Source: a bacterium (GTDB lineage: Bacteria > Ratteibacteria > UBA8468 > B48-G9 > JAFGKM01). From it: a stretch of DNA of 43,757 bases. Shown one piece after another: positions 1-43,757 of the stretch (positions within the stretch are counted from its first letter, which is position 1; every line of letters starts with the position of its first letter). The stretch spans positions 1-43,757 of the forward strand of contig JAOAIL010000004.1 in assembly GCA_026414725.1 (NCBI GenBank). The letters run 5' to 3'. The notes under the pieces were generated by a model. It saw only the letters and a list, made by a program, of their open reading frames with translations, was not told where the DNA came from and searched no databases. A program made the position numbers and the translations under genes.

Positions 1-77
1 TTTTCCTGTGATTGGCTTTACCTTTTTTGTAAACCTAAATATTCTTTTCTCTGTCTGGTTTTTCAATCTTCTTTTCC
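1..77. repeat. 77-bp exact duplicate of bases 497-573 at the contig edge
   Basis: Bases 1-77 are identical to bases 497-573, which lie inside the DUF6785 gene; identity stops at base 78 (aag versus gtg). Read in the downstream gene's frame, the edge copy has stops at 9-11 and 36-38, so it does not continue that protein. A perfect 77-base match ending exactly at the window edge fits a k-mer overlap left by a de Bruijn assembler. A real short duplication or strain variant is possible but less likely. Confidence 0.85.
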
Positions 78-1637
78 AAGTTTCTGATAGTTACAGACAA
101 AGATGCAGCGAGATATTTTTTTGAGGGGCTTCCTTCAGGTATGAAAATTCCATGGTCTGCATGGTTAAGACCGCTGGCTGTCTGGCTACCTTTTATCCTT
201 GTACTTTACTTTGTGATGTTCTGTGTGGCATCCATATTAAGGAAACAATGGGTTGAAAAGGAACGGCTTATATATCCTCTGACAATACTGCCGAGTGAGA
301 TGGTAAAGGATGTAAAGAAAGAAGGCAAAATTCCACCCTTCTTTAAAAATCCTCTTATGTGGCTGGGTTTTGGCATTGCCTTTATATTAGGAAGCACTGC
401 TGCACTTAACTTTTATTTTCCCCTGTTTCCAAAGATACAACTTGTACAGAAGATACTTATATTCAGGAGGACTGTAGATCTACCTTTCAGAATAAGTTTT
501 CCTGTGATTGGCTTTACCTTTTTTGTAAACCTAAATATTCTTTTCTCTGTCTGGTTTTTCAATCTTCTTTTCCGTGTAATAAGGGGCACATTTAATATCA
601 TGGGTATAGCAAGTCCAGAGAATGTTGGCATATACGGCTGTTCAGGAGAGCCAATCTTCAACCACTTTGGGATGGGTGCAATGATAGTGATGGCAATCTA
701 CAGTTTATGGATATCCCGGGCACATCTAAAAGAGGTCTGGTATGGTGCGTTAGGAAGAAAGCAGGTGGATGATTCTGATGAAGTATTAAGTTATAAAGCA
801 GCATTATTTGGGCTTGTCTTTGGTTCACTTTTTCTTATAGGTTGGCTGATGGTCTCTGGTATGAGCTGGTATATTGCTATTTTGTTTATAGGATGTGCCT
901 TTATCATCTGGTTTATACTTACGAGAGTTGTATGTGAAGGTGGTATCCCAATACTCGTTGCAACATCTATTGCATCCGCACAGATTATCTCTGCCTTTGG
1001 TTCAAAATTTCTTGCTCCCGTTACAATAGTCGCACTCGGGATGACCTATGTCTATGCTGCTGACTTAAGGACCTTTCCACTCTCTTCCATCTCTATGGGA
1101 CTTAAGATAAGCAGTGATGAGAGAAAAAACAGTTACGGGCTTTTCTGGGCAATAATGTGTGCTATTACTGTGAATATTATTACAACTCTTACCCTACAGT
1201 TATATCTCGGATATAAACATGGGGGAATTAATATGAACAGATGGTACTTTGCTGGTAATGTTATAGCACCTTATAAATATGTTGCGGAGATGATAAAGGG
1301 ACAAACAGTACCCAATAAGATTGGATGGATATGCAGGTTTACAGGTGCTTTTACCATGTGGCTATTCTTTTTTATGAGACAGCACTTTCTCTGGTGGCCA
1401 TTTCATCCTGTAGGACTGGTTATAGCCCCTGTGGTATGGATTGACCAGTTATGGTTTTCTATATTTATTGTTTGGCTGGTAAAGTCCATCATTATGCGTT
1501 ATGGCGGTGTTCAGGTATATGATAAAGCAAAATACTTCTTCTTGGGGCTACCACTGGGTATGTATACCTGTGCAGGTATATGGTTTATAGTGGACCTGTT
1601 TACAGGAAAAACAGGAAATATGGTATTCTGGATATAA
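78..1637 (+). CDS. DUF6785/DUF6784-family multi-pass membrane protein, 5' incomplete
   Basis: A polytopic inner-membrane protein with many hydrophobic helices (for example WLPFILVLYFVMF near its start, and WLFFFMRQHFLWWPFHP late). It resembles the uncharacterised DUF6785 and DUF6784 families found in Planctomycetes, Verrucomicrobia and related candidate phyla; I know of no proven function, and a transport role is inference. The first ATG is at 141, but the same frame is open and protein-like from base 78 (KFLIVTDKDAARYFFEGLPSG leads straight into that Met). Family members are longer, so the true N-terminus is missing and 141 is probably not the real start. The frame is broken upstream of 78 by the duplicated edge segment. 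It lies 16 bp ahead of uronate isomerase, suggesting one operon. Confidence 0.75.
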   Translation, partial: KFLIVTDKDAARYFFEGLPSGMKIPWSAWLRPLAVWLPFILVLYFVMFCVASILRKQWVEKERLIYPLTILPSEMVKDVKKEGKIPPFFKNPLMWLGFGIAFILGSTAALNFYFPLFPKIQLVQKILIFRRTVDLPFRISFPVIGFTFFVNLNILFSVWFFNLLFRVIRGTFNIMGIASPENVGIYGCSGEPIFNHFGMGAMIVMAIYSLWISRAHLKEVWYGALGRKQVDDSDEVLSYKAALFGLVFGSLFLIGWLMVSGMSWYIAILFIGCAFIIWFILTRVVCEGGIPILVATSIASAQIISAFGSKFLAPVTIVALGMTYVYAADLRTFPLSSISMGLKISSDERKNSYGLFWAIMCAITVNIITTLTLQLYLGYKHGGINMNRWYFAGNVIAPYKYVAEMIKGQTVPNKIGWICRFTGAFTMWLFFFMRQHFLWWPFHPVGLVIAPVVWIDQLWFSIFIVWLVKSIIMRYGGVQVYDKAKYFFLGLPLGMYTCAGIWFIVDLFTGKTGNMVFWI

Positions 1638-1653
1638 AAGAAAGGAGTGATAT

Positions 1654-3021
1654 ATGGTCTTTTTAGGTGAGGACTATCTTTTAGGAAATAGTACAGCGAA
1701 AAAGATTTTTGAAAAGATTGCACACCTTCCTGTGGTTGACCCTCATAATCATGCAAATGTAAAGGAGATAGCGGAGAACAAAAAGTATCCTGACCCATGG
1801 CAACTTTTTGTAGGGACAGACCACTATATATGGAGTGTTTTAAGAAAGTGCGGAGCAGATGAGGAATATATCACAGGAAATACATCTCCTTTTGAGAAGT
1901 GGATGAAGATGTCAGAGTCCTTTCCTCTTATTGCTGGTAATCCTGTCTATGAGTGGGTTCATCTTGACCTTAAAAGATATTTCGGGATAGAAGAAGTTTT
2001 AAATAAAAAGACAGGTGAAAGGATATGGAATGTGCTGTGTGAAAAACTTAAACTTCCTGAAAACAGACCGAGAGAACTTTTAGAGAAGGCAGGGGTTGAG
2101 GTGATGTGTTCTACGGATGACCCTTTAGATATACTGGATTACCATAGACGGATTAATGATGAAACAGGAAAAACAATAGTAAGGCCGAGCTGGAGACCTG
2201 ATAAGATAATGAAGATAAACGCTCCCTGGTGGAAAGAATACCTTTCTAAACTTGAGGATAGATTTGGTATAAAATGTTCTTCAATAAAAGACATTGTAAA
2301 TATCCTTAAGGTATCCCATAACTATTTTGCTGAATACGGTTGTGTCGCAAGCGACCATGGTGTGGAGGTTCCTTATCCTGCAATAACTGAAGAAAAGGAT
2401 GCAGATAAAGTTTTCAAGAAAGTACTTAAAGGAGAGAATATAACTGCTGAGGAGGTATACATATTTGCTGACTATCTTTTTGGGGTGATGGCAGAACTGG
2501 ATGCTGAGAAGGGCTGGGTCTTTCAACTGCATATGGGTGCGGTAAGGGATACGAGGAAGATTATATTTGATAAACTTGGTCCTGATTCAGGTGTGGATGT
2601 CTCCAATCATTATCTTGATATACTTGCTCCACTTCTAAAATTTCTTAACAGGTTTGATGGAAGATTAAAGGTTGTCCTTTACTGCCTTGATGCATCCCAT
2701 CAGCAGACACTTGCAACTGTTTCAAGAGCGTTTGGAGAAAATATACGGCTAGGTTCTGCCTGGTGGTTTCTTGATACCCCTTATGGGATGAAACAGCAGT
2801 TAAAATTTATAGCAGCCATAGAACTCCTCTCTAAACATGCAGGTATGGTATCTGACTCAAGGAAGATTCTTTCCTATGGTTCAAGGTTTGAGATGTTCAG
2901 AAGGGTACTTTCTGATGTGCTCGGTGAAATGGTTGAGAAAGGACAGATGTCTGAAGATGTTGCTAATGATATTGCTTACAGGGTTTCTTATACAAACCCA
3001 AAAGAGTTTTTTGTTCTTTAA
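1654..3021 (+). CDS. uxaC: Uronate (glucuronate/galacturonate) isomerase
   Basis: Interconverts glucuronate with fructuronate, or galacturonate with tagaturonate (EC 5.3.1.12), the first cytoplasmic step of hexuronate breakdown. Its 455 residues match the family length of about 470. Visible marks are the metal-binding DPHNHA near the N-terminus (His31, His33), RPSWRPD in the middle, FQLHMGAVRD, and the late GSAWWFLDTPYGM segment typical of UxaC. The ATG at 1654 follows a good AAAGGAGTGAT ribosome site. The gene sits 16 bp after the DUF6785 protein and 15 bp before the M55 peptidase. Other enzymes of the hexuronate pathway (uxaB, uxuA, kdgK) are not in the window. Confidence 0.93.
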   Translation: MVFLGEDYLLGNSTAKKIFEKIAHLPVVDPHNHANVKEIAENKKYPDPWQLFVGTDHYIWSVLRKCGADEEYITGNTSPFEKWMKMSESFPLIAGNPVYEWVHLDLKRYFGIEEVLNKKTGERIWNVLCEKLKLPENRPRELLEKAGVEVMCSTDDPLDILDYHRRINDETGKTIVRPSWRPDKIMKINAPWWKEYLSKLEDRFGIKCSSIKDIVNILKVSHNYFAEYGCVASDHGVEVPYPAITEEKDADKVFKKVLKGENITAEEVYIFADYLFGVMAELDAEKGWVFQLHMGAVRDTRKIIFDKLGPDSGVDVSNHYLDILAPLLKFLNRFDGRLKVVLYCLDASHQQTLATVSRAFGENIRLGSAWWFLDTPYGMKQQLKFIAAIELLSKHAGMVSDSRKILSYGSRFEMFRRVLSDVLGEMVEKGQMSEDVANDIAYRVSYTNPKEFFVL

Positions 3022-3036
3022 TGTAAGGAGGGTAAT

Positions 3037-3897
3037 ATGAAGGTCTATATCCAGACAGATATTGAAGGTATTTCTGGTTTTATCTCTTTTGAAGATATAC
3101 ATACCCAGACAGTTGAGAATTTCTATCACAGACAGAGGATGTACCGTCTTTTAACAGGTGAGGTAAATTCTGCAGTAAAAGGAGCAAAACAGGCAGGTGC
3201 AGATACAATATATATCAATGACAGTCATGGCTCTGGATATAATATTATCTTTGAAGAACTTGAGCCAGGATGTGAGGTTATACATGGGAGAGGGTCCCAT
3301 TTTCCTGAATGGCTTACAGACCTTGCTGGCTCTGATGTTTTAGTTCTTATAGGTATGCATGCGATGGCTGGTGAACTGGATGCTGTCTGTCCCCATACAA
3401 AATGGGTTGTTGAGTCAAAGGAAGGTATTATCTATCTCAGTGAGGCATCTATGGCGATGGCTCTTGCAGGAGACCTCGGAATTCCTGCGGTCTTTATCAG
3501 TGGAGACCAGGTTGTGACAGAAGAGGTAAAAAAGAAAAATCCAGATATATTTACAGCGGTTGTTAAACATAGTTATGGTCCTAACTGCTGTCGTTCATTA
3601 GTCCCTAAAGTAGTACATAAGATGATAAGTGAAGGTGTAAAAAAAGGAATAGAAAAAAGGGATAAAATAAAGCCATATATTATAAGGGGACCTTTGACTA
3701 TTAATCTTCTTACCTCCCCTGGATATATTCCTCCTTTAAAACCTTCACTAAAAACTCCTGTGAAGGGGAAGAATATAACAGAAGCTTTTAACAGCATATT
3801 AAAAAAATTCACCTGGGCAAGTTTTGGGAAAAAAGAGATGGACTGGTATATGTATCCTACAAATCTTTCAGGTAAGAAGCCACCGGATAGAAAATAA
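3037..3897 (+). CDS. M55-family D-aminopeptidase (DppA-like)
   Basis: A zinc aminopeptidase of MEROPS family M55, related to Bacillus DppA, which releases N-terminal D-amino acids from peptides of cell-wall type. The start MKVYIQTDIEG carries the Asp8/Glu10 metal pair. His64 (NDSHGSG), His108 (GMHAMAG), His120 (CPHT) and Glu136 (LSEAS) correspond to the remaining metal and catalytic positions of the family. Length is 286 aa (family about 270-280). The start is backed by AGGAGGGTAATATG. It is last in a three-gene + strand group and ends only 3 bp from the convergent phosphoesterase-PHP gene. Its link to uronate catabolism is unclear. Confidence 0.9.
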   Translation: MKVYIQTDIEGISGFISFEDIHTQTVENFYHRQRMYRLLTGEVNSAVKGAKQAGADTIYINDSHGSGYNIIFEELEPGCEVIHGRGSHFPEWLTDLAGSDVLVLIGMHAMAGELDAVCPHTKWVVESKEGIIYLSEASMAMALAGDLGIPAVFISGDQVVTEEVKKKNPDIFTAVVKHSYGPNCCRSLVPKVVHKMISEGVKKGIEKRDKIKPYIIRGPLTINLLTSPGYIPPLKPSLKTPVKGKNITEAFNSILKKFTWASFGKKEMDWYMYPTNLSGKKPPDRK

Positions 3898-3900
3898 AAT

Positions 3901-5364
3901 TCAGGGAATTAAATAGAGGATTTTATTAAGTATATCAGGTAAAACACCGAGCTTTTTAAGAAATCTTAAATGTGGATAAAACTCTCCTGCTTCTAAAAGG
4001 TTATGTGTGTCTGTCCCTAAAGATATCTTTATCCCTTCTTCCAGACACATACTGAAGAATTCAGGTTCAGGGTTGTTGCAGTGGAAGTTCAGTTCAGCGG
4101 CTACATTATAACTTTTAAGGATATCAACAACGGACTTAAAAAGTGTTTCAGGTACCACCAGTCCATATCTTGGAAAGATCCTGAAGGGATGTGCTAAAAC
4201 ATCTATCCCGTTTTCTATAAGTGCCTCTAACATATCCATAAACCAACTTTCTCGTTCCGAAGAAGCAGCAGATAGAATATCTTCTGGCAAGAAGTGTATG
4301 GCTCCTACAAGTATATCTATCCCTTCTCTGTCTTCAGGTAGTAAAGAAATCCCTCCGTTTTTGTCAGGTGTAACCTCCAGTCCAACCTTTACCCTGTCTG
4401 ATTTCGCTTTATTGACTGTTTCCTTAAAAAGAGCCATCCTGTCTTTCCCCTCTACTCTTTTTCTTTTTATTATATCTGGCTGGTAATAAGAGAGTGCTTT
4501 GTTATACTCTTCTTTTGTAAGATATAACTGGTCTGCATGTTCTGTAAAACATACATAACCCATACCTAAAAGTTCAGCCCTTTCTAAAATCTTTTCTATT
4601 GTTATATCCTCTGCACAGTATGCAAACTGGGTATGGCAGTGGTTATCACATAAAGGGATTGGGTTTTTTATCTGTCGTGTACAAGAGGTAATTTTGCTGT
4701 TTTCTATCACAACCTCTACATACCTGAAAGGTTCTTCACAGAGTGCAGGAGTGGTCAGGTAGTATACACCATCCTTACAGGCAAGTTCCTGCCCTTTATG
4801 ATAATGTCCGCTTATAGAGAGAATGACATTGTTATCCTTATAATATTTATGTACCTCTTCTGCATTAGCCAGATTATAAGGATATGAATTTTCTATCTCT
4901 GGATATACAGGGTTATGCTGGATAACTATAAACTTTTTATCAGGATACTTTTTTACACTCTCCATAAATTGCTGTAAATCTTCTTTTTCCCGGGAACATA
5001 TATCCCCTTCTCCATAAGTATCAGAAAACGAATATATAATAAAGTCATTTATAAAACGGGCACCTGCCTTATCTTCCATTACCTGAAAAAACCTTTCATA
5101 TTCAGTATCATGGTTTCCTGGTATAGCAACAACAGGGATTTTTGTCTTATCCAGTACATTTCTTATCTCAATCAATAACTGCTGGTCCATCCCATCTAAA
5201 ATATCTCCGAGAATAAGGATAATGTCCGGGCTATCTCCATATCTGAACCTTCTAATAACCCTTTCTAACAACTCTCGTCCATATTGTATCCTTCTTTCAG
5301 GTATATCAGCATAGTCCTTACCGTAATGTATATCTCCAATTGCAATAAGTTTTAAATTTTCCAT
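3901..5364 (-). CDS. Calcineurin-like metallophosphoesterase fused to PHP hydrolase
   Basis: Two metallohydrolase domains in one 487-residue chain. Residues 1 to about 215 are a calcineurin-like phosphoesterase with every metal motif: Asp11-x-His13, GD at 53-54, GNHD at 83-86, His150, and GHYH at 186-189. Residues about 237-480 form a PHP (histidinol-phosphatase-like) domain: His242-x-His244, Glu275-His276, Glu330, His357, His392 and Asp452-x-His454. Both sites look complete, so two phosphoesterase activities are plausible; substrates are unknown. Many PHP and calcineurin proteins act on nucleotides or phosphate monoesters, but nothing here picks one. It is monocistronic, convergent with the M55 gene and divergent from gyrB. 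Confidence 0.88.
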   Translation of the reverse strand: MENLKLIAIGDIHYGKDYADIPERRIQYGRELLERVIRRFRYGDSPDIILILGDILDGMDQQLLIEIRNVLDKTKIPVVAIPGNHDTEYERFFQVMEDKAGARFINDFIIYSFSDTYGEGDICSREKEDLQQFMESVKKYPDKKFIVIQHNPVYPEIENSYPYNLANAEEVHKYYKDNNVILSISGHYHKGQELACKDGVYYLTTPALCEEPFRYVEVVIENSKITSCTRQIKNPIPLCDNHCHTQFAYCAEDITIEKILERAELLGMGYVCFTEHADQLYLTKEEYNKALSYYQPDIIKRKRVEGKDRMALFKETVNKAKSDRVKVGLEVTPDKNGGISLLPEDREGIDILVGAIHFLPEDILSAASSERESWFMDMLEALIENGIDVLAHPFRIFPRYGLVVPETLFKSVVDILKSYNVAAELNFHCNNPEPEFFSMCLEEGIKISLGTDTHNLLEAGEFYPHLRFLKKLGVLPDILNKILYLIP

Positions 5365-5400
5365 TTTTAATCTATTACGAAGGTATTTAAAAACGACAGA

Positions 5401-5429
5401 AATTTAACATTTCTCTTTAGATATGTCAA
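5401..5429 (-). promoter_or_regulatory. Candidate sigma70 promoter for the phosphoesterase-PHP gene
   Basis: On the minus strand a perfect TTGACA (5429-5424) is followed by a 17-bp spacer and TAAATT (5406-5401, four of six matches to TATAAT), about 37 bases ahead of the start at 5364. The -10 is weak, so activity is inferred. Confidence 0.5.
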
Positions 5430-5446
5430 TGTTAATTTCATTGACA
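5424..5446. repeat. Perfect inverted repeat joining the two divergent -35 boxes
   Basis: TGTCAATG (5424-5431) and CATTGACA (5439-5446) are exact 8-base inverted copies separated by 7 bases. The outer parts are the -35 boxes of the two divergent promoters. It could be an operator for a dimeric regulator or simply the result of two facing TTGACA boxes. Confidence 0.6.
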
Positions 5447-5469
5447 GAAAAGGAGAAAAATTGTATTAT
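5441..5469 (+). promoter_or_regulatory. Sigma70 promoter of gyrB
   Basis: TTGACA (5441-5446), 17-bp spacer, TATTAT (5464-5469); transcription would start near 5476. This places the earlier in-frame TTG at 5461 upstream of the transcript and supports the gyrB start at 5506, which is preceded by AGGAGGG and AAGGAAG. Confidence 0.8.
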
Positions 5470-5505
5470 ATATCGTTTATTCTTACAGGAGGGAAGGAAG
5501 CAGAA

Positions 5506-7881
5506 ATGGAAAGAGAACAACAAAGATATGATGCGACGACCATCCAGGTACTGGGTGGCATAGAAGCAGTTCGGAAAAGACCTGCGATGTATATCGGAGA
5601 CACCTCTGTCTCAGGACTCCATCACCTTGTATATGAAGTAATAGACAACAGTATTGATGAGGCAATGGCTGGTTATTGTAATGAGATAGCAGTAGTTGTA
5701 CATATGGATAACAGTGTCAGTGTTTCTGATAATGGAAGAGGTATACCGGTAGATATGCATAAAACAGAGAAAAGACCTGCTGTTGAAGTTGTTATGACAG
5801 TGCTTCATGCAGGAGGGAAGTTTGACAGGAAGGCATACAGGGTATCAGGAGGACTACATGGTGTAGGTGTCTCTGTTGTTAATGCACTTTCAGAATGGCT
5901 TGAGGTAGAGGTTAAAAGGAACGGGAAGGTATATCACCAGAGATATGAAAGAGGGAAACCGGTAACAGAACTTACTGTTATAGGGAAAACAAAAAGCACA
6001 GGTACAAAGGTTACATTTAAACCGGATGAAGAGATTTTTGAGACCATTGAGTTTGATGATAGTATTCTTTCCGGAAGGATTAAAGAACTTGCTTTTCTTA
6101 ATGCAGGTGTAAAGATAACTTTTGAGGATGAGAGGAAGAAAGTAAAAGAGGAGTATTGTTTTGAAGGAGGACTGGTTTCCTTTGTTGAACACCTCAATAG
6201 AAATAAAAATGTACTTTTTCAAAAGCCCTTCTATTTTGCAAAAAGCACAGATGAAGGAGAGGTTGAAGTTGCTTTTCAGTATAATGATGGCTATAGCGAG
6301 ACAGTACTTTCTTTTGCAAATAATGTTAATACAAAAGAAGGAGGAACACATCTGACCGGTTTCAGGTCCGGACTTACCAGGGCGATAAATGAATACGGTA
6401 AAAATAATGGATTTTTAGGAGAGACACTTCTTGCAGGGGAGGATATAAGGGAAGGACTGACAGCAGTTGTAAGCGTAAAGGTAGCAGAACCACAGTTTGA
6501 AGGACAGACAAAGACAAAATTAGGAAACTCTAAGATAAGATTTCTTGTAGAAGGAATAACCACTGAACAGGTTCTTACCTACCTTGAAGAAAATCCTGAT
6601 GTTGCCCGTGAGATAGTAAACAAATGTGTATTAACAGCAAAGGCAAGGGAGGCAGCGAGAAAGGCAAGAGAACTGACTCGTAAAAAACTTGCGGAGACAG
6701 GAGCACTTCCAGGAAAACTGGCTGACTGTACTGTTAAAGAGCCCGAAAGAAGAGAACTTTTTATTGTTGAAGGTGACTCTGCGGGAGGTAGTGCAAAACA
6801 GGGAAGGGATAGATTCTTCCAGGCAATACTTCCATTAAAGGGAAAAATTATCAATGCAGAAAAAGCACCTTTAGAAAAGGTATTCAGTAACGAAGAGATA
6901 CGAATGATGATAGGTGCTATAGGTGGTGGAGTTGGAGAGGACTTTGATGCTTCAAAGGCACGATATAGAAAGGTCATTATAATGACAGATGCGGATATTG
7001 ATGGTGCCCATATCCGTACACTTCTTCTGACGTTCTTTTACAGACAGATGACAGACCTGATAAAACAGGGTTATATCTATATTGCACAACCACCTCTTTA
7101 TAAGGTAAAGAAAGGGAAGAAAGAGTTTTATGTGGATACAGAGGCAGAGATGGACAGAATACTCATACAGATGGCAAAGGATAGTATAAAGATAACGGTT
7201 AAACAGAAAAGTGGCAAACAGATAGATATCAGTGAAAATATCCTTAAGATAGGAACATTAAGTAGAAGGATGGAAGAGATTTCTAAAAGTTTAGAAACGA
7301 AAGGAATTTCCCTGATAGATATATTTAGATACTGGAAAGAAAAGAAAAAAGTCCCTATATACCTCATAAGGTATCAGGAGAAAGAAGAATTCTTCTCAAC
7401 AGAGAAGGAACTTTCCACCTTTATGGAGAAGCAGAATAAGAACCATATAGACCTGTTTTCTGGAGAGGAAAAGGACTATAAGATGGTTGAGATTTATGAG
7501 GCGCGAGATATTGAAAAAATCCTCAAATGGATAGAAGAAAATGGAATTGATATAGAGACACCTTCAGATAATATCTTTACAATAGAAGAGAATGATACAG
7601 GAAAAAAGGAAACAAGGAACTTTGTAGATATTTATGAAGCACTTAAAAACAAAGGGAAGAAAGGACTTTTTATACAGCGATATAAAGGACTGGGGGAAAT
7701 GAACCCAGAGCAGTTATGGGAAACGACGATGGACCCAAAGACCAGAAGGATGAAACTTGTTACCATTGAAGATGCTGTTAAGGCAGAAGAGATATTTACC
7801 ATCCTTATGGGTGATGCGGTAGAACCGAGAAGGGATTTTATAGAAAGGTATGCAAAAGAGGTAAAGAATCTGGATATATAA
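5506..7881 (+). CDS. gyrB: DNA gyrase subunit B
   Basis: ATPase subunit of DNA gyrase (EC 5.6.2.2), which with GyrA introduces negative supercoils. From the ATG at 5506 the protein has 791 residues. The GHKL ATPase shows [10 protein letters not shown] (catalytic Glu44, Asn48), DNGRGIP and [15 protein letters not shown]. The Toprim core has [15 protein letters not shown] and [10 protein letters not shown], and the C-terminus has [14 protein letters not shown]. About 190 residues separate the PPLYK segment from RYKGLGEM; this makes it a long-form GyrB like the roughly 800-residue proteobacterial type rather than the 640-residue type. An upstream TTG at 5461 overlaps the -10 box and is rejected. 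gyrA follows after 41 bp. Confidence 0.97.
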
Positions 7882-7922
7882 TTTTAAGGTAGAAGTTATT
7901 AAAAGGAGATTGAGGAGATAAG

Positions 7923-10370
7923 ATGGGAGAAGAAGAAAAGATTATGCCGGTTGGGATAGAAGAGGAGATGAAGACCTCTTACATTGATTACGCAATGAGC
8001 GTAATCATTGGGAGGGCATTACCTGATGTCAGGGATGGATTAAAACCGGTTCATAGAAGGATTCTTTATGGTATGCTTGAATTAGGGGTTGAGCCAGGAA
8101 GACCATTTAAGAAGTCAGCGAGAATAGTGGGGGAGGTTATGGGTAAATACCATCCCCATGGCGATGCACCTATATATGAATCCATAGCGAGGATGACACA
8201 GGACTTTTCTTTAAGATATCCACTCATTGAAGGACAGGGGAATTTTGGTTCAATAGATGGTGACCCACCTGCTGCTATGCGATATACAGAGGCACGTCTT
8301 ACCCATCTTGCGATGGAGATGCTTGCTGATATAGAAAAAGAAACAGTTGAGTTTATCCCTAACTTTGATGAATCACTTCTGGAACCAGTGGTTCTACCGA
8401 GTAGAATTCCTAACCTTCTTATAAACGGTTCTTCAGGTATTGCGGTAGGTATGGCAACAAACATTCCTCCTCATAATCTTGGAGAGGTAGTGGATGCAAT
8501 GATAAAAGTGATAGACAGCCCTGATATATCAATAGAAGAGATTATGGAAGTTCTACCTGGCCCTGACTTTCCTACAGGTGGAATTATATGTGGTAGGGAA
8601 GGTGTCAGGTCTGCCTATACCACAGGTAAAGGGATAATAACAATAAGAGGTAAGGTGGATATTGAAGAGGAAGCAAGCAAGAAGAAAAAGACCATTGTTA
8701 TAAAAGAGATACCCTATGAAGTGAATAAAGCTCGGCTTGTAGAGCAGATTGCAGGACTGGTGGAAGAAAACAAAATCAACGGTATTATTGAGGTAAGAGA
8801 TGAATCCGATAAGGAAGGGATGAGGATAGTTCTTGAGGTAAGAAAAGAAGAGAACGAGGATATTATTATAAACCAACTATATAAATACACATCCCTGCAG
8901 TCATCCTATGGCATAATTAACCTTGCGCTTGTCAATCAGCAACCGAAACTACTCAATATAAAACAGATGCTTGAACTCTTTTTGGACCATAGAAAGGAGA
9001 TTATATTAAGACGTACCCGTTATGATCTTAGGAAGGCAGAAGAAAGGGACCATATTGTTTCCGGACTTATTATTGCTCTTGATAATCTTGATAGGGTAAT
9101 CACACTCATCAGGAATTCCAAAACAGTAGAAGAGGCACGGGATGGACTTGTAAAGAAGTTTAAGATGAGTGAGAAACAGGCAAATGCAGTTCTTTCAATG
9201 CCGTTGGCTCGTCTTACAGGACTTGAGAGAGAAAAAATACTTGAAGAGAAAGAACAACTACAGAAAACCATAAAGGAATTGAAAGAAATCCTTGCCAGTG
9301 AAGAAAAAGTAAAGGCAATTATAAAACAGGAACTTAAAGAGATTCAAAAAAAGTATGGAGATGAGAGAAAGACAGAGATAGCAGGTCCTATTGAAGAATT
9401 TGATGAGATGGACCTTATCAGACCTGAGGATATTGTTGTAACTGTCTCTTCTGAAGGTTATATAAAGAGAAGTCCTTTAGAGGCATACAGAAGACAACGT
9501 AGAGGTGGCAAAGGGATGGTAGGGGTTAAGACAAAAGAAGAGGACTTTGTCAAACATCTTTTTGTCTGTTCCACAGTGGACACAATACTATTTTTCACAG
9601 AAAAAGGAATGGTTCACTGGTTGAAGGGATACCTTATACCAGAAACAGGAAGAAATGCAAAGGGTAAGCCCATAGTAAATCTTTTAAGGATAGACCCAGG
9701 AGAGAAAATATCAGCAGTAATACCTGTAAAGGAATTTTCAGAAGATAGATTTCTTTTGATGATTACTAAAAATGGTATGGTGAAGAAGACCGTTTTAAGT
9801 GCTTATAGCAGACCGAGAAAAGGTGGAATTATAGGTATAGGATTGAGAGAAGACGATAAACTGATAGATGTCCATATGACAGATGGAAATCAGGATGTAT
9901 TTTTAAGTACGAAGTATGGACTTGGTATAAGATTTTCGGAGAAGGAGGTAAAGCCAGTAGGAAGAGCAGCGATAGGTGTAATAGGGATAAGGTTTAAAAA
10001 TAAAGAAGATGAAGTTGTTGGATGTGAAATATGCCAGCAGGAAGAACAGAGCAGGTCTCTTTTTACAGCAACATCTGAAGGATTTGGAAAACGGACAATG
10101 ATAAGCCAGTACAGAAGACAGCACAGGGGAGGAAAGGGTGTTATAGACATAAAAACAGGTGGAAGGAATGGTTATGTGGTTGGTATCAAGTCAGTGAAAG
10201 CAGGCGATGAAATCATACTTATTACAAAAGGTGGTATTGTTATAAGGATGCAGGTTGATGATATCAGAACTGTTGGTAGGAATACATTAGGAGTGAAACT
10301 TATCAATCTTTCTTCTGGTGATAACATAGTTGATATGGCTTTGATATCCAAAGAGGATGAAGAACTTTGA
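7923..10370 (+). CDS. gyrA: DNA gyrase subunit A
   Basis: Breakage-reunion subunit of gyrase, 815 residues. The N-terminal winged-helix region has the active Tyr121 in [10 protein letters not shown], and the C-terminal pinwheel carries the GyrA box QRRGGKG, which separates it from ParC; a second related RQHRGGKG occurs later. In the quinolone-determining region the sequence is [10 protein letters not shown]: Ala82 stands at the Escherichia coli Ser83 position and Glu86 at Asp87. The ATG is preceded by AGGAGATTGAGGAG. It is 41 bp from gyrB, and the last 14 bp overlap the archease gene, so the genes are likely co-transcribed. No parC/parE is present in the window. Confidence 0.97.
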
Positions 10371-10767
10371 AACGATTGAACATACTGCAGATGTAGGTGG
10401 CAGAATATATGGAAAGGATATAGAAGAGCTGTTTGTTAATGCTGTAAAACTCTTATATTTTTTAGCAGGGGTAAAACAATATCAGGAGAAGACAAAGGTT
10501 ATAAAGATAGAAATAAAAGGGCAGACAATAGAGGAATTACTTGTTAAGTTTTTAAATGAACTGATATACTATATGGATTCTAAAATGGTAGGAGGAGATA
10601 TAAAAAATTTATTTATAGAGAAAGCAAATGAGGGATTTAATCTCTATTGTGAAGTTGATGGTCACAGGATTTCTATGGTAAGGGAAATAAAAGCAGCAAC
10701 ATATCACAATATAAGGATTAAAGAAAAAAACGGGTTTTTCTCATCAGAAATAATATTTGATATTTAG
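10357..10767 (+). CDS. Archease
   Basis: A small (136 aa) archease-family protein. Archease activates the RNA ligase RtcB in archaea and eukaryotes by promoting its guanylylation. Family marks are the N-terminal [12 protein letters not shown], where the Asp is a conserved metal ligand, and the C-terminal [12 protein letters not shown]. It begins inside the end of gyrA (14-bp overlap), so translation is probably coupled. No rtcB gene lies in the window. Archease genes occur scattered in bacteria, often without clear context. Confidence 0.88.
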
Positions 10768-10776
10768 GGGGACAGA

Positions 10777-11130
10777 ATGAACAAAAAAGAAAAAAAGTAT
10801 TATATAGAACTTCTCAACAGGGAAAAAGAAAGAATTTTTAAGAATCTGGGATATCTCAGAGAAGGTATTGAATCAGGTGAAAAGGGGATACCTACACATA
10901 TTGCTGACTATGGAACAGATGAGTTTGAAAAAGGGTTAGGAATAGATATTTCTGATGAGGAAAGAAAAATCCTTGAGAATATAAACCTTGCGATAGAAAA
11001 AATAGAGAAAAATATATATGGTATATGTGAAAAATGTGGGAAGAAAATAGCAATTTCAAGATTAAAAGCAATCCCATATGCAAGGTATTGTATAAAATGT
11101 CAGAGAGAGAAAGAAAAAGGTGGCGTATAA
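10777..11130 (+). CDS. DksA/TraR-type C4 zinc-finger protein
   Basis: 117 residues with an N-terminal helical (coiled-coil-prone) part containing HIADYGTDEFE, and a C-terminal zinc finger formed by Cys84, Cys87, Cys105 and Cys108 in CEKCGKKIAISRLKAIPYAR and YCIKC. DksA-type proteins bind RNA polymerase through the secondary channel and tune initiation, often with ppGpp. The shorter, YteA-like version seen here is common in bacteria but poorly studied. A GGGGGACAG site precedes the ATG. The gene overlaps lspA by 11 bp. Confidence 0.85.
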   Translation: MNKKEKKYYIELLNREKERIFKNLGYLREGIESGEKGIPTHIADYGTDEFEKGLGIDISDEERKILENINLAIEKIEKNIYGICEKCGKKIAISRLKAIPYARYCIKCQREKEKGGV

Positions 11131-11578
11131 ATATAGATGGTTTCTTTTGACGTTTGTTCTTGCTGTGTTTATTGACCAGTTTTCTAAATATCTTGTAGTC
11201 AATTTTTTATCTGATATAGGGTCTTTGCATATATTCAAATACTTTTCTCTTACCCTCGTCAGGAACAAAGGAATATGTTTTGGTATTTTGAACAACCTGA
11301 ACCTAAGAGGGATTATTATCTTTGCCTCTTTCATTATTGCAGCAGGAATTTTCTTCTGCCTTGAGAGATACGGTAAGGACAGGATGACTGTTATTGCTTC
11401 TGGACTGATAGAAGGAGGTATCATAGGTAATCTTATAGATAGAATAACAATGGGGGCGGTTATTGACTTTATCAATTTTCATATCTGGCCTGTTTTCAAC
11501 CTCGCTGATACTTTCATTGTTTCAGGCGTAATAATTATACTTTTAAATAATTTTAAGAGAGGGAAATATGTATCCTGA
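11120..11578 (+). CDS. lspA: Lipoprotein signal peptidase (signal peptidase II)
   Basis: Inner-membrane aspartyl protease that removes the signal peptide of diacylated prolipoproteins (EC 3.4.23.36). 152 residues with four hydrophobic helices. The two catalytic Asp motifs are NLIDRITMGAVIDF and FNLADTFI, and the N-terminal IDQFSKYLVV is typical. The start is GTG at 11120, overlapping the DksA-like gene by 11 bp, without a strong ribosome site, so coupled translation is likely. Its 3' end overlaps lgt by 11 bp. Substrates in this window include Pal and the two LysM lipoproteins. Confidence 0.95.
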   Translation: MAYKYRWFLLTFVLAVFIDQFSKYLVVNFLSDIGSLHIFKYFSLTLVRNKGICFGILNNLNLRGIIIFASFIIAAGIFFCLERYGKDRMTVIASGLIEGGIIGNLIDRITMGAVIDFINFHIWPVFNLADTFIVSGVIIILLNNFKRGKYVS

Positions 11579-12308
11579 GTTTATAAAAATAGGTAATTTT
11601 GTTATATACTGGTACGGTGTTTTTGTTGCATTGGGAGTCCTTGTTGGTAGCACTATATTCCAGAAAATATCTTATCAGAAGGGGTATCCACCCCAACTTA
11701 TCTCATCTTTAATATTCTGGATTATTATCTGGGGTTTGATAGGAGGTAGATTATTACATATACTGGTTCATCTTTCCTACTATTACAGACATCCTTTTGA
11801 TATTATAAGAATAAGAAATGGTGGGTTAGCGGTTGAAGGTGCGGTTATATCTGTTCTTATATTTATTACGATATATTCCAAAATAAAAAGATTCAATATT
11901 AGAGAAATGTTAGATATTATTGCTCTTTCCACTCCTTTAGGCCAGGCAATAGGCAGGATAGGATGTTTTTTAAATGGTTGTTGTTATGGTAAACCAACTG
12001 AATTTTTCACCGGGATAAAGTTTCCTTTTTCTGCTGACAGGATACACCCTACACAATTGTATTACTCTGCAATTTATATAGCTATGTTTTTTTTCCTGAA
12101 AGCACTTTATAATAGACGACTTAAACCAGGGATAATATTTTCATCTTATATATTGGGATTTTCTTTAATCAGGTACCTTGTGGATATGTTAAGAGGTGAT
12201 ATGTCCTATACCTTTTTGGGGCTTTATCCAACGCAGTTAATTGCTATAATCCTTTTTATAATAGGTGTGGGATGGCTTTTATCTATAATTTTTGAAAGGA
12301 GAGGATAA
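11568..12308 (+). CDS. lgt: Prolipoprotein diacylglyceryl transferase
   Basis: Transfers diacylglycerol from phosphatidylglycerol to the lipobox cysteine (EC 2.5.1.145), the step before LspA. 246 residues, seven predicted membrane helices. Conserved segments: WYGVFVALG near the N-terminus, IGGRLLHIL, RNGGLAVEGA, the Lgt signature GRIGCFLNGCCYG, and HPTQLYYS. It overlaps lspA (11 bp) and the FHA gene (1 bp, TAATG). Adjacent lspA and lgt make this a lipoprotein-maturation segment. Confidence 0.96.
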   Translation: MYPEFIKIGNFVIYWYGVFVALGVLVGSTIFQKISYQKGYPPQLISSLIFWIIIWGLIGGRLLHILVHLSYYYRHPFDIIRIRNGGLAVEGAVISVLIFITIYSKIKRFNIREMLDIIALSTPLGQAIGRIGCFLNGCCYGKPTEFFTGIKFPFSADRIHPTQLYYSAIYIAMFFFLKALYNRRLKPGIIFSSYILGFSLIRYLVDMLRGDMSYTFLGLYPTQLIAIILFIIGVGWLLSIIFERRG

Positions 12309-12676
12309 TGGCAAAACTTGTTTTTAATTATCTTTTTATGGATAAGGAGTATAAACTGGAAGGTAAAGATGTTTTTTATGTAGGACGTCTTAATAGCAAT
12401 GATATAATAGTTCCCAATTATGCGCTTTTTGGTAAATTATCTCATGATTCTCAATCAGTGCTTGTTAAGGATCTTACAAAAGTATCAAGGATACACGCAA
12501 GGATTACTAGAAAAGAAGACAAATGGTATATTGAGGATATAGGAACAAAAGGGCTTGGAAGTAACTTTGGTACTTTTGTGAATGAACTACGGCTGGAGGT
12601 AAATAAACCCTATCTTTTAAAAAATAATGATAGAATAAGATTGGGAACTATTGAGTGTATATTTGTGGAAGATTAA
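12308..12676 (+). CDS. FHA-domain protein
   Basis: 122 residues almost entirely made of one forkhead-associated domain, the phosphothreonine-binding beta-sandwich. The family pattern is visible: YVGRLNSNDIIVPN (Gly-Arg and Asn-Asp), SRIHARI (the Ser and His of the binding loop) and GTKGLGSNFGTFVN. There is no membrane segment, kinase or effector domain, so it is presumably a cytoplasmic adaptor. No Ser/Thr kinase is in the window and the partner is unknown. It starts on the last base of the lgt stop codon. Confidence 0.85.
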   Translation: MAKLVFNYLFMDKEYKLEGKDVFYVGRLNSNDIIVPNYALFGKLSHDSQSVLVKDLTKVSRIHARITRKEDKWYIEDIGTKGLGSNFGTFVNELRLEVNKPYLLKNNDRIRLGTIECIFVED

Positions 12677-12693
12677 CAGATTGATAGATTTTG

Positions 12694-12730
12694 AAAAAAG
12701 GACTTATTGTAAAAATACTGACCTTTTTTT
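12694..12730 (+). terminator. Weak terminator-like hairpin before clpB
   Basis: AAAAAAGG (12694-12701) can pair with CCTTTTTT (12722-12729) around a 20-base loop and ends in a T run. The stem is mostly A-T and the loop large, so this is only a weak candidate for separating the gyrB-FHA run from clpB. Confidence 0.3.
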
Positions 12731-12764
12731 GTAACTTCTTATCCTTATTTCCCATCTAAAAGAT

Positions 12765-15350
12765 ATGGACTATATAAATGAAAAGTTTACAGATAGAGCA
12801 CAGGAATCATTATTAAGGGCACATTCTATAGCACAGAGCAGAAACCATCAGGTAGTAGATACAGTACATCTACTGATATCCCTTATTGAAGATGAAACTG
12901 TATTAGATATTTTAAAGCAAATGGGGGTAGATGTATTGAGGTTAAAAGAGGAAAGTTCTTCTTTACTTGATAAACTTCCTGAGGTTACAGGACCAGGGGT
13001 TTCAGGTGGTGTTTATATCAGCCAGAAACTTGGTCAGGTATTGAATAGTGCTGTAAAGCAAGCTGAGAATATGGGAGATGCGTATGTAAGTGTTGAACAT
13101 CTCTTCCTTTCCCTTACAGAGAAGTTTTCTGATGTCTCTGAAATTCTTAAAAAATATGATATCTTTAAGGAAAGATTATTAAAACTAATAAAACAGATAA
13201 GAAACGGAGAAAAAGTTATGGATAGAGATGCAGAAAATAAGTACAAGGTGCTGGAAAAATATACGAGGGATTTCACTGACCTTGCGAGAAAGGGGAAACT
13301 TGACCCTGTTATAGGCAGGGATGAGGAGATAAGGAGGGTTATACAGGTTCTTTCCAGAAGGACCAAAAATAACCCAGTTCTTATAGGTGAAGCAGGTGTA
13401 GGCAAGACCGCTATTGTAGAAGGACTTGCGAGAAGAATTGTTTCAGGAGATGTTCCCGAATCCCTTAAAAATAAACAGATATTAGGATTGGATATAGGCG
13501 CACTTGTCGCAGGTACAAAGTACCGTGGAGAATTTGAAGACCGTCTTAAAGCATTATTGAAAGAGATAGAAAAAAAAGAAGGAGATATAATTCTTTTTAT
13601 TGATGAACTCCATACCCTTGTAGGTGCTGGTGGTGCAGAGGGAGCAATAGATGCTTCAAATATGTTAAAACCAGCACTTGCGAGAGGAACATTGAGATGT
13701 ATCGGTGCAACAACTCTGGATGAATATAGAAAATATATAGAGAAGGACAGAGCACTTGAAAGGAGATTTCAGGTTGTATATGTTAAAGAACCGAGTGTTG
13801 AAGAGACAATATCTATTTTAAGGGGCTTAAAAGAAAGATATGAAGTCCATCATGGAGTAAAGATTACAGACAGTGCACTTGTATCAGCAGCGATTCTTTC
13901 AAGCAGATATATATCAGGAAGGTTTTTGCCGGATAAGGCGATAGACCTTGTTGATGAGGCAGCAAGCAGGTTAAGGATAGAGATGGAAAGTGTTCCTGCG
14001 GAATTAGATGAGATTGAGAGAAAGATAGTACAGTTAGAAATAGAAAGGCAGGCACTTAAAAAAGAGACAGGAAATGAAGTGAAAGAGCGTCTCGGGAAAA
14101 TAGAAAAGGAACTTGATACACTGAAAAAGGAAAAGGAAAAATTACGGTCAAGATGGCTTGCAGAAAAAGGCATTGTAGAAAATATAAGAAAAATCAAGGG
14201 TGAGATAGAAGAAGCAAAGAATGTTATAGAAAAGGCAGAGAGAGAAGGAGACCTTGATAAGGCAGCAGAATATAAATACGGGAGATTGATTGAACTGCAG
14301 AAGAAATTGGAAGATGAGACAGCAAAATTAAAGAAAGTACAGGGCAAGACAGGAGCACTTTTGAAAGATGAAGTTACAGAGGAAGATATAGCAGAGATTG
14401 TTTCCAAGTGGACAGGTATTCCTGTTTCAAGGATGCTGGAGGGAGAGGTTGAAAAACTTATTAAGATGGAAGAGCGACTTTCTAAAAGAGTTGTAGGACA
14501 GGATGAAGCAATTATTGCTGTATCCAATGCTATAAGAAGGAACAGGGCAGGACTTTCAGACCCGAAAAGGCCCATCGGTTCATTTATCTTCCTCGGTCCT
14601 ACAGGTGTGGGAAAGACAGAACTTGCAAGAACACTTGCAGAGGTTTTATTTAACGATGAAAATGCTCTTGTACGTATTGATATGAGTGAGTATACAGAAA
14701 AATATTCAATCTCTCGTCTTATAGGTGCTCCTCCTGGATATGTGGGATATGAGGAAGGAGGGCAACTTACAGAGAAAATCAGGAGAAGACCTTACAGTGT
14801 GATACTTCTTGATGAGATAGAGAAGGCACATATTGAGGTCTTTAACCTTCTTTTACAGGTTCTTGATGATGGACGTCTTACTGATGGACAGGGACATACC
14901 GTGGACTTCAGAAATACAGTTATCATAATGACATCCAACCTCGGCAGTCAGTATATCACTATGTTTAAGGAAGAGCAGGCGATGAGGGAAAAGGTGATGG
15001 ATGTTTTGAAATCAACATTCAGACCGGAATTCTTGAACAGGGTGGATGAGGTTATTATATTCAGAAAACTCAAGAAAGAAGACCTTCTGAAGATAGTTGA
15101 TATACAGATAGGATACCTTCAGAAACGTCTTGAAGAAAAGAGAATAACAATATCTTTTTCAGATTCTGTGAAGAACTACCTCGCTGAAAAAGGGTACGAT
15201 GAGATATATGGCGCAAGACCTTTAAAGCGGCTTATCCAGAAGGAGATAGAAAATCCACTTGCCGTGAAGGTTCTTTCAGGAGAGATAAAAGAAGGCAGTA
15301 GTGTTAATATAGATATCAAAAATGATATCCTTGATTTCCATGTTCTATAA
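12765..15350 (+). CDS. clpB: ATP-dependent chaperone ClpB
   Basis: Hsp100 disaggregase that, with DnaK, threads proteins out of aggregates. 861 residues: N-domain (1 to about 145), first AAA+ module with Walker A GEAGVGKT at 208-215, long coiled-coil M domain (about 410-530, rich in Glu, Lys and Arg), and second AAA+ module with GPTGVGKTE. The full-length M domain and absence of a ClpP-binding loop make it ClpB rather than ClpA or ClpC. The ATG at 12765 has no Shine-Dalgarno sequence. A CCCATCTA stretch at 12751 resembles a heat-shock (sigma32) -10 box. Its last 35 bp overlap the convergent waaA gene. Confidence 0.95.
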   Translation: MDYINEKFTDRAQESLLRAHSIAQSRNHQVVDTVHLLISLIEDETVLDILKQMGVDVLRLKEESSSLLDKLPEVTGPGVSGGVYISQKLGQVLNSAVKQAENMGDAYVSVEHLFLSLTEKFSDVSEILKKYDIFKERLLKLIKQIRNGEKVMDRDAENKYKVLEKYTRDFTDLARKGKLDPVIGRDEEIRRVIQVLSRRTKNNPVLIGEAGVGKTAIVEGLARRIVSGDVPESLKNKQILGLDIGALVAGTKYRGEFEDRLKALLKEIEKKEGDIILFIDELHTLVGAGGAEGAIDASNMLKPALARGTLRCIGATTLDEYRKYIEKDRALERRFQVVYVKEPSVEETISILRGLKERYEVHHGVKITDSALVSAAILSSRYISGRFLPDKAIDLVDEAASRLRIEMESVPAELDEIERKIVQLEIERQALKKETGNEVKERLGKIEKELDTLKKEKEKLRSRWLAEKGIVENIRKIKGEIEEAKNVIEKAEREGDLDKAAEYKYGRLIELQKKLEDETAKLKKVQGKTGALLKDEVTEEDIAEIVSKWTGIPVSRMLEGEVEKLIKMEERLSKRVVGQDEAIIAVSNAIRRNRAGLSDPKRPIGSFIFLGPTGVGKTELARTLAEVLFNDENALVRIDMSEYTEKYSISRLIGAPPGYVGYEEGGQLTEKIRRRPYSVILLDEIEKAHIEVFNLLLQVLDDGRLTDGQGHTVDFRNTVIIMTSNLGSQYITMFKEEQAMREKVMDVLKSTFRPEFLNRVDEVIIFRKLKKEDLLKIVDIQIGYLQKRLEEKRITISFSDSVKNYLAEKGYDEIYGARPLKRLIQKEIENPLAVKVLSGEIKEGSSVNIDIKNDILDFHVL

Positions 15351-16620
15351 AGTGTAATAGTAATCTCTTATTTTTTTCAGTAGCCCCTGTATTTTGTAAA
15401 AGGGTATGGTATCCCATCTCTCCAATCCTTATACATTCATCAGGATTTTTGAGAAGATGGATACATTCTCTTAAAAGTGCATCATAGTCAGATACTTCTA
15501 TTCCCCCTCCACCCTCTTTTATCTTTTGCCATTCCTCTTTGAAGTGCCAGTGATAGGGACCATAAAGGACGGGTTTTTTGAATGCAAGAGGTTCAATAGG
15601 ATTCTGCCCACCCCACATGTACAAACTTCCCCCAACAAAAGCGAATTCAGATATAGCATAGAAATTATTGAGTTCTCCATATGTATCAACTACAACAATA
15701 GAGTATTTTTTATCAGATGGTAGTTCGCTTTTTCTTATAAAATTCATCCCTCTGTTTTTTAAGATGTTATATACGTCTGTTTTATCAAGGTATCTCGGAA
15801 CAATTATCACAACCATATCATCAAAAATTTTCAAAAGTTTTTCAGCAATTTCAATAACAGGTAATTCCTCTGCGGGATGAAGTGAGCCAAATACCACAAT
15901 ATGTTTTTCTTTTTCTATTTTTAATGACTCCATTACCTTATCTGGATTTACTGTTTTTCCCATCTCATATGCAAGGTCAAACTTCATACTTCCCACGACC
16001 TTTACTCTGTTTCTATCCGCTCCTAAATATATAAGTTTTCCTGCCTCTTCTTCGGACCTCATACTGATTGCTGAAAAAAGTGGGAGAATTTGCCTTGTAA
16101 AAAATCTGAACATCTTATATTTCGGGTATGAAAAAGGAGAGAGCCGTCCATTTATGAGTAATACAGGTATCTTCTGCCTGTGTGCTATATAAAGCAAACA
16201 TGGCCAGAATTCTGTCTCTATTATCACAATAATTCCAGGATTAATTTTACTTATAGTACTTCGGATAACAGGATAAATATCAACAGGAAAAAACAGATAT
16301 TTTATGTTATTAAATCTCTTTTCAGCAACACGTCTTCCTGTCTTTGTAGAAAAAGTAATGACTATATTATTTTTATTTTCTTCCTGAAGGCGTTTTATCA
16401 GGGGTGTTATGGATAGAAACTCTCCTATGGAGACAGTATGTATCCATATATTCTTCTGTTTTTTAAGTTGTTTTATTGTTTCTCTATCGTATATACCGAG
16501 CCGTTCCTTTAACCCTGAAGGAAATTCTCTATCTGGCTTTATTCTTCTCCATATGAAAGGTAATGAAAGAATACTGGATACTGCAAGCAAAAAATTATAT
16601 ATGATTAGGTATATAAACAT
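15316..16620 (-). CDS. waaA: 3-deoxy-D-manno-octulosonic acid transferase (KDO transferase)
   Basis: Adds KDO from CMP-KDO to the lipid A precursor at the inner face of the cytoplasmic membrane (EC 2.4.99.12), so the cell makes LPS. 434 residues: N-terminal membrane anchor (about 3-22), GT30 domain with IHTVSIGEF (catalytic Glu67), IETEFWPCLL, FGSLHPAEE, and the donor-site run FVGGSLYMWGGQNPIEPLA followed by KPVLYGP. It converges with clpB with a 35-bp overlap, so the C-terminal codons of both genes share DNA. GmhA, encoded further along, supplies heptose for the same polymer. Confidence 0.95.
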   Translation of the reverse strand: MFIYLIIYNFLLAVSSILSLPFIWRRIKPDREFPSGLKERLGIYDRETIKQLKKQKNIWIHTVSIGEFLSITPLIKRLQEENKNNIVITFSTKTGRRVAEKRFNNIKYLFFPVDIYPVIRSTISKINPGIIVIIETEFWPCLLYIAHRQKIPVLLINGRLSPFSYPKYKMFRFFTRQILPLFSAISMRSEEEAGKLIYLGADRNRVKVVGSMKFDLAYEMGKTVNPDKVMESLKIEKEKHIVVFGSLHPAEELPVIEIAEKLLKIFDDMVVIIVPRYLDKTDVYNILKNRGMNFIRKSELPSDKKYSIVVVDTYGELNNFYAISEFAFVGGSLYMWGGQNPIEPLAFKKPVLYGPYHWHFKEEWQKIKEGGGGIEVSDYDALLRECIHLLKNPDECIRIGEMGYHTLLQNTGATEKNKRLLLHFIEHGNQGYHF

Positions 16621-16641
16621 AGAAATAAATACACACTTTCC

Positions 16642-16679
16642 TACTTACCTTTGCTCTATAAGTAAAGCGAAGATAAGTG
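16642..16679 (-). other. Imperfect hairpin between GH38 and waaA
   Basis: CTTACCTTTGCT (16644-16655) pairs with AGCGAAGATAAG (16666-16677) with one mismatch and one wobble, plus flanking A-T and wobble pairs. It lies in the 80-bp gap after the GH38 stop and before waaA. No T run follows, so it is not a clear terminator; mRNA processing or stability is possible. Confidence 0.35.
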
Positions 16680-16700
16680 GCTTAACTCCATTTAAAATAA

Positions 16701-19673
16701 CTAAAACTGTATCTCCAGTGTTAATATCCTGTAAGGTGCGATATTAAATTTAATGCTTTTCCCCCTCCATCCTTTCAACTCTTTTTCTCTTTTTTCCACA
16801 CTGTTTGTAATATACACCTTTTTGGGTTTTTTTACAAAATCAATCTTTATGATTTCCTTTTTACCCTCTACTTCAACCAGCCGTAATATATAAGAATTTC
16901 TTCCCAGTGCCCTCTTGAAAGAAGTTGGAACTACATTTCCTTTTATTTCAAATGGATAAAACTCCTCTGATTCTGTTTTTCCTGATATAGCCAGTGGAGG
17001 TGTATTATATTCCATTGCTAATTTAGTAATATCAGTTATACTGGATTTACCAAAGAACAATCTATAGGAGATTAGATGTTTCCCTTTGTCAGGTACAGCA
17101 TCTGGTTCATAAGGGTTTCTTAAAAGCGTCAAAGATAGATTATTTCCGTCAATATTGTATCCATGTTTTTCTTTATTCATCAGAACTACCCAGTAATTCC
17201 CTTCTTTCTGCCCTGCCCATTTTAATGCAGGATATTCCTTTCCGATGGGTTCTCTTTTTATTGCCCCAAAGGGTATTTCAAAGTATGTATCAGGATTCTT
17301 CAGCGCTGTATGGAAGTTGACCCTTAACATAGGTACCCCTTCTTTACTATTCCCTTCTTCATTCCAGACAATCTGATTAACAAAATCAATATAGGGAAAA
17401 TCGTTATAAAGGAATATCTTTTGTATAATCTCTGAGTTTCTATATGTTCGTTTGATGTATATTGTGGTTTTAAAATTCTCTGTAATTGTCTTTATCTCCT
17501 CCAGATTAAAAAGGTTCTCTATCCTATAGATATTTCCTATTAGCCAGGCACTTGCACTGTGAGGTGCTTCCCAGCATACACTTATAAGATTACCACCTTT
17601 TTCTGCATACCAGGTATATATATCCTCCCAGATACTCATATGTGTAAAAAGTACCTCACGACTGTTCTTCTTATCAAAAAGTCGTTTTATTATCCCTGTT
17701 TGCCTGTCCATCTTCATTATGTAAAACTCATTCTCATATTCCTCCTCGTAATCATAAAGCCCATCTTTATTTATAGTTAGTTTCCCTTTTCCAGATATGT
17801 TTTTACATTCCTCAATACAGATTGTTTTATATCCATATCCAGGTATCTCAACAAAAGTTTCTTGATTTTTTTCTTCGTATAGATACTTTCTTTTCCATCC
17901 CAGCGGGTTGAATAGAGTTATGCTGTGCTTATTATTTTTCTGAACAAGTTTCTCAAGCAATGTACTGGAGAGTTCACTACACTTTTTTTCTACCTCATCA
18001 GCAAGTTTTCCTGAAAATTCATAAGATGAATGTATTGCAGAACCGTCAATAATATCGTGGAATTGATTGAACAGTACTGTACGCCATAACTCTTCTAATT
18101 CTTTTTCAGGAGCGGAGATACCTTTCATATGCATTATTACAGATAGTGTTTCTAAAGAAAGGAGCATTGTCTCACCTGTCCTGTTGGCTTTTTTAATATC
18201 AGAGTGTGTGGTATAACATCCTTCCAGTGTTGCATTCAATTCATCTGCCACTACAGGAATTTTATTTCTATATCTTTCAACCGCTCTAAAATATCTGAGT
18301 GTTGTAGAAAATTCAAGCTTTGGTAATACTGGTTTTGTCTCCATCTTCTGTTTTCTCTTTATATCCGCTTCCGTAGGTCCTCCCCCATGGTCTCCCACTC
18401 CGTAAACAAAAAGAAAGTCAGGTAGATTGTATCTTTTGTGATATTCAAGAAAAACAGGGATAGTAGTTTCAGGTCTGATAGAGTTGTTATATATACTATT
18501 AAAAGCAAGCAGTTCACTGCCATCTTTACCCTTCCATCTTAAAAGGGGTAGTCCTTTACCACATCTCATAAAATAATAATATTTAATACCTGCACCTGCC
18601 AGTATAGATGGTAGTGTCCCTGCATGTCCGAAACCATCAGGTGCCCAGAATATCTCTGATTTTACTCCGAAATTTTCTGATATATATTTATTGGCATAAA
18701 GTATATGCCGTATAAAGGACTCTCCATCCACTATATTCATATCACTTTCCACCCAGGAGGAGGCGGTAATGTCCCATCTTCCTTCTTTTACCTTTTCCTT
18801 TACCTTCTCAAACAATGCAGGGTTATGGTCTTCAACGATTTTGTATATATGTGCCTGGCTTTGAGAGAAGGTCAGGTCAGGGTATCTATCCATAAGTTTT
18901 GTGACTGTATCAAAATCACGCAGACATGTATCAATAGTATCTTCATAGGTCCAGAGCCAGTTCATATCAATATGGGCATGTCCTATAAGATGGACAGTAT
19001 ATCTCTTTGCTTCTTTTCGGAATGGTTCAAGCGCTTCTTCTGCTTTTTTAATGTCATTTAAGATATTATCCCAGTTTCTATCCTTAATATCCTGCACATT
19101 TATAAAAGAGAGTGCTTTATCCAGATTTTTTTGTAGATTTTTTGATTTTTTAGAAAGTTCCATAGCAAATTTCAACTGGAAAAGTAAGGAGTTAAGTTCA
19201 AAGAGGACTTCTTCAACTCTGTTGATAACAATCTGAGCACTGAAATATCTAAATCCATCTGCAGTGGATGTTTTAAAAACAAGAAAATATCTTTCTCCAG
19301 GAATAGCATTTTTAACAAAAGTAATAACAGGACCCCCTCTCGTATCTGCCCAGTATTTCTGTGAGTAAATCTCTTTCCCGTTAATAAAAAGTTTTGTATT
19401 TGAAAGGATAAGGAAAATGATAGAAATTTCGCTTCCTTCAATTTTTACACCTTCTATTATATCTGGAACAGTAAAATATGTTCTGAAGTATGCAGGTCCA
19501 TCATTAGGTTGCCATCTTGCATTAGATGTTTTTTCTTCCCATCCGCTATCATCTATGTCAGGGTTTTCTCCATTTTCTATGCCCTGTATAAACTTCCACT
19601 TTACAGTAATTTGCTCTTCAATCTTTTTCTGAACATCCTTTATAATCCTCTCAAGTTCCAGTATCTTTTCCAT
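16701..19673 (-). CDS. Alpha-mannosidase, glycoside hydrolase family 38
   Basis: A 990-residue GH38 enzyme that removes alpha-linked mannose (EC 3.2.1.24). N-terminal beta domain (1 to about 220) with QPNDGPAYFRTYF; catalytic barrel with zinc motif GHAHIDMNWLW (His234, Asp236), and WAPDGFGHAGTLP with nucleophile Asp346; then the three-helix bundle with FNQFHDIIDGSAIHSSYE, and C-terminal beta domains. No signal peptide is visible, so it is probably cytoplasmic and acts on imported oligosaccharides. A promoter at 19704-19732 and an AAAGGAGAAGAG ribosome site precede the ATG at 19673. Its partner GH130 gene lies beyond the tRNA. Confidence 0.93.
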   Translation of the reverse strand: MEKILELERIIKDVQKKIEEQITVKWKFIQGIENGENPDIDDSGWEEKTSNARWQPNDGPAYFRTYFTVPDIIEGVKIEGSEISIIFLILSNTKLFINGKEIYSQKYWADTRGGPVITFVKNAIPGERYFLVFKTSTADGFRYFSAQIVINRVEEVLFELNSLLFQLKFAMELSKKSKNLQKNLDKALSFINVQDIKDRNWDNILNDIKKAEEALEPFRKEAKRYTVHLIGHAHIDMNWLWTYEDTIDTCLRDFDTVTKLMDRYPDLTFSQSQAHIYKIVEDHNPALFEKVKEKVKEGRWDITASSWVESDMNIVDGESFIRHILYANKYISENFGVKSEIFWAPDGFGHAGTLPSILAGAGIKYYYFMRCGKGLPLLRWKGKDGSELLAFNSIYNNSIRPETTIPVFLEYHKRYNLPDFLFVYGVGDHGGGPTEADIKRKQKMETKPVLPKLEFSTTLRYFRAVERYRNKIPVVADELNATLEGCYTTHSDIKKANRTGETMLLSLETLSVIMHMKGISAPEKELEELWRTVLFNQFHDIIDGSAIHSSYEFSGKLADEVEKKCSELSSTLLEKLVQKNNKHSITLFNPLGWKRKYLYEEKNQETFVEIPGYGYKTICIEECKNISGKGKLTINKDGLYDYEEEYENEFYIMKMDRQTGIIKRLFDKKNSREVLFTHMSIWEDIYTWYAEKGGNLISVCWEAPHSASAWLIGNIYRIENLFNLEEIKTITENFKTTIYIKRTYRNSEIIQKIFLYNDFPYIDFVNQIVWNEEGNSKEGVPMLRVNFHTALKNPDTYFEIPFGAIKREPIGKEYPALKWAGQKEGNYWVVLMNKEKHGYNIDGNNLSLTLLRNPYEPDAVPDKGKHLISYRLFFGKSSITDITKLAMEYNTPPLAISGKTESEEFYPFEIKGNVVPTSFKRALGRNSYILRLVEVEGKKEIIKIDFVKKPKKVYITNSVEKREKELKGWRGKSIKFNIAPYRILTLEIQF

Positions 19674-19703
19674 TTTTTACTCTTCTCCTTTTTGAAAATG
19701 TAT

Positions 19704-19732
19704 ATTAAAAACCAATTATTCCCATATGTCAA
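19704..19732 (-). promoter_or_regulatory. Sigma70 promoter of the GH38 gene
   Basis: Minus-strand TTGACA (19732-19727), 17-bp spacer, TTTAAT (19709-19704, five of six matches). Transcription would start about 25 bases ahead of the coding start at 19673. Confidence 0.65.
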
Positions 19733-19805
19733 GAAAGAGCATCTTTGAAGAATCTGTACCAGATTTTGAGTATCCATTATAAATAAGGTGGCAGAAGTAA
19801 GAAGA

Positions 19806-19945
19806 TAAAAAATCCTCCCCATATGAGGGGGAGATACCTAAATTACCTTTTCCCTATGGGGGAGAAGGTTAAGGATGAGGGGGAAAAGTATAGCGAAGGT
19901 TTCACCCTCCCCTTAATCCCCTCCCCTCAAGGGAGGGGAGAATTA
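19806..19945 (+). repeat. Composite intergenic palindromic repeat, copy group 1
   Basis: Within the 385-bp gap between GH38 and tRNA-Glu. Hairpin type 1 at 19814-19833 (CCTCCCCATATGAGGGGGAG), a variant at 19846-19868 (arms CCTTTTCCC and GGGGGAGAAGG), then AAGGTTTCACCCTCCCCTTA, then hairpin type 2 at 19918-19940 (arms CCCCTCCC and GGGAGGGG). The same modules recur at 25.8, 27.7 and 29.6 kb. No open frame of note lies here. Confidence 0.85.
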
Positions 19946-20016
19946 ACAGAACCTCTCCATTCAAGGTAGAGCATAAGGGTAAAAGTATTACCTATGCCTC
20001 TCATCTGTGCGGGTTA

Positions 20017-20046
20017 TTGACAGAATATATAAAAAGGCAGTATAAT
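20017..20046 (+). promoter_or_regulatory. Sigma70 promoter of tRNA-Glu
   Basis: TTGACA (20017-20022), 18-bp spacer, TATAAT (20041-20046), with the tRNA starting 12 bases further on. Both boxes are perfect; the spacer is one base longer than ideal. Confidence 0.8.
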
Positions 20047-20058
20047 AAATCTCCTTTT

Positions 20059-20130
20059 GCCCCCATAGACTAGTGGATAGGTCACCACTCTTTCAAGGTG
20101 GGCGGGCCGGTTCGAATCCGGCTGGGGGCG
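20059..20130 (+). tRNA. tRNA-Glu (anticodon TTC)
   Basis: Full cloverleaf: acceptor GCCCCCA (20059-20065) pairs with TGGGGGC (20123-20129), discriminator G at 20130. The anticodon stem CCACT/GGTGG encloses loop CTTTCAA, giving anticodon TTC at 20092-20094. T arm GCCGG-TTCGAAT-CCGGC is at 20106-20122. CCA is not encoded. It has its own promoter and lies on the opposite strand to its neighbours. Confidence 0.96.
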
Positions 20131-20137
20131 CTTCTTT

Positions 20138-21052
20138 TTAACTATTTTCTTTAACAAAGAGGATAAGGTCATATATATTCACTGTAGCCATACAGACATA
20201 TGTGTCTGCTGCTCCATAATATATCCGTAGTGTTTTTTTATCTTTTTCCAGAATAGTTGCTGTTGGAAACACTACATTAGGCACATCCCCTATCCTTTCA
20301 TATTCCATACTAGGTGCCAGGATATATTTTTTTGAGCGGTATAAGACATTCCAAGGACTCTCTTTATCAAGTATTGCCGCACCAGCACTATAGACAAACC
20401 CATTACAGGATGTCAGAACACCATGGTATATTAATAGCCATCCCTCTTCTATCTCTATAGGGACAGGTCCTGCACCTATCTTTGTCTTTTCCCAGGGCAT
20501 TTCAGGTTTCATTACCAGACGATGTCTCCCCCAGAATTTAAGGTCAGGGCTCTGGGAACAGAATATATTTCCAAATGGAGTATGTCCATAATCACTGGGG
20601 CGGCTTAACATAGTATAAAGACCACCTATCTTACGAGGAAAAAGCACACCATTCCTGTTGGCGGGAAGGAATGCATCTTCCATTTGATAGAATGTTTGAA
20701 AGTCCTCTGTCCATCCCATACCAATAGTAGGTCCGTTTACATCATTACACCATGTTATGTAATATCTCCCCTCTATACAGGTGACTCTCGGGTCATAACT
20801 GAATCCTATTTTAATATCAGTGTTTTCTTGTACAAACTTGATGGGTTCATCACTGATTTCCCATTTTACTCCATCCTTACTGAAACCAGCCCTGAGGGTG
20901 GCAAATCTCGTCCTGTCATCTATTCTGAAAATCCCTGCATATCCATCCTTAAACGGGACTATTGCACTGTTGAAGATTGAGTTTGCCCCTTTTACATCCT
21001 CTGGTTTAATAATAGGGTTTCCTTCATATCTTTTTACAGGTGAGTCGTACAT
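20138..21052 (-). CDS. GH130-family mannoside phosphorylase/glycosidase
   Basis: 304-residue five-bladed beta-propeller of family GH130, whose members phosphorolyse or hydrolyse beta-mannosides such as mannosyl-glucose or mannosyl-N-acetylglucosamine. Family marks: the N-terminal RYEGNPIIKPEDV, SYDPRVT with the probable catalytic Asp87, GRYYITWCND, LSRPSDYGHTPFGNIFCSQS, KIGAGPVPIE and IYHGV. The subfamily, and so phosphorylase versus hydrolase, cannot be fixed by eye. The ATG at 21052 has a strong AGGAGGGG site placed inside the end of the preceding amidohydrolase region. With GH38 it suggests use of mannose-containing glycans. Confidence 0.9.
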   Translation of the reverse strand: MYDSPVKRYEGNPIIKPEDVKGANSIFNSAIVPFKDGYAGIFRIDDRTRFATLRAGFSKDGVKWEISDEPIKFVQENTDIKIGFSYDPRVTCIEGRYYITWCNDVNGPTIGMGWTEDFQTFYQMEDAFLPANRNGVLFPRKIGGLYTMLSRPSDYGHTPFGNIFCSQSPDLKFWGRHRLVMKPEMPWEKTKIGAGPVPIEIEEGWLLIYHGVLTSCNGFVYSAGAAILDKESPWNVLYRSKKYILAPSMEYERIGDVPNVVFPTATILEKDKKTLRIYYGAADTYVCMATVNIYDLILFVKENS

Positions 21053-21062
21053 ATTTCCCCTC

Positions 21063-21779
21063 CTAAATTTTTAGAAGTTTTTTTGCATTATTATAGAAGA
21101 TATCTTCTTTTTCTTCTTCAGTTAATTTCCAGAAGTTTATCTTTGCTATATCTATCTCCGGTGGAATTAATGGTCCATCTGAACCAAATATTAGTTTTTT
21201 GCTTCCAACCTTTTCAATCGCTTTACCGATAAAACCAACTGCTCTTACATATGATGTATCAAAATACAAATTTTCTGTTTCATTAGCAAGGTCCAGGAGT
21301 TTTTCTAACACTGTCTGGTCCTCTCCTCCTAAATGTGCGACTACTATCTTGGCAGATGGGTAGTTTTTAACAATCTCTTTCACTGGTTCAAATTCAGCAC
21401 AGCAATCTATTAAACAGGGTATATCAAGTTCTATACACTTTTCAATCAGTGGAAAGATAAGATATCCTTCAAGGGTATGAATCCCTCTATGGACTTTAAC
21501 CCCTTTAAAACCATATTCATTAACCGCTCTTTCTATCTCTTCACATACATTTGTGTTAAAGGCAGGGATACCTGTGGCAAAGCCAATCAATCTATCAGGG
21601 AACTTTTTTACCTCTTTATATGTTTTTAGATTACCTTCTCTCGCAGATATACATATTGAGAAGACAACACTTCTTTCAATACCTGCCCTGTCCATTATCT
21701 TTATAATCTCTTCTCCGGTTGCTTCTGTTCTGTCTCTGTCCCCACCCTTTATATGCATATGAAAGTCAATAATCTTCAT
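21063..21779 (-). CDS. Amidohydrolase-fold (TIM-barrel) metal hydrolase, copy A
   Basis: 238 residues of the Amidohydro_2 type. Metal motif DFHMH (His7, His9), then IVVAHLGGED, then FGSDGPLIPPE near the C-terminus with the barrel-end Asp. At the strand-5 site, where relatives usually carry His, the sequence reads LIDCCAEFEP. The substrate is unknown; relatives are lactonases, decarboxylases and deacetylases. Its ATG overlaps the stop of copy B by 4 bp (ATGA). It sits in a run of nitrilase, three amidohydrolases and GH130. Confidence 0.8.
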   Translation of the reverse strand: MKIIDFHMHIKGGDRDRTEATGEEIIKIMDRAGIERSVVFSICISAREGNLKTYKEVKKFPDRLIGFATGIPAFNTNVCEEIERAVNEYGFKGVKVHRGIHTLEGYLIFPLIEKCIELDIPCLIDCCAEFEPVKEIVKNYPSAKIVVAHLGGEDQTVLEKLLDLANETENLYFDTSYVRAVGFIGKAIEKVGSKKLIFGSDGPLIPPEIDIAKINFWKLTEEEKEDIFYNNAKKLLKI

Positions 21780-22522
21780 TTTAAGCGACCTCCTGACAGG
21801 TTTATTATATTCTTATAAGCTACTTTTTCAACTATGTCTTTTTCAACTTCTGCATAGCCAAGTTTTGCTATCCCTGCTTCCGTATATAAAAATGGTGTAT
21901 GACTGCCAAAAACGAGTTTATCAGGCGAGATTTCTTTTAACAGGGATTTTATGGTTTTAAAATACTCAGCAAAAGAGATATCAGAGTACACATTATCAAT
22001 CTTACATAGTTGAATAATCTCTGAAAAATATCCACAGAGAAGGATAATCTTTATATCAGGATAGTTTACAGCAAAATTTTTTATCTCTTCCAGAGATGGA
22101 CTACCTATCTTAAAGGCAGGGTTATGGCTTCTTTCATCTTCATATCTCATCTGTAGAAAAACGAGGATTTTTTTATCGGATATCTTCTGGAAGAGATAGG
22201 AGAACTTTTTATCATTTAAAGAATAGAGATGATAAGAGGGAGCAATCTTGATATATCTAAAATTTTCTATTATCTCTTCTGCATCTGTAAGGGCAGGATT
22301 TACAGCAGGGACAAAGCAGAAGAACTTATTATCTTTTATTTTCTTATGCAATTCTTCGTTATATTCTTCTACCTCTTGGAAGTTCAACGCACAGCCAAGA
22401 TGGGAAATGAAACATTTAGAGATTTTATTTTTTCTTAGTTTCTTTTCAATCCCTTTTATTGTATTTATAGATAATCTCCTGAATGGCCAGTTTCCATAAT
22501 TTACATTGACATCAATCAGCAT
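21776..22522 (-). CDS. Amidohydrolase-fold protein lacking metal ligands (pseudoenzyme), copy B
   Basis: 248 residues with the same length and segment order as its two neighbours, but with the catalytic motifs gone. The HxH start is DVNVN (Asn6, Asn8), the usual AHLGG segment is ILLCGYFSE, and the final FGSD is FGSHTPFLYTE. The frame is intact and tightly overlapped on both sides, so this is a maintained protein rather than decay. A regulatory or structural partner of copies A or C is a reasonable guess. An AAAGGATATTGAAGAT stretch precedes the ATG. Confidence 0.72.
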   Translation of the reverse strand: MLIDVNVNYGNWPFRRLSINTIKGIEKKLRKNKISKCFISHLGCALNFQEVEEYNEELHKKIKDNKFFCFVPAVNPALTDAEEIIENFRYIKIAPSYHLYSLNDKKFSYLFQKISDKKILVFLQMRYEDERSHNPAFKIGSPSLEEIKNFAVNYPDIKIILLCGYFSEIIQLCKIDNVYSDISFAEYFKTIKSLLKEISPDKLVFGSHTPFLYTEAGIAKLGYAEVEKDIVEKVAYKNIINLSGGRLK

Positions 22523-23286
22523 ATCTTCAATATCCTTTCTGCATTTTTAAATAGAATATCTTCTTTTTCTTTTGTTTTAATATTGCTTTCAATAACTGTT
22601 TTCAACTGTACAGGAAGGTCTCTTCCGCCTGGAAAATAGATATCAGAACCGAACAAAATCCTCTCAGACCCTATCTTTTTGACTGCATACTCAATGATTC
22701 CTACAACTGGCTGGGCACCTGATGTATCTATATAAACATTGCTATATCCTTTAATTGCTATTATGCCTCTGATATCAATCCCTCTTAAATGGGCAACAAT
22801 AAGGGTTAGTTCAGGAAAGTTTTTTATAAGAGTTATTATATCTGTGGGGTCTGTCTGATAACATTCCGGGGAAGGATTTTTTCCTAATGTTAGTGTATTC
22901 CAGCAGTGGTGGAGTAAAGGAATATTTAAATTCTGCGCAATATCTGCAATAAAAAAGACACGTTTATCAGAGGCAAATGTAGATGCTTCAAGTTTAATTC
23001 CCTTAAGTTTGTTATTCAATATACATCTCTCAACCTCTTCCGCTATAAACTTTTTTGAGTTTTTAGGATTTAAGAAACAAAACCCGGTGAAAAAGGCAGG
23101 ATATTTTCTGGTTAGGAAAATAGTTAAATCATTTATTTCTCTTACCTGTCCTTCTTGGGGATTATATCCATACTTTAATACATCTCCGAGAAGACACATT
23201 TTGATTACATTTAACCTTTCAGCATATTCTATTACATCTTCACACTCTTTTATCTGGATATGGGTATGTATATCAATTACTTTCAT
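22516..23286 (-). CDS. Amidohydrolase-fold (TIM-barrel) metal hydrolase, copy C
   Basis: 256 residues with the complete set of expected motifs: DIHTH (His7, His9), PLLHHCWNT (strand-5 His), LIVAHLRGID and FGSDIYFPGGR. Metal-dependent hydrolase or decarboxylase; substrate unknown. It is first of the three amidohydrolase genes and overlaps copy B by 7 bp. The start at 23286 has no ribosome site (preceding bases ATCTCCTTCCAA on the coding strand), 13 bp after the nitrilase stop. Confidence 0.8.
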   Translation of the reverse strand: MKVIDIHTHIQIKECEDVIEYAERLNVIKMCLLGDVLKYGYNPQEGQVREINDLTIFLTRKYPAFFTGFCFLNPKNSKKFIAEEVERCILNNKLKGIKLEASTFASDKRVFFIADIAQNLNIPLLHHCWNTLTLGKNPSPECYQTDPTDIITLIKNFPELTLIVAHLRGIDIRGIIAIKGYSNVYIDTSGAQPVVGIIEYAVKKIGSERILFGSDIYFPGGRDLPVQLKTVIESNIKTKEKEDILFKNAERILKIC

Positions 23287-23299
23287 TTGGAAGGAGATA

Positions 23300-24235
23300 T
23301 TATTTTATATTTTTTTCTCTGTGGGTAAGTGCCCTGTTAAAATAATCATCAAGAAGTTCTATGTCAAACTCTTTTATAATCTCTTTTATTGTTTTATCCT
23401 GCATTTCACAGGTAATTAAAACAGAACCCAAAAGTCCAGGGTCATATATCTTTACACCCGAACCATACTTTTTCTTCATCTCTTTGAACTTTCTCTCATT
23501 ATAACTGATAAAAGCAACACAATAGTCGAGATTTATGTCTGCAGTGATATAAGGAGTATAGTTTGTAGTAGAGGTGATAATTTCACCTACTGGTGAAATG
23601 ATAGTTCCTGGCAGCGTAGAGGTTGCACCGACAAAGTATGCCCTGCAGGAATAAGCCCAGTATCTTTGAAGGAGTCCTCCATGTGCCATAGATGAGAAAA
23701 GAATTATTTCAGGTCTTTTCTCTACATACTGTAATCTTAACCTGTCAAAATTTAAGTCGAAACATATTACACACCCTATATTCCCGAAATCACATTGTAT
23801 TAAAGGTGCTTCTGTCCCATAAGCGAGTCCGTAAACTGTATTTTCTTCTATTACGAGGTGGTTCTTATGGTATATACCAGCGATATTGCCATCTCTATCA
23901 ATAATCCTTGTAGAATTTCTCCATATACCATTTTCATCTTCCATTACCGCAGGATATGTAATATAACAGTTATTATTTCTTGCTATTTCTCTAAAATAGT
24001 CAAGTATTTGAGTTCCTCTTTCTTTATAGTATTCCATAATTTTCTCTTGAGGTAGATTAGATGGCCAGTCACATACTTCAGGGAGAACAATGAGGTCTGG
24101 TCTATCAGGTAAAACTTCTTGGATAAGAGCATCTAAATGTTTTTTTATCTGGTTAATTATACTTTGATAGTTGGAAGATAGGTCAACAGATGTATATCCG
24201 CTGCTTATATTACTTATCCTTACATATCTTGCCAT
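23300..24235 (-). CDS. Carbon-nitrogen hydrolase (nitrilase superfamily)
   Basis: 311 residues with the nitrilase-superfamily triad: Glu53 (LPEVCDWP), Lys124 (YHKNHL) and Cys158 (CVICFDLNFDRLR). Members are amidases, carbamylases and nitrilases that cut or condense C-N bonds; the exact substrate is not readable. It lies 16 bp after the LysM lipoprotein and 13 bp before amidohydrolase C, so probably one transcript. The start at 24235 lacks a clear ribosome site. Its place beside amidohydrolases suggests stepwise release of an amide- or carbamoyl-bearing compound. Confidence 0.85.
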   Translation of the reverse strand: MARYVRISNISSGYTSVDLSSNYQSIINQIKKHLDALIQEVLPDRPDLIVLPEVCDWPSNLPQEKIMEYYKERGTQILDYFREIARNNNCYITYPAVMEDENGIWRNSTRIIDRDGNIAGIYHKNHLVIEENTVYGLAYGTEAPLIQCDFGNIGCVICFDLNFDRLRLQYVEKRPEIILFSSMAHGGLLQRYWAYSCRAYFVGATSTLPGTIISPVGEIITSTTNYTPYITADINLDYCVAFISYNERKFKEMKKKYGSGVKIYDPGLLGSVLITCEMQDKTIKEIIKEFDIELLDDYFNRALTHREKNIK

Positions 24236-24251
24236 TGATATAAGTTAGGAA

Positions 24252-25061
24252 TTATGGGATAGTGAGTTTCTGCCCTATATACACAACATCACTTTTTAAA
24301 TTGTTTGCCTTCTTAATTTCACTTACACTTGTTGCAAACTTCTCCGCAATTTTTTCAAGAGTATCCCCGCTTTTTACAATATATGTTTTTGATTCTTTTG
24401 GTTTTACTATTGGAGTAGGTTCTATCCTGTTCTTTAAATAGAATATCTCACTCTCCTGCCTTGTAAGTTCATCAAGGAATACCTGCATAGTACTATCAAA
24501 CTTTGATTCCATCGCACCCTGTCGGTTATTTATATCCTGAATACTTGCAGAAATTTTATTAACTGCTTCTCCGAGGGATACCTGTGCTTTATTTACTGTA
24601 ATTATATCATTCTGCAAGGTTGTTATATTTTTATTAAGTGATGCAATGGAAGTAATAATATCAGTGTATGTCTTTTTTACTCCTTCTACATCCCTGCGGA
24701 GTTCAAATTCTCTGCTCTGGGTATTTTCTTTCTCTCCCTTTATCTGCTCTTTATAGGTATAGTCAAGTTCTTCTATCTTCCCCGATAACCCCTTAATTTC
24801 AGAACTTAACCTTGATATCTCGTCAGCAAGTATGGCACGTTGTTTTTCAAGTTCATCTATTCTTTCTTCAAGAGAAGAGAATCTTTTATTATTGTTTTGT
24901 TCTAAGGTATTTAACCTATCAGCCACTGCTTTTGTTGTTGCATAAAGGTCTTCTTCCACAGAAGAAACCTTTTCCTGTACCATCCCAACATCTGATTGAG
25001 TAGCAACACAACCAGAAAGCAACAGAAGTCCACAAAAACTGATTAAAAGCCACTTTTTCAT
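24252..25061 (-). CDS. LysM lipoprotein with coiled coil
   Basis: 269 residues. A lipoprotein signal with lipobox LLSGC (Cys18), then a long coiled-coil-like stretch (about 25-210, regular Leu/Ile/Val spacing, rich in Glu, Lys and Gln), and a C-terminal LysM domain (about 223-269: TYIVKSGDTLEKIAEKFATS, then GQKLTIP) that binds peptidoglycan. Probably anchored in a membrane and reaching the wall. It overlaps pal by 4 bp (ATGA), so it may work with Pal in envelope constriction or stability, loosely like YbgF/CpoB although without TPR repeats. Confidence 0.85.
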   Translation of the reverse strand: MKKWLLISFCGLLLLSGCVATQSDVGMVQEKVSSVEEDLYATTKAVADRLNTLEQNNNKRFSSLEERIDELEKQRAILADEISRLSSEIKGLSGKIEELDYTYKEQIKGEKENTQSREFELRRDVEGVKKTYTDIITSIASLNKNITTLQNDIITVNKAQVSLGEAVNKISASIQDINNRQGAMESKFDSTMQVFLDELTRQESEIFYLKNRIEPTPIVKPKESKTYIVKSGDTLEKIAEKFATSVSEIKKANNLKSDVVYIGQKLTIP

Positions 25062-25663
25062 TTTGCTATTTTAAATTCAGCCCTTCTATTCTTCGCCCAT
25101 GCCTCTTCATTACTTGCTGTATCTAATGGTTTATCTTCTCCATAGCTTACAGTATGTAACCTCTTTGGAGATACACCGAGGGATACAAGATACCTTCTCG
25201 TGCTAAGTGCTCTCTGTTCTCCTAATACGAGGTTATACTCTCTTGTTCCCCTTTCATCACAGTGTCCTTCAATCAGAATCTCAACCTTTGGATTTTCTGA
25301 AAGGTATTTACCTATGGCATTAAGGATTGGTCTTGCATCAGGTCTTATATCATATTTATCAAAGTCAAAGTGTATATTCTGGAATATTTTTGCAAGTTCC
25401 TCACTTATCTCCGAAGGGGAAACAAAAACTTTTCCTTCAATATTTGTAGCGGGTATTGGTTCATTCTTAATTGCTTTTGCAATCTCTTCTTTGGTGGCTT
25501 TTCCTTCTTTCATATCCTCTTCAACGGTTTTTTCCCCAGGACTTATCAGTGTTGCAGCACAAGGTTTTTCTTCTACGGCTACTTTTTTCTTTGGTGTTTG
25601 ACATCCACATAAGAGTCCTGCAATCAAACATACAATAATTACTCTACTTATCAATTTCATCAT
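25058..25663 (-). CDS. pal: Peptidoglycan-associated lipoprotein
   Basis: 201 residues. Signal peptide with lipobox LLCGC (Cys21), a variable linker, and a C-terminal OmpA-like domain (about 90-201) containing IHFDFDKYDIRPDA, LIEGHCDERGTREYN and GEQRALSTRRYL, which binds diaminopimelate in peptidoglycan. Outer-membrane component of the Tol-Pal system; tolB, tolA, tolQ and tolR are not in the window. A consensus promoter lies at 25692-25719 and a GGAGGG site precedes the start. The ORF begins MMK; either Met could be used. Confidence 0.93.
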   Translation of the reverse strand: MMKLISRVIIVCLIAGLLCGCQTPKKKVAVEEKPCAATLISPGEKTVEEDMKEGKATKEEIAKAIKNEPIPATNIEGKVFVSPSEISEELAKIFQNIHFDFDKYDIRPDARPILNAIGKYLSENPKVEILIEGHCDERGTREYNLVLGEQRALSTRRYLVSLGVSPKRLHTVSYGEDKPLDTASNEEAWAKNRRAEFKIAK

Positions 25664-25691
25664 ATTCCCTCCTTTTTTATTTTATTCACTT

Positions 25692-25719
25692 ATTATACCT
25701 TTTATAATATATCTGTCAA
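25692..25719 (-). promoter_or_regulatory. Sigma70 promoter of pal
   Basis: Minus-strand TTGACA (25719-25714), 16-bp spacer, TATAAT (25697-25692). Both boxes are perfect and transcription would start near 25685, about 22 bases ahead of pal. Confidence 0.85.
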
Positions 25720-25749
25720 GAAAACGTACGTATAAGGTACTCAGAATCG

Positions 25750-26005
25750 TCTTCCCTCTCCTTTGAAGGTGATATCCTTCCTAATCTTTCTCTCCCTTAT
25801 CCTGCCATTCTCCTTTACTTTTCATTGCCCCTCCCTTGAGGGGAGGGTGAGACCTTATGTTCTACTATCCACCCCCACCTAATTCCTCCCCCCTCATATG
25901 GGGAGGATATTTTATCTTCCCCCTCCCTTGAGGGGAGGGTGAGACCTTTGCTAATCTTTTTTCTCTCATCCTTCACCTTCTTCCGCCATAGGGAGAAGGG
26001 AATAT
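25750..26005 (-). repeat. Composite intergenic palindromic repeat, copy group 2 (two inverted units)
   Basis: Most of the 401-bp gap between nnrD and pal. Relative to group 1 the units are inverted. Unit one, 25826-25910: hairpin type 2 (CCCTCCC-TTGAG-GGGAGGG), GTGAGACCTT, ACCCCCACCTAATT, then hairpin type 1 (25885-25906). Unit two: hairpin type 2 at 25921-25939, GTGAGACCTTTG, and the CCTTCTTCC/GGGAGAAGG variant at 25976-25999. A worn copy may lie at 25750-25780. No gene is seen. Confidence 0.85.
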
Positions 26006-26064
26006 AGGTATTCCACTCATATAAACAGGGATTGTTCCTTCTATCTTAGTTTATAATGGATGTG

Positions 26065-26919
26065 TTACCTGTGTATCTCAAATTCTGCATAACTGAATGC
26101 GTCAGGAAGTTTTTTGATAATATCTGAGGCAATAAGAGATGTTTCTCCTATTTCTTTTGCTGCAATATCTCCTGCAAGTCCATGTATATATACACCGTAT
26201 CTTGCGGATTCAAGAGCAGGTCTTCCCTGTGCAAGAAGTCCTCCTATAATTCCTGCAAGAACATCCCCACTGCCTGCTGTTGCCATACCAGGATTTCCTG
26301 TGAGATTTATATATGCCTCTTTTCCATCTGTCACTACTGTTCTGTACCCTTTTAGAACAACCACCACATTGTATCTCTTTGCAAAATCTATTGCTACCTT
26401 TTCTCTATTATTCTGGATTTCTTTTATTGTTAGCCCTGTAAGATATGACATCTCACCGGGGTGAGGGGTGAGTATAATACCTGTGCTTTTACTTTTCTTT
26501 AGAACATTAAGGTTGGAAGAGATAATTTTCAATGCATCTGCGTCTATTATAAGTGGTCTTTCTATCTTTTTGATGATGTTTTTAACAAAACTGCATGTAT
26601 CCTGGTTTCCTGTAGATATACCGGGTCCAATAATAACAGCATCTGTCCTTTCCTCAATAAATTTTAGTGCGGGCTTTATTGCTTTTTTAGAAAATGTCCT
26701 TCTATCTGTCTGTGGCAGTGGTAAACTCATTACTTCAGTCAGTTTTATTTCTATAATATCGTTCAGTCCTTCAGGAATACCAATTGTTACGAGTCCACAC
26801 CCACTTCTTAATGCGGATTCTCCAGCCATACATACAGCACCTGTCAATCCAGGGCTACCACCTAATATAAATAAGTGTCCGTAGTCCCCTTTATGTGTAT
26901 CTCGCTTCCTTTTTCCCAT
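26065..26919 (-). CDS. nnrD: ADP/ATP-dependent (S)-NAD(P)H-hydrate dehydratase
   Basis: Repairs NAD(P)H hydrates (EC 4.2.1.136/4.2.1.93). 284 residues of the YjeF C-terminal, ribokinase-like fold: KGDYGHLFILGGSPGLTGA at the N-terminus, VIIGPGIS, ILTPHPGEMSYLTG, and TAGSGDVLAGIIGGLLAQG near the end. The NnrE epimerase domain fused to it in many bacteria is absent, and no separate epimerase gene is visible. The start lies 29 bp inside acpS; the conserved HKGDYG begins at residue 9, so a much later start would break the domain. No ribosome site precedes it, so coupling to acpS is likely. Confidence 0.92.
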   Translation of the reverse strand: MGKRKRDTHKGDYGHLFILGGSPGLTGAVCMAGESALRSGCGLVTIGIPEGLNDIIEIKLTEVMSLPLPQTDRRTFSKKAIKPALKFIEERTDAVIIGPGISTGNQDTCSFVKNIIKKIERPLIIDADALKIISSNLNVLKKSKSTGIILTPHPGEMSYLTGLTIKEIQNNREKVAIDFAKRYNVVVVLKGYRTVVTDGKEAYINLTGNPGMATAGSGDVLAGIIGGLLAQGRPALESARYGVYIHGLAGDIAAKEIGETSLIASDIIKKLPDAFSYAEFEIHR

Positions 26920-27256
26920 TATTTGTTTTATAGAGGATACAGATAGCCACTGCCTCTTCTTTTGTATGTGATATAGATAGTGATATTTTATAGCCAGCGA
27001 TTTTGTTAGAAAGATTTGTATCCAGAATTTTTATGAAAGGTCTCCCTGAAGACATTTTGCCAATCTCAATCTTTTTATAGAACCTTTCTGATGGAACAAT
27101 ACCGATATTTTTAAGAAAGGCATCTTTTGCTGCAAATTTGCCTGTAAGGGTTATTTTATTACTTTTCTGCTCTTCCTCTGTAAAGATATTATCTATCTTC
27201 TTAGAGATTGTTTTAATATCTTCCAGTTTTTTTATTTCAATGGAGTGTTTTATCAT
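26891..27256 (-). CDS. acpS: Holo-[acyl-carrier-protein] synthase (AcpS-like)
   Basis: Transfers phosphopantetheine from CoA to acyl carrier protein (EC 2.7.8.7). 121 residues with FTEEEQ, the core GKFAAKDAFLKNIG, and SISHTKEEAVAI. The two metal-binding acids usually Asp (in GIDIVEI) and Glu (in AAKEA) appear here as Glu7 (SIEIKKL) and Asp45 (AAKDA), a reciprocal change. The length fits the family. It overlaps rpmA by 4 bp (ATGA) and nnrD by 29 bp. The next step would be to test whether it is the only AcpS in the genome. Confidence 0.8.
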   Translation of the reverse strand: MIKHSIEIKKLEDIKTISKKIDNIFTEEEQKSNKITLTGKFAAKDAFLKNIGIVPSERFYKKIEIGKMSSGRPFIKILDTNLSNKIAGYKISLSISHTKEEAVAICILYKTNNGKKEARYT

Positions 27257-27498
27257 TGGGACACAGGGACTACCTGTACCACCTTCTTCCCTTTCCTTTC
27301 TACAAATTCCACCATTCCATCAATTAAACTGAAGATGGTAAAGTCCTTTCCCATACAGGCACCTTTGCCAGGTATTACTCTACTACCTTTCTGCCGGATA
27401 ATAATACTTCCAGCAGTGACGGTCTGTCCACTGTAAACCTTCGTACCAGCATATCTGGGATTTGAATCCCTTCCGTTTCCTTGTTTTTTTCTTCCCAT
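27253..27498 (-). CDS. rpmA: 50S ribosomal protein L27
   Basis: 81 residues with the L27 signature NGRDSNPRYAG, then VTAGSIIIRQKGSRVIPG and the C-terminal beta barrel. The ATG at 27498 follows a perfect promoter whose -10 ends at 27509, so the message would have only about four bases before the start: apparently leaderless. With this start the tail before NGRD is four residues shorter than in Escherichia coli (NGRD at 8-11 instead of 12-15). Earlier in-frame Met codons at 27510 and 27537 fall in or upstream of the promoter. rplU, the usual upstream neighbour, is absent. Confidence 0.88.
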   Translation of the reverse strand: MGRKKQGNGRDSNPRYAGTKVYSGQTVTAGSIIIRQKGSRVIPGKGACMGKDFTIFSLIDGMVEFVERKGKKVVQVVPVSQ

Positions 27499-27508
27499 AG
27501 TGAAAAGC

Positions 27509-27537
27509 ATTATACCTTTAATAAAAATATCTGTCAA
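27509..27537 (-). promoter_or_regulatory. Sigma70 promoter of rpmA-acpS-nnrD
   Basis: Minus-strand TTGACA (27537-27532), 17-bp spacer, TATAAT (27514-27509); all positions match consensus. Predicted start of transcription is about 27502, immediately ahead of the rpmA ATG. Confidence 0.88.
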
Positions 27538-27639
27538 GGATATGGTTAGGAATTATTTATTATTTATCTTTTTTATTGAAGGTGTCCCCATGCGATAAAT
27601 GTTTAAAAGCATTTTCTGGTACGTCCGCCGAGATAGTGA

Positions 27640-27860
27640 GCCCGTTGGCAAAAGCCCGTCAGGGCAAGACAGGGTGAGGGTGATATTCTCTCTTAACTTT
27701 CTCCTTCTTTCTCTTTATCTCCCTCGCCCTTAGAGGGGAGAGGGTACGGGTGAGGGTGAGACCTTTCTAATTTTTCTCACCCTGAGGGAGAAGAAAGTTT
27801 AGTTATCCCTCCTCATATGAGGAGGAGTTGCTCTTCTTCCTCTCCTTTGAGGAGAGATAA
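27640..27860 (-). repeat. Composite intergenic palindromic repeat, copy group 3 (degraded)
   Basis: In the gap between rpmA and the porin. Hairpin type 2-like CCCTCGCCCTTAGAGGGGAG around 27720-27743 followed by GGGTGAGGGTGAGACCTTT, and a perfect type 1 palindrome CTCCTCATATGAGGAG at 27809-27824, then CTCTCCTTTGAGGAGAG at about 27840-27856. The arrangement is inverted relative to group 1 and looks rearranged. Bases 27541-27640 show nothing I recognise. Confidence 0.75.
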
Positions 27861-27868
27861 AATTGTAC

Positions 27869-27896
27869 TTGACAGGAAAAGATAGTGTAGTAAAAT
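27869..27896 (+). promoter_or_regulatory. Upstream promoter P1 of the porin gene
   Basis: TTGACA (27869-27874), 16-bp spacer, TAAAAT (27891-27896, five of six matches). Confidence 0.65.
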
Positions 27897-27914
27897 AGTA
27901 AGTAGGTGTTGCTC

Positions 27915-27942
27915 TTGACAAAAGTTTTATGGCAGGTATAAT
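27915..27942 (+). promoter_or_regulatory. Downstream promoter P2 of the porin gene
   Basis: TTGACA (27915-27920), 16-bp spacer, TATAAT (27937-27942), both perfect. Transcription from about 27949 gives a leader of roughly 185 bases before the start at 28135. Confidence 0.82.
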
Positions 27943-28065
27943 AATTGTTAAAGATAGTCCGTATGCGTTTCTGGTTTAATATGCCGGAAAGGAGGTGAAG
28001 AAAGAAGAAAAAGGCAGAGACCAGAAAGGAAGAGCGACGGATTTGTGGTGTGAAGTAGAGAAGAA

Positions 28066-28103
28066 CCGAGTGGTTTCAAAAGAGTATTTTTGAATTCACT
28101 CGG
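28066..28103 (+). promoter_or_regulatory. Leader hairpin in the porin 5' UTR
   Basis: CCGAGTG (28066-28072) pairs with CACTCGG (28097-28103), and inside it TTCAAAA (28075-28081) pairs with TTTTGAA (28088-28094), leaving a 2x2 internal loop and a six-base terminal loop. It ends 18 bases before the AAGGAG ribosome site. No T run follows, so an mRNA-stabilising or regulatory element is more likely than a terminator. Confidence 0.65.
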
Positions 28104-28134
28104 ATGAGTATAGATAACAACAAGGAGAATGAAA

Positions 28135-29388
28135 ATGAGTATGTGGAAAAGAATACTTGTTGCTGTTGCGGTAGTCGCAATGGCAATCCCTGCCTTTTCT
28201 GCTGTTGAAAGTGTGAAGGTAGGGGGAGATATTGATATATATGGAATCAAGAGAATGAATATGTACCCGACTTATTATCCATATGGTGATGAAATAACTC
28301 ACCTGCAGACAAATACACGGGTTTATGTTCAGGCGATGCTTACAGAGAATGTTGAGGCAATGGTCCGCCTGATAAATGAACGTATATGGTGGGGTTCCTG
28401 GACAGAGATTATGCCAGGTTCTGATACTGATATAGACCTTGACCTTGCATACATAAAGGTATCAGATATTCTTACCCCTGGATTGGTACTTACTGTTGGA
28501 AGACAGGAAATCCAGTTCGGTGAAGGGTTGGTTGTAGGAAGTGCATATGTTCCTTTTGATACCTATCCTACAACTTTACCTTTAGCACAGGACCTCGGAA
28601 AGCAGAAGGCATTTGATGCGGTAAGAATTGACTATACATTCAACCAGGTTCCTCTTGACCTAACTGCATTTGGAGCTAAGATATGGGAAACATTGAGTGA
28701 TAATGATGGTAACCTCTATGGAATTAACCTCGGCTTCAAGGCAGGTGATGCTGCGAGAATAGAAGGGTATTATGTCACTCTCCAGGATTACGCTGTTGAT
28801 GAAGATGTTTCTACTGTAGGTATTCGCGCGACAGGAGATCTTGCAGGATTTGCACTTAAAGGTGAGTATGCAAAGCAGTTCGGAGAGTGGGATGGTGCTG
28901 ACAATGAAGGATGGGCACTCCTTCTTTCAGGTCAGTATAACTTCCCTCAGTCAGAGATGGCTGCATATATAAAGGCACAGTTAAATCTCTATTCAGGGAA
29001 TGATGGAGATGCCGATAATACACAGTGGATAAGTTTCTTCCCATCCAACGTTGCATCCAGAATAGGTGCCATCAATTATATACTTGCAACAACCGTCAAT
29101 CCTTATGGACTTTCAAATGCCAGAGTCATCAATGTTGGTGGTGGAATCAGTCCTGTTGAAAAGGTAGCGGTTTCTCTGGATTGGTTTAATGTGTCCTTCA
29201 TGGAAGAGGCAGGTTGGAACGATGAAACAGCAGTAGGTAATGAGATAGATGCAGGACTTACCTACAAATACAGTGAAGACCTTTCATTTGGTCTCCAGTA
29301 TGGTGTGCTTCTTCTCGGAGATGCAATCCAGGACTACTTTGATGATGACCCATGGCAGTTGATTGCGTCTATGAAGGTTGTATTCTAA
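28135..29388 (+). CDS. Outer-membrane beta-barrel porin (alginate-export/porin-like)
   Basis: 417 residues with a signal peptide (MSMWKRILVAVAVVAMAIPAFSA, cut before VES) and alternating beta-strand sequence ending in Phe (SMKVVF), as in outer-membrane barrels. A segment GRQEIQFGEGLVVG resembles the alginate-export/AlgE-type group, but the substrate is unknown. ATG at 28135 lies 7 bases after AAGGAG; the earlier ATG at 28129 is too close to that site. Two promoters, a leader hairpin and a strong terminator make this a self-contained, probably highly expressed gene. Confidence 0.82.
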   Translation: MSMWKRILVAVAVVAMAIPAFSAVESVKVGGDIDIYGIKRMNMYPTYYPYGDEITHLQTNTRVYVQAMLTENVEAMVRLINERIWWGSWTEIMPGSDTDIDLDLAYIKVSDILTPGLVLTVGRQEIQFGEGLVVGSAYVPFDTYPTTLPLAQDLGKQKAFDAVRIDYTFNQVPLDLTAFGAKIWETLSDNDGNLYGINLGFKAGDAARIEGYYVTLQDYAVDEDVSTVGIRATGDLAGFALKGEYAKQFGEWDGADNEGWALLLSGQYNFPQSEMAAYIKAQLNLYSGNDGDADNTQWISFFPSNVASRIGAINYILATTVNPYGLSNARVINVGGGISPVEKVAVSLDWFNVSFMEEAGWNDETAVGNEIDAGLTYKYSEDLSFGLQYGVLLLGDAIQDYFDDDPWQLIASMKVVF

Positions 29389-29412
29389 ACCACTGCATCT
29401 AAGGGATTTACA

Positions 29413-29445
29413 GAAGGGGGCTTTCAAAAGCCCCCTTCTTTTTTT
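29413..29445 (+). terminator. Strong intrinsic terminator of the porin gene
   Basis: GAAGGGGGCTTT (29413-29424) is inverted exactly as AAAGCCCCCTTC (29427-29438), followed by seven T residues. It lies 25 bp after the porin stop. Confidence 0.93.
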
Positions 29446-29454
29446 ATTCACCTT

Positions 29455-29735
29455 CACCCATATCCTCTCTCCTCAAGGGAGAGTAATACAGCACAAATCC
29501 TCCCCATATGAGGGGGAGGAAATTAGGTGGGGGTAAAAAGTAAAGGGAAGGTTTCACCCTTGCCCTGCACCCTTCTCCGGACGAAAAATTGAAAATTATG
29601 TTAAGAAAGTAGTAAAATATAAGAGATTGAAAGAAATTCCTCCCCAGATAAAGGGGGAGAAGGAAAGGATGAGAGGGAATTAAGTAATAAAGGTTTCACC
29701 CTCACCTTAATCCTCTCCCCTTAAGGGAGAGGATA
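29455..29735 (+). repeat. Composite intergenic palindromic repeat, copy group 4
   Basis: Fills most of the gap between the porin terminator and nadC. Hairpin type 2 at 29465-29483 (CTCTCTCCTCAAGGGAGAG); a unit beginning CCTCCCCATATGAGGGGGAG at 29499 with AAATTAGGTGGGGGT and AAGGTTTCACCC; a second unit from 29638 (CCTCCCC/GGGGGAG) through AAGGATGAGAGGG and AAGGTTTCACCCTCACCTTA to hairpin type 2 at 29712-29732. The last hairpin ends 21 bp before the nadC start. Confidence 0.85.
29589..29618 (+). promoter_or_regulatory. Possible promoter for nadC inside the repeat region
   Basis: TTGAAA (29589-29594), 18-bp spacer, TAAAAT (29613-29618), lying in the non-repeat stretch between two repeat units. 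One mismatch in each box, so moderate support. Confidence 0.4.
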
Positions 29736-29753
29736 TAAAAAAGAAAAAATGCA

Positions 29754-30611
29754 ATGAAAAGGTATATTAAGAAACTGATAAAAAAGGCACTCAGAGAAGA
29801 TAGAGGAAAAAAAGATATTACCACTTCCTTTTTGTTTGAGAAGAATTTTACTGTGGATGCGGTCTTAACAGCAAAGGAAGAGGGTATTATCTGCGGGATA
29901 GATATATTCAAAAATGTATTTTTGACCCTCTCCCCTTCTTTTAGATTTAAATTCTATGTAAAAGAGGGTGGATATGTGCATAAAGGACAAAAAGTTGCTG
30001 AAGTAAAAGGACCTTTAAAAGAACTCCTTACAGGCGAGAGGACTGCATTAAACTTCTTACAGCATCTTTCAGGTATAGCAACACTTACAAAAAGGTTTGT
30101 GGAAAAGGCAGGAAATATTAATGTTTATGATACAAGAAAGACCATACCACTTTTAAGGACACTTGAGAAATATGCGGTGAAGGTAGGTGGTGGCAGGAAC
30201 CATAGGTTCGGACTTTTTGATATGGTGCTTATAAAGGATAACCATATTACAGCAATAATGAAAAGTAATGGACTGAATAAAAAATCCGCCATATCTTATG
30301 CGATAGAAAAGATAAAAAGGAAAGCAAAAGGAAGATATAAAATAGAGGTAGAAGTGGGAGATTTTAATGAGGCAGTTGCTGGCTATAAATCAGGTGCGGA
30401 TATTATAATGTTTGACAATGCGGATAAGAAAGAACTGCAAAAATTTGTAAAGTATCTCGGTAAAGATAGAAAAAAGGTTATTATTGAGTGGTCTGGGAAT
30501 ATAGATATTGATACGATAGAGAAAATAAAGAACCTTCCTTTGGACAGGGTTTCTATTGGTGCTATTACACATTCAGCAAAGGCACTGGATTTCTCCCTGA
30601 AGATTTTGTAG
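29754..30611 (+). CDS. nadC: Nicotinate-nucleotide pyrophosphorylase (quinolinate phosphoribosyltransferase)
   Basis: Converts quinolinate and PRPP to nicotinate mononucleotide (EC 2.4.2.19) in de novo NAD synthesis. 285 residues: N-terminal IKKALREDRGKKDITTSFLF, LTGERTALNFLQHLSGIAT, YDTRKTIPLLRTLEKYAV, GGGRNHRFGLFDMVLIKDNH, and IMFDN and SGNI strand ends of the barrel. The start at 29754 has no close ribosome site; the nearest purine run is in the repeat hairpin about 18 bases upstream. The FNT channel gene follows after 13 bp. nadA and nadB are not present. Confidence 0.95.
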   Translation: MKRYIKKLIKKALREDRGKKDITTSFLFEKNFTVDAVLTAKEEGIICGIDIFKNVFLTLSPSFRFKFYVKEGGYVHKGQKVAEVKGPLKELLTGERTALNFLQHLSGIATLTKRFVEKAGNINVYDTRKTIPLLRTLEKYAVKVGGGRNHRFGLFDMVLIKDNHITAIMKSNGLNKKSAISYAIEKIKRKAKGRYKIEVEVGDFNEAVAGYKSGADIIMFDNADKKELQKFVKYLGKDRKKVIIEWSGNIDIDTIEKIKNLPLDRVSIGAITHSAKALDFSLKIL

Positions 30612-30624
30612 GGAGGAAGAGATT

Positions 30625-31419
30625 ATGACCAAACTTTTTCTTTCACCTCAGGAGATTTCACAGGAATTGACAAAAATTGGTACAAAAAAAGCAGAAGCAA
30701 ACTGGCTGGAACTTTTTCTTTTTGGTATCCTTGCAGGTATATATATCGGGTTTGGTGCCCAGACAGCATTGAGTATTACAAGTGGAGGGACATTAGACCC
30801 AGGGATTACCAAGCTTCTTTCTGGTAGTGTATTCAGTTTAGGACTTATGCTTGTTCTTATACCGGGTGCTGAACTTTTTACAGGAAATATCCTTATGACA
30901 ATCGGGACACTTACAGGTAGATATAACATTTTTAAACTTCTCAGAAACTGGTTCATTGTGTATGCTGGTAATTTTATTGGTTCTCTTCTTCTCGCATATC
31001 TTGTTTATCATACAGGACTTTTAGGCTATGGTCCGGATTCTTTTACACCGATAGGAATTTCAGCAATTACTGTGGCAGAGAATAAGATGAAACTCGGATT
31101 TATTGAAGCATTTACAAGAGGTATTTTATGTAATATACTTGTCTGTCTTGCAGTAATTCTCTGTATTTCTTCCCTTACTGTTAGTGGTAAGATATTAGGA
31201 ATCTATTTCCCTATTATGGCATTTGTTGCCAGTGGGTATGAACACTCCATTGCTAATATGTATTTTATTCCTGCTGGGTTTCTTGTGAAAGGATGTTTTT
31301 TAAGTAATTTTTTATCTATGTGGAAAAATCTTATCCCTGTTACCATAGGGAATATTATAGGTGGATTAGTGATTGTTATTTTCCATCCGAAGATGTTTAA
31401 GAAGATACTGTATCATTAA
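30625..31419 (+). CDS. Formate/nitrite transporter family channel
   Basis: 264 residues, six hydrophobic helices, of the FocA/NirC (FNT) fold that forms pentameric channels for formate, nitrite or hydrosulfide. Visible family features: the N-terminal cytoplasmic helix, IYIGFGAQTALSITSGG, LIPGAELFTGN, a central CNILVCLAVIL stretch, and FVASGYEHSIANMYFIPAGF, which holds the pore His. The substrate within the family cannot be told from sequence alone. GGGAGGAAGAG precedes the ATG. It is 13 bp after nadC. Confidence 0.92.
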   Translation: MTKLFLSPQEISQELTKIGTKKAEANWLELFLFGILAGIYIGFGAQTALSITSGGTLDPGITKLLSGSVFSLGLMLVLIPGAELFTGNILMTIGTLTGRYNIFKLLRNWFIVYAGNFIGSLLLAYLVYHTGLLGYGPDSFTPIGISAITVAENKMKLGFIEAFTRGILCNILVCLAVILCISSLTVSGKILGIYFPIMAFVASGYEHSIANMYFIPAGFLVKGCFLSNFLSMWKNLIPVTIGNIIGGLVIVIFHPKMFKKILYH

Positions 31420-31445
31420 ATTTTTATAGATTTCATTTTATTCCT

Positions 31446-32207
31446 ATGTACATTGATACACACTGTCATCTAAACTTCCCTGATTTTGACAATGACAGGG
31501 AAGAGGTGTTAAGAGAAGCAGAAAAGGAAGGGGTAATTGCTATTATCAACCCTGGCTCATCAGTTGAAAAAAGTAGAAGTGCTGTTGCTATATCTGAAAG
31601 ATATTCTGATGTTTATGCTAATGTTGGAATACATCCTCTTGATGTTAAAGATGTCTCAACTTCTGATGTTTTTGAGATAGAAAAACTTGCTAAAAACAAA
31701 AAGGTTATAGGTATTGGAGAAACAGGACTGGACTTTTATTATGCAAGGGATACAGAAAGAAAACAGAGAGAGTTATTCATTGCCCATATTGATATAGCAG
31801 GAAAATTGAACCTTCCTCTGATAATCCATCAGAGAAATAGCAGGGATGAGGTGATTGAAGTATGTGAAAAATATAAACTGCCTGAAAAGGTTGTTTTCCA
31901 TTGCTTTGGTGGAGATAATGTGATGGCGGATTACTGTAAAAATAGGGGATTTTATATATCTTTTACAGGCACAATTACTTTTAAAAATGCAGTAGATGTC
32001 CGTACAGTATGTAGGGACTATCCTCTGGATATGATAATGGCAGAGACAGATGCACCATTCCTTGCACCAACTCCTTACAGAGGCAAAAGAAATGACCCTT
32101 CAAAGGTAAAATATATTGTGGAGATGATTGCAAATGTTAAGGGACTTGAGATAAAAGAATGTGCTGAAATAATCCTGAATAATTCAAAGAAATTCTTCGG
32201 AATATGA
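31446..32207 (+). CDS. tatD: TatD-family metal-dependent deoxyribonuclease
   Basis: 253 residues of the TatD family, 3'-5' DNA exonucleases and AP-site repair enzymes. Metal motifs: DTHCHLN (His6, His8), GIGETGLDFYY with the Glu ligand, LIIHQR, VFHCFGG, and ETDAPFL near the end. The 26-bp gap after the FNT gene contains no Shine-Dalgarno sequence before the ATG. The stop overlaps mtaB by 4 bp, so the two are coupled. Confidence 0.93.
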   Translation: MYIDTHCHLNFPDFDNDREEVLREAEKEGVIAIINPGSSVEKSRSAVAISERYSDVYANVGIHPLDVKDVSTSDVFEIEKLAKNKKVIGIGETGLDFYYARDTERKQRELFIAHIDIAGKLNLPLIIHQRNSRDEVIEVCEKYKLPEKVVFHCFGGDNVMADYCKNRGFYISFTGTITFKNAVDVRTVCRDYPLDMIMAETDAPFLAPTPYRGKRNDPSKVKYIVEMIANVKGLEIKECAEIILNNSKKFFGI

Positions 32208-33406
32208 AACTTTTTTTAAAGACATATGGATGCAAGGCAAACCAGTATGATAGCCAGTTATTACTTGAGAATTTACAGGAAGAGGGATATAGATTCTCTC
32301 CTCTCAAAGATGCAGAAGTAGTAATTGTTAATACCTGCTGTGTAACAAGTAAGGCAGAAAAGGAAGAGAGGAGTTTTATAAGAAAGGTACATGCCGAAGG
32401 GAAAGAAATATGGCTTACTGGCTGTGCTGTGAAGAAAACAGGATTTTTGGAAAAGATAGATGTAAAGGTAAAGGTTATTCCGCAAATACCATCAAAGAAA
32501 AAAACCATAACTTTCTTCTATAACCATACCCGTGCATTTGTAAAGATAGAAGATGGGTGTGAGAATTTCTGTACCTACTGTATTGTTCCTTATGTAAGAG
32601 GAAGTATAAAAAGTAGAAATGAAAGTGAGATTATAGAAGAGGTAAGAAATCTGTGTGCTAATGGATACAAAGAGATTGTACTAACGGGTATTGATACAGG
32701 AGCATATGGTAAGGATACGGATACAGATATTATACATTTACTGGAAAGGTTGAAAAATATAAATGGATTGAAACGTCTTCGTCTGAGTTCAATAGAGATT
32801 TTTTATCTTACTGATAAACTCTGTGATTATCTTCTCTCCTATCCACTTTTCTGTCCTCATCTTCATATCCCTTTACAGAGTGGCTCTGACAAAATCCTTA
32901 AACTTATGGGAAGGAGATATACATTTTCTGAGTATTTAGAAAGGATAGAGAAGATAAGAAAAAAAGATAAGGAAAATAGGTTTACATTCACTACAGATAT
33001 AATGGTAGGTTTCCCTTATGAGGAGGATGATGATTTTGCATTGAGTGTTAAGGCAGTGAAGGAGATTGGTTTTCTTAAAGTTCATATATTCAGGTATTCA
33101 AAAAGGGAAGGAACATCTGCTTTTTCAATGGAAGGTGATATTTCTGAAAGGATAAAAAAAGAAAGGGAAAAAACATTGGAAGAAATGGCAGATGAGATAT
33201 CCGTAAAGGTAAAAAAGCAGTTTCTGGGTAAGAAACTCTCGGTTCTTATTGAGAGACAGAAAGATAGTTTCTGGGAAGGATATTCTTCTCAATATCTTCC
33301 TGTAAAAATCCAACTTTGTTCTGATAATTGTATTATAAATGAAATTGTTTGTGTGAAAGCAGAAGGGATAGATAAGGATGGTATAGTATACGGCAGGATG
33401 ATATAA
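32204..33406 (+). CDS. mtaB: tRNA (N6-threonylcarbamoyladenosine) methylthiotransferase
   Basis: Radical-SAM enzyme that adds a methylthio group to t6A37 in ANN-decoding tRNAs (EC 2.8.4.5). 400 residues: N-terminal UPF0004 domain with cluster cysteines in TYGCKANQYDS, VNTCCVTSKAE and LTGCAV; radical-SAM CENFCTYC with VRGSIKSR after it; C-terminal TRAM-like part. The short N-terminal loop and KANQ motif point to MtaB rather than MiaB (usually TFGCQMN) or RimO. It overlaps tatD by 4 bp. Confidence 0.92.
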   Translation: MKLFLKTYGCKANQYDSQLLLENLQEEGYRFSPLKDAEVVIVNTCCVTSKAEKEERSFIRKVHAEGKEIWLTGCAVKKTGFLEKIDVKVKVIPQIPSKKKTITFFYNHTRAFVKIEDGCENFCTYCIVPYVRGSIKSRNESEIIEEVRNLCANGYKEIVLTGIDTGAYGKDTDTDIIHLLERLKNINGLKRLRLSSIEIFYLTDKLCDYLLSYPLFCPHLHIPLQSGSDKILKLMGRRYTFSEYLERIEKIRKKDKENRFTFTTDIMVGFPYEEDDDFALSVKAVKEIGFLKVHIFRYSKREGTSAFSMEGDISERIKKEREKTLEEMADEISVKVKKQFLGKKLSVLIERQKDSFWEGYSSQYLPVKIQLCSDNCIINEIVCVKAEGIDKDGIVYGRMI

Positions 33407-33429
33407 TCAATGTGTAAAGGAGTAGATTA

Positions 33430-33612
33430 ATGGAACCAAAGATAATTACTCAGGTAGTGGCAGGAATTGTTTTGATAGGAGGAGGTATATACCTTACATT
33501 CAAGCCGAAACTCACATACCAAAAAGAAGGGATATCTGATATATTTGCCATCGCAGGTATTATCCTTATGATTGTTGGAGTTGTTCTTCTCTTTTCTCCC
33601 CTTTTAAGATGA
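33430..33612 (+). CDS. Two-helix mini membrane protein
   Basis: 60 residues, unrecognised. Two hydrophobic segments, about 8-24 (VVAGIVLIGGGIYLTF) and 40-57 (IAGIILMIVGVVLLFSP), joined by a polar stretch KPKLTYQKEGISD. AAAGGAGTAGATTA before the ATG supports translation. It follows mtaB by 23 bp and stops 3 bp from the convergent folE end. No function can be assigned. Confidence 0.7.
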   Translation: MEPKIITQVVAGIVLIGGGIYLTFKPKLTYQKEGISDIFAIAGIILMIVGVVLLFSPLLR

Positions 33613-33615
33613 TTT

Positions 33616-34176
33616 TTATTTAGGCATGATGAGATTGATGGCTTCTGTTCTGGTGCGGAAGTCCCTTAAGAAGATTCCTCTCATTGCAGATGTTACTATT
33701 TTCGTTCCTGCCTTTCTCGCTCCCCGCATACTCATACACATATGTTCTGCTTCAATTACAACCATTGCTCCCTGTGGGGTTAGAACCTTCATAATGGTAT
33801 CGGCAATCTGGTTGGTAATTCTTTCCTGTAGTTGCATCCTTCTGGAAAATATATCTACAAGCCGTGCAAGTTTGCTTATACCCACAACAATACCATTATC
33901 AGGCAGATACGCTATATGTGCCTTCCCATAAAAAGGGAGGAGGTGATGTTCACATAATGAAAAAAAAGGAATGTCTTTTACAAGAACAAGTTCGTTAAAG
34001 TTCTCCTTGAATGTCTTTCCTAATACCTTTTCAGGGTCTTCCTCTATACCACCGAGAAGTTCTACATACATCCTTGCTACCCGTTTTGGTGTTTCTTTAA
34101 TTCCTTTTCTGTTAGGATTTTCTCCTACTGCCTCAATAATTAATTTAATTGCTTCCTCTATCTTCCTCTGGTCCAT
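33616..34176 (-). CDS. folE: GTP cyclohydrolase I
   Basis: Makes 7,8-dihydroneopterin triphosphate from GTP (EC 3.5.4.16), the first step of tetrahydrofolate synthesis. 186 residues: [19 protein letters not shown], the zinc motif [37 protein letters not shown] and the second cysteine region [12 protein letters not shown]. This is the zinc-dependent type IA enzyme. The GGGAGAATATT site and ATG lie inside ftsH (32-bp overlap). It is the last gene in the long minus-strand run. Confidence 0.96.
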
Positions 34177-36004
34177 TAATATTCTCCCTTTTCTTAAGTC
34201 CTAATATCTCATCTATTTCGTCTGAATTAAGTGTCTCTTTCTGTAATAATTCTTCAGTAAGTTTTTCTAATTTATCTCTCTGTTCTGTAAGTATTTCCAT
34301 CGCTTGTTTCTCTGCCTCTTCTAAAATCCTTCTTATCTCATTGTCTATCTCTCTTGATGTATCCTCGCTATATTCTCTCTGGCGGACAATATCTCTGCCG
34401 AGGAATACCGCTTCATTGTGGTGATAACTTACAGGTCCTAAATTTTCGCTCATCCCCCATTCACATACCATACGTCTTGCTATCTCTGTAGCAATTTTAA
34501 GGTCATTCTCTCCACCTGTAAATATCTTGCCAAATATCATTTTTTCTGCACTCCTTCCAGCCATAAGAGCACAGATAGAGTTTTTGTAATAAACATTACT
34601 TTCAATAAATCTATCTTCTTCAGGAAGTATATGTGTTATTCCCAATGCCTGCCCTCTGGGTATAATAGTAACTTTATGTACAGGATATACTTCAGGAAGT
34701 TGTTTCTGAACGAGTGTATGCCCTGCTTCATGGTAGGCAATGATTTTTTTCTCTTTATCGCTGATTACTAAACTTTTTCTCTCTACTCCCATCAAAACCT
34801 TATCTTTTGCTTCTTCAAAGTCAGACATATCTATTTTGTGCTTCCCTTTTCTCGCTGCAAGAAGCGCTGCTTCATTTACAAGATTTTCAAGGTTTGCACC
34901 TGAAAGTCCTGCAGTTGCCCTCGCGAGTATCTTTATATCAACAGATTCATCTATGGGCTTGTTTCTCATATGGACTTTAAGAATCTCTTCTCTCGCCTGA
35001 ATATCAGGTAGGTCAATAACAATGGTTCTATCAAATCTACCAGGTCTTGTTAAGGCAGGGTCAAGGACGTCCGGTCTGTTTGTTGCAGCCATAACAATCA
35101 CACCACTTTCAGTAGGAAATCCATCCATCTGTACAAGAAGCTGGTTAAGTGTCTGCTCTCTTTCATCGTGTCCACCACCAATCCCTGCAAATCTCTGCCT
35201 TCCTACAGCGTCAAGTTCATCAATAAAAATAATACAGGGACTGAGTCGCATCGCCTGTCGGAAAAGGTCTCTTATTCTTGCTGCTCCCACACCTACAAAC
35301 ATCTCCACGAATTCAGAACCACTCATACTTAAGAAAGGAGTCCCTGCTTCACCCGCAACTGCCTTTGCCAAAAGTGTCTTACCTGTCCCGGGAGGACCTA
35401 TAAGAAGGATACCCCGCGGAATCTTTCCTCCGAGTCGTTGAAATTTTTTCTGGTCTTTTAAAAATTCTATTACCTCACGCAACTCTTCTTTTGCTTCTTT
35501 ACAACCAGCCACATCATCAAATGTAACACGGTTTTTCTTATCAGGCATAATGGGCCTGCTTTTCGTAAATGCCATTACTCTGCTGCTTTCAGATGACATC
35601 TGTCTGAATACAAGAAACCATATAAGAAGAAAAACAAGGAGTATAGGGATCGTGGAGACAAGTATATTAACCCATATGTTTGAGGATGGCTCTACTTTAA
35701 AATTAACCTGATACTCTCTTAAAATGTTAAAAAGTTCAGGGTCATCGGGTTTGTATGTGTAGAACTTTTTTCCATCTTTCAGTGTACCAGAAATAATATC
35801 CTCTTTTATTATAACAGTGTCTGCAATATTACCCTGCTTTACTTCATTGAGAAAACCGCTGTATATAATCTCCTGTTTTTTCCCTTCAAGTCCTGCAAAA
35901 TGTGCCATTATTATAAGAATAATTCCTGCTATTATCCAGAATAATAATCCTTTGAATAGGTTAAAATTATTCTTTTCTGGCTGTTTTTTTTCTTCGTTTG
36001 CCAT
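34145..36004 (-). CDS. ftsH: ATP-dependent zinc metalloprotease FtsH
   Basis: Membrane-anchored AAA+ protease that degrades misfolded membrane proteins and regulators. 619 residues: transmembrane helix about 18-36, periplasmic domain, second helix about 111-133, Walker A GPPGTGKT at 203-210, Walker [15 protein letters not shown] region [18 protein letters not shown], and zinc motif HEAGH at 425-429. It overlaps thiE-like by 38 bp at its start and folE by 32 bp at its end. An AGAGGT site precedes the ATG. Confidence 0.97.
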
Positions 36005-36890
36005 AACTTTTTACCTCTCTTATTATCATATTTATTATTGTTTCAATTTTTTCAGGAATATCCTTTCCTATTATAAGTATAATACCATCCATATCATCTT
36101 TAAGAAGTTTTTTAAGATGGGAACCTTGGTTGATATTTGTTTCTTTAACAGGTATATTAACGATTTTTAACTCATCTGTCAAGATGACTCTGTCTTGAAG
36201 GAGTTCCTTTACCTCTCTGTAAGGTAGATCTTTTCTGTTAAGAAAAACACCATCTGCATCACAGAGTATACAAATATCAGGTCTTCCACATATGAGATAT
36301 GTTAAAGATGGGGGAACTATTTTCCTTATCTTGTTTGCCATATTTAAGAAGAAACGCTGGTTATCTCCCGGGTAGCATAACATGAGCATATCTGGCTTGC
36401 AATCTATAATCTTTTTTATATTTGATAGCGATGGTTTTGTATCAAGATTTAAAAGGACAGATACAAACGGTATGGGTATATCTTTTTTGCTTATAGAAAG
36501 GAGTACTTCTTTCTCTAAGTTGTAAAGATTAAATCTTAGATTGTGAAATTTCTGTGAAGCAGAGGGTATGGTTAAACGGGAATATTCTTCCATTACCCTC
36601 ATTGCTTCTGATACCCTCATAAAGTTTCTTTCTATCAATTGTTTTATATCCTGTTTATCTCTGTTGTCAATATCTTTGCCTCTGTCTCCTATAGTATCTC
36701 TTCCTTTCTTAATTACTGATAAACCGAAATACCTATCAACAGCAATGGAAAGAGCATGTCTTATATGCTTTACCTTCTTTATGAGAGATTTATCTAAATT
36801 ATAGTAAAACCTTATCCCATCTTCTATAGTTCTTAGTCCCTCTCTCGCACGGTTAAAATTGGCATCAATAACTCTCAATATCTCATACAT
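35967..36890 (-). CDS. ThiD2-ThiE-type thiamine phosphate synthase, with a reduced ThiE part
   Basis: 307 residues. The first ~145 match the ThiD2-type N-terminal domain found fused to thiamine phosphate synthase (start LRVIDANFNRAREGLRTIED, then HALS, RDTIGDRGKD and SEAMRVMEEYSR). The rest resembles a ThiE barrel: ICILCDADGVFLNRKDLP corresponds to the DGVHLGQ-DLP motif, but His is Phe and the domain is shorter (about 165 residues versus 200). Diphosphate-binding motifs are hard to find, so catalysis is doubtful. The gene overlaps ftsH by 38 bp and has no clear ribosome site. Confidence 0.72.
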   Translation of the reverse strand: MYEILRVIDANFNRAREGLRTIEDGIRFYYNLDKSLIKKVKHIRHALSIAVDRYFGLSVIKKGRDTIGDRGKDIDNRDKQDIKQLIERNFMRVSEAMRVMEEYSRLTIPSASQKFHNLRFNLYNLEKEVLLSISKKDIPIPFVSVLLNLDTKPSLSNIKKIIDCKPDMLMLCYPGDNQRFFLNMANKIRKIVPPSLTYLICGRPDICILCDADGVFLNRKDLPYREVKELLQDRVILTDELKIVNIPVKETNINQGSHLKKLLKDDMDGIILIIGKDIPEKIETIINMIIREVKSYGKRRKKTARKE

Positions 36891-36922
36891 AAGTAGTATA
36901 TGAATTCCATTAAAAAATTTAT

Positions 36923-37519
36923 TTATTCAAAAAGTTTTTTCTCAACAAGGTGGCAGAGTATATGGATGATAAGAGAATGTGCTTCCTGTATTCTCGGTGT
37001 CTGTGTAGATGGAGCGGAAATAGTTATATCTGATATCTTTGAAAGAGGAGATGGGGATTTTCCTGTAAGTGCAAGCACCTTCATCTTTTTCTTCTTTGCT
37101 GTTTTCGCTGCATTTATGACATTTTTTGAAGTACCGGAAGTGGAGATGCATATGAGGACATCTCCCTTCTTTCCGAGTCCTTCTACCTGTCTTGAGAATA
37201 CGATATCAAATGAATAATCATTTCCAATGGATGTTAATTCTGATGTATTGGTGGTAAGAGCGATAAAAGGAAGAGAGGTCCTTTCTTTCAGAAATCTTCC
37301 TATCATTTCAGCAGCCCAGTGTTGACAATCCGCTGCACTGCCACCATTTCCACAGATGAGAATCTTTCGCCCATTTTTTAATGTTTCTACTATAACATTG
37401 GATACCATAATGAATTTTTCAATTACCTGTGGATTTAGTAATAACTCCTTTATCCTTATACTTTCTGATATACATTCCCTTATAATCTCTTTTTCGTTAT
37501 CCTGCATCTTCTTCATCAT
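36923..37519 (-). CDS. gmhA: Phosphoheptose (sedoheptulose 7-phosphate) isomerase
   Basis: First enzyme of ADP-heptose synthesis for LPS core (EC 5.3.1.28). 198 residues of SIS fold: LICGNGGSAADCQHWAAEMIGRF, LTTNTSELTSIGNDYSF, and LICISTSGTSKNVINA, the GmhA-type phosphosugar-binding patterns. Late in the chain RIQEAHSLIIHILCHLVE supplies the conserved Glu and His. It overlaps amaP by 23 bp; Met1, Met2 and Met5 are all possible starts with weak ribosome sites. It fits with waaA in the same window. Confidence 0.93.
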   Translation of the reverse strand: MMKKMQDNEKEIIRECISESIRIKELLLNPQVIEKFIMVSNVIVETLKNGRKILICGNGGSAADCQHWAAEMIGRFLKERTSLPFIALTTNTSELTSIGNDYSFDIVFSRQVEGLGKKGDVLICISTSGTSKNVINAAKTAKKKKMKVLALTGKSPSPLSKISDITISAPSTQTPRIQEAHSLIIHILCHLVEKKLFE

Positions 37520-38066
37520 AGGTTTCTTCTTCTATTTTCTGTCCATTCTGCTTAATGCTTGTTACGAAGACCTCAATATTTGATATCCTTTCAATACCAA
37601 CAGCATCCTGAAGATATTCTTTTGTAATTTCTTGGATTTTTGAACATATCTCCGGTATATTAAGATGTGCATAGAGTTTAACCCTTATCTTCGTTTCAAG
37701 TCCTTTTGCCGAGATAGAACTTTTTACTTTTAATGACCGTATTCCATTAATCTGTTTCATCAACATAGAACTGATATAGTCCTCTATAGCACGCAGGGAT
37801 ATTTTTATCTTTCCACCCGGGTTGTCAAAAGCGATAACCTTTGTTCTATAAATATAGTCAAACCAGTTTACAAGCCAAACAACTCCTATCATTACAAGTA
37901 CTATTCCTGTGATACCAAATCCTGATATGTTATTCTGAAAAAATATCTTAAGTTTGTCAAAAATCTCTTCTTTTGCACCGGTTGCCCATAAAACAAGAAG
38001 TATAAAGGAGAAAATAGTACCTGCTATAATATAGAGTGTTCCAACTATCCTGCTCCATATTCTCAT
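37497..38066 (-). CDS. AmaP-like alkaline-shock membrane-anchor protein
   Basis: 189 residues from the ATG at 38066. Two hydrophobic segments (about 6-28 and 48-66), then a soluble part with NPGGKIKISLRAIEDYISSM and VKSSISAKGLETKIRVKL, which is the pattern of AmaP/Asp23-type proteins; AmaP anchors Asp23 to the membrane in Gram-positives. The in-frame ATG at 38078 is 12 bases earlier, but 38066 is favoured because it makes an ATGA overlap with the small ORF upstream and has a GGGGGG run at the right distance. Its role in a two-membrane cell is unknown. Confidence 0.75.
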   Translation of the reverse strand: MRIWSRIVGTLYIIAGTIFSFILLVLWATGAKEEIFDKLKIFFQNNISGFGITGIVLVMIGVVWLVNWFDYIYRTKVIAFDNPGGKIKISLRAIEDYISSMLMKQINGIRSLKVKSSISAKGLETKIRVKLYAHLNIPEICSKIQEITKEYLQDAVGIERISNIEVFVTSIKQNGQKIEEETYDEEDAG

Positions 38067-38209
38067 TTTGCCCCCCATTTAGCAGAGAGTTTTTCTATGG
38101 CTATTTTTGCTCTCTGTATTCCTTTCCCCTTAATTGCCTTCTTTATATCAGGAAGAAGAACGGGTAAGGGATTATGAGATATTGTATCCTTTTTCTTTAA
38201 GATTATCAA
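38063..38209 (-). CDS. 48-residue small basic protein coupled to amaP (new candidate)
   Basis: An open frame of 48 codons beginning with TTG directly after the dprA stop, in the same frame. The peptide is basic and ordered-looking, with segments HNPLPVLLPDIKKAIKGKG and IQRAKIAIEKLSAKWGAK. Its TGA stop overlaps the amaP ATG (ATGA), a typical coupled arrangement. Against it: no ATG or GTG start and no ribosome site for the TTG. It could be a real small gene translated by reinitiation, or an eroded C-terminal extension of DprA. No known family was recognised. Confidence 0.5.
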   Translation of the reverse strand: MIILKKKDTISHNPLPVLLPDIKKAIKGKGIQRAKIAIEKLSAKWGAK

Positions 38210-39292
38210 TTATTTTCTTGTGTAGAACTTACCCGGCAGTTCAATTATAATGCCTTTTGTGATAAGTGAAAGAAGTGACTGAAAAAGCAGATGCTGTTCT
38301 ATCCCTATATTCATTAATATCTCTTCAAGACATACTTTTGTTCCTAAAGGTATCCTGTTAAGTATTTTTCTTTCCATTTCTGATAGGATTAAGGTTTTCT
38401 CTTCATCTTTATTCTCTTTTTTTGTGATTTTAAGATTCAAAGCATCCAGTATATCATTAACACTCTCAACGAGAATTGCTCCTTCTTTTAGAAGTTGATT
38501 GGTCCCTTTGGATGTTATATCATCTGCCCTGCCCGGGATAGCAAATACATCACGACCCTGTTCAAGGGCAAGATTAGCGGTTATAAGTGCGCCACTTCTC
38601 TGTCCTGCTTCAATAACCAGAACACCTCTGGACATACCCGATACAATCCTGTTTCTTCTCGGAAAGTTTTCTGGTTTCGGTTTTATATATGAGGGGAATT
38701 CTGTTATTACTGCCCCTGTTTTTTCTATCTCTTTTGACAGAGAGAGATTTTCAACAGGATAACAATATTTCATTCCACATCCAAGTACTGCTACTGTTTT
38801 ACCACCTGTTCTTAAAGCACCTCTATGTGCTGCTGTATCTATACCCCTTGCCATACCGCTTACAACAGTAATTCCGTAAAAAGAAAGTTGTTCAGCAAAT
38901 TTTTCAGCCATTTTTAACCCATATATTGAAGGATTACGTGTGCCTACAATAGCAAGACAGATATCATTATCAGAAGGTAGATTTCCTTTCACATAAAGGA
39001 GAATTGGGGGATTATGGATTTCTCTTAATAGACGTGGATAAGAGGTGTCGTCTATACTTACGAGAGTTATATTGTTTTTTCTACAGAATTCTATCTCTTG
39101 TTTCCATGGTAATCTCTCCCAATTATTTATATTTTCTGCTGTGTTTAAAGGAATCCCTGCTTCTTTTATCTCTTTTACAGAGAGATTAAAAATTTTCTCA
39201 ATATTACCATACACTTCCAGAAGTTTTTTGGCTCCAACAGGTCCTAATCCAGCAAGAACTGCACATATCCAAAATTTTTTTGTATCAGACAT
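38210..39292 (-). CDS. dprA: DNA-processing protein DprA
   Basis: Single-stranded DNA-binding protein that loads RecA onto incoming DNA in natural transformation; widespread also in non-transforming bacteria. 360 residues: N-terminal helical (SAM-like) part, Rossmann core with YPRLLREIHNPPILLYVKG, LAIVGTRNPSIYG, VSGMARGIDTAAHRGAL, TVAVLGCGMKYCYP, FPRRNRIVSGMS and GALITANLALEQGRDVFAIP, then a C-terminal winged-helix-like region. No other competence genes are in the window. A 48-codon small ORF follows immediately. Confidence 0.95.
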   Translation of the reverse strand: MSDTKKFWICAVLAGLGPVGAKKLLEVYGNIEKIFNLSVKEIKEAGIPLNTAENINNWERLPWKQEIEFCRKNNITLVSIDDTSYPRLLREIHNPPILLYVKGNLPSDNDICLAIVGTRNPSIYGLKMAEKFAEQLSFYGITVVSGMARGIDTAAHRGALRTGGKTVAVLGCGMKYCYPVENLSLSKEIEKTGAVITEFPSYIKPKPENFPRRNRIVSGMSRGVLVIEAGQRSGALITANLALEQGRDVFAIPGRADDITSKGTNQLLKEGAILVESVNDILDALNLKITKKENKDEEKTLILSEMERKILNRIPLGTKVCLEEILMNIGIEQHLLFQSLLSLITKGIIIELPGKFYTRK

Positions 39293-39332
39293 TATAAGTT
39301 CAATTCCAGGTTTTACCCTTCATTTTAAATCC

Positions 39333-39355
39333 CCTATCTCTTTCAGGAAGATAGG
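39333..39355 (-). other. Hairpin in the dgt-dprA gap
   Basis: CCTATCT (39333-39339) and AGATAGG (39349-39355) are a perfect 7-bp inverted pair around a 9-base loop. It lies in the 88-bp gap between dprA and dgt and has no T run. On the coding strand it is followed by AGGGGATTTAAAATG, which opens a seven-codon frame (MKGKTWN) ahead of dprA. Confidence 0.35.
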
Positions 39356-39380
39356 TAGGATAAGGATTACCCTCTTCCTG

Positions 39381-40535
39381 TTATACAGGATAGTGAGGGT
39401 CAAAAAGTTTTTTATGTTCTGAAAGTGCGAATCTATCTGTCATACCTGCAATATAGTCAGCGATGACTATTGCAGGTGGCTCTTTTTTCATCCGTTCCTG
39501 TATATGTGGTGGAAGTTGCTTGGGTTCTTCTATATAGGCATTAAACAGGTCCTTTATTATCATTGCACCTTTGTGGGTCATCCTTATCACCCTGAAATGA
39601 GAGTACATCTGGTCTTCAAGGAATTTTTGCATCTGTTCAAATTTCTTTTTCAATGTTTCAGGATAGGATAGTATGGGGATATTTTTTCTTACATCTCCAA
39701 CAGTTATTACACCTGCCCTCTGGATATTTTCTCTACTTTTTTCAATCAGTTTCATAACGAGATGATTTATGAGATTTCTTATAATAACGGTTTTCTGTAT
39801 TTCTTCGTCCATCCCATCCATATATGATATTTCGTCTATCTCCTTCCAGAGGGGAATTTCTTTGAGTTTATCTATGGTTATAATGCCCGATTTTAAACCA
39901 TCGTCAAGGTCATGACAGGTATAGGCAATCTCATCTGCAAAATTTACTACCTGTGATTCAAGAGAAGGGGAAGGATATTTTATGAAGTCCTCAAACTCAT
40001 CTTCATCCAGCGGGATGTCATAACTTGTGTTATGCCTTATAATGCCTTCTCTAACCTCAAATGACAGGTTAAGACCCGGAAACTGCGGGTATCTCTTTTC
40101 AAGTTTATCCACAATCCGTAGTCCCTGTCTGTTATGTTCAAATCCCTTAAATCCTCTTTCTATTAAAAGTTCGTTGAGGACGGACTCACCTTTATGTCCA
40201 AAAGGTGTATGTCCAATATCATGCGCAAGTGATATTGCTTCTACAAGGTCTTCATTGAGTTTTAATATCCTTGCAATTGTTCTGGCAATCTGTTGAACTT
40301 CTAATGTATGTGTTAACCTATTTCTGTAATAGTCCCCCTCATGGTATATAAAAACCTGGGTTTTATATTCTAATCGGCGGAATGCTGTAGAGTGGATTAT
40401 CCTATCTCTATCTCTCTGGAAAGGATTTCTAAAAGGGTGTTCTTTCTCTGCATATTTCCTTCCAAGTGTCTCTGACGGTTTTACAGCATAAGAAGCCAGA
40501 AGTTGTTCACCTTCATAAGTAAATATCTCTTTCAT
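39381..40535 (-). CDS. dgt: Deoxyguanosinetriphosphate triphosphohydrolase-like protein
   Basis: HD-domain dNTPase that releases triphosphate from dNTPs (EC 3.1.5.1 type). 384 residues: HPFRNPFQRDRDRIIHSTAF near the start, the metal motif NRLTHTLEV, AHDIGHTPFGHKGE, FEHNRQGLR, and SPSLESQVVNFADEIAYTCHDLDD, the second Asp ligand. Shorter than E. coli Dgt (505) and like the dGTPase-like family common in many phyla. Eight bases separate it from the upstream NlpD-like gene. Confidence 0.93.
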   Translation of the reverse strand: MKEIFTYEGEQLLASYAVKPSETLGRKYAEKEHPFRNPFQRDRDRIIHSTAFRRLEYKTQVFIYHEGDYYRNRLTHTLEVQQIARTIARILKLNEDLVEAISLAHDIGHTPFGHKGESVLNELLIERGFKGFEHNRQGLRIVDKLEKRYPQFPGLNLSFEVREGIIRHNTSYDIPLDEDEFEDFIKYPSPSLESQVVNFADEIAYTCHDLDDGLKSGIITIDKLKEIPLWKEIDEISYMDGMDEEIQKTVIIRNLINHLVMKLIEKSRENIQRAGVITVGDVRKNIPILSYPETLKKKFEQMQKFLEDQMYSHFRVIRMTHKGAMIIKDLFNAYIEEPKQLPPHIQERMKKEPPAIVIADYIAGMTDRFALSEHKKLFDPHYPV

Positions 40536-40543
40536 ATTACTCC

Positions 40544-41329
40544 TTATTGTTGTGGGAGATACATCAAAGGGTTAACAGCAACATTGTTAATCCTGATTTC
40601 GAAATGGATATATCTTGTTCTGTGTGTCCCACTTTTCACTTTTGCTATAGGTGTCCCTTTCTTTACATAGTCACCTTGCTGTACCATTAAATCAAGGTCG
40701 TGACTATATACAGTATAAACAGTTGATGAATGTTGAATAATTATGGTCTCTTGATATTTTGAGGTTATTCCTGCAAATACAATTTTCCCATCATCCACAG
40801 AGTGTACCTCTGTCCCCGGGGCTATGAGTATATCTATTCCCTGATTATCCAGTTCGCCAAAATTACATATTATTTTTCCACTGACAGGCCATATAAATGT
40901 CCTGTCAATCAGTATAGGCCGATACTCAGTTGTGGATGGTGTCTGTTCAATATTTGTTTCTTTTGTAGTAGAAGATGGATTTGAGTACGATTTTATTGCT
41001 GTTGTAATATCAGAGGGAGGCAGTAAAGGATAGTTTGGCTGTTTTTTTGCTGTATAAGGGATAATAAGCCGTTGTCCTACTGATATACTATTGTTTCTTA
41101 TGTCATTGGCATTTTTTATTTTCTCAACACCATCAAGAACTTCTTTTGTTGATTTTCCTTCATAATAATACATTGAAATCCTGAATAAATTTTCACCCTG
41201 TCTGACATAGTGATATGTCTTTTTTAATACTTCTTTCTGTCTGGTTGTACCTGTCTCAATCGTTGCGCTACAGCCAGAAATGATAAGTAATAACAAAATT
41301 ACATCAATTTTTTTTAAGATGTTTGACAT
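40544..41329 (-). CDS. NlpD-like LysM-LytM lipoprotein (degenerate M23)
   Basis: 261 residues from the ATG at 41329, where a lipoprotein signal with lipobox IISGC (Cys20) begins and GGAAAGG is well placed. Then a LysM domain (YHYVRQGENLFRISMYYYEG), a Thr/Ser/Pro-rich linker and a C-terminal LytM/M23 fold. The metal HxxxD motif reads DNQGIDI and the usual HLHFE reads RYIHFE, so two zinc ligands are lost while VYSHD is kept. This matches NlpD/EnvC-type amidase activators better than an active endopeptidase. The upstream in-frame ATG at 41380 would place 17 residues before the signal and is rejected. It overlaps nth by 16 bp. Confidence 0.85.
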   Translation of the reverse strand: MSNILKKIDVILLLLIISGCSATIETGTTRQKEVLKKTYHYVRQGENLFRISMYYYEGKSTKEVLDGVEKIKNANDIRNNSISVGQRLIIPYTAKKQPNYPLLPPSDITTAIKSYSNPSSTTKETNIEQTPSTTEYRPILIDRTFIWPVSGKIICNFGELDNQGIDILIAPGTEVHSVDDGKIVFAGITSKYQETIIIQHSSTVYTVYSHDLDLMVQQGDYVKKGTPIAKVKSGTHRTRYIHFEIRINNVAVNPLMYLPQQ

Positions 41330-41955
41330 TTTGATGCCTTTCCATAGGGACATAATGGTTTTAAAATACATATACCACATAATGGATTTTTTGCCTTACA
41401 GACAGCCCTTCCGTGAAGTATCAGTGCAAATGGAAAAGAAATCCATTTTTCGTAAGGTATAAGTTTCATAAGGTCCTGTTCAATTTTCTCAGGTGTTTTT
41501 GCCTTACTCAATTCCAAACGTTCTGCCAGTCGTTTTACATGGGTGTCAACAACAATTCCCTCTGCTCTGCCAAATCCCTGTGATAGAACAACATTTGCTG
41601 TTTTTCTCGCTACCCCTGGTAATTGTATAAGTTTATCAATAGTAGAGGGTATCTCTCCATTGTACTGGTTAACAATTATCTCTGCAAGTTTCTTTATATT
41701 TATTGCCTTTGTGTTATAGTAGTTCACTCCTTTTATATATTTTTTAAGTTCTTCTATATCTGCTTTTGCGAAATCAAAAGGGGTTTTATATTTTTTAAAA
41801 AGGACAGGTGTAATTTTATTTACTGTTTTGTCTGTTGTCTGTGCTGAAAGGATTGTAGCAATAAGTAACTGGAAGGGATTATTGAAAAGCAATTCCGTCT
41901 TTGCAGAAGGGTATGCTTTTTCCAATAATTGTATCATTTTAATAATTCTTTGCAT
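41314..41955 (-). CDS. nth: Endonuclease III
   Basis: Bifunctional DNA glycosylase/AP lyase for oxidised pyrimidines (EC 4.2.99.18). 213 residues: LLIATILSAQTTDKTVNKIT, helix-hairpin-helix with catalytic Lys in LPGVARKTANVVL, catalytic Asp in VVDTHVKRLAERL, and the 4Fe-4S motif C-x6-C-x2-C-x5-C at the C-terminus (CKAKNPLCGICILKPLC). The start at 41955 has no ribosome site. It follows the histidine kinase by 47 bp and overlaps the NlpD-like gene. Confidence 0.96.
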   Translation of the reverse strand: MQRIIKMIQLLEKAYPSAKTELLFNNPFQLLIATILSAQTTDKTVNKITPVLFKKYKTPFDFAKADIEELKKYIKGVNYYNTKAINIKKLAEIIVNQYNGEIPSTIDKLIQLPGVARKTANVVLSQGFGRAEGIVVDTHVKRLAERLELSKAKTPEKIEQDLMKLIPYEKWISFPFALILHGRAVCKAKNPLCGICILKPLCPYGKASKCQTS

Positions 41956-42002
41956 ACATTAATTTTACAACAGGATATGGATTTTTTGCAATAATCCCCG
42001 CC

Positions 42003-43175
42003 TTATTTTACAGGAAGAGAGATAATAACCTCAGTTCCACTTCCAGGTTTGCTTTTAATCTCCATTTTTCCATTGTGGTTTTTAATAACTCTCATAGCAA
42101 TGGTAAGGCCAAGTCCTGTCCCTGTTTCTTTTTCTGTAACAAATGGTTCAGTGATTTTTGAGATTAATTCTTCAGAGATACCCTTCCCCACATCTTTTAT
42201 AGAAAGGACAAGATAATCATTATATACACCTGTTTTGATAGTAATATTACCCTTATTTCCCATTGCCTGTATACTGTTTAGAACTATATTAACCACTGCT
42301 TGATGTAATTGATATGGGTCTGCCTTGATTAGCGGGATTTTATCAAGAAATAACTTAAATTCAATATTTTTACCGAGAGATGAATTTTCAAATAACTCAA
42401 CAACTTTTTTTACTATACCATTTATATCAGTATCTACTATATTTTTCTTTGCCTTTGCCATTTCAAGAATACTGCTTGTAAGGTGTCTACATCTGCTGAT
42501 TTCCTGTTCTATAATTTCTATATATTTTTTATTATTTTCAGGGATATTCTGGATATTGATTTCCTTAACAAGAAGTTGTGTATATCCATAGATAATGGCA
42601 AGGAGGTTATTAATATCATGTATTATCTCAGAAGCAAGTTGCCCTATCGTAGCCATATTCTCAAGTTGTGCCATCCTTATTGTAAGGTTTTTATTCAGTG
42701 TATTCAGGTCAGCAATAAGCCGTTCAGACCTTTTTTCTATGAACCTTTTCTCACTCGCCCTTTTTACAATGTTTCGCATCTCTTTAACATCAAAGGGCTT
42801 ACTGATAAATTCTATTGCACCTAAGTGTATTGCCTTCTTTGCTGCTTCAATATCCCCATAACCAGTCAGTATAATAACAGGAACTTTTTCATCAATATGT
42901 CTAATTTCTTCAAGGGTTTCAATACCTCCCTTATCAGGCATCTTAAGGTCAAGGATAATTACATCAGGGTTATGTTGTTTTAATTCATTGATTCCTTTAT
43001 CTCCTGAATCTGCTGTGATAACATTATAATCATCTTTAAAAAGCATCCTCAGTGATTCTCTTGGTCCAAGTTCATCATCAATCACAAGGATTGTTCCTAA
43101 TTTTAGGTCCTTTTCAGAAAGGTATTTTGTATTCAAGGTTGATGAAATATCCTGTGGATTGATATTCTCCATCAT
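42003..43175 (-). CDS. Response-regulator-receiver/histidine kinase hybrid
   Basis: 390 residues. N-terminal REC domain (about 29-145: ILVIDDE, VIILDLKMPDKGG with the phospho-acceptor Asp, ILTGYGD, and Lys in FISKPF), then HisKA with LASEIIHDINNLLAIIYGY (phospho-His), and HATPase with NIVLNSIQAM, DVGKGIS and GTGLGLTI. There is no transmembrane sensor. The receiver-first order suggests that phosphorylation of REC by another kinase tunes this soluble kinase. AAAGGAGCTCTTT precedes the ATG at 43175, which lies 62 bp inside the barrel gene. No DNA-binding response regulator is nearby. Confidence 0.92.
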   Translation of the reverse strand: MMENINPQDISSTLNTKYLSEKDLKLGTILVIDDELGPRESLRMLFKDDYNVITADSGDKGINELKQHNPDVIILDLKMPDKGGIETLEEIRHIDEKVPVIILTGYGDIEAAKKAIHLGAIEFISKPFDVKEMRNIVKRASEKRFIEKRSERLIADLNTLNKNLTIRMAQLENMATIGQLASEIIHDINNLLAIIYGYTQLLVKEINIQNIPENNKKYIEIIEQEISRCRHLTSSILEMAKAKKNIVDTDINGIVKKVVELFENSSLGKNIEFKLFLDKIPLIKADPYQLHQAVVNIVLNSIQAMGNKGNITIKTGVYNDYLVLSIKDVGKGISEELISKITEPFVTEKETGTGLGLTIAMRVIKNHNGKMEIKSKPGSGTEVIISLPVK

Positions 43176-43757
43176 AAAGAGCTCCTTTCTCTATAGTCCT
43201 TTCGTCAAAGATATGGATACCAGCCAGTATGTTAAAGATACCTATTCTTGTTGAAAATTCTCCTCCTCCTGTAATTACAAAACTATCTGCATCCGGTAAA
43301 CTCGGGTCCCATGTGGATTCAGGGATAGGGGTGGGGATATATATAATCCCTCCTCTGATTTTTACTCTATCGGATTTTTTGTATTCAGTTCCTAAAGCGA
43401 TGGTATAGATATCATCCCAGTTTTTTTCAATATAGGGAGGGAAACCACTTATGGAAACAGGGATTCTTTTTATAGAAGAAAACCCAAACCATTCACCATC
43501 AATCTCTATCTTCAGACGTTCATTCAGGAAAAAGGCAATACCCAGTCCTATGTTATCAGGAAAGTTTATTTCCATTTCTGCTGGAAACTCTGTTCCATCC
43601 ATTTTAAAGTCACCATCATATTCAATAGTAAAATCACTTTTGTATCTGAGTCCTATGCTGTATCTTTCCTGTCTGTAAAAAAGTCCCGCAGTCCAGCCGG
43701 TGGCAGTCCCCTCCACATCTAACTTTCCATTAAGTTCCAGTGGCGGTACAGGCGGCA
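43114..43757 (-). CDS. FadL/OmpP1-type outer-membrane protein, 5' truncated by the window edge
   Basis: The reading frame is open from the window edge to 43114, giving about 214 C-terminal residues; the true start lies outside. Beta-strand-rich sequence such as TGWTAGLFYRQERYSIGLRY and LGIAFFLNERLKIEIDGEW, with RIGIFNILAGIHI later, and a final Phe (LEYKIPF) fit the FadL/OmpP1/TodX family of hydrophobic-compound channels. A GTG at 43716 is not a credible start because coding continues upstream (LELNGKLDVEGTATGW). It overlaps the kinase gene by 62 bp. Confidence 0.8.
   Translation of the reverse strand, partial: PPVPPLELNGKLDVEGTATGWTAGLFYRQERYSIGLRYKSDFTIEYDGDFKMDGTEFPAEMEINFPDNIGLGIAFFLNERLKIEIDGEWFGFSSIKRIPVSISGFPPYIEKNWDDIYTIALGTEYKKSDRVKIRGGIIYIPTPIPESTWDPSLPDADSFVITGGGEFSTRIGIFNILAGIHIFDERTIEKGALYDGEYQSTGYFINLEYKIPF

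Follow-up and report, generated by a model that had tools for sequence, protein, structure and literature searches.

Genes and metal-site residues at the locus

The window, which is the whole stretch of 43,757 nucleotides analysed here, carries three amidohydrolase genes (copies A, B and C) on its minus strand. In the order of transcription, a carbon-nitrogen hydrolase gene is followed by A, B and C, and then by a GH130-type and a GH38-type gene (Table 1). The carbon-nitrogen hydrolase gene and A probably belong to one transcription unit. The tight overlaps of B described in the first-pass annotation agree with the ORF coordinates, which give 7 bp between A and B and 4 bp between B and C. The glycan-related neighbours, GH130 and GH38, lie downstream of the A-B-C cluster.

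Table 1. Features of the A-B-C locus and of two further pairs in the same genome
Feature	Position	Strand	Description
Carbon-nitrogen hydrolase	23300..24235	minus	PF00795, E 5.7e-22; upstream, 13 bp from A
Copy A	22516..23286	minus	256 aa; PF04909, E 2.9e-18; intact AH2, proposed catalytic partner of B
Copy B	21776..22522	minus	248 aa; PF04909, E 1.5e-9; pseudo-amidohydrolase, 5/5 metal-site residues replaced
B codons 6-8, NVN of DVNVN	22499..22507	minus	in place of strand-1 HxH
B codons 12-15, WPFR motif	22478..22489	minus	typical of AP pseudo lineage
B codon 124, Gln	22151..22153	minus	strand-5 His position (VFLQMR)
B codons 126-131, RxxDxR	22130..22147	minus	loop after strand 5; typical of AP pseudo lineage
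B codon 163, Cys	22034..22036	minus	strand-6 His position
B codon 208, His (FGSH)	21899..21901	minus	strand-8 Asp position
Copy C	21063..21779	minus	238 aa; PF04909, E 1.5e-30; separate AH2, outside conserved A-B pair
GH130-type mannoside phosphorylase	20138..21052	minus	PF04041, E 1.7e-60; downstream, 10 bp from C
GH38-type alpha-mannosidase	16701..19673	minus	PF01074, E 4.1e-62; 464-bp gap after GH130-type gene
Further pair (L002)	G000:C5:7733-9272		8-bp overlap
Further pair (L004)	G000:C11:4885-6412		8-bp overlap

Five metal-site positions (HxH, strand 5, strand 6 and strand 8) were read off the profile alignment. A carries the complete set HHHHD, and these ligands are invariant in 11 relatives. 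B reads NNQCH at the same positions, with the replacements N6, N8, Q124, C163 and H208. The losses named by the first-pass annotation (both His of HxH, the strand-6 His and the final Asp) are all real, and the strand-5 His, which it did not list, is a fifth. Its picture of B between two intact-looking relatives holds for A and fails for C, which reads HHDHD and has an Asp at the strand-5 His position (CLIDCC). An Asp is also found at this position in another AH2 of the same genome (L040, HHDGD), and the shared feature suggests that a separate metal-site variant with a strand-5 Asp may exist.

B exceeds the gathering score of PF04909 Amidohydro_2 (38.5 bits vs 26.4), and the amidohydrolase TIM-barrel fold is retained in its AF2 model (pLDDT 74, pTM 0.80). 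Foldseek finds this model most like AH2 decarboxylases and ACMSD-type structures, with an E-value of about 1e-6. The model was built from five aligned rows, and its top loops and N-terminus have pLDDT below 50; confidence is low at the N-terminal end and in the loops that follow strands 5 and 8. The AF2 model of A (pLDDT 86.7, pTM 0.87) also resembles decarboxylases, including ACMSD. In sequence searches of the PDB, B alone gives no useful match, and the best solved match is 3cjp for the A profile and the B profile alike; it is uncharacterised, like other such AH2 structures. The catalytic metal ligands of PF04909 (HxH, strand-5 and strand-6 His, strand-8 Asp) are absent from B, which belongs to the family by descent, not by catalysis.

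Pairing and fusion with an intact sister

A B orthologue with 66% identity and the same ligand losses is present in a Candidatus Omnitrophota genome (L006). A lies directly upstream of it with a 4-bp overlap and C is absent, which places C outside the conserved unit. In five remoter loci of the same phylum (L008-L011 and L032), an intact A-type gene is directly upstream in each case. Since the ligand losses recur in the Omnitrophota orthologue and in dozens of remoter relatives, they are due neither to chance nor to sequencing error.

A B-type profile was run over 386 genomes, and the regions around the matches were then fetched. A pseudo-copy was defined as keeping at most two of the five ligand positions. 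To count as its partner, an AH2 had to retain four or five of them and either share an ORF with the pseudo-copy or lie no more than 300 bp away on the same strand. A partner is adjacent or fused in 47 of 48 distinct pseudo-copies; 46 of these partners read HHHHD and one (L104) reads HHHHH. Many regions in the first set had been selected on their paired appearance, and for this reason more weight is given to the automatic and the later sets, which were not so chosen. The automatic set comprises the 30 loci with the top profile matches, in which the pseudo-copy was recovered in 28 and a partner in 28/28. When 199 genomes from another phylum were searched later, 19 loci emerged, 18 of them paired; one of the 19, L150, is a duplicate already counted as L104 among the 48. 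In the sole unpaired later locus (L140), the contig ends no more than about 80 bases from the pseudo-gene, on the side where the look-alike subgroup of L104, L149 and L150 carries its partner. A search of viral contigs found no relatives.

Several loci depart from the common pattern. In the same subgroup (L104:3883-5668, L149:571-2382 and L150:1384-3169), the 'active' partner itself has a His in strand 8 (FGSH) in place of the Asp, and in L149 the pseudo and partner halves form one ORF. A pseudo-copy at L098:10130-10867 (NCDGS) has no adjoining AH2, the nearest in the fetched stretch being about 5 kb away. L034 and L106 contain tandem AH2 pairs in which the readable ligand positions are intact in both copies; a tandem arrangement alone is therefore no sign of a dead partner.

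Pairs occur in two gene orders, active-pseudo (AP) and pseudo-active (PA). The genome of the window contains two more pairs in the order pseudo then active, opposite to that of A-B (Table 1). One of these follows a DegT aminotransferase gene and the other follows a gene for a 387-aa protein without a Pfam match.

Both orders are also found within single polypeptides. Pseudo-active ORFs of 514-572 aa, in which the pseudo domain is N-terminal and the HHHHD domain C-terminal, are present in L075, L076, L079, L080 and L081; L077 and L078 are fusions too, and their N-terminal half aligns only partly. Five haloarchaeal plasmids encode active-pseudo proteins of 558-565 aa, in which the HHHHD domain comes first and a B-type domain second, the domain order matching the A-B order of the window. 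In WP_254810888.1, for example, the HHHHD domain is followed by IVDANAYVGNWAFR and EDQRGRHP. The haloarchaeal B-type domains bear signatures of B, such as GNWPFR or GNWAFR and EDQR..HP, where B of the window has GNWPFR and YEDERSHNP. These fusions are annotated merely as 'amidohydrolase family protein'. When a haloarchaeal fusion was compared with the PDB, nearly all matches lay in the active half; the pseudo half had two weak matches (E about 0.004). A plasmid search with a PA-type pseudo-copy as query found none.

Descent, selection and conserved segments

A tree in which the ligand columns and their neighbours were masked places 36/36 pseudo rows on one side of a branch (bootstrap 99, SH-aLRT 94) and sets the active partners apart in the same way (93/91), with C on its own branch. 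The pseudo-copies form one lineage in this tree. Forcing the AP pseudo and AP active rows together, which represents a separate loss in the AP group, was rejected with modest strength (p-AU 0.031). Repeated independent ligand loss is disfavoured by the 99/94 pseudo branch and by this p-AU value, and the ligand loss appears to have had a single origin in the pseudo lineage. The trees of pseudo-copies and partners correlate with a mirror-tree r of 0.79 (permutation maximum 0.24); this correlation and the adjacency are also expected from shared operon inheritance and are not alone proof of contact.

Comparison of the window with the Omnitrophota locus (NG86) gives dN 0.231 and dS 1.86 for B, and dN 0.203 and dS 1.77 for A. 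The dN/dS ratio is about 0.12 for both, with dS near saturation. Among less diverged pairs, the ratio lies at about 0.07-0.31 in pseudo-copies and at 0.06-0.22 in partners, and the dN of pseudo-copies is up to about 2.5 times that of partners in most comparisons. These substitution ratios indicate that B is under purifying selection, without marked relaxation. Relaxed selection on B, which the first-pass annotation had named as an outcome against its proposal, was not observed to any marked degree, the ratio being about the same as that of A.

Two segments are typical of the AP pseudo lineage. In the WPFR motif, W and P are each present in 16/17 AP pseudo rows, and most active AP rows have a gap here. 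In the RxxDxR loop, R131 is present in 17/17, D129 in 16/17 and R126 in 14/17 AP pseudo rows; the loop is not found in the active partners and is absent from the PA half of the lineage. W12-P13, R126, D129 and R131 may mark a contact or substrate-binding surface. The old ligand positions (the second His of strand 1 and those in strands 5, 6 and 8) are filled by many residues across the pseudo lineage. An alternative conserved metal site in B was rejected because the replacement residues vary.

Proposed role of B

B is probably the obligate non-catalytic subunit of a heteromeric amidohydrolase of which A is the catalytic subunit. Because its relatives in bacteria and haloarchaea nearly always lie beside or are fused to a working sister, B has very probably been kept for good as a partner without catalysis, rather than being a gene in decay. 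The selection for a non-catalytic role suggested in the first-pass annotation is supported by purifying selection and conserved pairing. Its proposal of a heteromer with A or C is strongly supported for A by the comparative evidence of adjacency, fusions in A-B order, co-inheritance and purifying selection, and is not supported for C, which the Omnitrophota locus lacks. A physical A-B complex, a dependence of A on B and the nature of the substrate are inferences.

The two lineages would go back to an ancient duplication, after which one copy stayed an intact AH2 and the other lost its metal site in a single early event. Ever since, they would have been passed on jointly, encoded by overlapping genes or joined in a single polypeptide. 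In A, the metal would be held by HxH, the strand-5 His, the strand-6 His and the strand-8 Asp, an ACMSD-like set, and A would perform the chemistry. B would sit against A, making it more stable and giving its active site the right shape, and might help to bind the substrate through the conserved WPFR and RxxDxR segments. By analogy, stabilisation of A and ordering of its active site is the most likely contribution of B. A broader proposal is distinctly tentative: that these pairs form a large and ancient class of two-chain amidohydrolases, bacterial and archaeal, where the active site of one chain is completed in trans by its metal-free sister, for instance via RxxDxR or WPFR, and neither chain works alone.

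Other readings were weighed against the same observations. The view of B as a leftover of a recent duplication, now drifting, could draw on the loss of every metal ligand and on the faster change of pseudo-copies than of partners in most comparisons. However, the frame is open at 66% identity and a dS of about 1.9 from the Omnitrophota orthologue, dN/dS is about 0.12, and the lineage spans many families, haloarchaea included. Decay is exceedingly improbable and was discarded on the conserved open frame, the dN/dS ratio and the wide distribution. The 4-bp overlap with C in the window would also fit a pairing of B with C instead of A; this is very unlikely and was rejected because C is missing from the Omnitrophota locus, and C further lies on a separate tree branch and the fusions join A-type and B-type domains.

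B could instead be an enzyme in its own right, with a new metal-free site formed by the conserved D4, N6, R126, D129 and R131 that carries out a second step on the product of A. The AP half shows strong conservation of polar residues specific to the lineage, and fusion and adjacency would also be expected of consecutive enzymes. However, the old ligand positions carry many different residues and RxxDxR is missing from the PA half, so that no single new site extends throughout the lineage; the reading is unlikely. Retention of the TIM-barrel fold and of lineage-specific residues would also be consistent with a regulatory ligand sensor, in which a metabolite in the emptied pocket switches A allosterically. 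Nothing tells specifically against a sensor, which is nevertheless judged quite improbable; no regulatory context was found around these genes, and the fusions do not point to switching.

A heteromer of two amidohydrolases with one non-catalytic chain is already known. AibH1H2, the alpha-aminoisobutyrate hydroxylase of Rhodococcus wratislaviensis, is a heterotetramer of two AHS proteins that are 28% identical; AibH1 is thought to be non-catalytic, and without it no product is formed (PMC7782822). The catalytic metal loop of AibH2 contacts AibH1 (PMC12141560). Like the AibH1H2 type, A-B in the window and in its relatives consists of neighbouring AHS genes, of which one encodes a complete metal site; the divergence is similar (28% vs about 24% for A and B), and AibH2 is placed in PF04909, the family of A and B. 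Profile searches based on the alignment of either B or A do not name AibH1 or AibH2 among their matches. The AibH1H2 heteromer was seen in a crystal structure; the models of A and B are single chains, and their heteromer is a proposed one. AibH1 retains a mononuclear zinc site (Asp24, His26, His201, Glu255 and Asp328), and mutating those residues leads to an insoluble complex; in contrast, no ligand set is left in B and none is conserved in its lineage. AibH2 has a dinuclear site and uses ferredoxin and a reductase, whereas A has the ACMSD-like ligand set and no ferredoxin or reductase gene lies beside A-B in the window, the neighbours being the carbon-nitrogen hydrolase, AH2, GH130 and GH38 genes.

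In Pseudomonas aspartate transcarbamoylase, the inactive amidohydrolase-fold protein pDHO is an essential structural subunit (PMC7053772). Its partner, ATCase, has a different fold, whereas the partner of B is an intact amidohydrolase sister; ATCase is not among the neighbours searched in the window and related loci. ACMSD (2-amino-3-carboxymuconate-6-semialdehyde decarboxylase) shares the fold and five-residue metal site of A, with zinc ligands His9, His11, His177 and Asp294 and with His228 in the active site, and it depends on Arg239 donated by the adjacent subunit (PMC11650718). It is thus established that subunits of this fold can share active sites, and ACMSD offers a model for how B might act on A, although it is a dimer of identical catalytic subunits and not of unlike chains as proposed for A-B. 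No universal counterpart of Arg239 was found in the AP pseudo rows, where no residue in the segment following strand 6 reaches 70%. The literature searched, with most subscription journals outside its reach, contains no account of a ligand-less lineage paired or fused with intact sisters.

If the proposed role is correct, many 'amidohydrolase family protein' entries would stand for subunits without catalytic activity, whose intact neighbours may seem inactive or insoluble when expressed alone; recognition of the pairs would explain failed assays and correct annotation. Separate genes, overlapping genes and fusions would then form a natural series for a dead sister becoming an essential partner. 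The neighbours in related loci include class-III and DegT aminotransferases, Gfo/Idh oxidoreductases, a PfkB kinase, a heparinase-like protein and sulfatases. The gene context hints at the breakdown of sugars, sugar acids or amino sugars, and a sugar acid, lactone or amino sugar is a plausible substrate. In three loci (L112:8967-10184, L082:70-1233 and L084:5541-6854), the gene immediately upstream of the A-B pair encodes a class-III aminotransferase, a possible clue to the pathway.
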